DNA of 50,136 nucleotides. Origin: an uncultured Alphaproteobacteria bacterium (GTDB lineage Bacteria; Pseudomonadota; Alphaproteobacteria; Caulobacterales; Parvularculaceae). Shown here piece by piece: positions 1-50,136 of the stretch (position 1 is the first letter of the stretch; the number at the start of each line of letters is the position of its first letter). The translations under genes were made by a program, and so were the position numbers. The notes under the pieces were generated by a model. It did no database searches and was not told where the DNA came from. It worked only from the letters and a program-made list of their open reading frames with translations. The stretch covers positions 1 through 50,136 of the forward strand of contig CADEDN010000023.1 in assembly GCA_902826095.1 (NCBI GenBank), read 5' to 3'.

Positions 1-88
1 CGCCGTCAGGCGGCGTCTCGAAGGACGCGCTGCAGCGCATCCGGGATGACCGGGTTGTTGAAGGCGACGCGGAGGCTGCGCCGACGGA

Positions 89-529
89 TCATCGCCGCGC
101 GATTTGGGCCAACCCGACCCGGCGCCAGTCGAATTCGTCGGCGGTCGCCGACGACAGGCCGCGGCGGCGGGCTTCCTGGGCGAGGATTGCGCGGCTGCGG
201 CGCTGGCGGGCGGCATCAATCGCCGCGCGCCGTTTCATGTCGGTCTCAACGCGGCCTTTCGCGATTTTCCGGCCGCGCGCGGCGGTCAGGCGTATTTCGG
301 CGCGGGTCGCGTCGCCGCTGAGCGCGAGCGCGCCGGCGCCGCGCCGTTGGCGGGCCGTGCGCGCCATGGCGAATGCAAAAGCGAAACCGGATTTTTCGCC
401 GAGCGTGCGAAACGCTCTCATCCGATCTCTGATGACGGCGCGGCGGCGCGTCTTCGGGACCTCCATTTTGTCTGGTTGAACCTTGGGGTTGGCGGGGGCT
501 TTTCTAGCGTTTTTCATGGCGCTCAGCAT
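89..529 (-). CDS. Arg/Ala-rich hypothetical protein
   Basis: I do not recognise this 146-residue protein. It is strongly basic, with many Arg and Ala, and reads as largely helical; a second half with 'DMKRRAAIDAARQRRSRAILAQ' style composition could form a basic coiled coil. Codon third positions are GC-rich as in neighbouring real genes, which is the main argument that it is coding, but high-GC shadow frames can look the same. Two nearby Met codons (529 and 517) are possible starts. The stop overlaps another ATG in a short minus-strand frame that runs to the window edge. Nothing in the context gives a function. Confidence 0.35.
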   Translation of the reverse strand: MLSAMKNARKAPANPKVQPDKMEVPKTRRRAVIRDRMRAFRTLGEKSGFAFAFAMARTARQRRGAGALALSGDATRAEIRLTAARGRKIAKGRVETDMKRRAAIDAARQRRSRAILAQEARRRGLSSATADEFDWRRVGLAQIARR

Positions 530-614
530 AACGCCCTTCGCAAAGTGTAGGATGAGATTTTGTTTCGTATAAGGATCAATGACTTAGTATGGTTAACGGA
601 AAAATCGCTCAAAT

Positions 615-1850
615 TCAGTCGAGGGGCAGCGCCATGATTTTCAGCGGCGCCGGGACGGCGCCGGCGCGCAGGGCGCCGCTGTCGTCATAGGCGGGCCAAT
701 TGCTGGTCGCGATATACTGAAATTCGTCGCCCTTGACGACGCCGTGCGTCGGTTCGTTCCACCCGTCAAGATTTTGCGCGAGGATGTCGACCCGCAGGGC
801 GGCGAACCCTTCCTCGTCAAGGCGAATGCGGATGATCCGCTGCGGGTTCGTTCCGTTTTGGACGCCGATCAGGTCGCCCTTGTGCAGATAGAGACCGTCA
901 ATGCCGCCAAGATGCGCGTTTGTCGGGTTGGCGATCGCGGTCGACGCGCCAGTGTTCACGTCGACCGCGAACAATCCGGTCAGATAATCGGCAAGATAGA
1001 GACGCCGCGCTTTTCGATCGAGGGCGATCCCTTGCGGATTGGCCCAGCGCTCGTCGGTTGCAAGAACGCGCGCATCCTGGTCGTTCCTGTCGGCGACGAA
1101 GAGGCGCGGCCGAAGGCTGTCGGACGCGTAGACGGTCTGGCGCCGGTCGATTTCGATGTCGCCGATGAGGGCGTCCGCCGCCGCGATGCGAATGCGCCGC
1201 CGCTCGGCGCCGGTCTTTGCGCCTAGTTCGACGATCGCCGCGAAGGGCGGCTTGTCGCTGCGGCGCTCGAAGGCGAGTTGGTTGTTGATTGCGGCGAACA
1301 CGGAGGCTTTCGTCTGCTCGATGTCGAAGACGCCGCCGTCGAGCAGGGTGAACTCCCGCAAGCCGTCCGACGCTGCGCGCACGGCGCCCGTTCTGACCGA
1401 GCCGATCAGCAGGCGGCCCTTGCGAAGCGAAATCGCTTCGGGCAGCAGGCCATTTTCAGGAAATTCCGAGATGATCCGCGGCGCGCCGATGGGCCTGGCG
1501 TTCGCTTCCATGCGCGCGGCGATCGGCGCGAAGCCCGGCGACGCTTTGAGGCGTTCGAAGGCCTCATGCGCCGGCAAGTCGAGCACGAGCCCGCGATCGG
1601 CGATTTCAGCGGCGAGCGCCAGCGCCTCGCTCTCGCGTCCGGTGAGAAGACGCGTCAAGATGCGATTGCGCGTCAGAAACATGGAGTAGGGGCGCTGCGC
1701 CTGCGCTTCGTCAAGACGGGCGCCGGCGGTCGCAAAATCGTCGATGGCGAACGCCGCCTCGGCTTCCTTCATGATCTCGGCATAGGGGCGGGCGCTTGCC
1801 GGCGATGACAGGGCCGCCAAGGCGAGCGCCAAAAGGAAAAACGGTTTCAT
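615..1850 (-). CDS. Secreted beta-propeller protein with TPR-like N-terminus (SMP-30/NHL-like)
   Basis: A 411-residue exported protein. Residues 1-20 are a clear Sec signal peptide ending near 'SPASA'. Residues 21-115 are helical and resemble a TPR pair. From about residue 125 there is a six-bladed-propeller type region; 'NPQGIALDRKARRLYLADY' followed by 'GLFAVDVNTGAS' matches the blade signature of SMP-30/gluconolactonase and NHL proteins. These families include lactonases and non-enzymatic sugar or ligand binders, so the substrate cannot be named. It stands 52 nt downstream of the HIT gene and may be transcribed with it. The start is the first Met before the signal peptide. Confidence 0.7.
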   Translation of the reverse strand: MKPFFLLALALAALSSPASARPYAEIMKEAEAAFAIDDFATAGARLDEAQAQRPYSMFLTRNRILTRLLTGRESEALALAAEIADRGLVLDLPAHEAFERLKASPGFAPIAARMEANARPIGAPRIISEFPENGLLPEAISLRKGRLLIGSVRTGAVRAASDGLREFTLLDGGVFDIEQTKASVFAAINNQLAFERRSDKPPFAAIVELGAKTGAERRRIRIAAADALIGDIEIDRRQTVYASDSLRPRLFVADRNDQDARVLATDERWANPQGIALDRKARRLYLADYLTGLFAVDVNTGASTAIANPTNAHLGGIDGLYLHKGDLIGVQNGTNPQRIIRIRLDEEGFAALRVDILAQNLDGWNEPTHGVVKGDEFQYIATSNWPAYDDSGALRAGAVPAPLKIMALPLD

Positions 1851-1902
1851 TGAGTGTCCCCGGCAGGATTGCGGCTTTCAGACAAGAACAGGCCGGCCGC
1901 CC

Positions 1903-2343
1903 TCAATTGACAGCGAGCGCTGCGCGGATTCGCGCTGCGAGGTTTTCAAGCTGCGCGATGTCGGCCTTCTTGCCGGCGTGCTGTTTGAGCGGCGCGCCCT
2001 CGAAGATTGGAATGATGTGAAAATGCAGATGGAAAACCGTCTGGCCGGCGGGCGCTCCGTTGAACTGCATGATGCGGACGCCGTCCGGGGAAAGCCCCTT
2101 GACGACGCCATTGGCGACGCGCTGCACGCGCGCGACAAGCGGCCCGAGGTCGGCGGGATCAGCGGCGAGGAAATTCGTGGCGCCGGTCTTTTTTGGAATG
2201 ACAAGGCAATGTCCGTCGCTTTGCGGGAAGATGTCCATGAAGGCAATGGCGACATCATCCTCGAAGATCTTGATCGCCGGCGTCTCGCCGCGAATGATTT
2301 TTGCGAAGATGTTGTTCTGGTCGTAGGGCGCTGTCAGGGACAT
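1903..2343 (-). CDS. HIT family nucleotide-binding hydrolase (HinT-like)
   Basis: A 146-residue cytosolic histidine-triad protein. The catalytic triad HLHFHII is visible at residues 105-111, His107 being the expected nucleophile that takes up the AMP moiety. The N-terminal 'IFAKIIRGETPAIKIFEDD' and 'FMDIFPQSDGHCLVIPK' are classic for the family. HIT/HinT proteins hydrolyse nucleoside phosphoramidates such as adenylated amines; the physiological substrate is usually unknown. It starts 10 nt after the stop of the lipoprotein gene at 2354-2842, suggesting one transcript. Length is normal for the family. Confidence 0.93.
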   Translation of the reverse strand: MSLTAPYDQNNIFAKIIRGETPAIKIFEDDVAIAFMDIFPQSDGHCLVIPKKTGATNFLAADPADLGPLVARVQRVANGVVKGLSPDGVRIMQFNGAPAGQTVFHLHFHIIPIFEGAPLKQHAGKKADIAQLENLAARIRAALAVN

Positions 2344-2353
2344 GGCGTCATCT

Positions 2354-2842
2354 TCAGACTTCGGTCAGGGGCTGGTCGTTCCAGATCATGCGGGTGATGC
2401 GCCAGCCGTCCGCGCTCATTTCGGCGACGATCATGTAATTGCCGGCCTGCGTGATCGACTGGTTTTCGTAGGTGAAGCTCAGCGTGTAGCGGCCGGAGAC
2501 GACGCCGAGCGCGCCTGAAATGTCGACATTGTCGATCTCATGCGTGAAATGCGTCACTCGCGTCGGCTCGGCGCCGTCGGGAAACCAGAACGCCTTCAGG
2601 TTTTTGATGCCGTCCTCCGGCGGCATTCCGCCGCCCGGCATGATGACGGCGCTGCGGTCGAAGAGGGCCAGCACCGCTTTTTCCTGTCTGGCGGCGTCAT
2701 CGAGGAGCCAGGCTTCGACATAGGCGGCGTCGAGCGCGCGGAGCGAGGCTTCATCGCCCGCGGGCGCGGGGGTCTTGACGCAGCCTGTCGCGGCGAGGGC
2801 GAGCGCCATGCCCGCAATCATCCATCCGTATACGCGTGTCAT
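2354..2842 (-). CDS. SnoaL/DUF4440-like lipoprotein
   Basis: A 162-residue predicted lipoprotein. The N-terminus has a hydrophobic segment ending in a lipobox-like 'AATGC' (Cys21), so it is probably lipidated. The mature part looks like a single cystatin-like NTF2/SnoaL fold: 'SLRALDAAYVEAWLLDDAARQEKAVLALFDRSAVIMPGG' at the start and 'GRYTLSFTYENQ...WRITRMIWNDQP' at the end match the DUF4440 pattern. The family includes ketosteroid-isomerase-like enzymes and non-enzymatic pockets, so no reaction is assigned. It lies directly upstream of the HIT gene. Confidence 0.7.
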   Translation of the reverse strand: MTRVYGWMIAGMALALAATGCVKTPAPAGDEASLRALDAAYVEAWLLDDAARQEKAVLALFDRSAVIMPGGGMPPEDGIKNLKAFWFPDGAEPTRVTHFTHEIDNVDISGALGVVSGRYTLSFTYENQSITQAGNYMIVAEMSADGWRITRMIWNDQPLTEV

Positions 2843-2951
2843 GCGAAATTCGTCTCTGTTCCGATTGTTGGAGCGGCTCGCCGCTCATGGCGATTGGAAG
2901 CTTGATTCTGGCCTGACGCAGCTCAGGAATCAATGCGGCGCGGGCGGCGGG

Positions 2952-4103
2952 TCAATCGCCTTCCCGGAAGGGCGTCATTTCGCCGAGCGCGGTCAATTCG
3001 CCGTCGATTTCGCGGCGCTCCTGATCGAGGTAATGGGAAATCGCCGCGCGAAATCGCGGGTCTGCGATCCAGTGGGCGGAAAGGGTCGGGACCGGCTCAT
3101 AACCGCGCGCGATCTTGTGTTCCCCTTGCGCGCCGGCCTCGACGCGCGCGAGCCCATGCTCAATCGCGAACTCGATCGCCTGATGATAGCAGACCTCGAA
3201 ATGCAGGAACGGCCGGTCCTCGGTCCGGCCCCAATAGCGGCCATAGAGCGCGTCGCCGCCGATGAAATTGAGCGCGCCCGCGATCGGACGGCCGGCATGC
3301 TCGGCGACGACCATCATCAGCCTGTCGCTCATCGTCCGTGCGATCTCGCGGAAAAAATCCCGCGTGAGATACGGCCTTCCCCATTTGCGGTCGCCGGTGT
3401 CCTGGTAGAACGTCCAGAACGCGTCCCACAGCCGCTCGTCGATATCGCAGCCCGTCACGCGACGGATCGTCAGCCCTTCGGCCGCTTCGCGCCGTTCGCG
3501 CCTCAGCGCCTTGCGCTTGCGGGAGGCGAGGGCGGCGAGAAAATCCTCATAGCAGCCAAAGCCCTGATTGAACCAGTGATATTGAACGCCGCGCCGCATC
3601 AGCCATCCTTGCGACCGAAATGCGGCGGCGTCGGCGTCGCTCAGAAAATTCGCGTGTACGGATGAAACCCCGAGCCGCGCCGCGAGGTCGCCAAGCGCCG
3701 CCGCGAGCGCGGATTTTCCCGCCGGCGTCGCCGCAAGCAGGCGCGGGCCCGGAACCGGCGTAAACGGCGAAGCGCACAGGAGTTTTGGATAATAGCGCCC
3801 GCCTGATCGCTGATAGGCGTCGGCCCAATGGTGGTCGAAGACATATTCCCCGAAGCTGTGGCTCTTCAGATAGCAGGGCGCCGCGGCGACCAATGCGCCG
3901 GCGCTTTCCATGACAAGGTGAGACGGCGCCCAGCCGGTTTCCGGCGAGACCGATCCGGACGCCTCAAGCGCGTCCAGGAAATGATGGGAGACAAAGGGGT
4001 TGAACGGCGCTTCCGGCGGGTTGGCGAGGCCGTTCCATTGGGTCGCGTCGATGTTGCGAATGGATGCGACCGTCCGCGCGGCCTTATCGCCGCCATCCGC
4101 CAT
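2952..4103 (-). CDS. FemAB-like/COG3146 acyltransferase-family protein
   Basis: A 383-residue cytosolic protein of the COG3146 (DUF482, FemAB-like GNAT) family, annotated generally as peptidoglycan biosynthesis or recognition. Supporting segments are 'NPFVSHHFLDALE' near the start, the basic 'SRKRKALRRERREA' in the middle, and the C-terminal 'GGDALYGRYWG', 'PFLHFEVCYHQAIEFAIEHGL' and 'GAQGEHKIARGY', which are highly typical. The substrate is unknown. The open frame extends 55 codons upstream, but those codons overlap ridA. The start chosen overlaps the ridA stop as TGATG, implying translational coupling. Confidence 0.85.
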   Translation of the reverse strand: MADGGDKAARTVASIRNIDATQWNGLANPPEAPFNPFVSHHFLDALEASGSVSPETGWAPSHLVMESAGALVAAAPCYLKSHSFGEYVFDHHWADAYQRSGGRYYPKLLCASPFTPVPGPRLLAATPAGKSALAAALGDLAARLGVSSVHANFLSDADAAAFRSQGWLMRRGVQYHWFNQGFGCYEDFLAALASRKRKALRRERREAAEGLTIRRVTGCDIDERLWDAFWTFYQDTGDRKWGRPYLTRDFFREIARTMSDRLMMVVAEHAGRPIAGALNFIGGDALYGRYWGRTEDRPFLHFEVCYHQAIEFAIEHGLARVEAGAQGEHKIARGYEPVPTLSAHWIADPRFRAAISHYLDQERREIDGELTALGEMTPFREGD

Positions 4104-4561
4104 CAATCGATCTCGACAATCGCATCGACTTCGACGGCGGCGCCGAGCGGCAGGCTTGGCGCGCCGACCGCCGCGCGCGCATGGCGCCCGGCGTCGCCGA
4201 AGACCGCGACCATAAGGTCCGACGCGCCGTTCGCGACTTTCGGCTGGTCGGTGAATTCCGGCGCGCAATTGACGAAACAGGTGAGTTTGACGATGCGCCG
4301 GACACGGTCGAGATCGCCAAGGGCGGCTTTCATCTGCGCGATCAGGTTGACCGCGCAGGCTTTCGCCGCGTCGGCGCCCGCCTCAATCGCCATGTCGGCG
4401 CCGAGCCTGCCTTTGATGAGCCCGCCGGCGCCCATCGAGACTTGCCCTGAAATGAACAGCTCCCGGCCGCTGATGACGAACGGAACATAATTGGCGACCG
4501 GCGCCACGGGACTTGGAATGGCGAGGCCGAGTTCGGCGAGGCGCTTTTCAATCCGGCTCAT
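4103..4561 (-). CDS. RidA family protein (YjgF/YER057c/UK114)
   Basis: About 152 residues from 'MSRIEKRLAELGL'. It matches the longer RidA subfamily (YjgF-like), with 'GRELFISGQVSM' in the first third and 'RHARAAVGAPSLPLGAAVEVDAIVEI' at the end. RidA proteins deaminate reactive enamine/imine intermediates released by PLP enzymes such as threonine dehydratase, but only part of the superfamily has this activity. The likely start overlaps the dinB stop by 14 nt. The stop overlaps the next start, so dinB, ridA and the FemAB-like gene form a tightly coupled run. An alternative in-frame ATG lies six nt upstream. Confidence 0.87.
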   Translation of the reverse strand: MSRIEKRLAELGLAIPSPVAPVANYVPFVISGRELFISGQVSMGAGGLIKGRLGADMAIEAGADAAKACAVNLIAQMKAALGDLDRVRRIVKLTCFVNCAPEFTDQPKVANGASDLMVAVFGDAGRHARAAVGAPSLPLGAAVEVDAIVEID

Positions 4562-5888
4562 CGGCATCTCCGTCTTCAACCTTGATCCTGTCCGGGCGCT
4601 TCTTCGCATAGTCGCGCCAATTTTGCGACCGCCCGAGCGCGATCGCGCCGTCGCCGAATTTTCGGCGAATGGCGTCGATTGCCTGTTCCTCCCGCCGCAG
4701 TCTGTCCTCGCCTACCGCGAAGAGGTCGGCATGCGCGGCGTCGCTCGCGGGTTCGAGGTCGGAATAGCCGATGCCGATCAGGCGGAAGGCGCGGCCGCGC
4801 GCGTTCTCGGCGAGGAGCGGGCGGGCGGCGTCAAAAAGCGTCCGGGCGAGGTTGGACGAATGCGGCAGCGTCACGCGCCTTGTGATCGTCCGAAAGTCCG
4901 GGGTTTTCAATTTCAACGTCACCACGCGGCCGGCGAGCTGTTTTGCTTTCATGCGCGAGGCGGCGCGTTCGCTGAGGCGCCACAAGACGGCCTCAAGCTC
5001 GGCGATGTCGCGGATGTCGACATTGAATGTGGTTTCGGCGGAGACGCTCTTGGTGTCGCGACTGGCGGAGACGGCGCGCCGGTCTCGCCCATGCGAAAGG
5101 TCGGCGAGGCGAAGTCCGATGTCGCCATAGCGCTTGGCGAGCGCCGACCTGTCGGCTTTTTGTAAGTCGCCGATCGTCTTCAGGCCGTCCATGTTCAGGC
5201 GATTGGCGAAGACGGCGCCGACGCCGTAGATCGCCGACACTGAAAGCGGCGCGAGCACGCTCGCCGCCTCGGCCGCGCCGATCACGGAAAAGCCGTTCGG
5301 CTTGTCGAAATCCGACGCCGTCTTGGCGAGAAATTTGTTGCACGAAAGACCGATTGAGACCGTGATGCCGACTTCCCGCTTGACGGCGCGCTGCAGCAAG
5401 ACCAGCGATTGCGCTGGCGTCTTCCGGTGCAGCCGCTCGGTGCCGGAGAGGTCAAGAAAAGCTTCGTCGATCGACACCGGTTCGACGAGCGGCGTCAGCG
5501 TCTCCATGATGTCGCGCACCTCGCGGGCGGCGAGCGCGTATTTGGCGAAGTTCGGTTTGACGACGACCGCGTCGGGGCAGGCTTTCAGCGCCTTGAACAT
5601 CGGCATGGCGGAGCGGACGCCAAAAGTGCGGGCGATATAGCAGGCGGTGGTGACGACGCCGCGGACGCCGCCGCCGACAATCACCGGCTTTTCAGCGATC
5701 GAAGGGTCGTCCCGCTTTTCGATCGAGGCGTAAAACGCGTCGCAGTCGACATGGGCGATATGGAGCAAATCCAGTTCGGGATGGCGGATGATTCGCCGGC
5801 TTGCGCAGGCGGGGCAAGGGGCGCCGGCCGGCTGATTCGGCCTCGCGCCGCAGTCAAGGCAAAGCCCGGCGCCCGCCAAATCCGCCAT
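4548..5888 (-). CDS. dinB: DNA polymerase IV (Y-family) with N-terminal zinc ribbon
   Basis: A 446-residue Y-family translesion polymerase. Residues 10-28 hold four cysteines (C10, C13, C25, C28), an N-terminal zinc-ribbon typical of one alphaproteobacterial DinB branch. The catalytic metal ligands are seen as 'HVDCDAF' (D48) and 'SIDEAFLD' (D141, E142). The palm/fingers are followed by a helix-hairpin-helix ('VSAIYGVGAVFANRL') and a little-finger domain ending near residue 420. DinB extends mismatched or damaged primer termini with low fidelity. I did not find a convincing LexA operator upstream. It is the first gene of the dinB-ridA-FemAB run. Confidence 0.93.
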   Translation of the reverse strand: MADLAGAGLCLDCGARPNQPAGAPCPACASRRIIRHPELDLLHIAHVDCDAFYASIEKRDDPSIAEKPVIVGGGVRGVVTTACYIARTFGVRSAMPMFKALKACPDAVVVKPNFAKYALAAREVRDIMETLTPLVEPVSIDEAFLDLSGTERLHRKTPAQSLVLLQRAVKREVGITVSIGLSCNKFLAKTASDFDKPNGFSVIGAAEAASVLAPLSVSAIYGVGAVFANRLNMDGLKTIGDLQKADRSALAKRYGDIGLRLADLSHGRDRRAVSASRDTKSVSAETTFNVDIRDIAELEAVLWRLSERAASRMKAKQLAGRVVTLKLKTPDFRTITRRVTLPHSSNLARTLFDAARPLLAENARGRAFRLIGIGYSDLEPASDAAHADLFAVGEDRLRREEQAIDAIRRKFGDGAIALGRSQNWRDYAKKRPDRIKVEDGDADEPD

Positions 5889-6008
5889 ATTCCGGCTCCA
5901 TGCTCCCCGCGTCCCGCGCCGCCGTCACACGATAAACATTCGATTAATACCTTCTGAGCGATATTCCCGTCGATGGTTACCTTTGCATCCCCAGCGTCCC
6001 GAACGAAT

Positions 6009-6407
6009 ATGGCGGCAATGGAGAAAACCGACCCGTCGGCGGCGCCCAAGACCGTGCTCGTTGTCGAGGACAACGAGCTGAACATGAAGCTGTTCAACGA
6101 TCTCCTGGAAGCGCACGGCTATCGCGTCATTCAGGCCCGAACGGGCCCCGAGGCGATCGCCGCCGCGCGCGCTGAAGTGCCCGATCTCATCTTGATGGAC
6201 ATCCAGCTGCCGGAGATTTCGGGCCTGCAGGTGACGCAAGTAATTCTTAAGGATCCGGGGCTCGCCGACATTCCGATCATCGCCGTCACCGCCTTTGCGA
6301 TGAAGGGCGATGAAGAACGCATTCGCGCCGGCGGCTGCCGCGATTATATCGCCAAGCCGATCTCGGTCGTCGCCTTTCTTGATAAAGTAAAAAGATATTT
6401 GGACTAG
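6009..6407 (+). CDS. divK: Single-domain response regulator DivK
   Basis: About 132 residues forming one receiver domain. The acidic pair is 'VVEDNE', the phosphoacceptor Asp is in '[10 protein letters not shown]' (Asp64 from this start), and the conserved Lys is in 'YIAKPIS'. Sequence and position directly before pleD identify DivK, the essential cell-cycle regulator that in Caulobacter is phosphorylated by DivJ/PleC and acts through DivL/CckA to control CtrA. It has no output domain. Two in-frame ATGs (6009 and 6018) are equally plausible starts; an earlier one at 5973 would add a non-conserved leader. pleD follows after 43 nt. Confidence 0.93.
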
Positions 6408-6450
6408 CGTTAATGCCGGACCCTGTCGTCTGGATTAATGCGGAGCCGGG

Positions 6451-7833
6451 ATGACCGCGCGCGTACTGGTCGTCGATGACCTCGAACCGAACGTCAAGCT
6501 GCTCGAGGCGAAACTTCGCGCCGAGTATTTCGACGTGCTCGGCGCCTATTCCGGCCGCGAAGCCGTCGACCGCGCGCTGAAGGATCAGCCCGACATCATT
6601 CTGCTTGATGTCATGATGCCGGGCATGGACGGCTTTGAAGCCTGCCGCATCATCAAGACGACGCCCGAGACGGCGCATATTCCAATCGTCATGGTGACAG
6701 CGCTCGATCAGCAGGCTGACCGCGTCGCCGGCCTCAAGGCCGGCGCCGACGATTTCCTGACCAAGCCCGTCGAAGACGTCGCGCTGTTCGCGCGCGTCAG
6801 AAGCCTTTCGCGCCTCAAGATGATGACCGATGAACTGCGCATGCGCTACGCGACCGGCAAGTCGCTCGGCGTGATGAACGCAATCGACGTCACCGAGCCG
6901 GGCGCTGAGTCCAAAGCCCGGATTTTTCTCATCGACGATCAGGCCGATCAAGTCGACCGCGTCCGCTCGCTCCTTAGCGAGCAGCATGAAGTCGCGACGG
7001 AAGTCGATCCGGAAGTCGCGCTCGCCCGCGTCAAGACCGGCGATTTCGACCTCGTGATCGTCAATATGGCGCTTGAAAAAATGGACCCTTTGCGCCTTTG
7101 TTCGACCATCCGCTCCTTTGAGGAAACGCGCCTGACGCCGCTGCTCGCCATCGTCCGCCAGGGCGACACCAGAAAGCTCGTCCGCGCGCTCGACATCGGC
7201 GTCAACGACTATCTCTCACGGCCGGTCGACCGCAATGAATTGACGGCGCGGGTGTCGACGCAGGTTCGCCGCAAGCGCTATGTCGATCAGTTGCGCTCGA
7301 CTTTCGAGGCGAGCCTTGAAATGGCGGTCACCGATCAGCTGACCGGGCTTTACAACCGACGTTATCTCGCCAGCCATCTCTCCGGCATGTTCGACCGCGC
7401 CTTCTGGACCGGCAGGCCGCTGTCATTGATGATCCTCGATATCGACCACTTCAAGAAGATCAACGACACCCACGGCCACGACATCGGCGACAAGGTCATT
7501 CAGGAAATCGCCGGCAAGATCCGCAACTCGGTGCGGGGCATTGATCTCGCCTGCCGCTATGGCGGCGAGGAATTCCTGGTCGCGATGCCGGATACGGATC
7601 GCAATTTCGCCGGCATTGTCGCCGAGCGGCTTCGCCAGGAAATCGCCGATCACGAAGTGACGCTGAACAGCGGACGGGACAGCATCAAGGTGACGGTGTC
7701 GATCGGCATTTCCTCATCCGAAGACGGGCCGAAGGACGACACCGGACAAAAGCTGATCAAGCGCGCCGACGAAGCGCTCTATACGGCCAAGTCCGGCGGC
7801 CGCAACCGCGTCATCCAGAGCGCGGCGGCCTGA
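6451..7833 (+). CDS. pleD: Diguanylate cyclase response regulator PleD (REC-REC-GGDEF)
   Basis: A 460-residue protein with the PleD architecture. REC1 (about 1-120) has D53 in 'LLDVMMPGMD' and K105. REC2 (about 155-275) is degenerate: the acceptor position is Asn205 in 'VIVNMAL' and the conserved Lys position reads 'LSRPVD'. GGDEF (about 290-455) has the active site GGEEF at 371-375 and an inhibitory-site motif RGID at 362-365, so product inhibition by c-di-GMP is expected. PleD makes c-di-GMP at the differentiating pole in Caulobacter. It is probably co-transcribed with divK and converges on rpmG. Confidence 0.95.
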   Translation: MTARVLVVDDLEPNVKLLEAKLRAEYFDVLGAYSGREAVDRALKDQPDIILLDVMMPGMDGFEACRIIKTTPETAHIPIVMVTALDQQADRVAGLKAGADDFLTKPVEDVALFARVRSLSRLKMMTDELRMRYATGKSLGVMNAIDVTEPGAESKARIFLIDDQADQVDRVRSLLSEQHEVATEVDPEVALARVKTGDFDLVIVNMALEKMDPLRLCSTIRSFEETRLTPLLAIVRQGDTRKLVRALDIGVNDYLSRPVDRNELTARVSTQVRRKRYVDQLRSTFEASLEMAVTDQLTGLYNRRYLASHLSGMFDRAFWTGRPLSLMILDIDHFKKINDTHGHDIGDKVIQEIAGKIRNSVRGIDLACRYGGEEFLVAMPDTDRNFAGIVAERLRQEIADHEVTLNSGRDSIKVTVSIGISSSEDGPKDDTGQKLIKRADEALYTAKSGGRNRVIQSAAA

Positions 7834-7857
7834 AAAAAAAGCCGCCCGGCGGGCGGC
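7833..7857 (-). terminator. Intrinsic terminator of rpmG
   Basis: Seven-bp perfect GC stem GCCGCCC/GGGCGGC (7841-7857) with a GGC loop. On the minus strand it is followed directly by a run of eight T, ending at the pleD stop codon. This is a textbook Rho-independent terminator for the leftward rpmG transcript. For rightward pleD RNA the same hairpin lacks a U-tract, so it may only protect the 3' end. Confidence 0.85.
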
Positions 7858-7885
7858 TCCTTCAGCGTGAATTCGGCGGGCGATC

Positions 7886-8053
7886 TTACTTGATCTTGCC
7901 TTCCTTGAACTCGACGTGCTTTTTCGCGATCGGGTCGTATTTTTTCAGCACGAGCTTCTCGGTCATCGTGCGCGAATTCTTCTTGGTCACGTAAAAGAAG
8001 CCCGTGTCCGCGGTCGAGTTGAGGCGGATTTTGACGGTGGTCGGTTTGGCCAT
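7886..8053 (-). CDS. rpmG: 50S ribosomal protein L33
   Basis: A 55-residue ORF starting '[21 protein letters not shown]' and ending in basic '[11 protein letters not shown]', the full length of bacterial L33. It is the zinc-free form, without the CxxC pairs. L33 binds the 50S subunit near the E site. The gene converges on pleD and ends just before the terminator at 7841-7857. The upstream gene on the same strand is greA, 74 nt away. The longer overlapping frame at 7779-8123 is an out-of-frame shadow. Confidence 0.96.
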
Positions 8054-8127
8054 TCTGGGCTCCTTTGGATGAGGCGGCGGAAAATAGCCGGGAAGGGCGG
8101 GGTGTCAAGCCGCCGGGGCCCAAAGGC

Positions 8128-8601
8128 TCAAACGAACTGAACGCGCCCGATCTCGTAGGTCCGCGGGCCGCCGGGGGCCGACACCTCGACGCTGTCGCCC
8201 TTTTTCTTCCCGATCAGCGCGCGGGCGATCGGCGAGGAGATCGAAATCTTGCCGAGCTTCACATCCGCCTCGTAATCGCCAACGATCTGCCAGGTCTTTT
8301 TCTGGTCCCTATCCTCGTCGATCAGCGTGACGGTCGCCCCGAATTTCACGGTGTCGCCGGCGAGCCTTGAGACATCGATGATTTCGGCGCGCGTGAACTT
8401 GTCCTCGAGTTCGAGGATCTGGCCTTCGATCCAGCCCTGACGCTCTTTGGCGGCATGGTATTCGGCGTTCTCCGACAGATCGCCATGAGCCCGCGCCTCG
8501 GAGATCGCCTGAATCACCGCATGGCGCTCGACGTTCTTTAGCCGTTTCAGCTCTTCTTCGAGCCGGACATAGCCGGCGGCGGTCATCGGAACCTTTTCCA
8601 T
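8128..8601 (-). CDS. greA: Transcription elongation factor GreA
   Basis: A 157-residue GreA of normal length. The N-terminal coiled coil carries the signature '[21 protein letters not shown]' (residues about 34-54), with the acidic D/E tip that enters the RNA polymerase secondary channel. The C-terminal FKBP-like domain ends '[18 protein letters not shown]'. GreA stimulates cleavage of backtracked RNA. The start is '[11 protein letters not shown]'; a second Met at codon 6 is the alternative. A strong hairpin lies in the leader 57-82 nt upstream. Confidence 0.96.
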
Positions 8602-8657
8602 GGCGTCCTTCTGTCAGGAACCCCCGCGCGCTCTGGCGCCGGGTCAATAGAAAGGCA

Positions 8658-8683
8658 TGGCCGCCTGTTTTCACAGGCGGCCA
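8658..8683 (-). terminator. 11-bp perfect hairpin between the M13 peptidase gene and greA
   Basis: Arms TGGCCGCCTGT and ACAGGCGGCCA pair without mismatch around a 4-nt loop, which reads GAAA, a stable GNRA tetraloop, on the minus strand. It lies 75 nt after the peptidase stop and 57 nt before the greA start. There is no clean T-run on the minus strand, so it could be a weak terminator, an RNA-stability element, or a greA leader attenuator. Confidence 0.5.
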
Positions 8684-8755
8684 CACCCCTTTTCCAGCTC
8701 CAAAATAGGACCGAAGGGCCGATCCTTCAAGCGCCCTCCTTCAAGCGATTGGGGG

Positions 8756-10837
8756 TCACCAGATGCGAACCCGCTCTTCCGGCGGAAGGTAAAGATCGTC
8801 CTCCGCCGTCACGCCAAAGGCCTCGTACCAGGCGTCAAGGTTTCGAACGACGCCGTTGATCCGGTAATAAGGCGGGCTATGGGGGTCGGTTTCGAGCCGC
8901 TGGCGCGCCTCGTCTTCCCGGTATTTGCCCTGCCAGACCTGCGCCCAGGCGAGGAAAAAGCGCTGGTCGCCGGTGAGGCCGTCAATGATCTCGTCTTTCC
9001 CGTTCGATGTCTGGTCGAGATGGCGGTGATAGGCCGCATAGGCCATTTGCAGCCCGCCAAGGTCGCCGATGTTCTCGCCCATGGTGAGTTCGCCGGAGAT
9101 TTTCGCGCCGGGGAAGAGTTCGTAGGAGCTGTATTGGGCGCCGAGCTTGTCGGTCTTCGCCTTGAACGCGGCGTTGGCGGCCTCCGTCCACCAATTCCGT
9201 ATACGCCCTTTTTCGTCGAATTCACGGCCCTGGTCGTCGAAGCCATGGCCGATCTCATGCCCGATAACGGCGCCGATCGCGCCGTAATTGACGGCGGGGT
9301 CGGCGTTCGGATCGAAGAAGGGCGGCTGCAGGATGCCGGCCGGGAAGGTGATCTGGTTCAAGAGCGGATTGTAGGAGGCGTTCACGGTCTGCGGCGGATA
9401 GCCCCAGCGTTCGCGGTCGACCGGCTTGCCGAGTTGGCCGATCTGGTCGCGCCAGCCGAAATCGGCGAGCGCGAGTGCGTTCTCGAATAGATTGTCGCCG
9501 GAGATCTCAAGCGTTGAATAATCCGTGTACTTCTTCGGATAGCCGATCTGCGGTTCGAAAGTCGAGAGCTTCAACAGCGCCTGTTCGCGCGTCGTGTCGT
9601 CCATCCATTCATTTTTTTCAAGGCGTTCCTTGAACGCGTCGATCAGGTTCTGGACGAGCGCATCCATCGCCGCCTTGCTCGCCGGCGGGAAGTGCTTGTC
9701 GACGTAAATCTGGCCGACAGCGTCGCCGAGCGAGGCGTCGATCTGATTGACGCCGCGCTTCCAGCGCTCGCGCTTCTCCTCGACGCCGCGCAGCGTCTTG
9801 GTGAAGAACTCGAAATTCGCGTCGTCGAAGTCCTTCGACAGATATTGCGCGTGGTTGTTGATGAAATGGAAGGCGAGCCAGTCCTTGAGGAAGGCGAGGT
9901 CCGCCGCCGCGAAAATCTCCGCTTCCTTCGTCAGCGCGGATGGCTGCGCGACGAGGAAAGTCGGCACGCCGGAAAGGCCAAGCTCGTCGAGCGCCACTTT
10001 CCAGTTGAATTTCGGCGCTGTCTTCGCGAGTTGATCGGCGCTCATCGGATTGTAGATCTTCTGGATGTTGCGGCTGTCTTCCTGCGTCCAGTGAACTTCG
10101 GCGATCTTCGTTTCAAAGGCGAGGATCGCGTCGGCTTTGGCTGCGCCGCCCTCAATGCCTCCAAGGTCGAAGATTTTCGCGATATAGGCCTTGTAGGCGT
10201 CGCGATAGGCGGGGAACTTGCCGTCGTTCTTCAGATAGTAATCGCGATCGGGAAGGCCAATGCCCGCCTGGCCGACAAAGGCGATGTATTTCGTCGTGTC
10301 GGCGGGATCGGGAATGACGCCGTAACCAGCCGGGCCGTTGGTGTGAACGCTCGCCATCGCCCGGGTCAGCGCGTCGCGATCGGCGATCTCATAGATTTTG
10401 TCGAGATGCGGCTTCAGCGGCGGGGCGCCGGCGGCGTTGACCGCCGCTTCATTCATCCAGGTCTTGTAGTAGTCGCCGACTTTCTGTTCGAGCGATCCCG
10501 GCGCGGATTTCGCCAACGCCAGTTCTTCGATGATCGCCCTCACATCAGCTTCCGCGTCGAGCCGGAGCGCGGTGAAGGAGACATAGCCCGGGAGATCAGC
10601 GGGAATTTCGAACGTGTCGAGCCATTTGCCGTTTGCGTAGCGGGCGAAGTCGTCGCCGGGGCGCGTCGCGGGATCGCCTTGGGTCGTGTCAACGCCCCAG
10701 GATCCATAGACGGTCTTTGGCGCCTCGGCCGCCTGTTCTTGCGGTTCGGCCGGTTTTTCCTTTTTGGCGCAGGCGCCGATCGCCGTCGCGAGCGCGATCG
10801 CCGCCATGGCGGCGCCGAGTTTCAGCCTTCTTTTCAT
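8756..10837 (-). CDS. M13 family zinc metallopeptidase, lipoprotein
   Basis: A 693-residue neprilysin-like peptidase from 'MKRRLKLGAAMAAIALATAIGAC'. The Cys at the end of the hydrophobic segment is a probable lipidation site, so the enzyme is periplasmic or on the outer membrane. The M13 N-terminal domain begins near 'GDDFARYANGKWLDT'. The catalytic HEIGH is at residues 527-531 and the third ligand Glu588 lies in 'GENIGD', 61 residues later as in the family. The C-terminus ends 'ERVRIW', where family members end in W. The frame is open 58 codons further upstream, but that part is Arg-rich and non-homologous. Confidence 0.93.
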   Translation of the reverse strand: MKRRLKLGAAMAAIALATAIGACAKKEKPAEPQEQAAEAPKTVYGSWGVDTTQGDPATRPGDDFARYANGKWLDTFEIPADLPGYVSFTALRLDAEADVRAIIEELALAKSAPGSLEQKVGDYYKTWMNEAAVNAAGAPPLKPHLDKIYEIADRDALTRAMASVHTNGPAGYGVIPDPADTTKYIAFVGQAGIGLPDRDYYLKNDGKFPAYRDAYKAYIAKIFDLGGIEGGAAKADAILAFETKIAEVHWTQEDSRNIQKIYNPMSADQLAKTAPKFNWKVALDELGLSGVPTFLVAQPSALTKEAEIFAAADLAFLKDWLAFHFINNHAQYLSKDFDDANFEFFTKTLRGVEEKRERWKRGVNQIDASLGDAVGQIYVDKHFPPASKAAMDALVQNLIDAFKERLEKNEWMDDTTREQALLKLSTFEPQIGYPKKYTDYSTLEISGDNLFENALALADFGWRDQIGQLGKPVDRERWGYPPQTVNASYNPLLNQITFPAGILQPPFFDPNADPAVNYGAIGAVIGHEIGHGFDDQGREFDEKGRIRNWWTEAANAAFKAKTDKLGAQYSSYELFPGAKISGELTMGENIGDLGGLQMAYAAYHRHLDQTSNGKDEIIDGLTGDQRFFLAWAQVWQGKYREDEARQRLETDPHSPPYYRINGVVRNLDAWYEAFGVTAEDDLYLPPEERVRIW

Positions 10838-11012
10838 AGGGGTCCCTCTGTCATCTCCGCCTTCTCTAGCGGGGTCCTTTGCCGCCCGGAAGGCGGTTCG
10901 TCGCAGGCGGGGCGCGCTTGGTCCCGCAGGGCGCAGCGCCTGCTGCGTCCGGCAATTGCGTCGAACCGCCTGCCGGCGCGATACTTCCCGTTTGAAGGGA
11001 GTGGCGCGCAAG

Positions 11013-12077
11013 ATGGGACGGATCGTGACCTGGCTGCTGATCGGCGCGTTGATCGCCCTCGCGCTTTTCGCCGGCGCGACCCGCCTTCCCGCCGTGCAGG
11101 ACAGGCTCTTTGACCGCGCGCTCGAAACCGCATTCTCGCCGCGCGCGGCGGCGCTTTACAGCGGCGACGGCCTCAGCGTCTTTTTCTGCGGCACGGGATC
11201 GCCGCTGCCGTCGAAAAAGCGCGCGCAAAATTGCACGGCGATATTCGCGGGCGGCAAATATTTCCTCGTCGATTCCGGGACGGGGAGCTGGGAGAACGTG
11301 CAGGCCGCCGGCATCCCCGGCGACCGGCTCGGCGGCATATTCCTCACGCATTTTCATTCCGACCATATTGGCGACATCGGCGAGGCGGATCTTGGCTCAT
11401 GGGTCGGCGGCCGCCCGGCGCCGCTCGCGATATTCGGACCAGAAGGGGTTGAACGGATCGTCAGCGGACTGAACGAGGAATTCGCGCTCGATCACGAATA
11501 CCGGACCGCGCACCATGGAAAGGCGATCGCCGAACCGCGCACATCCGGACTTGTCGCCAGAAGTTTTGACGGCGCCGCGCCGCTCGTCGTGTTTGACGAG
11601 GCGGGGCTCATCGTGACGGCGTTTCCGGTCAAGCACGACCCCGTCAAACCAGCGGTCGGATACCGTTTCGATTTTGAAGGCCGCAGCGTCGTCGTTTCCG
11701 GCGACACCGCCTATTCGCAAAGCGTGATCGCCGCCGCGCGCGATGCTGATCTGCTCATCCACGAAGCGCAGGCGAACCACATGGTCGCCAGGATGCAGGC
11801 GGCCGCGGCGAAGGCCGGGAATGCGCGCACGGCGAAAATATTCGCGGACATTCCGACCTATCACACGAGCCCTGAGGAAGCCGCCCGGCTCGCCAATGAA
11901 GCGGGCGCCGACTGGCTCGTCCTCTCGCATCTGACGCCGGCGCCGGATAATCCGGTCGCCATGCGCCTATTCATGCGCGGCGTGTCCAAGATCCGCCCGT
12001 CGAACATCAAGATGGCGGAGGACGGAATGGCGATCCTTCTGCCGAAGTCGGGCGGCGTTGAGTTCAAGACCTATTGA
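11013..12077 (+). CDS. Membrane-anchored metallo-beta-lactamase-fold hydrolase
   Basis: About 354 residues from 'MGRIVTWLLIGALIALALFAG', an N-terminal membrane anchor or uncleaved signal. The metallo-beta-lactamase fold follows, with motif II 'THFHSDHIGD' giving the HxHxDH zinc site, the bridging Asp in 'VVSGDTAYS' and a final His in 'LVLSHLTP'. The pattern resembles the RNase Z/arylsulfatase-like branch, but export argues against tRNA processing. The substrate is unknown. The start follows 'GAAGGGAG' by about 12 nt; an in-frame GTG at 11001 is an alternative. It is divergent from the M13 peptidase. Confidence 0.85.
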   Translation: MGRIVTWLLIGALIALALFAGATRLPAVQDRLFDRALETAFSPRAAALYSGDGLSVFFCGTGSPLPSKKRAQNCTAIFAGGKYFLVDSGTGSWENVQAAGIPGDRLGGIFLTHFHSDHIGDIGEADLGSWVGGRPAPLAIFGPEGVERIVSGLNEEFALDHEYRTAHHGKAIAEPRTSGLVARSFDGAAPLVVFDEAGLIVTAFPVKHDPVKPAVGYRFDFEGRSVVVSGDTAYSQSVIAAARDADLLIHEAQANHMVARMQAAAAKAGNARTAKIFADIPTYHTSPEEAARLANEAGADWLVLSHLTPAPDNPVAMRLFMRGVSKIRPSNIKMAEDGMAILLPKSGGVEFKTY

Positions 12078-12142
12078 GGCGCGCCGATCTGTCATTTTCC
12101 GCGCGCTCGCATTCGACGCAGCGACGCAAACTGGAGGCGATC

Positions 12143-12532
12143 ATGAGGCCTGTTCATTTTGAAATTCACGCGGACGACCCCGAACGCGCGATCAAATTCT
12201 ACCGCTCGGTCTTCGGCTGGAAGATCGAGCGGTGGGGCGCCGGCGAGCCTGCTTATTGGCTGATCACGACCGGCCCGAAGGAAGCGCCCGGGATCGACGG
12301 CGGCCTTTTGAAACGCATGGGACCGCCGCCGGCGGACATGCAGCCCGTCAGTTCTTATATCAACACCATCGACGTTCCGGATTTCGACGCCGCAGCGAAA
12401 ACGGTGATCGCGGCGAACGGCCGAAAGGCGCTCGACAAAATGCCGATCCAAGGCGTCGGCTGGCTCGGCTATTTCAAGGACACAGAAGGCAATCTTTTCG
12501 GCCTGATGCAGGCCGACCCGAATGCGAAGTAA
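12143..12532 (+). CDS. VOC (glyoxalase/bleomycin-resistance) family protein
   Basis: A 129-residue single VOC domain: 'VHFEIHADDPERAIKFYRSVFGWKIERW' is the first beta-alpha-beta-beta-beta unit, and 'GWLGYFKDTEGNLFGLMQ' closes the second. Such proteins are dimeric metalloenzymes or binding proteins with varied substrates; none can be named. The start follows a good ribosome site (CTGGAGG). It is the first of three small co-directional genes: the next start is 12 nt after this stop, with AAGGAG overlapping the TAA. Confidence 0.88.
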   Translation: MRPVHFEIHADDPERAIKFYRSVFGWKIERWGAGEPAYWLITTGPKEAPGIDGGLLKRMGPPPADMQPVSSYINTIDVPDFDAAAKTVIAANGRKALDKMPIQGVGWLGYFKDTEGNLFGLMQADPNAK

Positions 12533-12543
12533 GGAGTTGAGCC

Positions 12544-12801
12544 ATGGCGAGAGTCTGCCAAAGCTGCGCGATGCCGATGTCCAAAGATCCAGAAGGCGGC
12601 GGAACCGAGCGGGACGGATCGAAGAGCGTCAATTATTGCAGCCTTTGCTACAAGAATGGCGCCTTCACGTCGCCGGACATGACGGCGTCGGATATGCAGG
12701 CGTTCGTGAAGAACAAGATGAAGGAAATGGGCTTTCCGGGGTTCCTTGCGGGTTTGTTCACCGCCCGCATCCCGAAACTGGAACGCTGGAGCCAAGGTTG
12801 A
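12544..12801 (+). CDS. Putative zinc-ribbon protein
   Basis: An 85-residue protein with the zinc-ribbon pattern 'CQSCAMPM' at the N-terminus and 'NYCSLCYKNGAF' near residue 38, i.e. two CxxC pairs. It matches the putative zinc-ribbon family often encoded beside VOC proteins (PF12674-like). The remaining half is helical ('ASDMQAFVKNKMKEMGF'). No enzymatic function is known. The Shine-Dalgarno AAGGAG sits eight nt before the ATG, overlapping the VOC stop. Confidence 0.85.
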   Translation: MARVCQSCAMPMSKDPEGGGTERDGSKSVNYCSLCYKNGAFTSPDMTASDMQAFVKNKMKEMGFPGFLAGLFTARIPKLERWSQG

Positions 12802-12817
12802 ACCGAGGATGGGGAAA

Positions 12818-13234
12818 ATGACGAGACATGTCGATCCGACGCGCGATCAGTTCGGCGCGTTCAAGGCGCTCGCAGATGACGGCCCGATCTGGATGCTCAA
12901 TCTCATCCGTCTACGGAAGAACGCGAAATATGAGGACGGCCGCGAAGCGACCGGCGCCGCGGCCTATGCCGAATATGGCCGCGTCAGCGAACCCTTCTTC
13001 AAGGGGGTCGGCGGAAAAATCGTCTGGGCGGGCAAGCCGGAGCTCGTCCTGATCGGCCCCGAAGACGAAAAATGGGACCTCGCCTTCATCGCCGAATATC
13101 CAAGCGCTGCGGCGTTCGGCGATATGGTCAAGAACCCCGATTATCAGGCGGTCGTTCACCACCGGCAGGCGGCAGTCAAAACGTCCCGCCTCATCCGGAT
13201 AAAGCCGGGATCCCCCGGGAAGCTGTTCGGCTGA
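12818..13234 (+). CDS. DUF1330-like ferredoxin-fold protein
   Basis: About 138 residues. 'GPIWMLNLIRLRKNAKYEDGREATGAAAYAEYG' and 'FIAEYPSAAAFGDMVKNPDYQAVVHHRQAAVKTSRLIRI' match the dimeric alpha/beta-barrel DUF1330 fold, with the typical 'F..M...P.Y......R..A...S' motif. Function is unknown for the family. Two starts are possible, 12809 and 12818; the second is better placed relative to the purine-rich 'AGGATGGGG'. It follows the zinc-ribbon gene by 16 nt, ending a three-gene cluster. Confidence 0.8.
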   Translation: MTRHVDPTRDQFGAFKALADDGPIWMLNLIRLRKNAKYEDGREATGAAAYAEYGRVSEPFFKGVGGKIVWAGKPELVLIGPEDEKWDLAFIAEYPSAAAFGDMVKNPDYQAVVHHRQAAVKTSRLIRIKPGSPGKLFG

Positions 13235-13350
13235 CAGGCGTCGGCGTTCCATCGGATAAGGTAACACTTGTTCGCCCGCCCTGATTGCGGCTAGCTACCG
13301 CCGATTTTGCCGGTTGCGGGGTCCGCAGCCGGAAATTGCAAGGATGCTCA

Positions 13351-14772
13351 ATGCCGACCCCGATCCTGATGCCAGCGCTCTCGCCGACCATGGAGGAAGG
13401 AACCCTCGCCAAATGGAAGGTGAAGGAAGGGGACAAAATATCGTCGGGCGACGTCATCGCCGAAATCGAGACCGACAAGGCGACGATGGAAGTCGAGGCG
13501 GTTGATGAAGGCGTCCTCGCCAGAATTCTCATTCCCGCCGGCACAGAGAATGTGAAAGTCAACGAAACGATTGCGCTGCTCGCCGACGCCGGCGAGAAAG
13601 TCGGCGACGGAAAGGCGAACGGCGCTTCTGCTCCCCCGCTTGCGGGGGAGCTGTCCGCGAAGCGGACTGAGGGGGTTCACGCAAAAGGCGCCCCCCCTCC
13701 GTCGGTCGCGCCGACACCTCCCCCGCGAGCGGGGGAGGAAAGAAGTTCGCAAACGTCGACTGATCCCGACCTTCCCGCGGGCGCCGAGATGGTTCCAACG
13801 ACAATCCGCGACGCGCTGCGCGACGCCATGGCCGAGGAGATGCGTCGCGACAAAGACGTCTTCCTGATGGGCGAGGAAGTCGCGGAATATCAAGGCGCCT
13901 ACAAGGTCAGCCGGGGACTCCTTGAAGAATTCGGACCGACGCGCGTCATTGATACGCCGATCACGGAATATGGCTTCGCCGGGCTCGGCGTCGGCGCCGC
14001 TTTCGCCGGCCTGAAACCGATCGTCGAGTTCATGACGTGGAACTTCGCCATGCAGGCGATCGACCATATCATCAACTCGGCGGCGAAGACGCGCTATATG
14101 TCCGGCGGCCAGATGGGCTCGCAGATTGTCTTTCGCGGGCCGAACGCCGCCGCCAGCCGCGTCGCCGCGCAGCATTCGCAGGACTACGCCGCCTGGTACT
14201 CGAACATTCCGGGGCTTATCGTGATTTCGCCCTATAGCGCGGCGGACGCCAAAGGGCTCCTCAAGGCGGCCATCCGCGACCCGAACCCGGTCGTCTTCCT
14301 TGAACACGAACTTCTCTACGGCGACACGATGGACGTGCCGAAAGTCGATGACTGGATCATCCCGATCGGCAAGGCGAAGATCGCGCGCGAGGGAACGGAC
14401 GTGACGATCGTCTCCTATTCGCGCGGCGTCAAATTCGCGCTCGAAGCGGCGTCGAAACTGGCGGAAGAAGGCGTTTCGGCGGAAGTGATCGATCTTCGCA
14501 CCTTGCGCCCGATGGATGTCGAGACCGTCATCGAATCCGTCAAGAAAACGAACCGCGTCGTCACCGTCGAGGAAGGCTGGGCGCCCTGCGGCGTCGGCGC
14601 CGAGATCGGCTGGCAAGTAACGCAGCACGCCTTCGACTATCTCGACGCGCCGCCCGCGCGCGTGACGCAGGAAGACGTGCCGCTTCCGTATGCGGCGAAC
14701 CTTGAAGTGCTGAGCCTTCCGAACGCGGACAAGATCGTCCGCGCGGTGAAGGGTGTGATGTATAGGGAGTAG
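13351..14772 (+). CDS. pdhB: Pyruvate dehydrogenase E1 component beta subunit with N-terminal lipoyl domain
   Basis: 473 residues. Residues 1-80 are a lipoyl domain with the lipoylated Lys43 in 'IETDKATME'. About residues 94-131 are a Pro/Ala-rich linker encoded by a palindromic repeat. From about residue 147 the transketolase-like E1-beta domain runs to the end ('[23 protein letters not shown]', '[14 protein letters not shown]'). E1 alpha2beta2 decarboxylates pyruvate with ThDP and transfers acetyl to lipoamide. A lipoyl domain on E1-beta is known from Zymomonas and rhizobia. pdhA is not in the window; pdhC follows after an intervening GFA gene. The start is placed by homology with the pdhC lipoyl domain. 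Confidence 0.95.
13631..13737. repeat. Palindromic repetitive element, in frame within the pdhB linker
   Basis: Two inverted half-elements. The left half (13631-13675) holds two hairpins, CTCCCCCGCTTGCGGGGGAG and GTCCGCGAAGCGGAC, then GAGGGGG. The right half (about 13692-13737) is a diverged inverted version ending CTCCCCCGCGAGCGGGGGAG. It contributes codons for '[15 protein letters not shown]' and 'PPPRAGEE' with no stop. The left 45 nt are identical to 15555-15599 in pdhC. Confidence 0.9.
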
Positions 14773-14797
14773 GATCTGTTTTGCGAGCATTGGCGAA

Positions 14798-15247
14798 ATG
14801 ATCTACTCCGGCGCCTGCCACTGCGGAAAACTAAAAGCGTCCTTCAAAACGCAGAAGACGCCGCAGGAACTCGGCGGCCGCACTTGCCAGTGCGAGTTCT
14901 GTCGGCGCGTCGGCGCGATCAACATTTCCGATCCGGAGGGCGAGGTCGTCATCGACGCAATGGCCAACAATATCATCCGCTACCGCTTCGCGCTGCGGAC
15001 CGCCGACTTCCTGATCTGCAAACATTGCGGAGTCTACGTCGCGGCGGCGACGGGCGAAGGCGCCAATATCCGCTCGACGATCAATGTGGCGGGGCTGCGC
15101 ATGGCGGCCTTTCTGGGCATTGAAGAGGCGCCGATGGACTACGGAACCGAAACGACGGAGACGCGCATCGCGCGCCGCGCCGCGAAATGGACGCCGACGC
15201 GCTTTACCGATAAAGACCTCAATTCGTCCTATTTCGGACCTCACTGA
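14798..15247 (+). CDS. GFA (CENP-V/glutathione-dependent formaldehyde-activating) family protein
   Basis: A 149-residue zinc protein of the GFA fold. Cysteine motifs appear in order: 'CHCG' (residue 8 on), 'CQCEFCRR' (about 30-37) and 'CKHCGVY' (about 75-81), which together bind the structural and putative catalytic zincs. Gfa itself was proposed to speed S-hydroxymethylglutathione formation, but most members are uncharacterised. It lies between pdhB (25 nt upstream) and pdhC (12 nt downstream) on the same strand, an unusual interruption of the pdh operon. The ribosome site is weak. Confidence 0.87.
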   Translation: MIYSGACHCGKLKASFKTQKTPQELGGRTCQCEFCRRVGAINISDPEGEVVIDAMANNIIRYRFALRTADFLICKHCGVYVAAATGEGANIRSTINVAGLRMAAFLGIEEAPMDYGTETTETRIARRAAKWTPTRFTDKDLNSSYFGPH

Positions 15248-15259
15248 CGGAACCGCTGA

Positions 15260-16579
15260 ATGCCCACCCCGATCCTCATGCCCGCGCTGTCTCCGACGAT
15301 GGAGGAGGGAACGCTCGCCAAATGGAAGGTCAAGGAGGGGGACAAAGTCTCCTCCGGCGACGTCATCGCCGAGATCGAGACCGACAAGGCGACGATGGAG
15401 GTCGAGGCGGTCGATGAAGGCATCGTCGGCAAGATCGTCGTGCCGGCCGGCACCGAGAATGTGAAGGTCAACGCGACGATCGCGATCCTCCTCGGCGATG
15501 GTGAGAGCGCCGGCGATGTCTCAAACGCGCCGGCGAAGGCGTCGAATGGTTCAGCTCCCCCGCTTGCGGGGGAGCTGTCCGCGAAGCGGACTGAGGGGGC
15601 TCTCTCAACGGGCGCCCCACCGCCGTCGCCTGCGGCGCTGCCTCCCCCGCGAGCGGGGGAAGAGAAAAAATCGAACGGCCGCATCCATGCGTCGCCGCTC
15701 GCAAGGCGGCTCGCCAAAGCGGCCGGCGTCGATCTCGCGGCGCTGAGGGGGAGCGGCCCGCATGGCCGGATCGTCAAGCGCGATGTCGAAGCCGCCCCCA
15801 AAGGCGCGGCGCTGAAGGCGCCCGCCCAGGCGTTCGCGCCGTCGCCCGCCGCGGTCGATCCTCGCCTTTATCCGGCCGACAGCTACATCGCGGTCAAGCT
15901 CGACGGCATGCGCAAGGTGATCGCGCGCCGCCTGACGCAATCCTTCAACAACGAAGTTCCGCATTTTCCGCTCAACATCGACATTGAATTGACGAAGCTC
16001 CTAGAAGCGCGCGCGGCGCTGAACGCCGCTTCGCCGAAGGATGGGGAGGGCGCGTACAAGCTCTCTGTCAACGACTTCGTCCTCAAGGCGTCGGCGATGG
16101 CCTTGAAAAAAGTCCCGAACGCCAATGCAACGTTTACGGATGAAGCGATCCTCCTCCACAAGCACGCCGATATCGGCGTCGCGGTGGCGATCGAGGGCGG
16201 ACTCATCACGCCGATCGTCTGGAAGGCGGAGACCAAGGGCCTCAAACAGATTTCCGCCGAGGTGAGGGACATGGCGGCGCGCGCCCGGACGAAGAAGCTG
16301 AAGCCCGAGGAATATCAGGGCGGCACTTTCTCGGTTTCAAATCTCGGCATGTTCGGCATCACGTCCTTCGCCTCGATCGTCAATCAGCCGCATGGTGCGA
16401 TCATGTCGGTCGGCGCCGGCGAGGAGCGGGCGGTCGTTCGCGGCGGACAAATCGTCATCCGCGCTATGATGACGGTGACGCTCACTTGCGACCACCGGGT
16501 CGTCGACGGCGCGGTCGGCGCCGAATTCCTCGCCGCCTTCAAGCAGTTCATCGAAGAGCCGACATCAATGTTGCTTTGA
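15260..16579 (+). CDS. pdhC: Pyruvate dehydrogenase E2, dihydrolipoamide acetyltransferase
   Basis: 439 residues. Lipoyl domain 1-80 with Lys43; linker about 81-138, of which 37 residues come from a palindromic repeat; peripheral-subunit-binding domain about 140-178 ('[25 protein letters not shown]'); then the acetyltransferase core to the end, with the catalytic 'DHRVVDG' motif near residue 415. It forms the cubic or icosahedral core of the complex, accepting acetyl from E1 and passing it to CoA. The lipoyl domain is very similar to that of pdhB. The downstream methyltransferase starts four nt after this stop. Confidence 0.96.
15555..15661. repeat. Palindromic repetitive element, in frame within the pdhC linker
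   Basis: Second copy of the element in pdhB. The left half 15555-15599 is identical over 45 nt to 13631-13675; the middle differs; the right half again ends in CTCCCCCGCGAGCGGGGGA. It begins at the same codon phase as the pdhB copy and encodes the same length of 37 residues ('[15 protein letters not shown]' ... 'PPPRAGEE'). Confidence 0.9.
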
Positions 16580-16582
16580 TCG

Positions 16583-17404
16583 ATGGCTGAAGAGTCGCTC
16601 ACCGCCCGCCAGCAGCGCGAAATCGACTATCATCGCGATTACGCGGCGTCGAAGGCGTCCGAGAAGCTGAAGCCGGTCAATTTCGACGTCGTCGAGGACG
16701 AAAAGCGCCGGCCGCACAATGCGTTCTGGTCGACTTACGATCTGTTGCTCGCGCATGACCTGAAGGGCGGTCGCGCGCTCGTTCCCGGATGCGGCTTTGG
16801 CGAGGATGCGATCCGGCTCGCAAGGCTCGGGGCCGACGTCGAGGCGTTCGACATTTCGCCCGACATCATCGACGTCGCCCGCCGCCGATGCGCGGAATTC
16901 GGCTATCAGAATGTGAGCCTCGGCGTCATGCCGTGCGAGGCGCTCGCCTTCCCGGACAATTCCTTCGATCTCGTGTATTTCATCGATATCCTCCATCATG
17001 TCGACATCCCAAAGACGATGGCCGAGGTCGTCCGTGTGCTGAAGCCGGGCGGCCGCATCATCGGCAATGAGCTCTACACGCACAGTTTCATGCAAAAGCG
17101 CATTCGCGAGAGTTGGCTTGTCGACAAGGCTCTTTACGGCGCCATGAAGAAATTCATTTATGGCGACGACAAGCCATACATCACCGAAGACGAACACAAG
17201 ATCGACGAGAATGAATTCGCTCACGTTGAAAACGCCTGCGAGCGGTTTCAGGCGCGATGGTTCAACGCGTTTGTCGGACGCCTCGCGCCCGACCGATTGC
17301 CGCTCGTCGCCGAGATCGACCGGTTCGGAATGAGCCTCCTCGGCGACAATGGCCGTTTCGCCGCCGGGCGCGTGGTGTTCGAGGGCGTTGTCGGAAAGGC
17401 TTGA
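16583..17404 (+). CDS. Class I SAM-dependent methyltransferase
   Basis: A 273-residue cytosolic methyltransferase. Motif I is 'ALVPGCGFGEDAIRLARLGADVEAFDISPDII', the acidic 'FDIS' contacting the SAM ribose; motif post-II is 'SFDLVYFIDILHHV', and motif III 'VLKPGGRIIGNE'. This is the Methyltransf_11/25 pattern of small-molecule methylases. The substrate is unknown. It follows pdhC with three intervening nt and is likely co-transcribed, although nothing links it to pyruvate metabolism. It converges on the membrane-protein pair. Confidence 0.87.
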   Translation: MAEESLTARQQREIDYHRDYAASKASEKLKPVNFDVVEDEKRRPHNAFWSTYDLLLAHDLKGGRALVPGCGFGEDAIRLARLGADVEAFDISPDIIDVARRRCAEFGYQNVSLGVMPCEALAFPDNSFDLVYFIDILHHVDIPKTMAEVVRVLKPGGRIIGNELYTHSFMQKRIRESWLVDKALYGAMKKFIYGDDKPYITEDEHKIDENEFAHVENACERFQARWFNAFVGRLAPDRLPLVAEIDRFGMSLLGDNGRFAAGRVVFEGVVGKA

Positions 17405-17406
17405 GC

Positions 17407-17709
17407 TTACGCGCGTGCGGCGCGCTTGCGGACCGGCGGCGGGTCGTCCTCGCCATGCTCGTAATCCGAGACCCGCAAGCGCCGGGCGATCCATTCAGGC
17501 AGGACCTCTTCAAGATCGTGCATCCGGTGGTCGAACCATCGCCAGCGGCGGCGCAGCCACCGTACTTCCGCCGGCGCGACCGAAATGAACAGCGCTAACC
17601 CCGCCGCGACGATGAGGAAGCCGAACGGGACTGGCGAAATCGTCCAGATGATCCCGAAAACAACAAGGGCGACCGCGAACGCCGACACGGCGATGCGAAA
17701 CACGATCAT
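17407..17709 (-). CDS. Small membrane protein with RRRWRWFD motif (copy 2)
   Basis: A 100-residue protein with two hydrophobic helices (about residues 5-25 and 28-45), then 'LRRRWRWFDHRMHDLEEVLPEWIARRL' and a charged tail. The 'RRRWRWFD' block and the hairpin membrane layout are shared with the gene just upstream, so the two are tandem paralogues. This resembles small PGPGW-type transmembrane proteins; no function is known. Its ATG overlaps the upstream stop as ATGA. It converges on the methyltransferase, with two nt between their stops. Confidence 0.72.
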   Translation of the reverse strand: MIVFRIAVSAFAVALVVFGIIWTISPVPFGFLIVAAGLALFISVAPAEVRWLRRRWRWFDHRMHDLEEVLPEWIARRLRVSDYEHGEDDPPPVRKRAARA

Positions 17710-18017
17710 GAAAGCTCGCCCCCTTTGTCTTCCGGCGCCGTATCCGCCTCGACCGATTTGACCGAGGGCGGCGCGCGCATGGCGACCAGTCTAACGAGGC
17801 GATCGAACCACCGCCAGCGCCGCCGCATGCTTCGGATATAGGGCCGCGCCGCCGGATTTGCCGCGGCGATCAGCAAAACGCCGAAAATGACCAGCGGCGC
17901 GCCTGCCGGCAACGGGGAGAACGACGCGATCATTCCGTAGACGAAGAGCGCCAGGCCGACGAGCGACGTCGCAACGCGCGCGGCGACGACCCGAAGGGAA
18001 AAACTGTGCCGCGCCAC
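17706..18017 (-). CDS. Small membrane protein with RRRWRWFD motif (copy 1)
   Basis: A 103-residue protein. Hydrophobic helices lie about residues 12-32 and 35-55, with 'FSPLPAGAPLVIFGVLLI' between them, followed by 'SMRRRWRWFDRLVRL' and an acidic C-terminus. The downstream gene repeats the same plan and the same 'RRRWRWFD' block. The first loop 'SPLPAG' resembles the Gly/Pro turn of PGPGW proteins. The function is unknown; coupling by a 4-nt overlap suggests the two proteins work together, perhaps as a hetero-oligomer. Confidence 0.72.
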   Translation of the reverse strand: MARHSFSLRVVAARVATSLVGLALFVYGMIASFSPLPAGAPLVIFGVLLIAAANPAARPYIRSMRRRWRWFDRLVRLVAMRAPPSVKSVEADTAPEDKGGELS

Positions 18018-18124
18018 GGTTCAGGACATCTCCGCCACACCCATGAGATGGGACGTTCGATCCGCTCTGCCAACATGCGCCGCCCTGAATGTGCGCTGCA
18101 GCAAGAACGCCGGGCCGTCGGCGC

Positions 18125-19159
18125 TTAGCAGCCGACGACGCCGAGCGCCGGGTGGCGCTCAGCGAGCGCGCGCGCCAGCCTTTCGGACTGTTCCATCGCG
18201 CCCCAGGCGTTGACATGCGTCGCGTCGAGCCATTTGTCGGGATTTTCGGCGACGGCGCCGCCAAGGTCGATGATCTCTCGGTTGAGGCCGAGGTCGTCGC
18301 TGAGCCCGGCGGGGTAATCGGGGGAGCGCCAAGCCGGCAGAAAGACGTAATCGATCTTGCTTCCGGATTTCTCGGCGAGCGTCTCGATCTTATCGAGATA
18401 GAGGCGGGAGAACCGGTATTCGAGCGGATGCAGGCGCGGCGGCAGGCGCCAGGGCGAGGCTTCGCGCGCGCGCCTTTCATAGGCGAGGTCAAGATCGATC
18501 CGCGGAATTTTCTGGAAGCGCGATATGACGCGCCCGTCGAGCAACGGGATTTCCCGCGTCCGGTCCTCATCGCGCCCCTGATAGAGTTCCGGCTCGAAAT
18601 GGTCGCGCACCGCGCCGCGCTTCGTCAGCCACCGGAACCAGAGGAGAGTCTGGCGTCCGGGCAGGCGCGCGAGATCATAGAAATAATTGAAATTGATGAA
18701 AGCCGGCGCCGTCAGCACGTCCTCGACATCGGCGAGGACGACAAAGCCGCGATGCGGCGTCCTTGCTTCGATCTCGTTGAGTTCGATCAGCGTCAGCGCC
18801 GGCGTTTTCGTTTTCATCGCCTCCTTGGCGATGACGTAATGCATGTTGCGGCCGGTCTCTGGTATCGAGAGATTGGCGACGTAAATCCGCCGCCCGGTCA
18901 ATCTGCAGAAAGAAGCCTCGATGTCAGGTCCCGAAAGGCCGCCGGCCATGCGCGACGTGCCGATGAGCGCGACATCGATCGGCGTTTGGTCGAAGTGCAG
19001 GCGCTCATAGATCCAGTCCGCCTTGCGCGTCGTGCCGGAATTGTGCTCCTGCCAGCGGTAATAGGGGTCTTCCGGCGCGACCAGACAGACGCCGAGGAAG
19101 GTCAGCGTCATGACGATCGCGGCGAAAATGAAAGCGCCCGGCGAGAGGATTTTCTGCAT
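18125..19159 (-). CDS. SGNH-hydrolase-like partner of an MBOAT acyltransferase
   Basis: About 344 residues from 'MQKILSPGAFIFAAIVMTLTFLGVC', an N-terminal membrane anchor. The periplasmic domain has an SGNH-like block I 'VALIGTSRMAGGLSG' (Ser in GTSR) and a C-terminal 'DATHVNAWGAMEQSERLA' that fits the catalytic Asp-x-x-His block V. This is the AlgJ/AlgX/DltD-like arrangement. It starts eight nt after the MBOAT stop, and the two very likely act together to move an acyl group to an exported glycan or other envelope target. The target is not identifiable. Confidence 0.75.
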   Translation of the reverse strand: MQKILSPGAFIFAAIVMTLTFLGVCLVAPEDPYYRWQEHNSGTTRKADWIYERLHFDQTPIDVALIGTSRMAGGLSGPDIEASFCRLTGRRIYVANLSIPETGRNMHYVIAKEAMKTKTPALTLIELNEIEARTPHRGFVVLADVEDVLTAPAFINFNYFYDLARLPGRQTLLWFRWLTKRGAVRDHFEPELYQGRDEDRTREIPLLDGRVISRFQKIPRIDLDLAYERRAREASPWRLPPRLHPLEYRFSRLYLDKIETLAEKSGSKIDYVFLPAWRSPDYPAGLSDDLGLNREIIDLGGAVAENPDKWLDATHVNAWGAMEQSERLARALAERHPALGVVGC

Positions 19160-19167
19160 CGCCCGCC

Positions 19168-20628
19168 TCAAAAATTGAAATAGATGAAGACGGCCGGGCG
19201 CCACGCGACCGCAAGGCCCGCGGCGAGCATGATCGCCGTCGCGGCGGCCGCCATCGGCGTCGGCCGCAAGACGCCGGCGACGCCTGATGTCTTCTGCGGG
19301 AAGGGTCTGTCGAGCGCTTCAACATAGAAGGCGACCTCGAGGCTGTTCGGCGCGAAGAGCGCGAGGGCGGCGCCGAACGCGATCAGCGCGAGGATGAAGG
19401 GATCGGGCGCGTAATCGCCGGCGCCGCCGAAGAGCCCGCCGATCACCGCATGCGCGGCGCTGACGCCGTCGGCGCGGAAATAGATCCAGGCGACCATGAT
19501 TGCGGCGAGGAGCGCCGACTGCTTGACGGCGCCGGCGACGGGCCCCCGCCATCGATCGAGCTGCGGGAGCCAAATTCGCGCCGCGTGGTTGGCGGTGATG
19601 AGGCTCGCATGGATCGCGCCCCAGATGATGAATGTCCAGGCGGCGCCGTGCCAGAGGCCGCCGATCAGCATGGTGAGGAAAATGTTCCGAAGCCGGAAGA
19701 GTTCGCCGCCTTTGTTGCCGCCGAGCGGAATGTAGACATAATCGCGCAGGAACGCCGACAAGGTCATGTGCCAGCGCCGCCAGAAGTCGATGATCGACTT
19801 CGCGCGGTAAGGGGAGTTGAAATTGACGGGAAGGCGGACTCCGAGCATCAACCCGAGCCCGATCGCCATGTCGCAATAACCGGAAAAATCGAAATAGATC
19901 TGCAGCGTATAGCCGACCATCGCGGTCCACGCCGCGACAGCGCCGACGGGATCGCCCGCCGCCGCCGCCGCGAATAGCGGGTCGATGGCCCTGGCGATCG
20001 GATCGGCGATCAGCGTCTTCTTGGCAAGGCCCATGGCGAAGATCATAACGCCGTAGGGAATATAGTCGGCGTTGACTTGCGTCCCGGCGAGACCGGAGAA
20101 TTGCGGGCGCGTGTAGCGGTGATGGACGATCGGGCCGGCGATCAGCTGCGGGAAGAACGTCACGAACAGCGCATAGTCGCGAAAGCTCTTCTCACCGTCT
20201 TTCGCTTTGAAACAGTCGACGAGATAGGCGATCTGCTGGAAGGTGTAGAAGGAAATGCCGAGCGGCAGGATGATGTTGCGAAAGGTCCAGTCGGCGCCGA
20301 TGACCGCCGAGAGATTTGATCCCGCGAAATCGAGATATTTGAACCCGAAAATCAGCGAGAGATTGCCGAGAACGCCGGCGATCATCGCCGCGCGCCGCAA
20401 GCGATCCGGCGCCGCCGAGGCGGCATAGCGACCGCAATAATAATTGCCGACGATCGAGGCGATCAGCAGCGCGAGGTGAGGAAGGCTCCAGAAAGCGTAA
20501 AAGGCGAAGGAGGCGAGCAGCAGGAAGTCGACGGACGCGCGTCGCCAGCCGGCGGCGCGCAAGCCGTAATAGCCGACGAGCGTCAGCGGCTGGAACAAAA
20601 GCAGAAAAGGATAGGCGCTAAAGACCAT
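19168..20628 (-). CDS. MBOAT family O-acyltransferase (AlgI/DltB-like)
   Basis: A 486-residue multi-pass membrane protein from 'MVFSAYPFLLLFQPLTLVGYY'. The MBOAT signature is strong: 'FPQLIAGPIVHH', 'YFDFSGYCDMAIGLGLMLG', 'FWRRWHMTLSAFLRDYVYIPLGGN' and 'IGGLWHGAAWTFIIWGAIHA', the last holding the catalytic His. Family members transfer acyl groups from the cytoplasm to extracellular polymers such as alginate. The SGNH-like gene immediately downstream is the expected partner. No polysaccharide synthase is nearby in this window, so the acceptor is unknown. The frame extends seven codons further upstream. Confidence 0.9.
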   Translation of the reverse strand: MVFSAYPFLLLFQPLTLVGYYGLRAAGWRRASVDFLLLASFAFYAFWSLPHLALLIASIVGNYYCGRYAASAAPDRLRRAAMIAGVLGNLSLIFGFKYLDFAGSNLSAVIGADWTFRNIILPLGISFYTFQQIAYLVDCFKAKDGEKSFRDYALFVTFFPQLIAGPIVHHRYTRPQFSGLAGTQVNADYIPYGVMIFAMGLAKKTLIADPIARAIDPLFAAAAAGDPVGAVAAWTAMVGYTLQIYFDFSGYCDMAIGLGLMLGVRLPVNFNSPYRAKSIIDFWRRWHMTLSAFLRDYVYIPLGGNKGGELFRLRNIFLTMLIGGLWHGAAWTFIIWGAIHASLITANHAARIWLPQLDRWRGPVAGAVKQSALLAAIMVAWIYFRADGVSAAHAVIGGLFGGAGDYAPDPFILALIAFGAALALFAPNSLEVAFYVEALDRPFPQKTSGVAGVLRPTPMAAAATAIMLAAGLAVAWRPAVFIYFNF

Positions 20629-20787
20629 GGGAGCCCGCGCGGGCCCCATGAACAGCCGCCCGCCAAGGGACCTTCAGCGTGAAGATTTCCTTTTCGGTTA
20701 AGCGCGGCGCGACGATCCCCGCCCCCCTTGAAATGAAGACGCGATTGTCCGGGATTTTGTGAAATTGAAACAAATCAGTGTCGCCAG

Positions 20788-20819
20788 ATCCCGGATCGCC
20801 GCAATGCGGCGTCCGGGAT
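20788..20819. repeat. Dispersed ATCCCGGA...TCCGGGAT palindrome
   Basis: Imperfect hairpin: ATCCCGGATCGCCGC pairs with GCGGCGTCCGGGAT around AAT, with one unpaired base in the left arm. It is the same family as the copy at 50094-50126, with identical outer arms and different inner arms. A lone half-arm GTCCGGGAT also occurs about 40 nt to the left. It lies in the 225-nt gap between the TonB receptor and the MBOAT gene. Confidence 0.75.
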
Positions 20820-20853
20820 GGCATTCGCGGGCGGCAAAGGCGTTAACCAGGCC

Positions 20854-23097
20854 TTAAAAGTTCAGCGTCGCCGAGACGCCGAAAATGCGCGGCTCGTTGA
20901 CGAAGCCCGTCAGATTGTTGAAGTCGATCGCACCCTTGACGTTTTCCGCGTCGAGGATGTTGCGCGCGAAGACGGCGAGATCGAGCTTGCCGTCCTTGCA
21001 GAGATAGCCGAGGCGAAGGCCGCCCTCGACATTGCCGCTGGTGAAGAATTCGGCGGACTCATAGAGGAAGAGGTTGGTCTTCCCCTGACCGGCCCAATCC
21101 GTGAAGGCGTAAAGTTCTGAGTCGCCGCCGACCGGAATCGATGCGCGCGCGGTAACGTTCCACGTCCACTTCGGCGCCTGCGGGAAGGGGTTCCCGGTGA
21201 TCAGCGCCCGCTGCGTCGCTCCGACCGTCACCAGCGGATCCGTCACGGTGCAACCGCCGCCGCAGGGCGCGACGAGAAGGTTCGGTTCGGTGATCTCGGT
21301 GTCGTTGTAGCTGACGCCGCCGGTAAGAAGGAAATTCTCGCTGAGCAGCCATTCCATGTCCGCTTCAAAGCCCCAGGCTTCGCCGTCGGCGTTCACGAGC
21401 TGGTTGAAGTTTCCAAGACCGCCGATCGCCGAGAACTGAAGGTCGTTGGCGTCGTAGTAGAAGCCGGTCGCATTGAAGCGCATGCGGTTGTCGAAGAGTT
21501 CGGATTTGATGCCCGCTTCGAAGGACTGGATGGTCTCTGATGTCGCGGTCGTCGGCTGGCCGAAGAAGGCGACGTCACGTCCCTGAATCGTCGGCGCCCG
21601 GAATCCGCGCGCGACGCGGGCGTAGAAATTCACCGAGTCGCTGGCCGCGAGCGTGAGCGCGGCGTCCCAGCTGATCTTCTCATCGCTGACGCTGACGTCG
21701 GCGACAGGAAGCGGCGAGGCGATGGCCGTGAAGTCCTTGTCGTCTTCGGTGTAGCGGACGCCGCCGGTGAAGGTGACGCGATCCGAAAGATCGACGCTGC
21801 CTTGCGCGAAGACGGCCCAGCTCTGGTTGTCATGGCGAACCGTCGAGGCGGCGACGAAGAACGGATTAGTCGTAATCGTCAGATCGCTGTCGAAATAGAA
21901 GAACCCGGCCTGCCAGTTGAAGGCGCCTTCATAGTCGCTGGCGAGGCGCACTTCCTGCGTGAACTGATCAAGATTATCGACCGAATCGAGAGTGTCTGAC
22001 GGGAACGGGATTGGTCCCGGGAATGAACCTGTCGGGAGGAAAAGAGCGCCCGAGCCGCCGTCAATGTCGCCGCGTCCTGAACCGTTCGCGGTCTCGAAGG
22101 CGGTGATCGACGTCAAGGCGACGCCGCCCATGTCGATGCCGATTTTCGCCGAGCCGCCGTAAATGTTGTAGTGCTGGCGATTGCCGGCGCCGCCATCATA
22201 CCAGACGGTGTTGCGATCGAAATTCGAATTGAGGTCGTTGCTGCCCGGCGAGAAGATATTGGCGCGGAAGAGTTCGGATGTCGCGTCGAGCGAACGACCA
22301 TGGACATTCAGCAAGGTCGAGAAAACCTCGCCCGGCGCGAATTCAAGCTGGAAGCGCCCGGCGATGTCTTCAAAATCGCCATAAACGTCTTCGCGGGCGT
22401 CATTGCCGTTCTGGACGACGCCGCCATTGTCGACCCAGGCGCTGCGCCGCTGGTAAAGCATCGAGGCGCGATAGGCGAGGCTGTCGGTCAGGGGGCCGCC
22501 GATCGCGCCTTCGACTTTCGCGGTGTTGTATGTGCCGTAGGTCCCCGAGAGATAGCCGTTCGTTTCATCGCTCGGCTTCGCGGTGTCGAATTTGACGATG
22601 CCGGCCGGCGTGTTGCGGCCGAACAACGTTCCCTGCGGCCCGCGCAACACTTCGACGGCGGCGAGGTCGAACAGCGGGAACGACTTCAGCGTGACGTTCT
22701 CCATCACGACTTCGTCCATGATGATCGAGACGGGCTGCGACGCCGCAAGGTCGAAATCGGTGTTGCCGAGACCGCGGATATAAAAGCGCGGCGCGATGCG
22801 CCCGTTCGAGGATTCAGCGTATAGGCCCGGCACGCGCGTTGCGAGCGCACGGATGTCTTCAGCGCCGGCCAGAATCGCCGCGAGGCGATCTTCCGGCATG
22901 GTCGTCACCGAGATCGGCACTTCCTGCTGGTTCTCTTCGCGGCGCTGCGCGGTGACGGTGATCTCGTCTAGTCCCTCGCGCGCCGCGGTCTCCTGCGCAA
23001 AGACCGGCGTCGACGCCATCAGCGCCAGCGCGGAGACGCCTGACATCGTCGCGCCGAGCCGGCAGGAAAAACGGATAAGGTTCTGGTCTTGAGCCAT
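20854..23097 (-). CDS. TonB-dependent outer-membrane receptor
   Basis: A 747-residue receptor. After a long signal region ending 'STPVFAQ' comes the TonB-box/plug start 'DEITVTAQRREENQQEVPISVTTM', typical of alphaproteobacterial receptors. The plug contains 'IRGLGNTDFDLAASQPVSIIMDEVVMEN' and 'VEVLRGPQGTLFGRNTPAG'. The beta-barrel follows and the protein ends in an aromatic residue ('SATLNF'), the usual outer-membrane insertion signal. The substrate is unknown; this branch covers sugars, siderophores and cobalamin. It is monocistronic, with no adjacent TonB, transporter or Fur-like regulator. Two Cys pairs in a late loop ('APCGGGC') are unusual. Confidence 0.92.
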   Translation of the reverse strand: MAQDQNLIRFSCRLGATMSGVSALALMASTPVFAQETAAREGLDEITVTAQRREENQQEVPISVTTMPEDRLAAILAGAEDIRALATRVPGLYAESSNGRIAPRFYIRGLGNTDFDLAASQPVSIIMDEVVMENVTLKSFPLFDLAAVEVLRGPQGTLFGRNTPAGIVKFDTAKPSDETNGYLSGTYGTYNTAKVEGAIGGPLTDSLAYRASMLYQRRSAWVDNGGVVQNGNDAREDVYGDFEDIAGRFQLEFAPGEVFSTLLNVHGRSLDATSELFRANIFSPGSNDLNSNFDRNTVWYDGGAGNRQHYNIYGGSAKIGIDMGGVALTSITAFETANGSGRGDIDGGSGALFLPTGSFPGPIPFPSDTLDSVDNLDQFTQEVRLASDYEGAFNWQAGFFYFDSDLTITTNPFFVAASTVRHDNQSWAVFAQGSVDLSDRVTFTGGVRYTEDDKDFTAIASPLPVADVSVSDEKISWDAALTLAASDSVNFYARVARGFRAPTIQGRDVAFFGQPTTATSETIQSFEAGIKSELFDNRMRFNATGFYYDANDLQFSAIGGLGNFNQLVNADGEAWGFEADMEWLLSENFLLTGGVSYNDTEITEPNLLVAPCGGGCTVTDPLVTVGATQRALITGNPFPQAPKWTWNVTARASIPVGGDSELYAFTDWAGQGKTNLFLYESAEFFTSGNVEGGLRLGYLCKDGKLDLAVFARNILDAENVKGAIDFNNLTGFVNEPRIFGVSATLNF

Positions 23098-23256
23098 TGT
23101 TTGATCTTCCCTTGAATTGTTTCATCGCCCTGGCAGGCAAGCGCCCCGCCGCCTGAAAGTCGGGCCGCAATTTAGAGGGCTTCGGCCTCGCTTAAAGCGC
23201 GGCGGGCGCTTTTGGCGATGTTTCTGGCGAGCTGTGGCTGCCGCGCATCGCGGCGG

Positions 23257-23979
23257 TCAGGCAAGGAGCCGCCGCGCCGACAAAAACTGATAGTCCGGCA
23301 TCGCGCGCTCGGCGATTTTCTCAAGATTTTCAGCAAGCTCGAGCTTTTTTTCCACATAGGGCCGAAATCCCGTCGAGGCCCTGACTGAGTCATACCAGTG
23401 CGGCGCCCAGGGGCCATCCTCGGGCCGCGGCCCGGCCGGCCAAGCGAGCATTGCCGGATCGTAAGAAATATCGAGCGCCATGCAGAGCGCGCGCATCATC
23501 GCCTCCGGCGCGCGCTGGATGTCCGCGGCGTCAACGATCGGGCAGGGCAGGCCGCGCTTCGACGCGCGCTCGAATATCCTGCGCTCGACCGCATAGCTTT
23601 GCGCGATCGGCGTTACCTCCTCGAATTTGTTCGAAAAAGACGCGACCATCGCGCGCGGATCGCGGATGAGGAGGAAATTTCGCCAGCCAAAGAGAAATTC
23701 CGGGTCGAACGCTTCCTCCAGATGATAGGCGATGTGTTTGAGAAACAGCATCGGCTTTTCGCGCGACGCCCGGTCGATCCAGGCGATCGCGCCCGCGAAG
23801 GTCGTCGGATAGGCGGCGAGCGTTTCCTTCCTGTACGGATGATCAGCGCCGCTCCTTGCAAGATAATCGGCGAAGAACGGTTCGTCGATCGCGCGCGTAT
23901 CGCCGCGATTGCCGAAGGCGCGCATCATCGTCGTCGAGATGTTGCGCGGACCAGACCACATGGCGACAATTGTCGTCAT
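23257..23979 (-). CDS. Sulfotransferase-like P-loop protein
   Basis: A 240-residue cytosolic protein. The P-loop is 'MWSGPRNISTTMMRAFGNRGDT' with a following 'IDEPFFADYL'; 'LLIRDPRAMVASFSNKF' matches the 3'-phosphate-binding strand/helix of PAPS sulfotransferases. It belongs to a family usually found next to, or in some plant and animal proteins fused with, a branched-chain-aminotransferase-like domain. Such an aminotransferase begins the operon here. Whether the family transfers sulfate is not established. Its ATG overlaps the stop of the MmcQ-like gene by four nt; it is the last gene of the operon. Confidence 0.8.
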   Translation of the reverse strand: MTTIVAMWSGPRNISTTMMRAFGNRGDTRAIDEPFFADYLARSGADHPYRKETLAAYPTTFAGAIAWIDRASREKPMLFLKHIAYHLEEAFDPEFLFGWRNFLLIRDPRAMVASFSNKFEEVTPIAQSYAVERRIFERASKRGLPCPIVDAADIQRAPEAMMRALCMALDISYDPAMLAWPAGPRPEDGPWAPHWYDSVRASTGFRPYVEKKLELAENLEKIAERAMPDYQFLSARRLLA

Positions 23980-24374
23980 GCGCCGTTTTCCGCGTCAAAC
24001 GCCTTCAACACTTTCTTCGGGGCCTGCGCCCGCCAGACGCGAATGAGGTTGGCTTTGATCCATTCCCTATCGATGCGATCCGGGCGCGCGAGTACCCATT
24101 CATGGCTCTTGAAGTGCGCCGTAAAATAGAAAGTGTCGGGGTCGGCGGCGACAAGCATGTCGCGCTCGTCGAATGAAGCCTTGAACGCCGGGGCGTCTTC
24201 CTGGGGGCTCCAGAAAAACCAGAGCTTTCCATGCGCCTTGAGGCAGGGCTGGCCCCACGACACCGCTTCTGTCACGCCCGGAAGTTCGAGCGACAAAGCA
24301 AGCTTGCGAATGTCTTCATAGGTCAGCGTTTTCGCCGCTTTCCTCTTTTTTGCGGATGAGCGTTTCGCCGTCAT
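23976..24374 (-). CDS. MmcQ/YjbR family DNA-binding-like protein
   Basis: About 132 residues from 'MTAKRSSAKKRKAAKTLTYEDIRKLALSLELPGVTEAVSWGQPCLKAHGK'. The last part of this stretch, and 'DPDTFYFTAHFKSHEWVLARPDRIDREWIKANLIRVWR', are typical of the YjbR fold (double wing-like). The first 18 residues are a Lys/Arg-rich tail. The family is called DNA-binding by structural analogy, without a known role. Both ends overlap neighbours by four nt (ATGA), placing it as third gene of a coupled operon. Confidence 0.83.
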   Translation of the reverse strand: MTAKRSSAKKRKAAKTLTYEDIRKLALSLELPGVTEAVSWGQPCLKAHGKLWFFWSPQEDAPAFKASFDERDMLVAADPDTFYFTAHFKSHEWVLARPDRIDREWIKANLIRVWRAQAPKKVLKAFDAENGA

Positions 24375-25162
24375 TTCGCGCCGGCCTTGCGGCCGTTGCC
24401 GCATTCAAGGCCAGCCGACAAAAGCTTCGACCATGCGTCTTCGGGCGTCGTCGCGAATTGGAAGAGCGACAGATCGCCCTGTTCGATCATGCCGTGATCG
24501 ACCAGATGTTTAAAGTTGACCGCTTTCCTCCAATACGCCTCGTCATAAAGAACGACTGGGATTTTCTCGCCCTTGCCGGTCTGCGCGAGCGTCAAGAGTT
24601 CAAAGAGCTCGTCAAACGTGCCGAAGCCGCCCGGAAAGATCGCGAGCGCCTTGGCCCGCATTGCGAAGTGCATCTTGCGCATGGCGAAATAGTGGAACTG
24701 AAATGTCAGCTCCGGCGTCGAATAGGCGTTCGGCTCCTGCTCCATCGGCAGGCGGATGTTGAAGCCGATCGACGGCGCGCCGGCGTCATGCGCGCCGCGA
24801 TTCGCCGCTTCCATGATCCCGCCGCCGCCTCCGGTCGCGATGACATTGTCGCGCTCGCCGTCGTGATTTGTGTCTTTGGCGCCGCCGCGTTCTGACGCGA
24901 TGCGCGCGAAGTCGCGCGCGGCCGAGTACCAGCGCGCATGTTCGCCCTTGCCGTTTTCGCCGATGCGCGCCGACCCGAAGACGACGATCGTCGAGACGAC
25001 GCCCCAGGCGCGCAGCGTCTCTTCGGCTTTCTCATATTCCAGGTGAAACCGCAGGCCCCGCCTTGCGTCGCCGAGCAGGAAATCCTGGTCAAGCGCCGCG
25101 ACGCGGTATGACGGCGACGCCATCTGGGCGGAATTCGACGGCGGCTGTTTTTTCCCTGTCAT
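24371..25162 (-). CDS. LOG family (lysine-decarboxylase-like) protein
   Basis: A 263-residue Rossmann-type protein. The nucleotide-monophosphate binding signatures are present: 'VIATGGGGGIMEAANRGAHDAG' and 'IFPGGFGTFDELFELLTLAQTG', the PGGxGTxxE motif carrying the catalytic Glu. LOG proteins cleave cytokinin or other nucleoside 5'-monophosphates to free base and ribose phosphate; some bacterial members are PpnN-like nucleosidases. The length is intermediate, with an 80-residue N-terminal extension. The start overlaps the aminotransferase stop by four nt, and its own stop overlaps the next start. Confidence 0.86.
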   Translation of the reverse strand: MTGKKQPPSNSAQMASPSYRVAALDQDFLLGDARRGLRFHLEYEKAEETLRAWGVVSTIVVFGSARIGENGKGEHARWYSAARDFARIASERGGAKDTNHDGERDNVIATGGGGGIMEAANRGAHDAGAPSIGFNIRLPMEQEPNAYSTPELTFQFHYFAMRKMHFAMRAKALAIFPGGFGTFDELFELLTLAQTGKGEKIPVVLYDEAYWRKAVNFKHLVDHGMIEQGDLSLFQFATTPEDAWSKLLSAGLECGNGRKAGAK

Positions 25163-26094
25163 TGCCGCCCTTTCGACGCTACTTCGGCGACGCGCGCCTT
25201 GTAGAGCTGCTGCAGCCGCTCGACCATCGGGCCGCGGCCGCTCGAGATCATGCGGCCGTCGATTTCGCTGACCGGCGTCACGCCGGCGAAGGTGCCGGTG
25301 ACGAAGGCTTCTTCCGATCCGTACACGTCATGCAATGAGAAATTCCTCTCACGCGCGACGATCCCGTTGGCGCGCGCAAGCTCGAGAACGATCCCGCGCG
25401 TGATCCCGCCAAGGCAATAGTCGCCCGACGAGGTCCAGATCTCGCCGTCCTTGACGATGAAGAAATGCGTCGAATTGCAGGTCGCGACGAAGCCGTGCGG
25501 GTCGAGCATCAAGGCTTCGTCGGCGCCCGCCTTCGTCGCCTGGATGCAGGCCATGATGCAGTTGAGCTTCGAATGCGAGTTGAGCTTTTGATCCTGCACG
25601 TCGGGATAGCCGCGCCGCACATGCACGGTGAAGAGGCGCTTGCCCTTTGAGGCGGTTTCGGCGACCGGCCGCTTGAACTCCGGCACGATGACGATGGTCG
25701 GCCCGCCGATCGTCGCGCGCGGATCCTGATAGGGCGTCGACTTGACCCCGCGCGAGACCATCAGGCGGATATGAACGCCCTCATGCGCATTATTCGCGTC
25801 GAGACAGGCGTAAAGGCGTTTCTTCAGCGCCTCTTTCGATAGGCTCATGTCAAAGTCCAGCGTCTTCGCCCCATCCCATAAGCGCTTCAAATGCCGATCG
25901 AGAAACGCGATGACGCCCTTGCCGTCAGGGCCGGGGTGAACGCGCAATCCCTCCCAGACGCCGTCGCCAAGGACAAAGCCGGAATCGAAAACGGAAACCT
26001 TCGCCTCATGACGCGGGAACAGCGTTCCATTGACGTCGATGAGCATCGCCTCATTGCGCGGATCAGGCTCATAGGCGTGGGTCGAATAGGTCAT
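25159..26094 (-). CDS. PLP fold-type IV aminotransferase (branched-chain/D-amino-acid type)
   Basis: 311 residues from 'MTYSTHAYEPDPRNEAMLIDVNGTLFPR'. The PLP-binding Lys176 is in 'KLNSHSKLNCIMA', and 'VLGDGVWEGLRV' and 'GGITRGIVLELA' are the class IV signature blocks. It could be a branched-chain, D-amino-acid or 4-amino-4-deoxychorismate type enzyme; the residues seen do not decide. It heads a four-gene operon of stop-start overlaps, ending with a sulfotransferase-like protein that is fused to a similar aminotransferase in some eukaryotes. The frame is open 21 codons further upstream. Confidence 0.87.
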   Translation of the reverse strand: MTYSTHAYEPDPRNEAMLIDVNGTLFPRHEAKVSVFDSGFVLGDGVWEGLRVHPGPDGKGVIAFLDRHLKRLWDGAKTLDFDMSLSKEALKKRLYACLDANNAHEGVHIRLMVSRGVKSTPYQDPRATIGGPTIVIVPEFKRPVAETASKGKRLFTVHVRRGYPDVQDQKLNSHSKLNCIMACIQATKAGADEALMLDPHGFVATCNSTHFFIVKDGEIWTSSGDYCLGGITRGIVLELARANGIVARERNFSLHDVYGSEEAFVTGTFAGVTPVSEIDGRMISSGRGPMVERLQQLYKARVAEVASKGRQ

Positions 26095-26222
26095 GGGAAG
26101 GGCTCCGTGTCGCGCCGGTTCTAGAGGATTGCGCGCCCTGTTAAAACGGCCGGCCATTCGTTAAATTGATTTGCGCCTGAGTGTCGGGCGGCTCACCTTG
26201 GCGCCGTCAATGGGAGAGCACG

Positions 26223-27263
26223 ATGACAAAATACGCAAATATTCTCGAAACGGTCGGACGAACGCCGGTCGTGCGCGTCAATAAGCTCGCGCCGCGGGAC
26301 GTCAATCTCTTCGTCAAGATTGAGGCGTTCAATCCGCTCGGATCGGTGAAAGACCGCCTCGCTCTCGGCGTCATCGAGGCGGCCGAGCGCGACGGTTCGC
26401 TAAATCCAGGCCAGACAATCGTTGAAGCGACGAGTGGCAATACAGGGATCGGCCTTGCGATGGTTTGCGCCGCGCGCGGCTACCCGCTCGTCATCACCAT
26501 GGCGGAAAGCTTCTCGATCGAGCGTCGCAAGCTGATGCGCTTCCTCGGCGCGAAGGTGGTGCTGACGCCGGCGAAGGATCGCGGCACCGGCATGGTCGCA
26601 AAAGCAAAGGAGCTTGCTGAGAAGAACGGCTGGTTCATGACGCGCCAGTTCGAAAATCCGGCGAACCCCGACATCCATGAGAAGACGACGGCGCGCGAGA
26701 TCATCGACGACTTCAGGGGCGAGCGCCTCGATTACTGGGTGACGGGCTATGGCACCGGCGGCACGCTGACGGGCGTTGCGCGCGTGTTGAGGCGCGAGCG
26801 ACCTGAAACGAAGATCATCGTCAGCGAACCCGATGTCGCCGCGCTCTTCTCCGACGGCGAACGGCAAAAACGCCAGAGCGACGGTTCGGCGGACGGCAGC
26901 CACAGAGCATGGACGCCGCACCCGATCCAGGGCTGGACGCCGGACTTCATTCCGCTCGTCGCCGAAGAGGCGATTGACAAGGGCGCCATTCACAAGGTGA
27001 TGAAAGTCTCCGGCGCCGACGCCATCAAATGCGCGCAGGATCTCGCCCGGAAAGAGGGGATTTTCGTCGGCATTTCCTCCGGCGCGACATTCGCGACGGC
27101 GCTTGAGGTCGCGAAGACGGCGGACAAAGGCGCGACCATTCTCGCGATGCTCCCCGACACCGGCGAGCGCTATCTCTCAACGCCGCTCTTCGCCGGGATC
27201 GAGGCGGAGATGGACGCGGAGGAGCGGGCGCTGGCGGAGTCGACGCCTGGGTTCAGGGTTTAG
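26223..27263 (+). CDS. cysK: Cysteine synthase (O-acetylserine sulfhydrylase)
   Basis: 346 residues. The PLP Lys43 lies in 'NPLGSVKDRLALGVIE', the substrate loop is 'EATSGNTGIGLAMV', and the phosphate-binding Gly loop is 'GYGTGGTLTGVARVL'. 'HPIQGWTPDFIP' is the alphaproteobacterial form of the conserved GIGAGFIP region, preceded by an extra loop around residues 215-235. It condenses O-acetylserine and sulfide to cysteine. It is monocistronic and divergent from the aminotransferase operon. The last 11 nt overlap the 3' end of the convergent SIMPL gene. Confidence 0.93.
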   Translation: MTKYANILETVGRTPVVRVNKLAPRDVNLFVKIEAFNPLGSVKDRLALGVIEAAERDGSLNPGQTIVEATSGNTGIGLAMVCAARGYPLVITMAESFSIERRKLMRFLGAKVVLTPAKDRGTGMVAKAKELAEKNGWFMTRQFENPANPDIHEKTTAREIIDDFRGERLDYWVTGYGTGGTLTGVARVLRRERPETKIIVSEPDVAALFSDGERQKRQSDGSADGSHRAWTPHPIQGWTPDFIPLVAEEAIDKGAIHKVMKVSGADAIKCAQDLARKEGIFVGISSGATFATALEVAKTADKGATILAMLPDTGERYLSTPLFAGIEAEMDAEERALAESTPGFRV

Positions 27264-28020
27264 CGGTTTCGATCGCGAACGCGGCCGTAACTTTTTCACG
27301 CACCTCGAACGGCTGCACGCTGACTGTCAATGCGACTTCCGGCGCTATGCGATCGGCTGAAAGCGCGGGCGCTGGGGCGGCGAGCGCATATGATCTGCTT
27401 TCCTCGTCGTACCGGAAGTTGTCCCGCAAGCCTTCGCCGTACTGCACGCGTAGCGGTTCGCCGAGCCCCACCCCCATAGCTTGCGCCAGGCGCTTCGCCT
27501 TGGATTGGGCGTCGGCCAGAGCGGCGGCCGTCGCGTCGCTTCTTTTGGTACTGAGGTCAGACAACGTGAAGCCCTGGATCTCGACCTCAGCAGCGCCAAG
27601 CTCGCTCAGCAGGGATGCGGCGTTGCCCGCGATTTCAGCGGGCTTTCCGGAAATGCTGAGTCTTACATTTCCCGAGCGCCCGACAACCGGACAAGCATTG
27701 CGCTGTGAATACTCCGAGGTTTTCAGGCATTGAACATCGTAGATCGGCGCAAGAGAGACATTCGCGCTGCCGATCTCGATCGCCGAAAGTCCCTCAAGCG
27801 TCGGCAATTTGCCGGATACGTTCGAAATCTGACGCCCAATCGACGCGGTCGCCTCCGCGGGGTCTTTGCCGCTTGCGTATAACGTCGCACGAATTTCGAA
27901 CGTGTCCGGCGTCGCCATCACAACGCCTTCGCCGTCGACGACGATCATCTGCTGTTCTTTCTCGGGAAGGCAGCCGCCAAGCAATGCAGCGCACGCGGCC
28001 AGCGCGAAACGTTGTTTCAT
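27253..28020 (-). CDS. SIMPL domain (DUF541) lipoprotein
   Basis: 255 residues from 'MKQRFALAACAALLGGCLPEKEQQ', with lipobox LGGC at Cys17. The SIMPL/DUF541 domain follows: 'VDGEGVVMATPDTFEIRATL' is the classic first strand pair, and 'ALADAQSKAKRLAQAMGVGLGEPLRV' the classic helix. The family includes E. coli YggE and interacts loosely with oxidative-stress and kinase-signalling phenotypes, without a defined biochemical role. It sits just downstream of the hemF 3' remnant. The frame is open 22 codons upstream of the chosen start. Confidence 0.85.
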   Translation of the reverse strand: MKQRFALAACAALLGGCLPEKEQQMIVVDGEGVVMATPDTFEIRATLYASGKDPAEATASIGRQISNVSGKLPTLEGLSAIEIGSANVSLAPIYDVQCLKTSEYSQRNACPVVGRSGNVRLSISGKPAEIAGNAASLLSELGAAEVEIQGFTLSDLSTKRSDATAAALADAQSKAKRLAQAMGVGLGEPLRVQYGEGLRDNFRYDEESRSYALAAPAPALSADRIAPEVALTVSVQPFEVREKVTAAFAIETAKP

Positions 28021-28076
28021 TTGATCCCCCTTTATAGGCCCTTCGTTCATACGACATCGTTGCGGACGCCGCCAGC

Positions 28077-28286
28077 CTATTTCCACGTCGCCAGCGGCGG
28101 CAGCGACGACAGGATCGCCTCGACATTGCCGCCGGTTTTCAGACCGAAGGTCGTGCCGCGGTCATAGAGCAGATTGTATTCGGCGTACCGGCCGCGACGG
28201 AACAGCTGCTCTTCGCGGTCTTCCTCGGTCCATTGCGCATTCATCCGCCGCGCGACCAAACGCGAATAGTTGTCGAGGAACGCCTT
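28077..28286 (-). pseudogene. hemF: hemF 3'-end remnant (C-terminal 69 codons)
   Basis: These codons encode '[16 protein letters not shown]' through '[10 protein letters not shown]', aligning without gaps to the last 69 residues of the intact hemF at 29880-30755, including '[20 protein letters not shown]'. The rest of the gene, including the active-site region, is missing. At DNA level the copies differ at many third positions and in stop codon (TAG versus TAA), so this is not a recent duplication. A short open frame continues to 28343, but the extra residues have no hemF similarity. It is treated as a non-functional relic that marks the left edge of an insertion. Confidence 0.88.
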
Positions 28287-28317
28287 GCGCGCAGGAGAGT
28301 GCGACCGACTTGTTCGC

Positions 28318-28818
28318 TCAATCGGCAAAGAAGTTGCCCGCATAGGCTTTAGTCTCGGGTAGGCCGTCGACCAGTTCGCCGAGCAGAGACTTGAGCGCGG
28401 CGAATTTCCTGGCGCCGACCAACGCTTTGAACTCCGCTTGCACCTCCTCGATCGCTTGTACGGCGGCTTCGGCCAGGCGGCGCCCCTTTGGCGTATAGGT
28501 GACGAGCCGCGCGCGGCGATCGTCAGGATCAGGCGCCGTCTCCACGTAGCCGCGCTTCTCCATCTCAGTCACAATTTGTCCCATGCCCTGCGGCGTGATG
28601 CGCGCGCGTTCGGCGAGGATGGCGATGCGGGACGCGCCGCCGGCGCGCATGGCTCGCACCAAGGTAGGCGCAACGCCGTCGAAGTCGGCGAATCCACGGG
28701 CGCGCACTTTTGCTTCGGCACGCGCCGCAAAGGCGCCATGGCCGAGCATCAACAGCCTGCCGACATTGTCCCAGCGGGCGGCGTCGATCGATCTACTTGG
28801 CTTCAATACGAAAGTCAC
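28318..28818 (-). CDS. MarR family transcriptional regulator
   Basis: About 166 residues with a winged-helix core: '[56 protein letters not shown]' contains the recognition helix and the Asp-Arg-Arg wing typical of MarR. Such dimers usually repress neighbouring genes and respond to a ligand. It is divergent from the aspartyl protease gene, the natural target. The open frame starts at 28902, inside the protease coding region. The GTG at 28818 was chosen because it leaves about 60 bp for a shared promoter; this start is uncertain. It lies inside the hemF-flanked cassette. Confidence 0.8.
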
Positions 28819-28878
28819 TTTCCATTTTGCCTCGCCTTTGATATAGACGCAAGTCGTGCTGATCGGAGATGCTGAGAG
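28819..28878. promoter_or_regulatory. Divergent MarR/protease promoter region
   Basis: A short A/T-richer stretch, 'TTTGATATAGACGCAA', sits between the two start codons. It could provide overlapping -10 elements and a MarR operator. No perfect palindrome was found. Confidence 0.3.
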
Positions 28879-29841
28879 ATGAATCTGAGCGCAATGTTTC
28901 AAGCCGCTTTTTTAGTTGTCGGGTCTGCTTTGATTCCGGCGGCCTGCGCAGCCCCGCAACCGTGGACGGACGTGGGCTTCGATCTCAGCCGGCCGGCTGA
29001 AGCGCCCTCGGTGCGGATCATCCATGCGGATGGGAGCGCCACCAACATGATCTGGCTTGAATTCCCGGGCGGCGCCGGTGGTTGGTTCGTCCTCGACACC
29101 GGGGCTGGGTTTGCGCTGATGGACGATGACTTCGCCCGCGGTCTCGGGCTGACCTCGACTCGCAATGTGAACGTGAACGGCCAACCCGCTGAGCTCATGC
29201 AAGCCGATTCCGTTAGTGTCGGGCGCATCACGATCAACGCGCCGATGTTTGTGACGCTCGACATCGACGCCCTGGCCGCCGCGCCGGGCTCGGGCTTTGA
29301 CAGCGAGCATCCGGTGGCGGGGATTATCGGTTACTCGCTGCTGCAGAGCGCAATTGTGCGTATTGAGTATGGCGTGGAGACAGACCGGGTGTTCCTGCAC
29401 CAACCTGCTGGCTACGAGCTGCCGGCCGGCGACAGCTGGATCACGACGCGCCTGGTGGACCGATCGCCGACGATTGAAGCGGAAGTCGCGGGTGCATCCG
29501 GGCTGTTCAAGCTCGATACCGGCAAGACTTTCACGGCGAGCCTGACGGCGGCGTTTGTAGCGGCCAACGGTCTCGACAAGGGCGTCAAGACCGAATTCGC
29601 GCTCAATCGCCGGATCGAGGGTGATGTCGAGGAGCGCGTCGCAACGATATCGTATTTCACTTTCGGCGGTCGCCGTTTCGACAATCCGCGCGTGAGTTTC
29701 AGAATACAGCGTGAGGAAACAGCGAGCGAGCTGGCGGGAGTGATCGGGCGGGAATTCCTCAAGGAATTCACGATGACGCTGGATTATCCGGGAAATCGTA
29801 TCGCACTCACGCCGCGCCCGCAAACGAATAGCGAGCGTTAG
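28879..29841 (+). CDS. Secreted retropepsin-like aspartyl protease
   Basis: A 320-residue exported protein with a signal peptide ending near 'AACA'. There are two retropepsin-type lobes: 'WFVLDTGAGFAL' (LDTGA) near residue 70, and 'LFKLDTGKTFTA' near residue 210, closed by 'GVIGREFLKEFTMTLDYPGNRIALTP'. The lobe pair matches bacterial gag-polyprotein-like aspartyl proteases (PF13650/PF13975). The active form could be a single-chain pseudo-dimer. Codon third positions look less GC-biased than in neighbours, which suggests transfer. It is divergent from the MarR gene, and both sit between the two hemF 3' ends. Confidence 0.82.
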   Translation: MNLSAMFQAAFLVVGSALIPAACAAPQPWTDVGFDLSRPAEAPSVRIIHADGSATNMIWLEFPGGAGGWFVLDTGAGFALMDDDFARGLGLTSTRNVNVNGQPAELMQADSVSVGRITINAPMFVTLDIDALAAAPGSGFDSEHPVAGIIGYSLLQSAIVRIEYGVETDRVFLHQPAGYELPAGDSWITTRLVDRSPTIEAEVAGASGLFKLDTGKTFTASLTAAFVAANGLDKGVKTEFALNRRIEGDVEERVATISYFTFGGRRFDNPRVSFRIQREETASELAGVIGREFLKEFTMTLDYPGNRIALTPRPQTNSER

Positions 29842-29879
29842 GTCGAGGACAATATTGCTGGCCACGCCGGCGAGTGACG

Positions 29880-30755
29880 TTACTTCCACGTCGCCATTGG
29901 CGGCAGCGACGACAATATAGCTTCGACGTTCCCGCCGGTCTTCAGCCCGAATGTCGTGCCGCGGTCGTAAAGGAGATTATATTCAGCGTAGCGGCCGCGC
30001 CGGAATGACTGTTCTTCACGGTCTTCGTCCGTCCACGGCGTGTTCATCCGGCGCTCGACCAGACGCGGATAGATGTCGAGGAACGCCTTGCCGACATCCT
30101 GCGTGAAGGCGAAGTCCTTCGCGAAGTCGCTGGAATTGTGGCGGTCGTAGAAGACGCCGCCGACGCCGCGCGGCTCCTGCCGGTGCGGGAGATAAAAATA
30201 CTCGTCGCACCATTTCTTGTATCTGGCGTGCCAATCAGGATCGTGGGCGTCGCACGCCCGTTTCATTGCGGCATGAAAATCCTGCGTGTCCTCGTGATCG
30301 GTGGCGCGATAGCGGCCCAGCATCGGATTGAGGTCGCCGCCGCCGCCGAACCAGAGCTTCGTTGTGACGATCATCCGCGTGTTCATATGGGCGGCCGGCG
30401 CGTGCGGGTTTCGCGTATGCGCGATGAGCGACACGCCGCACGCCCAGAAACGCGGGTCGTCTTCAGCGCCCGGAATCTGCTTGCGGAACTCTTCGGAGAA
30501 CTCGCCTTGGACTTCCGAAAAATGAACGCCGACTTTTTCAAAGATGCGCCCGCGCATCATCGCCATGACGCCGCCGCCTTCGTCCTTGACGCCATCGCCG
30601 CGCCGCCAGGGTTTTTTCTCGAACCGCCCGGGCGAAACGCCCGCGTAAAGCGGGCCGGCTTCCGCTTCGAGACGTTCAAAAGCGCTGATGAGCAGTGCTT
30701 GAAGCACCGCGAACCATTGCGATGCGGTTTGCTTGCGCTCGTCAAGTTCGGCCAT
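29880..30755 (-). CDS. hemF: Oxygen-dependent coproporphyrinogen-III oxidase
   Basis: A 291-residue HemF of normal length. '[25 protein letters not shown]' is the hallmark conserved segment, with '[20 protein letters not shown]' near the C-terminus. The enzyme oxidatively decarboxylates coproporphyrinogen III to protoporphyrinogen IX, a late haem step, as a soluble dimer needing O2. The next gene upstream on the same strand is a TrmL-type methyltransferase, 15 nt away if the stop is counted. The divergent bc1 operon nearby is a haem consumer. A second, broken copy of its 3' end lies 1.6 kb away. Confidence 0.95.
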
Positions 30756-30770
30756 TGCGTCCGTCCCCTT

Positions 30771-31220
30771 TCACCAGCCGACCTGCCGTCGCATCTCGGC
30801 AAGCGCAATGGCGCCCGTCGCCGCGGCGTTCAGCGAACGGGCGCCTGCGGCGATCGGAATGCGCAAGGCGGCGTCGCAGGCGTCCCGAACTTCCTGCGAG
30901 ACCCCGGCGCTTTCCCGCCCGACCATCACAAGGTCTGTCGAGGTGAAATGAAAGCCCCAGAGAGATTCGTCCGCCCTGGTTGACAGTAGGATGAGCCGGC
31001 CGGACTTTCGCTCCGGGCTCCCTTCAAACGCGCGCCATGACGGATGCAGTACCGGCGCGGCGAGGGCGCCGTAATCCATCGCCGTCCGCTTGAGGCCCTT
31101 TGCGTCCGCCGGAAAGCCGCAAGGTTCGATCATGTCGACCGCGGCGCCGAAACAGGCGGCGGCCCTGATCGCGGCGCCGGCGTTCTGGGCGATTTCGGGT
31201 TGGAAGAGAACGAGACGCAA
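30771..31220 (-). CDS. trmL: SPOUT-family tRNA 2'-O-methyltransferase (TrmL-like)
   Basis: About 149 residues. 'LRLVLFQPEIAQNAGAAIRAAACFG' at the start and 'LVMVGRESAGVSQEVRDAC' with 'RSLNAAATGAIALAEMRRQ' at the end are the trefoil-knot SPOUT motifs of TrmL/CspR. TrmL methylates the 2'-OH of the wobble nucleotide in tRNA-Leu isoacceptors using SAM. The frame is open to 31397, but family proteins begin at the first strand. A TTG at 31220, about 12 nt after 'AAAAGG', gives the usual length. It probably forms an operon with hemF. Confidence 0.82.
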   Translation of the reverse strand: MRLVLFQPEIAQNAGAAIRAAACFGAAVDMIEPCGFPADAKGLKRTAMDYGALAAPVLHPSWRAFEGSPERKSGRLILLSTRADESLWGFHFTSTDLVMVGRESAGVSQEVRDACDAALRIPIAAGARSLNAAATGAIALAEMRRQVGW

Positions 31221-31518
31221 GCGAGGCGCTAACCTTTTCTGACCGGGAGTCGGTCTGCGCTGCCATAGTGACCGCGGCGATCTCGCGACGCTAGGCCGCA
31301 GTCCGCGCCGCCCGATCGGTTCGGCGCCCGGCAATCGCGCAAACAGCCCCATAACCCTTCGCGGCGCGACCATTCGCGCAAGGATCGCCGCCCGCATAGC
31401 GGCTAGACTTCGCCTAGTAACTCATGCCAGACGGAGGCCCCAAAATCCCGCCGTTTCGGCCGCGTTCGCGGTCGTTAAGCTATTCAGGCAGCGCAGAGCG
31501 TTAAGGACCAAGAGGGCG
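31221..31518. promoter_or_regulatory. Divergent trmL-hemF/petABC intergenic region
   Basis: 298 nt between the proposed trmL start and petA. No clear -35/-10 pair or operator could be fixed by eye. The petA ribosome site 'AAGAGGG' lies just before its ATG. The open frame of trmL continues leftward through part of this region, so its true length depends on that start. Confidence 0.35.
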
Positions 31519-32097
31519 ATGGGCGCGACCAAAGACATGCATGAGGCGGAACCGACCCGCCGTGACTTCATCCATATCCTCGCGGGCACGACGGCCGTCG
31601 TCGGCGCGGCCGGGGTGGCAGTGCCGCTGATCCATCAGATGAACCCCGACGCGTCGGTGCTGGCGCTTTCGACCAAAGAGGTCGACCTGTCGGCGCTTGA
31701 GGTTGGTCAGGCGATCAAGGTGATGTGGCAGGGCAAGCCGGTGTTCATCCGCCGCCGCACCGCCGAAGAGATCAAGAGCGTCGAAGAAACGCCCGTCAGC
31801 GCGTTGAAGGACGGCAAGGCGCGCAACGCCAATGTCGCCGCCAATGATGACGCCGAGGACAAGAACCGTGTCATCAAGCCTGATTATATTGTGGTGGTCG
31901 GCGTCTGCACCCACCTCGGCTGCGTTCCGCTCGGCACCTCGCAGGGCGAAGTCCGCGGCGATTTCGGCGGCTGGTTCTGCCCGTGCCATGGCTCGCACTA
32001 CGACAACGCCGGCCGAATCCGCAAAGGCCCGGCGCCCGAGAACCTTCAGGTTCCGAAGTACCAGTTCGTCGCCGACACCACGATCCGCATCGGCTAG
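31519..32097 (+). CDS. petA: Ubiquinol-cytochrome c reductase Rieske iron-sulfur subunit
   Basis: 192 residues. A twin-arginine-type N-terminus 'TRRDFIHILAGTTAVVGAAGVAV' gives an uncleaved anchor. The [2Fe-2S] site is 'CTHLGC' (C130, H132, C135) and 'CPCHGSHYD' (C154, C156, H157), two Cys and two His as ligands and C135-C156 as disulfide. It takes the first electron from ubiquinol and hands it to cytochrome c1. The 'AAGAGGG' ribosome site precedes the ATG. It is the first gene of petABC, with petB 12 nt downstream. Confidence 0.97.
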   Translation: MGATKDMHEAEPTRRDFIHILAGTTAVVGAAGVAVPLIHQMNPDASVLALSTKEVDLSALEVGQAIKVMWQGKPVFIRRRTAEEIKSVEETPVSALKDGKARNANVAANDDAEDKNRVIKPDYIVVVGVCTHLGCVPLGTSQGEVRGDFGGWFCPCHGSHYDNAGRIRKGPAPENLQVPKYQFVADTTIRIG

Positions 32098-32109
32098 GAG
32101 AAACGACCG

Positions 32110-33390
32110 GTGAGCCATTCCTCGACCTACCGACCCGGGACCGCGATCGAACGCTGGCTGGACAAGCGCTTGCCGATCATCCGGTTCTCGGACGATTTCA
32201 TGAATTTCCCGACGCCGAAGAACCTCAATTACTGGTGGACCTTCGGCGCGATCCTCGCGGTCTGCCTCGTCATTCAGATCATCACGGGCGTCGTTCTCGC
32301 GATGCATTACACGCCGCACGAGGATTACGCGTTCTCGAGCATCGAACACATCATGCGCGACGTAAATTACGGCGACATCATCCGCTATACGCATGCGAAC
32401 GGCGCGGCGATATTCTTTCTGGCCGTCTACATCCACATGTTCCGGGGGCTTTATTACGGATCCTACAAAGAGCCGCGCGAGATGGTGTGGATTCTGGGCG
32501 TCGTCATCTTCCTCCTGATGATGGCGACGGCGTTCATGGGATATGTCCTTCCGTGGGGCCAGATGTCATTTTGGGCCGCGACCGTTATCACCAATTTCTT
32601 CACGGCGTTCCCGATCATCGGCGAACCGATCAAGACCTTGCTGCTCGGCGGCCCGGCCGTGGACAACGCGACCTTGAACCGCTTCTATTCGCTGCATTAT
32701 CTGCTGCCGTTCGCGATCTTCGGCGTCGTCGCGCTCCATATCTGGGCGTTCCACACCTCCGGCAACAACAACCCGACTGGCGTTGAAGTCAAAGACGTGA
32801 AAAAGGATACGGTGCCGTTCCATCCCTATTATACGGTGAAGGACGGCTTCGCGATCGCGGTCTTCATGCTGCTTTTCGCCGCCTTCGTGTTCTTCAATCC
32901 GAACGGCATGGGCCACCCGGACAATTACATTCCGGCCAATCCCCTGGTGACGCCGCCGCATATCGTTCCGGAATGGTATTTCCTGCCGTTCTACGCGATC
33001 TTGCGCGCCATCACTTTCGACATCGGCCCGATTTCATCGAAGCTTGGCGGGGTCATCGCGATGTTCGGCTCGATCATGGTGTTGTTCGTCCTGCCCTGGC
33101 TCGACACGTCGAAAGTGCGCTCGATGCGCTACCGTCCGGTCGCGCAGCTGTGGTTCGTTCTTTTCGTCATCGCCTGCTGCGGCCTCGGCTATCTTGGCGG
33201 CCAGCCCGCGGAAGGCGTTTTCGTGGTCTGGGCGCAGATCGCGACCGCCTATTATTTCCTGTTTTTCCTCGTGATCCTGCCGCTCCTTGGCGTTTTCGAG
33301 AAAACGAAACCGCTGCCGAAGTCGATCGCCGACTCTGTCCTCACCAACACCAAGGCGTCGGGCGGCATGGTCGCCCAGGCGGCCGAGTAG
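32110..33390 (+). CDS. petB: Cytochrome b subunit of the bc1 complex
   Basis: 426 residues with the eight-helix cytochrome b pattern and GTG start. '[30 protein letters not shown]' opens the core. The b-haem histidines fall in helices around '[18 protein letters not shown]' and '[14 protein letters not shown]'. The Qo-site motif is '[15 protein letters not shown]', a PEWY sequence. '[21 protein letters not shown]' is also canonical. It is an inner-membrane protein that carries the second electron to the Qi site. Confidence 0.97.
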
Positions 33391-33410
33391 AAATGCGGGA
33401 GCAGGCGACC

Positions 33411-34334
33411 ATGAAGTCGAAGACATCACTCCGCACGCTGATCGCCGTCCCGGCCGCGATCGCAATGGCGACCGGCGCCGCCGTCGCCGCTGGCGGCAAG
33501 ACGCTCGAATACAAGCACAATCACTGGCATTTCAGCGGCCCGTTCGGCGCCTATGACGAGGAGGCGCTCCAGCGCGGCTTCCAGGTCTATCGGACGGTTT
33601 GCGCCAGCTGCCACGCGGTCGAACAGCTCTCTTTCCGAAATCTCGGCGATGTCGGCGGGCCGTTCCATCTCGCCGAATGTCCGGCCGGGGTCGCTGAGGG
33701 AACCGATTGCACGAAGCCGAGCGACAATCCCGTCGTGAAAGCGATCGCCGCTGAATATGAAGTGACGGACGGACCAGACGACAGCGGCGACATGTTCAAG
33801 CGAAAGGGTCTTCCGTCAGACAGGATTCCAGGACCCTACGCGAATGAACAGCAGGCGCGCGCCGCCAATGGCGGCGCGTATCCGCCGAACCTCGCGCTGA
33901 TCATGAAGGCGCGCCATCACGGGCCCGACTATGTCTATAGCCTGCTGACCGGATATGAAGCGGCGCCGGAAACGGTCGTCATGGGGCCGACGCAGCACTA
34001 CAATCCCTATTTCGCCGGCGACATGACGACGCTCATGAAGCCGGAATTTCTGAACGAAGAGGGCCACCCGATCGAGGGCGTCGAAGTCCCGCCGGGCGGC
34101 GTGCTCGCCATGGCGCCGCCGCTCAGCGACGGCGTTGTCGATTATGCGGACGAGCTTGTCCCGGAGACGGTCGACCAATATGCGAAGGACGTCGTCGAGT
34201 TCCTGACCTGGGCGTCGGAGCCGAAGATGGAGCAGCGAAAGAGCCTCGGCGTCGTGACGATGGGGTATCTCCTCATCCTGACGCTCATTCTTTTCTTCTC
34301 CTATCGGACGATCTGGTCGAAGGTCGAACACTAA
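33411..34334 (+). CDS. petC: Cytochrome c1
   Basis: 307 residues from 'MKSKTSLRTLIAVPAAIAMATGAAVAAGG', a Sec signal. The haem-binding CASCH is at 64-68. The Met ligand is in 'LAMAPPLSDG', and a C-terminal helix 'LGVVTMGYLLILTLILFFSYRTIW' anchors the periplasmic domain. 'GADYVYSLLTGY'-like and 'HYNPYFAGD' segments are typical. The start is placed by 'GGGAG' ten nt before the ATG; an upstream ATG at 33393 lacks a ribosome site. It is not fused to cytochrome b, unlike in Bradyrhizobium. Confidence 0.96.
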   Translation: MKSKTSLRTLIAVPAAIAMATGAAVAAGGKTLEYKHNHWHFSGPFGAYDEEALQRGFQVYRTVCASCHAVEQLSFRNLGDVGGPFHLAECPAGVAEGTDCTKPSDNPVVKAIAAEYEVTDGPDDSGDMFKRKGLPSDRIPGPYANEQQARAANGGAYPPNLALIMKARHHGPDYVYSLLTGYEAAPETVVMGPTQHYNPYFAGDMTTLMKPEFLNEEGHPIEGVEVPPGGVLAMAPPLSDGVVDYADELVPETVDQYAKDVVEFLTWASEPKMEQRKSLGVVTMGYLLILTLILFFSYRTIWSKVEH

Positions 34335-34359
34335 AATTCTGTTCAAGTTGTCTGGAAAT

Positions 34360-34381
34360 TCCGGACGCGCGCGCGTCTGGA
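34360..34381 (+). terminator. Possible hairpin after petABC
   Basis: Arms TCCGGACGC and GCGTCTGGA with a 4-nt loop and one G-U pair, 26 nt after the petC stop. There is no U-tract, so termination efficiency is doubtful. Confidence 0.3.
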
Positions 34382-34451
34382 GCGCCGCCGCTATCGCTTT
34401 CCGAGAGGCGATCGGTCTATGCTCCGGCCAAGCTCACCCCGGACATCGCCC

Positions 34452-34856
34452 ATGAAGGAAACGCCCAAACCAGTCTCGCCGCCGGCTGCGATTGAAGTCA
34501 CCGCGGCGTGCGGCGCGTATCTGCTTGTCGCGTTCGCTGACGCGCGCGTCGCGAACATTGAAGAGGCGCGATTCCTTGGCGGGGTCGTCAATTATCCGGC
34601 GTTCAAGCCGTTTTCATCGACAGAACTCGCCGACGAATACACGCGCCTTCTTGCGGCGTTGGGCGCTGACTATGACGCGGCGGAAGCTGAAATTCTCGGC
34701 GCGGTCGGAGCGGTGAAACGCGACAAGGGCGCCGTCGAAGCCGTCAAGGTCGCGGCAAGGCAGGCGGTCATCGCCGACCAGCTCTTGAAGCCGCAGGAAG
34801 ATCTCGTGCTTGTGCGCATCGCCCGCGCGCTCGGCGTCGAGCCTGACGATCTTTGA
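34452..34856 (+). CDS. TerB-like helical protein
   Basis: About 134 residues from 'MKETPKPVSPP'. It is all helical, with 'YLLVAFADARVANIEEARFLGGVV' resembling the first helices of the TerB/DjlA N-terminal domain, where 'AYLLV..AD..V...E...L' is characteristic. TerB-like domains bind metal or partner proteins, with roles near membranes; tellurite resistance should not be inferred from this alone. The stop nearly abuts the MTA phosphorylase start, two nt later, suggesting co-translation. Function unknown. Confidence 0.68.
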   Translation: MKETPKPVSPPAAIEVTAACGAYLLVAFADARVANIEEARFLGGVVNYPAFKPFSSTELADEYTRLLAALGADYDAAEAEILGAVGAVKRDKGAVEAVKVAARQAVIADQLLKPQEDLVLVRIARALGVEPDDL

Positions 34857-34858
34857 AC

Positions 34859-35752
34859 ATGTCGAAGCGCATTGTCGGCGTCATCGGCGGCTCCGGCGTC
34901 TACGCCATGGACGCGCTTCAGCACGCGCAAAAACGCCATGTCGAGACGCCATGGGGAGAGCCTTCAGGGCCGCTGACGACGGGCGTTCTCAACGGCGTCG
35001 ACGTTGTCTTTCTGGCGCGCCACGGCGAAGAGCATCGCATTCCGCCGGGCGAAGTCAATTATCGCGCCAATATCGATGCGCTCAAGCGTCTTGGGGCGAC
35101 GGATATCATTTCGGCATCGGCCTGCGGCTCGTTCAGGGAAGAGCTGGCGCCGGGAACTTTTGTCATTGTCGACCAGTTCATTGATCGGACCTCCGGGCGC
35201 GCGAATAGCTTTTTTGGAACGGGCTGCGTCGCGCATGTGTCGATGGCCAGGCCCGTCTGCCCCGCGCTCAGCGACGCAATCGAAGCGTCGCTGAGCGCGC
35301 TGGCGATCCCGCATCGCCGCGGCGGAACCTATCTTTGTATTGACGGCCCGCAGTTCTCCTCGCTTGCGGAGTCGCTTCTGTATAAGAGTTGGGGCGCTTC
35401 CGTCATCGGAATGACGAACATGCCCGAAGCCAAACTCGCGCGCGAGGCGGAGCTTCCTTATGCCTCGGTCGCGATGGTGACGGATTATGATTGCTGGCGC
35501 GAGGAAAGCGGTCATGTCGAGGTCGCGGGCATCCTCGAGGTGATGCGACGCAACACAGAAGCCGCCCGCCGGCTGATCGCGGACGTTGTCGGACGACTTG
35601 GTCCTGTACGGACGATGTCGCCGCTCGGCGTCGAGCGCACGCTGGATTTCGCGATCATTACGCCCTTTGAAGCGCGCGATCCCGAACTCATCGCCAGGCT
35701 TGACGCGGTCGCCGGCCGCGCGCTTGCCGGGCGATCAGGGCCCGAGCCGTGA
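34859..35752 (+). CDS. mtnP: 5'-methylthioadenosine phosphorylase
   Basis: 297 residues of the PNP/MTAP trimer family. 'VIGGSGVY' opens the protein, 'LARHGEEHRIPPGEVNYRANI' binds phosphate and ribose, and 'GPQFSSLAESLLYKSWGASVIGMTNMPEAKLAREAELPYASVAMVTDYDCW' is diagnostic of MTAP, the 'TDYDC' Asp contacting the purine N7. It splits methylthioadenosine to adenine and methylthioribose-1-phosphate for methionine salvage. No other salvage gene is nearby. An in-frame TTG at 34853 overlaps the TerB-like stop; the ATG at 34859 is preferred. Confidence 0.93.
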   Translation: MSKRIVGVIGGSGVYAMDALQHAQKRHVETPWGEPSGPLTTGVLNGVDVVFLARHGEEHRIPPGEVNYRANIDALKRLGATDIISASACGSFREELAPGTFVIVDQFIDRTSGRANSFFGTGCVAHVSMARPVCPALSDAIEASLSALAIPHRRGGTYLCIDGPQFSSLAESLLYKSWGASVIGMTNMPEAKLAREAELPYASVAMVTDYDCWREESGHVEVAGILEVMRRNTEAARRLIADVVGRLGPVRTMSPLGVERTLDFAIITPFEARDPELIARLDAVAGRALAGRSGPEP

Positions 35753-35959
35753 CGGATCCGCCTTTGGCCTTGATCTTGTTGCGGAATTTAGTTTCCGCGT
35801 CGCAAGCTCGAAAAGGCGGCTTTAGGCGCCTTGCGAATGCGGCCGGTCGCCGGAGGCTTGCCGCGAAATCTGTTTCATTTGGACCTTGAAACGCCATAAG
35901 CTTGGGCGACAGTGCGCGGCTCAAAGAATTTGCAGACGGCGCACAGACGGAGATGGGGC

Positions 35960-38900
35960 ATGGACAGAAAGCTGACACTGATGATCGCTGGCGGCCTTGT
36001 CGCCGCATTCGGCGGCGGCCTCCTCGCCGGAACCCTCGGTCACAGCTGGATCGACGGACGGCGCGGCGGGGACCGGTCTTTTTCGGCGACCGCCCTCGAC
36101 GAGGATGCGGGGCCGCGCCGGCCCTTCCAGGAATTTCGCGGCGAAGACGCGCCGCGCGCGGAAATCGCCGCATCGAAGGATTTCACTTTCAGCCGCCTCA
36201 TTCTTGAAACCAATGGCGAGACGCCGCGCGCCTGCCTGCAATTCACCCGCGATCTCGATGCGTCCGGCAAAACCAATTACGCGGATTATGTCCGCCTGAC
36301 GCCGTCGACCAAGCCTGCGGTCTCGATCAATGGTTCAAGCCTTTGCATCGCCGGGCTTGATTTCGACAAGGAATATAAAGCGCGCGTCAGAGCCGGCGCG
36401 CCGGCCAAATCTGGCGAAAAACTGAAGCGCCCGGTCGAAGTGACGATCGCGTTCGGCGACAAGCCCGCTTATGTCGGCTTTGTCGGCGACGGCGTCGTGC
36501 TGCCGCGCCTTGAAGCGGACGGCGTCGGCTTCGAAACCGTCAATGTCGAGAAAATCAACGTCGCCGTCTATCGCGTGTCGGATCGCTCGCTCGCGACAAA
36601 ATCGATCGCGCGCGGCGAGTCCTTCAGCGAGCAGGACTATTATTACGCCTATGATCAGGAAAACGGCGAAGACAAGGGCGTCAAAATCTTCGACAAGGAC
36701 ATCGCCATCAAGAAAGTCGAAAACGAAACCGTGACGACGGTCTTCGCGCTCGGCGCGGCGCTGCCGTCCTTAAAGCCCGGCGCCTATTTCGTGCGCCTAA
36801 AGGATGCGACGCCCGGCGGCGACGAATATCGCAAGGCGTCGGCCTGGCGCTGGATCATGTTCACCGATCTTGCACTCGCGAGCTATTCGAGCGGCGAGGG
36901 GATCGACGTGTTCGTCCGTTCGATCGCCGACGGCAAACCGGTCTCCGGCGTGAAAATGGAGCTTGTCGCCACGAACAACGACATTCTCGCGCGGGCGACG
37001 TCCGGCGCGGATGGACGCGCGCGCTTTGAAAAAGGCGCGGTCAACGGCGACTATCCGCTGACGCCGCGCATGATCATGGCCTATGGTCGCGACAACGATT
37101 TCGCCGCGCTTGATTTGTCGCGCGCGCCGCTTGACCTCTCTGATCGCAATGTCGACGGCCGCGCGGCGCCTTCGGTGCTTGACGCCTATGTGTATCTTGA
37201 CCGCGGCATCTATCGTCCGGGCGAGACCGCTCACATCACGGGCCTGTTGCGCGACAGCGCCGGCCTTGCCGCCGATCGCCCGCTGACCCTGAAGATTTTC
37301 CGTCCGAATTCGACCGAGGCGCTCAAAGAGCGTGTCGAAAAACTTCAGGTCGGCGGTTTTGCGCTCTCTTACGAAATACCGAAATCGGCGGCGCGCGGGC
37401 TCTGGCGCATCGACATTGAGGCTGACGGAGTCGGGCGCGTCGGCGGCGAGACCTTCTCGGTTGAAGATTTCGTGCCGCAGCGCCTCGAAGTGAAGCTCAA
37501 TGTCGACGAAAAGAAGCCGATGCGCGCCAATGAAACACGCAGCGTTGCGGTCGACGCGCGCTATCTCTACGGCGCGCCGGCTGGAAGCCTCGGCGTCGAG
37601 TCGGAAGCGCGCCTACGCCTTGATCCCAATCCCTTCCCGGCCCTTGAAGGCTATCGCTACGGACCGGCGGACGGGCGTTTCGATGAACGCTATCTGACGC
37701 TCGCCAACGCGATGACGGATCAGAACGGCAAGGCGAGCGTCGATCTCGCGATTGAAGGCGCGCCCGAGAATTACGGCGCGCCGCTGCGCGCCGATCTCGT
37801 CATCGGCGTCGTCGAGCCGGGCGGACGCGTCGTTCGCGAGAGCGCGCGAATTCCGGTGCGGCCGGACGATCGCTATCTCGGGCTCAAGCTGGCGAATGAC
37901 GCCTGGGGTTTCGGCGAGGACGCGCCGGCGGAAATCGACGCCGTGCTTGTCGACTGGACCGGAAAACAGGCGGCGGGAACGCTTGAATGGCGTCTCGTCG
38001 AAGAAGACTACTGGTTCGACTGGTATCGCGAGAGTGGCGAGTGGCGGTGGCGCCGGTCGTACAAAGACGTGCTCGTCGCGGAAGGTCGCGTCGACGCGAA
38101 AGCGACTGGCGCCGCGCGGATCACGCAGACGCTCGACGCCGGCTCTTATCGTTTGACGGCGACGGATCCGGCATCGGGCGCCAAGACCGACATCCGGTTC
38201 TATGTCGGCTGGCGCTCTTATGAATCGGGCGCCGAAACGCCAGACCAGGCGACGTTGACGGTGACGAGCGAAAAACTTGTCGCCGGTGGGAAGGCCAAAC
38301 TCTTCCTCGATCCGCCCTATGCCGGCGAGGCGATCGTCGCGATCGCGACCGACAAAGTGCATTCCGTCCAGCGGATCAAGCTTGACGACAAGGGTAAGGA
38401 AATTGTCGTCGACACCGACCCGTCCTGGGGATCCGGCTTTTACGTGATGGCGACGATCGTGACGCCGCGCGACGTCGTCAAACGGCCGATTCCCCGCCGC
38501 GCGATGGGCGTCGCCTATGTCGAATTCGACATGAGCGCGCGCAAATTCGCCGTCTCCGTCGACACGCCGGAAATCTTGCGGCCGCGTCAGAAAATCACGG
38601 CGCCCGTGAAGATCGCCGGCGCCGCGCGCGGCGAAGAGGTGATGTTGACGATCGCCGCCGTTGACGAAGGCATCTTGCGGCTGACGAAATTCGTCTCGCC
38701 CGATCCCGCCGCCTATTATTACGGCAAGAAACGGCTCGGCGTCGACGTCCGCGACGATTACGGTCGCATCCTTGACGCCAATCTCGGAGCGGCCGCGCGC
38801 TTTGGCGGCGACCAGCTCGGCGGCGAAGGATTGACGGTCGTGCCGGTGAAATCGGTTGCGTTGTTCAACGGGCCGGTCAAGGTCGGCGCCGACGGCGTCG

Positions 38901-40903
38901 CCAACGTGCCGCTCGATGTGCCCGACTTCAACGGCGAACTGCGGATGATGGCGGTCGCGTGGAGCGCTGACAAGCTTGGCGCGGCGTCAAGACCGATGAC
39001 CGTGCGCGATCCGGTGCCGGCGCTGTTGTCGCTGCCGCGCTTCCTTGGACCGGAAGACAAGGCGCAAGCGACCTTGCTGATCGACAATGTCGACGGCGCG
39101 GCGGGCGAATACTCAATCGCGCTCGCCGGCAAAGGGCCCGTGACCGCGACGACCACCGACAAGCGAACGCTCGCGAAAGCGGCGCAGGCGACAGCGCTCT
39201 TCCCGGTGACGGCGGGCGCCGTCGGCGTCGGCGGCGTCGATCTCAGTGTCTCGGGACCTGGCGGCTTCAAGGTGTCGCGCAATTACCCGATAGAGGTGAG
39301 GACGCCCTATTTCCCGGTGACGCAGGTTACGACGCGGCAGGTTCTGCCGGGCGAATCCGTTGCGCTCGACCGGTCATTGATCGCGAACTATGTTCCGGGC
39401 TCGACGGCGGTCAACCTGTCGTTCTCGCGCCTCAGGGGCGTCGATCCGGCGCCGCTCGTCGATTCGCTCTATCGCTATCCCTATGGCTGTTCGGAACAGC
39501 TGACCTCGACGGCGATGCCGCTCCTCTACATCAACGAGCTTGGCGGTGAAGCGGGACGGGGACCTCAATTCGCGGTTCGTCCGCGCATTCAGGAGGCGGT
39601 GAACCAGCTTCTCAATCGTCAGGGTCCGGACGGCGCTTTCGGTTTATGGCACGAGGGCGATTCCTCCTCGACGCCATGGCTCGGCGCCTATGTCACTGAC
39701 TTCCTCTACCGCGCCAAGGCGGAAGGATATGGCGTGCCGGATGAGGCGCTGACAAAAGCGTATGACGCGCTGGCCCAGGTCTCCCGCGTCGATCGCTGGG
39801 TCTATATCGGCTACCAGATGGAAGCTTATGAAGGTCCGTGGTCGAACGATACGACGGACCAGCTGCGCCGTCGGGCGGCGGCCTACGCACTCTACATCCT
39901 CGCCCGCGCCGGCAGGGCCGACCTCTCGGATCTGCGTTATTTCCACGACGCGCTGCTCGACCAGACCGACAGCCCGCTCGCCAAGGCGCATGTCGGCGCG
40001 GCGCTCGCGCTCCTTGGAGACCGGGCGCGCTCGCTAAGCGCCTTCGGCAAGGCGATGAGCGCGATCGGCTATCAGAACACCGGCGACTATTATCAGACCG
40101 CGCTGCGCGATGCGGCGGGCGTGCTTGCTCTCCTTGCGGAAGTGCAGAACGCGCCGGGCGTCAATCAGCTCGCGGAGCGCTTCGTGCAACTGATGAAGGA
40201 GCCCGAAGCGATGCAGACGCAGGAGAAAGCATTTGTTCTCCTGGCGTCTCAAGCGCTCCTGCGCGCCGCGGGTCCGGTGGACCTGACGCGCGACGGCAAG
40301 GCGATCGCCGAAAAGAATCCTGCGCCGCGCTTCAGCCTCACGAAGGCCGACCTTGAGAAAGGCGCGACCTTCGGCAACGCCGGCAAGGGGCCGCTCTTCG
40401 CCTCCGTCTCCGTCTATGGCGCGCCGACGACGCCGCCGCCCGCCGCTGCGCAAGGCTTTACGCTGACGAAGCGGCTTGTGACCCGCGACGGGCGTCCGGT
40501 CGATCCGGCGACGATCCGGCAAAATGACCGGCTTGTCGTCGTGATATCGGCGGGCGCAACGGCGGATCGCCTGCATCCCGCCGTGATCGCCGACCTCTTG
40601 CCGGCCGGTTTCGAGATCGAGGCGATCTTGACGCCGCAAGACGGCGCGCAGGAAGGAACATCCGGCCCCTACAAATGGATCGGACCAATCTCGTGGACGA
40701 AGGTGCAGGAGGCGCGCGATGATCGCTTTGTCGCCGCCGTCGACATCTACAGCAACAAGGACGCATACACGCTCGCCTATCTCGTGCGCGCGGTGACGCC
40801 GGGAGAATATGTGTTCCCGGGCGCCGTGATCGAGGACATGTACCGCCCCGGCGTTTTCGCCCGGACGGCGACGTCGAAGATCAAGATTGCGGCCGCGCAG
40901 TGA
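35960..40903 (+). CDS. Bacterial alpha-2-macroglobulin (YfhM-like)
   Basis: A 1647-residue periplasmic protease trap, near the size of E. coli YfhM. Residues 7-28 form a hydrophobic membrane anchor without a lipobox Cys, unlike YfhM. A string of macroglobulin domains follows ('YVYLDRGIYRPGETAHITGLLRD' marks MG3-like start, 'IAAVDEGILRLTKF' the A2M region). The thioester motif CSEQ has Cys1177 in 'YPYGCSEQLTS', followed by the alpha/alpha toroid. Cleavage of the bait exposes the thioester, which couples the protease. It is coupled to pbpC by GTGA overlap, the usual pairing thought to guard repaired envelope. Confidence 0.94.
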   Translation: MDRKLTLMIAGGLVAAFGGGLLAGTLGHSWIDGRRGGDRSFSATALDEDAGPRRPFQEFRGEDAPRAEIAASKDFTFSRLILETNGETPRACLQFTRDLDASGKTNYADYVRLTPSTKPAVSINGSSLCIAGLDFDKEYKARVRAGAPAKSGEKLKRPVEVTIAFGDKPAYVGFVGDGVVLPRLEADGVGFETVNVEKINVAVYRVSDRSLATKSIARGESFSEQDYYYAYDQENGEDKGVKIFDKDIAIKKVENETVTTVFALGAALPSLKPGAYFVRLKDATPGGDEYRKASAWRWIMFTDLALASYSSGEGIDVFVRSIADGKPVSGVKMELVATNNDILARATSGADGRARFEKGAVNGDYPLTPRMIMAYGRDNDFAALDLSRAPLDLSDRNVDGRAAPSVLDAYVYLDRGIYRPGETAHITGLLRDSAGLAADRPLTLKIFRPNSTEALKERVEKLQVGGFALSYEIPKSAARGLWRIDIEADGVGRVGGETFSVEDFVPQRLEVKLNVDEKKPMRANETRSVAVDARYLYGAPAGSLGVESEARLRLDPNPFPALEGYRYGPADGRFDERYLTLANAMTDQNGKASVDLAIEGAPENYGAPLRADLVIGVVEPGGRVVRESARIPVRPDDRYLGLKLANDAWGFGEDAPAEIDAVLVDWTGKQAAGTLEWRLVEEDYWFDWYRESGEWRWRRSYKDVLVAEGRVDAKATGAARITQTLDAGSYRLTATDPASGAKTDIRFYVGWRSYESGAETPDQATLTVTSEKLVAGGKAKLFLDPPYAGEAIVAIATDKVHSVQRIKLDDKGKEIVVDTDPSWGSGFYVMATIVTPRDVVKRPIPRRAMGVAYVEFDMSARKFAVSVDTPEILRPRQKITAPVKIAGAARGEEVMLTIAAVDEGILRLTKFVSPDPAAYYYGKKRLGVDVRDDYGRILDANLGAAARFGGDQLGGEGLTVVPVKSVALFNGPVKVGADGVANVPLDVPDFNGELRMMAVAWSADKLGAASRPMTVRDPVPALLSLPRFLGPEDKAQATLLIDNVDGAAGEYSIALAGKGPVTATTTDKRTLAKAAQATALFPVTAGAVGVGGVDLSVSGPGGFKVSRNYPIEVRTPYFPVTQVTTRQVLPGESVALDRSLIANYVPGSTAVNLSFSRLRGVDPAPLVDSLYRYPYGCSEQLTSTAMPLLYINELGGEAGRGPQFAVRPRIQEAVNQLLNRQGPDGAFGLWHEGDSSSTPWLGAYVTDFLYRAKAEGYGVPDEALTKAYDALAQVSRVDRWVYIGYQMEAYEGPWSNDTTDQLRRRAAAYALYILARAGRADLSDLRYFHDALLDQTDSPLAKAHVGAALALLGDRARSLSAFGKAMSAIGYQNTGDYYQTALRDAAGVLALLAEVQNAPGVNQLAERFVQLMKEPEAMQTQEKAFVLLASQALLRAAGPVDLTRDGKAIAEKNPAPRFSLTKADLEKGATFGNAGKGPLFASVSVYGAPTTPPPAAAQGFTLTKRLVTRDGRPVDPATIRQNDRLVVVISAGATADRLHPAVIADLLPAGFEIEAILTPQDGAQEGTSGPYKWIGPISWTKVQEARDDRFVAAVDIYSNKDAYTLAYLVRAVTPGEYVFPGAVIEDMYRPGVFARTATSKIKIAAAQ

Positions 40904-43050
40904 GCTTCGGCCGCATCGTTCAGGACGCGGCCTTGCGGCCGCTCCTCAAGATGCGGCCCATCCTCGGCGCCGCAAGCAAGACCCCCATCCTGAGGAGGCT
41001 TGCGAAGGACGGTGAGCGCGCGCGGCGTCCGCTGGTTGCGATCGTCGGCGCCCTTGCCGTAATCATCGCTGCTGACGTTCTTTTGCCGCCGCCGATCGAG
41101 CGCGCCGGCGCGGTGAGCGCGATCGTCACCGATCGCAACGGCTATTGGCTGCACGCTTTCACGACGCAGGAAGGCCGCTGGCGATTCTCCGCCGATCTCG
41201 ACGCGATTGATCCGCAATTCGTCAGCGAGCTGATCGCCATTGAGGATAAACGCTTCTGGACCCATTGGGGCGTCGATCCGCTCGCGGTCGCGCGCGCCGG
41301 CCGGAGCGCCTTCCAGTCCGGCCGCATCGTCTCCGGCGCTTCGACCATCACCATGCAGACGGCGCGGCTTCTGGAGCCGCGCAATCGCAATCTCGGGTCG
41401 AAACTCATCGAAATGCTGCGCGCTTTCCAGCTGGAGCGGCGCCTCTCCAAGCGGGAGATTCTCGAACTTTATCTGACGCTAGCGCCCTATGGCGGCAATC
41501 TTGAGGGCGTCAGGGCCGCGAGCCTCATCTATTACGGCCGCGAACCAGAACGGCTGACGCCGGCCGAGCGCGCGATGCTGATCGCCCTTCCGCAAGCGCC
41601 CGAGGCGCGGCGGCCGGACCGGCGCGCGAAAGCCGCCGCCGCGGCGCGCTCCATGGTGCTGGAGCGGTTGGCGGCGGACGGGATTCTCGATCCGACAATA
41701 GCGGGTGAGGCAAAGGATGCGCCGGTCATCGGCGCCCGCAAGATTTTCCCGCGCTTCGCCTACCACGCCGCCGCTGAACTGGCGCGCGCGCGCGACGGCG
41801 GCGGTTCGGCGATCTTGTCGACGCTCGACATTTCGAAACAGCGGACGGCGGAGCGCCTTGTCGCCGATCATGTCGCTGCGATCCGCGACGGCGGCACGGC
41901 GGCGGCGATCGTCATTGACAATGCGAGCGGCGAAGTCGTCGCCAGCGTCGGCTCTTCGGGGCTCGACGTCGACGGCGGCTGGATCGATCTCACCGATGCG
42001 ATCCGCTCGCCCGGCTCGCTCCTGAAGCCTTTCATTTATGCGCTCGCCTTCGAAGACGGCGTGCTCGGACCCAACACCGTCATCGACGACATGCCGCGCG
42101 GATTTGGCGGCTACCGTCCGGAGAATTTCGATCACACATTCCGCGGCGAGGTGCGGGTTAGGGACGCGCTGCAGCATTCCTTGAATCTACCCGCGGTCGC
42201 GGCGCTTGAAAAAGTCGGCGTTGAGCGCTTCAGCGCCATGCTCGCCGATGCGGGCGCGAAGGTCATGCGACGCAAACGCGCGGACAGCCGGCCGAGCCTC
42301 GCGCTGGCGCTTGGCGGCGCCGGCGTCTCAATGCGCGACGTCGCGACGCTTTATGAAGGGCTCGCCAATGGGGGGCGGGTGAAGCCGATCGTCTGGCGGC
42401 GTGATGAGCCGGCAAATGACGGCGTGCAGATTGTCGCGGCGGATACGGCGGCGCGGATCAACGCGATCCTAAGGGGCTCGCCGTCGCTTGCGGGACGCGC
42501 GCCGGCGGCGCTTTCCGCGACGGCGCCGATCATCGCCTACAAGACCGGCACTTCCTACGGCTATCGCGACGCCTGGGCGGCCGGCCATGCGGGCGGACTG
42601 ACGATTGTCGTCTGGGTCGGTCGCGCGGACGGCGCGCCAAGACCCGGTGAAACCGGCCGCAAGGCGGCGGCGCCGCTTCTCTTTGCGCTGTTCGATGCGT
42701 TGTCGGATGGCAGGGCCGCCCGTCCGGTTGATCCGATTGACGAGGAGGGCGCGGCGCCCGGCCTTGTGAGGCTGGCGCCGCCCGTTGATGCGGCGCCGCC
42801 GATTATTCTCTATCCGGCGCCAGACTCTGAAGTTTATGCAGGCTCCTTTGGCGGCGACGGCGTCGTGCTCGCGGCGAGCGGCGGATCGGGCGAATATCGC
42901 TGGTATGTCGACGGCGCCGAAATCAGATCAGGCCCTTTGGAGAGCCGGCCGGTCTGGCGCCCCGCCGCGCTCGGCTTTTACGACATCGCGGTCGTCGACG
43001 CGCGTGGCGCCTCAACGACCGCGAAAGTGCGCGTCGCCGCGATTGAATGA
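40900..43050 (+). CDS. pbpC: Penicillin-binding protein 1C
   Basis: 716 residues, GTG start. An N-terminal helix (about 45-65) anchors the protein. The glycosyltransferase (GT51) domain has catalytic Glu115 in 'AIEDKRFWTHWGVDP' and 'GASTITMQTARLL'. The transpeptidase has nucleophile S373 in SLLK (373-376) and KTGT at 548-551. The C-terminal 80 residues are the PBP1C-specific domain ('ILYPAPDSEVYAG...YRWYVDG'). It polymerises and cross-links glycan, and its role is thought to be in repair along with alpha-2-macroglobulin. The stop overlaps the next start by four nt. Confidence 0.95.
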   Translation: MSFGRIVQDAALRPLLKMRPILGAASKTPILRRLAKDGERARRPLVAIVGALAVIIAADVLLPPPIERAGAVSAIVTDRNGYWLHAFTTQEGRWRFSADLDAIDPQFVSELIAIEDKRFWTHWGVDPLAVARAGRSAFQSGRIVSGASTITMQTARLLEPRNRNLGSKLIEMLRAFQLERRLSKREILELYLTLAPYGGNLEGVRAASLIYYGREPERLTPAERAMLIALPQAPEARRPDRRAKAAAAARSMVLERLAADGILDPTIAGEAKDAPVIGARKIFPRFAYHAAAELARARDGGGSAILSTLDISKQRTAERLVADHVAAIRDGGTAAAIVIDNASGEVVASVGSSGLDVDGGWIDLTDAIRSPGSLLKPFIYALAFEDGVLGPNTVIDDMPRGFGGYRPENFDHTFRGEVRVRDALQHSLNLPAVAALEKVGVERFSAMLADAGAKVMRRKRADSRPSLALALGGAGVSMRDVATLYEGLANGGRVKPIVWRRDEPANDGVQIVAADTAARINAILRGSPSLAGRAPAALSATAPIIAYKTGTSYGYRDAWAAGHAGGLTIVVWVGRADGAPRPGETGRKAAAPLLFALFDALSDGRAARPVDPIDEEGAAPGLVRLAPPVDAAPPIILYPAPDSEVYAGSFGGDGVVLAASGGSGEYRWYVDGAEIRSGPLESRPVWRPAALGFYDIAVVDARGASTTAKVRVAAIE

Positions 43051-43778
43051 TCAACCGATGGGATCGCCGCGCCTTTGTTCTCGGCGCCGGCGCGCTTGCG
43101 ATCTCGCCGTCAGTCGCGCCATTCGCCGACGGGCAAACGATCTTGATCGGCGGCGCCGAATTCCTCCTGACGGATATTGCAGCGCCCTCGACGTCGCCGC
43201 TCTCCGGCGCGGCAGAGCCGATGGCGGATTTCGCCGCGGCGGTTCTGCGCGAGGCGCTGAGCCGCGGCGCGCTCGCCGGCGCTCCCGCGACGCTTGATCG
43301 CTGGGAAAGGCGGGCGGGCGCCGTCCTGTGGCGCATCAACGGGCGGGAGACGACGCTCCAGGAAGTCCTACTCGCGCAGGGGGCCGCGCGGGTTGCGCCG
43401 CAGTCGGATGATTTTGACTTTATCGAGCGGTGCTACCGCGCCGAGAGCGCCGCGCGCGCCGCCGCGCTCGGCCTTTGGTCGCATAAGGCCTATCGCATCC
43501 GCGACGCCGGGGTAGCGCAAGCCGCGCGCGGCTATCAGGTCTATGCGGGGACCATTCGAACGACGGCTGAACGCGGCGCCCGCGTCTTCTTCAATTTCGG
43601 CGACGATTTTCGCACCGACTTCACGGCGAGTGCGGCGCGATCGTCATTCCGGCGCTGGCGCGGCAAACCGGACGCCGCATCCTTCGCCGGCGCAAAGGTC
43701 GAGATTCGCGGACCTGTCGAACGGATCAACGGCCCGTCGATCGAATTGAAGCACGAGCTGCAGCTTCGACGGCTTTGA
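43047..43778 (+). CDS. Degenerate thermonuclease (SNase)-like exported protein
   Basis: 243 residues with an N-terminal 'DRRAFVLGAGALAISPSVAPFADG' that looks like a Tat or Sec leader. An SNase-like OB-fold follows: 'LQEVLLAQGAARVAP' and 'AESAARAAALGLW' match the second half of the family. The usual catalytic block 'RLxGIDxPE' reads 'LLTDIAAPS', lacking Arg and Glu, though 'DRWERRAG' could keep the later Arg. The C-terminal module with 'NGPSIELKHELQL' is common in alphaproteobacterial relatives. It is translationally coupled to pbpC. A non-catalytic binding role is plausible but inferred. Confidence 0.72.
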   Translation: MINRWDRRAFVLGAGALAISPSVAPFADGQTILIGGAEFLLTDIAAPSTSPLSGAAEPMADFAAAVLREALSRGALAGAPATLDRWERRAGAVLWRINGRETTLQEVLLAQGAARVAPQSDDFDFIERCYRAESAARAAALGLWSHKAYRIRDAGVAQAARGYQVYAGTIRTTAERGARVFFNFGDDFRTDFTASAARSSFRRWRGKPDAASFAGAKVEIRGPVERINGPSIELKHELQLRRL

Positions 43779-43782
43779 CGGA

Positions 43783-44742
43783 CTACGCGGCCGCCTTCTT
43801 TTGCAGCAGCGAGGCTTCAATTTCCGAGATCGCCTTGGCGAGGTCGGATTTGCGCACCGCGGCGACTTCGCGCGCGAGCCGGTCGAGGGCGGCTTCAAAC
43901 AATTGGCGTTCGGAATAGCTTTGTTCCGGCTGGTCCGTCGCGCGATAAAGATCGCGGACGACCTCTGCGACGGCCAGGATGTCGCCGGAGTTGATCTTGG
44001 CTTCATATTCCTGCGCGCGCCGGCTCCACATCGTGCGCTTGATGCGGGCGCGTCCCTTCAGGAGTTCGACCGCTTTCTTGACATGAGCCTCATCGGAAAG
44101 CGCCCGCATGCCGCTCGAAATCGCCTTCGCGGTCGGCACTTTCAGCTTCAGTTTTTCTTGTTCGAAGTCGAGCACAAACAGCTCATTGGTGATGCCGGCG
44201 ATAATCTGTCTTTCGATGCCGACAATGCGCCCGACTCCGTGCGCGGGATAAACGACATTGTCATTCACCCTGAAGGTCTGCTTGGCCTCCTTTGAAGCCG
44301 GCGTCGGCTTTGCGGCGACGTTTTCGCCTTCACGCGGCGGCATGGCGAAAGTTGGCGGCTTCAGCGGCATGTCCGTCGGCGCCGATCTCGGCTTTTGCCC
44401 GACATTGAGCTTCTTTCTCGGGGCTTCTTTCGCCGGCGCGACTTTGCCTTTGCCGGTCGCAGCCGGTTTTTCGGCGGGCTTTGACCCCGGCTTGACGGCG
44501 GGTTTCGGCGCCGCTTTCGCGGCGGGAGCGGCTTTTGCTGTCGCCGTCGTTTTAGCCGGTTTCGGCGCTGCTTTGGCGGCGGGCTTGGCCGCCGGTTTGG
44601 GGGACGCGGCGGCGGGCTTCGCGACAGGCTTCTTGGCGGCCGATTTTGACGTCTTCGCGGCCTTCGCCGGCTTTGCTGCGGCTTTCGCCGCTGGTTTTGC
44701 CGCCGGTTTCGATTGGGACTTCTTCGAGGTCATGTCATCCAC
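43783..44742 (-). CDS. CarD/CdnL family RNA polymerase-binding regulator with long Ala-Lys-Pro tail
   Basis: 319 residues. Residues about 5-150 are a low-complexity Lys/Ala/Pro tail ('KPAAKPAAKAAAKP' type repeats), like histone H1. The CarD domain begins near residue 155: 'FRVNDNVVYPAHGVGRIVGIE' is the Tudor-like RNAP-beta-binding part, and the helical C-terminus includes 'KRTMWSRRAQEYEAKINSGDILAVAEVVRDLYR', with the Trp used to hold the open promoter fork. CarD/CdnL stabilises open complexes at rRNA and growth genes. Met4 is an alternative start. Alphaproteobacterial CdnL is usually only about 170 residues long. Confidence 0.93.
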   Translation of the reverse strand: MDDMTSKKSQSKPAAKPAAKAAAKPAKAAKTSKSAAKKPVAKPAAASPKPAAKPAAKAAPKPAKTTATAKAAPAAKAAPKPAVKPGSKPAEKPAATGKGKVAPAKEAPRKKLNVGQKPRSAPTDMPLKPPTFAMPPREGENVAAKPTPASKEAKQTFRVNDNVVYPAHGVGRIVGIERQIIAGITNELFVLDFEQEKLKLKVPTAKAISSGMRALSDEAHVKKAVELLKGRARIKRTMWSRRAQEYEAKINSGDILAVAEVVRDLYRATDQPEQSYSERQLFEAALDRLAREVAAVRKSDLAKAISEIEASLLQKKAAA

Positions 44743-45076
44743 TTGCGCTCATGGGCGAACCGATACGCGATCGCCGATCTCACTCCAGACCAACCTGGCG
44801 CCCATCCGACACGAGTGATTCGCGCAACCGCGGGATTCCCGGTTCGTAACTCGCAGGTCGACACCAACTCGCAGCGCGCCGCTTCAGTCGGCATTGGTTC
44901 AGGAAGCCAAGCAAATCCCAATATTAACAATGGGATTTGCTGAAATGCTGACTTTCTGCGTGAAGGAGGTCTGTCAATGGCCGGCGTCGTTGATCTTTTC
45001 GGCTATTTGCATAGCACAAAATACCGCCCGACGCCATGGCCGCGATTGCACTCCACGACAGCGCGTGACGAACGTC
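44743..45076. other. fdxA-carD intergenic region
   Basis: 334 nt. It holds a perfect 10-bp inverted repeat with an AT-rich spacer (44911-44940), a plus-strand consensus Shine-Dalgarno with a small ORF (44963-45105), and probably the carD promoter. A minus-strand TTGACA at about 44973-44978 has no matching -10 at the standard distance. Base composition near 44915-44950 is clearly more AT-rich than the surroundings. Confidence 0.5.
44911..44940. promoter_or_regulatory. Perfect 10-bp inverted repeat upstream of carD
   Basis: GCAAATCCCA, then a 10-nt spacer ATATTAACAA, then TGGGATTTGC. The arms are exact complements. It lies about 170 nt before the carD start. There is no U-tract on either side, so an operator for a dimeric regulator with arm centres two helical turns apart fits better than a terminator. 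Confidence 0.55.
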
Positions 45077-45105
45077 TCAGCTGCCCTTGCCTGGATTGGG
45101 GGTGA
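44977..45105 (+). CDS. Possible 42-residue small protein with consensus ribosome site
   Basis: An ATG preceded at ideal distance by AAGGAGGT (44963-44970), a full match to the anti-Shine-Dalgarno. The ORF reads '[19 protein letters not shown]' and ends 'CPCLDWGG', overlapping the fdxA 3' end antisense. No family is recognised. The ribosome site is the strongest in the window, but composition gives no support, and the site could be chance or part of a regulatory RNA. Confidence 0.3.
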
Positions 45106-45415
45106 AATATTTTTCCAGCTTTCCCTTTTCCTTGGCGAAATTATCCGCGTCGGGGGCCGGATCCAGCTTTTCGGTGATGTTTGGCCATTCAGCCGAATAT
45201 TTTCCGTTCAGCTCTGTCCACTTCCCGTCGGCGTCATCGGTGTCCGGCACGATCGCCTCAACCGGACATTCCGGCTCGCAGACGCCGCAGTCGATGCACT
45301 CGTCAGGGTTGATGACGAGCATGTTCTCGCCTTCGTAAAAGCAATCGACCGGACACACTTCAACGCAATCGGTATATTTGCATTTGATACAGGCGTCCGT
45401 GACGACATAGGTCAT
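45077..45415 (-). CDS. fdxA: 7Fe ferredoxin FdxA
   Basis: 112 residues. Cysteines at 9, 12, 17, 21, 25, 40, 43, 46 and 50 in '[21 protein letters not shown]' and '[12 protein letters not shown]' give one [3Fe-4S] and one [4Fe-4S] cluster, with the long C-terminal extension ('[17 protein letters not shown]') typical of alphaproteobacterial FdxA. It is a soluble one-electron carrier. It lies three nt after the S4-domain gene and upstream of carD, a gene order conserved in this class of bacteria. Confidence 0.95.
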
Positions 45416-45418
45416 GGG

Positions 45419-45766
45419 TCAGCGCTCCTTAGCCCCTCGCGGGTCTTTCTTAGCGTCATCGCGGGGCCTTGCAAGCGTCGGCGCGCTCTTGTCGCGGCAG
45501 ATCGCGGCCGCCGATTGCGGCGGTCCCCGGCGCAACGCGAAACCAAGGACGGTCAGAACAACGAGCCTGTCGCCGAACAGGTAGGAGACCTCGTCGCCCT
45601 CTCGAAGGCCAAAGCTCGGGCGATCGACGCGCTGCGTGGCGCCGTCACGTGTCACGCGCACGCTCGCCTCGCTGACAAAGCGCGCGGCGATGCTGCGGGT
45701 CTTGAACCGTCGCGCGCACCAAAGCCATTTGTCGATGCGGCGCGCGGAAGACTCCGCCTCGCTCAC
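45419..45766 (-). CDS. S4 domain RNA-binding protein (HslR/Hsp15-like)
   Basis: 115 residues. The S4 fold occupies residues about 10-60: 'RIDKWLWCARRFKTRSIAARFVSEASVRVTRDG' is the alpha-L motif of Hsp15 relatives. The basic C-terminal tail ('RPRDDAKKDPRGAKER') would add RNA contacts. E. coli Hsp15 rescues 50S subunits carrying nascent peptidyl-tRNA. Its ATG overlaps the helicase stop by four nt, so the two are coupled, which suggests a shared RNA or ribosome role. Confidence 0.88.
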   Translation of the reverse strand: MSEAESSARRIDKWLWCARRFKTRSIAARFVSEASVRVTRDGATQRVDRPSFGLREGDEVSYLFGDRLVVLTVLGFALRRGPPQSAAAICRDKSAPTLARPRDDAKKDPRGAKER

Positions 45767-48741
45767 TCAGGCTTGGGATCGCCGCCTGCCATGTTGGCTT
45801 TCAAGGCGGCGAGCACGGCAAAAGGCGAGTTCGGATCCGGCCCGCGTTCGCGTCGCGGCGCGCTCGAAAACTGCCGCGGCGCCGTATCGCGGGCCTCCTT
45901 GCGAAAGGGCTTCTTCCCGTCGGGCTTTCCGCGGCGCGGCGGACGGTTGTCGCGCGCCTCTCTTGGCCCTTGCTGCGCCGGCGCATTTTCGGGGCGATCC
46001 GGGCGCTTGGTCGGCCGCTTGGCCGTCTGCGGCGGACGGCGCGGCGCCATACGCCAGACGGTGATTTCGACTTCATTGGCGACGACGATTTCCGGTGCGC
46101 CTGGCGCTGCATCCGGCGCGACGGCGGCGAGCGGGGCTTCGACAGCCGCTTCGACAATCGGTGCGTCTATGACCGGCGCCTCGACAGGCGTCGTTTCAAC
46201 AATTGGCGCGTCATCGATCGGTGCGTCGACCGCCGCCGCAGGCTCTATCGATGGCGCGTCCGAAGGCGCCGCAGCGGGCGCCGGCGCAGGCTGCGCGCGC
46301 TTCATCGTGTGCTTGCGATAGCCGAGCGAACGCAGAATGCTCTCAAATTCCTCGCCCGAGCAGCCGACCAGCGACATCATCTGCGACGTCGCGACAAACC
46401 CGTCTTTGGCGTCAGGGCCGTTCCGCGCCGTGCGGATCTGCTGGGCGAGGCGCTCCAGCATGTCGATCCTGACGGCGCGGTCGCCGGAAGGCCGGTAGCC
46501 GAGGGCGTAATAATAGGCATGCGGAAGATCCGGAGTAGTCAGGAATGACACAAGGCCGGGTTTGGGCAATTGCAGCTGCTCTGGATCCTTCTCGGCCCAG
46601 AGCGCCCACAGCAAGGTCATCAGCCGCGCCGCCGCCGGCTTCAGCAGCGAGGGCATGTGCAGCGTGTATTCGCCAAAGCGGACGCCGAGGCTTCTGAGTT
46701 TGGCGCGCTCGTCCTGGCCGAGCTGTTTTAGTTCGTCGCCGAACTGCGAGCGCGACATCGCGCCGAAATTCTCGACGAGGCGGAACGCGATGCCGCGCGC
46801 CTGGCCGGGCAGTCCGTCCGCGTCGGTCGCGTCGGTTGCGCGCTTCAGCGCAAGGAGCTCGGAAAGCAGCACTTCGACTTTCGCCGCAAGATACGCCGTC
46901 AGCCGGTCAGCGACGCGCCCGCGCAAATTCGGCGAGATCGCGTCAAGGCCGCGGATGACGACATCCGGGCGCAGCATCGTCGGCCCTTTGCGCAGCTGCG
47001 CGACAGCCGATGAGCGCCACCAGATGGAGCCGTCTTCCTTCAGTTGCAGCTCGTTCTCGGCCGCGTTCGCGAGCGCCGCCGCGCGCGCGGCGAGCACCGG
47101 CGCGAGCGCGCGCTCGGCCGCCCCGCGCATGCGCTTTGCGTCCAGCCCCCGGGCGCGGGGATCGACCGCGAACTCAAAACCCAACAGCCGGCCGACAAAC
47201 TGGCCTTCCACAATAACGTCTCCGTCTTCCGTGACCCCGGCGAGGATCGGCGTTTCATCACGCAGCTTCTTCAAGAGAGCCGAGGTGCGTCGATCGACAA
47301 ATCTTTGCGTGAGTTTCTCGTGCAAAGCGTCGGACAGGCTGTCTTCTATCTCCCGCGTCCGGCCTTGCCAATAGCTGGCGTTTTCGACCCACTGCGAGCG
47401 ATTGGAGAGATAGGTCCAGGTCCGCACATGGGCGATGCGGCTCGAAATCGTATCGATTTCGCCTTCCCTGTCGGCGAGGCGCTCGACGCGCGCGGCGAGC
47501 CATGCGTCGCCGATACGCCCGCCGCCTTCGATCTGTTCATGGAGTTCGGCAAGCAGGCGCATATGCTGATCAAAGGAAACCTTGCGGAAATCCGGCACCT
47601 GGCAGACCTGCCAGAGGAGTTCCGTCGCCGCGGCGCCAAGCGTCCTGTCCCTGATGTCGGCGTCGGCGGAAAGTTTGATCAGCGCCTCCTCATCATCGTC
47701 GGGGCGCGCGCGGACGAGTTCCGGCCGCGTCGATGATTTTTCGAGCGACCGGCGCAGGCTGGCGATCGAGGAAAAATCGAGCGCGTCCGACCGCCATTGC
47801 AGCGCTTCGACCGGATCGAACTGGTGATTTTCGATCGCGGCGATTGTCGCATCGTCAAGCGGCGGGCAGTCGCCCGTTATACCAAACGCGCCGTCGCGGA
47901 CGTGGCGTCCAGCGCGGCCTGCGATTTGCGCGAGTTCCTGCGGCTTCAGATCGCGAAAGCCGCGCCCGTCGAATTTGCGCGCGGCGGCGAAGGCGACATG
48001 GTCGATGTCCATGTTAAGGCCCATGCCGATCGCGTCGGTTGCAACGAGATAATCGACTTCGCCGGATTGGTAGAGTTCCGCCTGCGCGTTGCGGGTGCGA
48101 GGGCTGAGCGCCCCGAGGACGACAGCGGCGCCGCCACGCTGGCGCCTGACGAGTTCGGCGATCGCGTAGACCGTATCGGCGGAAAAGCCGACGATCGCCG
48201 TGCGGCGCGGCAGGCGCGTCACTTTCTTGCTTCCGGCGTAGGTCAGCGACGAGAAGCGCTCTTTCGTCTGAAAGGTGATGTCGGAAAACAGCCGGCGCAG
48301 AATCGGCCGCATCGTTTCCGACCCGAGAAACATCGTCTCTTTCGTTCCGCGCGCGTGAAGCAGGCGGGAAGTGAAAATGCGCCCGCGCTCGGGATCGGCG
48401 GCGAGCTGCGCTTCGTCGACGGCGAGAAATTCGACGCGCTCATTGAGGGGCATCGCCTCGACCGTCGACACCCAGTAGGACGGCGAGGGCGGGACGATCT
48501 TTTCCTCGCCCGTCACCAGCGCGATCTCGCCGGCAGGCTTTTTAGCGAGAAGCCGGTCATAGACCTCGCGCGCAAGGAGGCGCAGCGGCAGGCCGATCAT
48601 GCCAGTCCGGTGGGCGAGCATCCGATCAATAGCGTGATGGGTCTTGCCGGTATTGGTCGGCCCGAGCAGCCCGACAAGGCTCGTCCGCGACGGTTCGGCG
48701 TCGAGGTTGATTTCATGGGGTCTGAGTTTGCGGCGGGTCAT
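45763..48741 (-). CDS. SUV3-like superfamily 2 RNA helicase
   Basis: 992 residues. Motif I is 'GLLGPTNTGKTHHAI' (27-34), motif II 'VDEAQLAADPERG', and motif VI 'QELAQIAGRAGR'; 'VDYLVATDAIGMGLNMDIDHVAF' is motif V. This is the mitochondrial SUV3-like family, common in alphaproteobacteria. The middle third has helical accessory domains. The last 160 residues are a Pro/Ala/Val-rich then Lys/Arg-rich disordered tail ('PVEAPVIDAPIVEAAVEAP', 'KPDGKKPFRKEARDTAPRQ'). SUV3 unwinds RNA with a degradosome partner; here the substrate is inferred. It is first in the run helicase-S4-fdxA-carD. Confidence 0.92.
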   Translation of the reverse strand: MTRRKLRPHEINLDAEPSRTSLVGLLGPTNTGKTHHAIDRMLAHRTGMIGLPLRLLAREVYDRLLAKKPAGEIALVTGEEKIVPPSPSYWVSTVEAMPLNERVEFLAVDEAQLAADPERGRIFTSRLLHARGTKETMFLGSETMRPILRRLFSDITFQTKERFSSLTYAGSKKVTRLPRRTAIVGFSADTVYAIAELVRRQRGGAAVVLGALSPRTRNAQAELYQSGEVDYLVATDAIGMGLNMDIDHVAFAAARKFDGRGFRDLKPQELAQIAGRAGRHVRDGAFGITGDCPPLDDATIAAIENHQFDPVEALQWRSDALDFSSIASLRRSLEKSSTRPELVRARPDDDEEALIKLSADADIRDRTLGAAATELLWQVCQVPDFRKVSFDQHMRLLAELHEQIEGGGRIGDAWLAARVERLADREGEIDTISSRIAHVRTWTYLSNRSQWVENASYWQGRTREIEDSLSDALHEKLTQRFVDRRTSALLKKLRDETPILAGVTEDGDVIVEGQFVGRLLGFEFAVDPRARGLDAKRMRGAAERALAPVLAARAAALANAAENELQLKEDGSIWWRSSAVAQLRKGPTMLRPDVVIRGLDAISPNLRGRVADRLTAYLAAKVEVLLSELLALKRATDATDADGLPGQARGIAFRLVENFGAMSRSQFGDELKQLGQDERAKLRSLGVRFGEYTLHMPSLLKPAAARLMTLLWALWAEKDPEQLQLPKPGLVSFLTTPDLPHAYYYALGYRPSGDRAVRIDMLERLAQQIRTARNGPDAKDGFVATSQMMSLVGCSGEEFESILRSLGYRKHTMKRAQPAPAPAAAPSDAPSIEPAAAVDAPIDDAPIVETTPVEAPVIDAPIVEAAVEAPLAAVAPDAAPGAPEIVVANEVEITVWRMAPRRPPQTAKRPTKRPDRPENAPAQQGPREARDNRPPRRGKPDGKKPFRKEARDTAPRQFSSAPRRERGPDPNSPFAVLAALKANMAGGDPKPE

Positions 48742-48832
48742 GGCCTGAGGGACGTAGAGCTGGGAGTCCTTGCCCCGGCCGGATCAGATTTAGGCGGTTT
48801 GGCCGGGATTTAAAGAGGCTGTCGGCTTCGCC

Positions 48833-48861
48833 TTGACACCCGGCCGGGGCTCGACTAGACG
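48833..48861 (+). promoter_or_regulatory. Probable rpmB promoter
   Basis: A perfect -35 TTGACA (48833-48838) and, 17 nt on, TAGACG at 48856-48861 as -10, a form acceptable to alphaproteobacterial sigma-70. It lies 65 nt before the rpmB start in the 184-nt divergent gap with the helicase gene. Confidence 0.5.
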
Positions 48862-48925
48862 CCCGTCCTCCTGGAAATTCGCGCCTTTTTGAGGCGCCCG
48901 AACGCGCAAAAGCAGGGTTAACAGC

Positions 48926-49204
48926 ATGGCTCGCCGGTGTGAACTGACAGGCGTCGGCCCGATGGTCGGACACAACGTATCGCACGCCAATAACAAGACG
49001 AAGCGGCGATTTTTGCCGAATCTGTGCGATGTGACGCTTCACTCCGACAAGCTCGGGCGCGGCTACAAGATGCGCGTGACGGCGGCGGCGCTGCGCTCGG
49101 TCGACCACACGGGCGGGCTCGACGCGTTCCTCGCCAAGGCCGACGACAAGAAGCTCTCAACCGGGGCCTTGAAAATCAAGCGCGAACTGACGAAGGCATC
49201 GTAA
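48926..49204 (+). CDS. rpmB: 50S ribosomal protein L28
   Basis: 92 residues beginning '[33 protein letters not shown]', the universal L28 signature; the lone 'RRCELTG' start lacks the second zinc Cys pair. The C-terminus '[14 protein letters not shown]' is normal for alphaproteobacteria. L28 sits in the 50S subunit near the E site. It is divergent from the helicase, with a strong -35 box 65-95 nt upstream, and is followed closely by a membrane-protein gene. Confidence 0.96.
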
Positions 49205-49239
49205 GGAGCCTTGGCGCTCCGCCAGTTGCGGGGATTCGT

Positions 49240-49941
49240 TTGGAAATCGCGGCAGCCGTCGAACAAAGACGGCCGATCAAAGAAACGCCTCTCGAAAAGC
49301 TCGCACGCGAAACCCGCAATTTTTTCGCGTCGCTGACGCGCGTCGCGCTGCTGTCGGCGCTGCTGACGCCGGTCCTCCTGTTTTCCTTCCTGACGGTCGA
49401 CGTCCGCCTGTTCGGCCTCGACTATTTGTTCAGCGAAGCTGTCCTCAAGCCGAGCCGGTGGCTCTATCTCGGTTATGTCCTGATGGCCGCCGGCCCGCCG
49501 ATCGTCATCTTGATCGCAAGGCGCTTTGGCGGGGAAGAGGCTTCGCGCGTCGTCACCGCGTCGTGGGCGATCGCGGCCTTCGCGGCGTTCGCCGGTTTTT
49601 CCTATTTGTCGCCGGAGCTTGAAGACGGCGATCTGCCGAGCGTCGCCTATTCCGTCGCGTTTGTCAGCTCCTCGATACTCTCGCATTTTGCGGCCGCGGC
49701 GATCTACGACATCACGCGCGGGCGCGAGGCGTGGTGGCGCGCGCCGTTCTTCGCCGCGCTCGGGGCTTATCTTGTGCAATCCTTCATCTACTTCCCGGTC
49801 GCCTACTGGACCTCCGTCGCGCCATGGCTGAACTGGATGGCGACCGACATCGCCGTCAAGGCGGCGCTGACCGTTCTTTTTCTCGGCGTCTACCGTGTGC
49901 TGATGAAACGCCTGCGGCCGCGGGGAGGCTATGGGGGGTAG
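49240..49941 (+). CDS. Six-helix membrane protein, VUT/YhhQ-like
   Basis: About 233 residues with a TTG start after 'GCGGGGA'. Five or six hydrophobic helices follow from about residue 25. The segment 'FVSSSILSHFAAAAIYDITRGREAWWRAPFFAALGAYLVQSFIYFPVAYW' resembles the VUT family (YhhQ, queuosine-precursor transporters), with 'Y..t..r..WWRA...A..g..v.s..fFp.Ay'. The match is loose, and the usual acidic residues are absent. It is 35 nt downstream of rpmB and may share its transcript. The frame stays open upstream inside rpmB, but no better start was seen. Confidence 0.6.
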   Translation: MEIAAAVEQRRPIKETPLEKLARETRNFFASLTRVALLSALLTPVLLFSFLTVDVRLFGLDYLFSEAVLKPSRWLYLGYVLMAAGPPIVILIARRFGGEEASRVVTASWAIAAFAAFAGFSYLSPELEDGDLPSVAYSVAFVSSSILSHFAAAAIYDITRGREAWWRAPFFAALGAYLVQSFIYFPVAYWTSVAPWLNWMATDIAVKAALTVLFLGVYRVLMKRLRPRGGYGG

Positions 49942-50045
49942 GGGACTTCTTCCGGACGCACCCGTGCGCCTAGATTTTGACGGCGTTTCTGGCGGTGATC
50001 GGCGGCGGCTATGATCCGTGGACGGTAATTAGCGGCGGGCGAGGT

Positions 50046-50067
50046 TTGGTCCCTTTGGACCAATTTT
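50046..50067 (+). terminator. Probable terminator of the rpmB/membrane-protein transcript
   Basis: Stem TTGGTCC/GGACCAA (7 bp) with loop CTTT, followed by TTTT. It lies about 105 nt after the membrane-protein stop. Confidence 0.5.
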
Positions 50068-50093
50068 CCTTGATGGGGACACAACTCCTTGTC

Positions 50094-50126
50094 ATCCCGG
50101 AAATTCGCGAAGCGAATTATCCGGGA
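50094..50126. repeat. Dispersed ATCCCGGA...TCCGGGAT palindrome, second copy
   Basis: ATCCCGGAAATTCGC pairs with GCGAATTATCCGGGAT around GAA, with one bulged base in the right arm. The outer arms equal those at 20788-20819; the inner arms are compensatory (AATTCGC/GCGAATT here against CGCCGC/GCGGCG). It lies close to the right window edge and may be part of a longer unit. Confidence 0.75.
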
Positions 50127-50136
50127 TCCTGCGCGG

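Follow-up and report, generated by a model that had tools for sequence, protein, structure and literature searches.

An in-frame palindromic repeat in the lipoyl-to-core linkers of pyruvate dehydrogenase E1-beta and E2 of an alphaproteobacterium

Introduction

In the window analyzed here, a stretch of 50,136 nucleotides, the linkers between lipoyl domain and catalytic core of two pyruvate dehydrogenase (PDH) subunits, E1-beta (pdhB) and E2 (pdhC), share a palindromic DNA sequence, which raises the question of how the same repeat came to lie within two protein-coding genes. Palindromes that lie within protein-coding sequence were first reported from Rickettsia, and REPs inside genes have since been catalogued in other bacteria.

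Results

The palindrome in pdhB and pdhC

The features of the two genes are listed in Table 1, in which the ends of the repeat unit (about 117 nt) were set by eye from where the genome copies end. The same compound palindrome, recognized in both genes by a sequence-only reading, was confirmed by a gap-free alignment of 124 nt with 84% identity. Within the copies as given in that reading (13631-13737 and 15555-15661), the initial 45 nt were identical (45/45) and the final 20 nt nearly so (19/20). Both copies start in the same codon phase (phase 1) and contain no stop, and the lipoyl domains that these genes encode differ in their DNA, as also noted before, with 83% identity overall and 67% at third positions. 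The extent of 37 residues given in that reading was roughly right, although 107 nt correspond to 35.7 codons and touch 36 to 37 residues, and the repeat unit is longer (Table 1).

Table 1. Genes and parts of the palindromic element in the window
Feature	Coordinates	Strand	Basis
pdhB, E1-beta of pyruvate dehydrogenase, lipoyl domain N-terminal	13351..14772	+	ORF list, ATG taken at 13351; NCBIfam NF008854, E 1.1e-242
pdhC, pyruvate dehydrogenase E2 (dihydrolipoamide acetyltransferase)	15260..16579	+	ORF list; NCBIfam TIGR01349, E 3.5e-156
Compound palindromic element within pdhB linker, codes for about [38 protein letters not shown]	13626..13742	+	inverted repeat, BLAST, fold
Compound palindromic element within pdhC linker, codes for about [38 protein letters not shown]	15550..15666	+	inverted repeat, BLAST, fold
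pdhB element, left outer hairpin-forming unit	13631..13650	+	predicted fold, partner 13718-13737
pdhB element, left inner inverted repeat, GTCCGC gaa GCGGAC	13653..13667	+	sequence
pdhB element centre, variable between genome copies	13676..13692	+	copy comparison
pdhB element, right inner inverted repeat, GTCGG..CCGAC	13701..13715	+	sequence
pdhB element, right outer hairpin-forming unit	13718..13737	+	predicted fold

The arms of the pdhB copy (13631-13675 and 13693-13737) show 82% complementarity across 45 nt, and this palindrome was the longest among 14 inverted repeats listed in the whole window (arms of at least 18 nt, spacing of up to 120 nt). A 20-nt core was matched 8 times in the window with up to 3 mismatches, against 0.01 matches expected, and all matches lay within the pdhB and pdhC copies. 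The predicted RNA fold was -87.8 kcal/mol (z -8.9) for the pdhB element and had a z of -4.6 for the pdhC element; a search of positions 13300-16000 against Rfam gave no family up to E 0.01. An AlphaFold model of PdhB (22 sequences) had a mean pLDDT of 48, with values under 50 across a large part of the E1-beta core, and was discarded as structural evidence because of its poor quality, for which reason residues 87-151, without structure in the model, count for little.

Copies in the genome

By BLAST, the element was found to be a dispersed repeat with at least 38 sites in the 3.79-Mb genome (G000), a lower bound for which 40 of 86 first-look candidates were scored and 71 BLAST matches were combined into sites manually. 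A simple purpose-made codon-usage gene model placed at least 26 sites between genes, at least 11 within genes and 1 at a gene end. The genome-wide count of the core suggested earlier gave 29 exact matches to the core pattern and 0 to the reversed control, and an intergenic copy, C7:102044, carries the 45-nt arm of pdhB and pdhC at 45/45.

Ten of the 11 gene-internal hosts were scanned with NCBIfam; PdhB, PdhC, an SO2930-type cytochrome, squalene-hopene cyclase, LeuRS, IleRS and UvrA scored above the family cut-off, and hosts resembling a further E2, an amidohydrolase and an error-prone DNA polymerase scored below it, some frames being cut by the locus edge. Of the 12 copies within genes or at a gene end, 3 are situated in lipoyl linkers (p ~1e-9 for random placement in coding DNA), a figure that leaves out survival at permissive sites only and therefore shows tolerance or preference, not targeting.

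No Y1_Tnp (RAYT-type) transposase (PF01797) was detected at E 0.01 in the genome (98.67% complete, 58 contigs), and the control search was positive in 6 of 14 genomes, Caulobacter included; a RAYT mobiliser, and with it the transposase of a REPIN/RAYT system, was therefore not found. Carriage by a plasmid or phage was considered and rejected, since neither 72,556 plasmid records nor 50,697 phage records held a match at E 1e-5.

Filled and empty sites in relatives

The pdhB and pdhC linkers of the same-genus genomes G004, G007 and G008 are free of the element, as is the pdhB linker of G002, and a search of each of these four genomes at E 0.001 gave zero matches. With the core repeated genome-wide and same-genus linkers without the element, this is not the ordinary linker, common to all relatives and not repeated elsewhere, that the sequence-only reading had named as the outcome against it. 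The PDH insertions are common to G000 and G001; in G001 that of pdhC is complete and that of pdhB lies on two contigs, each ending inside the element. The pdhC insertion is present in the separately assembled G001, G006, G027, G062 and G064, of which G062 and G064 were chosen for a matching element and are thus not a random sample, and the reading frame of the element is open in six pdhC genes.

For the copy in hopene cyclase, the site was empty in all 14 relatives alignable on both sides, with flanking alignment blocks 0-27 nt apart around the insert (residues about 426-464). The junction, read at 9 of 16 loci (the remaining 7 did not match the pattern used), spans 38-42 residues in 7 relatives including G001, against 79 in G000; G064, from a different genus, also carries an insert there, with 77 residues. 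Additional hosts in relatives were another E2 (G005) and a ValRS-like frame (G022).

Between G000 and G001, the pdhC element differs by 8 synonymous and 5 non-synonymous changes (dN/dS 0.25, from few changes), and the values of 0.65 for G000-G006 and 1.3 for G001-G006 suggest little or no constraint on the peptide. The pdhC hairpin is weakened in G001 (z -2.7 to -3.7) and G006 (z -3.7 to -3.8) only, as obtained in two computations. Since the folds of G027, G062 and G064 are still strong (z -5.8 to -6.5) and the element is 96.5% identical between G062 and G064, above much of its surroundings, simple decay does not account for this pattern.

PDH linkers in Alphaproteobacteria

In a survey of 184 PDH linkers, from which those with N or shorter than 60 nt (G005 pdhC) were excluded and in which L080 B equals G013 B in sequence and other duplicates between both collections were kept, 25 had a fold z of -3.5 or lower, beyond shuffles, and 159 were above it, against 0 of 184 matched control stretches at or below it; the 25 include G004 B and G021 C, for which repeat status was not established. 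The fraction of proline plus alanine was 0.43 in element-coded linkers and 0.38 in element-free ones. Other palindrome families fill PDH linkers in other Alphaproteobacteria. By inspection, pdhB and pdhC of L139 hold different elements, and pdhB of G005 holds an unrelated one. The elements whose multi-copy status was checked were those of G000 with its family, G009/G013, L126 and L139 pdhC, the last with 40 of 169 candidates scored; a search of G017 for copies of the G009/G013 element gave no match.

Discussion

The element is very probably a mobile palindrome that became part of the lipoyl-to-core linker of PDH by in-frame insertion and is read as linker. The earlier proposal of a REP-like palindrome adopted as linker gains from both the genome-wide repeat and the element-free linkers of the same genus. 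A GC-rich palindrome of about 110-140 nt, made of two inverted halves of about 45 nt with a variable centre between them, would enter the linker in frame, presumably by transposition. Being stop-free in several frames and having many codons for Pro, Ala, Gly, Glu, Ser and Lys, it would be translated as a disordered linker, which the lipoyl swinging arm may tolerate at nearly neutral cost. Out-of-frame or domain-breaking insertions would be purged, so that the remaining genic copies would lie at insertion-tolerant sites. Recombination may then copy the element between pdhB and pdhC.

Other origins were weighed against this one. That repeat-driven misjoining during assembly put the repeat into both genes is very improbable: assemblies of relatives do break at the repeat (ends of G001 C99 and C139), but the frames spanning the junctions are open, both flanks match orthologous genes, and the pdhC insertion recurs in five separately assembled genomes. 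Still less credible is an ordinary Pro/Ala linker whose repetitive codons are palindromic by chance, as might be thought from the similar composition of linkers with and without the element; the occurrence of this DNA between genes at 26 sites, and within unrelated enzymes, already refutes it, and no control stretch reached the fold score. It is also improbable, if less so than these two, that the mRNA hairpin itself is functional, for example by slowing ribosomes between domains or setting the PdhB:PdhC ratio, with the peptide incidental. The hairpin is predicted in both genes and is very strong in pdhB, its strength is kept in pdhC of G027, G062 and G064, and the G062-G064 element is more conserved than much of the flanking DNA; however, pairing is weaker in pdhC of G001 and G006, the fold is absent from most of the surveyed linkers (159/184), and Rfam gave no match.

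If the element arrived by insertion, pdhB and pdhC may have been hit independently by the same family, without recombination between the paralogues, to which we give somewhat less than an even chance. The unrelated elements in the L139 and G005 linkers show that separate hits do occur. Gene conversion, offered in the sequence-only reading, was rejected as a conclusion from the 45-nt identity alone because intergenic C7:102044 is equally identical, and it is unsupported for the lipoyl domain of G000, since the lipoyl DNA of G000 and G001 clusters by gene and not by genome (support 84/93 for pdhB, merely 80/19 for pdhC). Lipoyl DNA of pdhB and pdhC clusters by genome in G007 and G033, and in 13 of 71 genomes of the wider set the third-position identity of the two within the genome is higher than the best value between genomes. 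Against independent hits, the copy in the G000 genome that comes closest to the pdhB element, among the matches listed, is the pdhC element, although the runner-up is near (4.4e-29 versus 2.2e-32). The pdhB element is likewise nearest the pdhC element in G009 (88% versus 82% for the next) and in Alkalicaulis (1.6e-25 versus 1.8e-14), and in Mesorhizobium AR07 the pdhC element has its closest copy, among the matches listed, in another E2 (93% versus 86%). The centres of the pdhB and pdhC copies agree at 10 of 15 positions without gaps, a value reached by 47 of 100000 shuffles, but some other copies match the pdhC centre equally well (up to 10/15 with the register kept and 11 with any register allowed). 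With the closest copy in a paralogous linker in four genomes, sequence comparison favours spread between paralogues in some genomes.

The insertion reading suggests that such repeats can supply protein parts. Here, a longer type of palindrome behaves like the protein-coding palindromes and intragenic REPs described before, in Parvularculaceae and, through other families, in further Alphaproteobacteria, with the swinging-arm linker as one functional context that is hit repeatedly. The broader proposal, which we hold to be as open to doubt as to belief, is that in Alphaproteobacteria mobile palindromes would have a standing nursery in the lipoyl linkers of 2-oxoacid dehydrogenases (E1-beta, E2 and related E2 proteins), where unrelated families would independently supply linker peptide, recombination between paralogous lipoyl-linker stretches would then spread insertions among the subunit genes, and selfish hairpin DNA would regularly feed linker turnover in a core enzyme complex. 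Whether such insertions are neutral junk or building material for proteins can now be tested directly, by exchanging PDH linkers and assaying PDH activity. The elements also carry a warning that draft assemblies break at them inside important genes, as in pdhB of G001.

RIME elements of rhizobia are paired palindromes of about 100 nt known as intergenic, and by this general description the Mesorhizobium element appears RIME-like. Literature searches, with coverage that did not extend to the original RPE 2002, CIR and RIME papers, showed no paper that describes palindromic repeats within the linkers of PDH or of lipoyl domains. CIR repeats of Caulobacter and Brucella are described in a passage of PMC2229807 as being about 110 nt long with two palindromic arms and a linker between them, and are listed there without open reading frame. 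The present element resembles them in length, architecture and occurrence in Alphaproteobacteria, but CIRs have conserved GANTC (methylation) sites in that account and such sites occur here in 4 of 38 copies, on which ground CIR membership was rejected.

In the parts of PMC3733652 consulted, GTAG/CGTC REPs are reported within ORFs of many bacteria including Alphaproteobacteria, their intragenic dimers or groups code for 20-30 residues, and linkers and loops are proposed as neutral sites. The hosts there include uvrA, DnaE2 and tRNA synthetases, a likeness to the in-ORF palindromes found here. Those REPs are stem-loops of 20-40 bp with an unpaired GTAG or CGTC end, whereas the present element has about 107-117 nt and, by eye, CTTT...AAAG ends. 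The words pyruvate and dehydrogenase are absent from the main text of that paper, the host list being in its additional file 3, outside this scope.

Rickettsia palindromic elements (RPEs; Ogata et al. 2000, 2002) are, according to passages of PMC2229807 and PMC10969869, dispersed palindromes of 105-146 nt that lie between genes and in frame in conserved protein genes. The present element is likewise a palindromic repeat of RPE-range length in many copies, with 11 of 38 sites gene-internal and in-frame copies in conserved protein genes. The likeness is one of description. The host, with 63% GC in the window, groups with Parvularculaceae records, not Rickettsia, and linkers of 2-oxoacid dehydrogenases are unmentioned in those passages. 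By analogy, then, the element behaves like the Rickettsia palindromic elements and intragenic REPs, yet recurs in 2-oxoacid dehydrogenase linkers.

Element copies in pdhB and pdhC

The compound palindrome that the sequence-only reading had placed in pdhB was found there, and its pdhC copy was likewise recovered (Table) and aligned with the pdhB copy over 124 nt without gaps (84%). As had been claimed, the first 45 nt of the two copies were identical, and both were read in the same codon phase, without a stop, within their open reading frames. The pdhB inverted repeat was the longest of the 14 found in the window (63% GC) at the setting used, and the predicted folds were much stronger than those of shuffled sequence (fold z, -8.9 for pdhB and -4.6 for pdhC). 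Best named matches of pdhB included Marinicaulis and Parvularculaceae, and the family compared here is probably Parvularculaceae. The small CxxC-type protein encoded between the two genes is presumably GFA-like, and the spacing of pdhB and pdhC differed among relatives.

Coordinates of genes and element copies
Feature	Contig	Position	Basis or remark
pdhB, PDH E1-beta	window	13351-14772	NCBIfam
Element arms in pdhB	window	13631-13675 and 13693-13737	82% complementary
Small CxxC-type protein gene	window	14798-15247	
pdhC, PDH E2	window	15260-16579	NCBIfam
Element copy in pdhC	window	15555-15661	
Intergenic copy	G000 C36	113-251	
Intergenic copy	G000 C28	43807-43945	
Intergenic copy	G000 C16	29018-29156	
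Intergenic copy	G000 C6	154783-154921	
Locus with LeuRS open frame (L008)	G000 C5	26710-29809	

Dispersed copies and their hosts

A BLAST search of the genome holding the window (G000) with the pdhB copy gave at least 71 matches (40 of 86 candidates scored), which were reduced by hand merging to at least 38 sites. The exact pattern CCCCCGCNNGCGGGGG occurred 29 times in this genome, its reversed control 0 times, and the element was matched in 37 of 60 family genomes at E 0.001, G000 included. Many copies had the layout CTTTGCTCCCCCG..CGGGGGAGCTGTC-hairpin-GACTGAGGGGG, a centre very different in length and sequence from copy to copy, and CCCCCTCCGTC-hairpin-GACACCTCCCCCG..CGGGGGAGGAAAG; in some the halves were oppositely arranged, or a single half was present.

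A simple gene model based on codon usage placed 26 of the 38 sites between genes, 11 inside genes and 1 at a gene end. Hosts above the NCBIfam cut-offs were PdhB, PdhC, an SO2930-type cytochrome, squalene-hopene cyclase, LeuRS, IleRS and UvrA; a further E2, an amidohydrolase and an error-prone DNA polymerase were named below the cut-offs, and beside these ten scanned hosts stood a 1623-aa protein. Genic copies were read in several frames and in both orientations, and therefore no particular peptide is required. Lipoyl-domain linkers held 3 of 12 genic copies (p ~1e-9 if copies fell at random in coding DNA, a value that ignores permissive sites). Copies in other genes of relatives lay in a further E2 (G005) and a ValRS-like frame (G022). 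The LeuRS frame had a second stretch, AAPHPVIPENAEGIYPGPRSESGAPTSGGPGSPPPRGSGRDDTAG, about 40 residues past the element, which has the look of an in-frame copy of some other, unrelated repeat.

The four near-identical intergenic copies in the Table had like flanks, and three lay less than 1 kb from a contig end; they may belong to a larger mobile unit. Contigs ended inside or at the element in two other genomes (G001 C99 and C139; G072 C35, C41, C53 and C65), so that draft assemblies break up at it and gene annotations can be cut short there.

Empty sites in relatives

Empty sites polarise the change as an insertion. In squalene-hopene cyclase, 14 relatives aligned as two blocks flanking the insert, 0-27 nt apart in DNA, and in the 7 whose junctions were read, including G001, the junction was 38-42 residues vs 79 in G000. 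The cyclase of G064 (L213), from another genus, carried a same-family insert of 77 residues at the same site, yet G001, G004, G007 and G008, closer to G000 on the tree, had none; this points either to two or more hits on the site or to an old insertion with many later losses. In the comparison of relatives' linkers that had been proposed, both pdhB and pdhC linkers of same-genus G004, G007 and G008, and the pdhB linker of G002, were without the element. The pdhC insertion was common to G000 and G001; pdhB of G001 was split between two contigs, each ending inside the element. With G006, G027, G062 and G064, it was carried by 6 of 31 pdhC linkers that were read across the family, a non-random count because G062 and G064 were picked as matching the element. 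On the catalytic-domain tree (G005 left out), this distribution took at least 4 changes.

The reading frame ran uninterrupted through the element in each of the six pdhC genes carrying it. Of the differences in the element between G000 and G001, 8 were synonymous and 5 non-synonymous (dN/dS 0.25; lipoyl domain, 0.02); values were 0.34 for G027-G062, 0.39 for G027-G064, 0.65 for G000-G006 and 1.3 for G001-G006, and the peptide is therefore at most weakly constrained. G027, G062 and G064 retained a strong predicted fold (z -5.8 to -6.5), and that of G001 and G006 was weaker (z -2.7 to -3.8), so that hairpin loss was confined to some lineages. Element-coded and element-free linkers were similar in composition, Pro plus Ala making up 0.43 of the former and 0.38 of the latter. 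Between the pdhC genes of G062 and G064 (L212, L214), the element was 96.5% identical, and other 60-nt blocks 75-97%.

Other palindrome families in PDH linkers

Fold z was -3.5 or lower in 25 of 184 PDH linkers (104 pdhB, 80 pdhC) and in 0 of 184 matched control stretches 240 nt downstream. These 25 came from 18 loci or genomes, L080 and G013 holding the same pdhB sequence. By inspection, different families were involved: an SFETP/QDE type in both genes of G009 and G013 and in pdhB of same-genus G005, inside-out versions in pdhB and pdhC of Alkalicaulis, and further elements in Mesorhizobium AR07, a Methyloceanibacter and a Hyphomonadaceae MAG. Two Caulobacteraceae linkers, L105 and L119, looked similar in kind but fell short of the threshold. 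The Mesorhizobium pdhC element had at least 122 matches in its own genome, and among those scored the best four other full-length matches were all in open frames, which we take to be another E2, glyS (twice) and a UvrD/PcrA-like helicase. We likewise assume that copies lie in a glyS-like and a further E2-like frame in Alkalicaulis, and in a glyS-like frame in G009.

Insertion twice or copying between paralogues

The sequence-only reading had left open whether the element was inserted twice or homogenised; copying between the paralogous linkers is somewhat more probable than independent insertion. When PDH-linker elements were compared with the other copies in their own genomes, the nearest one lay in a paralogous lipoyl linker in G009 and Alkalicaulis and, among the copies scored, in G000 and Mesorhizobium, and the centres of the pdhB and pdhC elements matched at 10 of 15 positions, which 47 of 100000 shuffles reached. 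Independent insertion into each gene is favoured by the next-best scored copy in G000, which came near the pdhC match (4.4e-29 vs 2.2e-32), by the pdhC centre matching several other genome copies as well, by lipoyl DNA of G000 and G001 grouping by gene (weakly for pdhC), and by the different families in pdhB and pdhC of Mesorhizobium AR07 (L139). The identity over 45 nt reflects the family consensus. Separately, the pdhB and pdhC lipoyl domains of G007 (L207) and G033 (L211) grouped by genome (support 99/99 and 97/93), which points to gene conversion between pdhB and pdhC.

Comparison with known palindromic repeats

The proposal of a palindromic element as PDH linker held up on dispersed copies and empty sites, translation being predicted; a mobile palindrome seems to be translated into the linker of an enzyme, recurring across lineages. 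Size and ends set the element apart from GTAG/CGTC REPs, and GANTC sets it apart from CIR. Repeated palindrome use of PDH or other lipoyl linkers was not found in the literature searched, and the supplementary host list of PMC3733652 may hold single cases. In-frame genic palindromes are described in Rickettsia (RPE; PMC2229807, PMC10969869) and intragenic GTAG/CGTC REPs in other bacteria, with uvrA, DnaE2 and tRNA synthetases among the hosts and linkers proposed as tolerant sites (PMC3733652). Like both, the element works as a palindrome in frame inside genes; it is known as to kind and unusual in extent and place.
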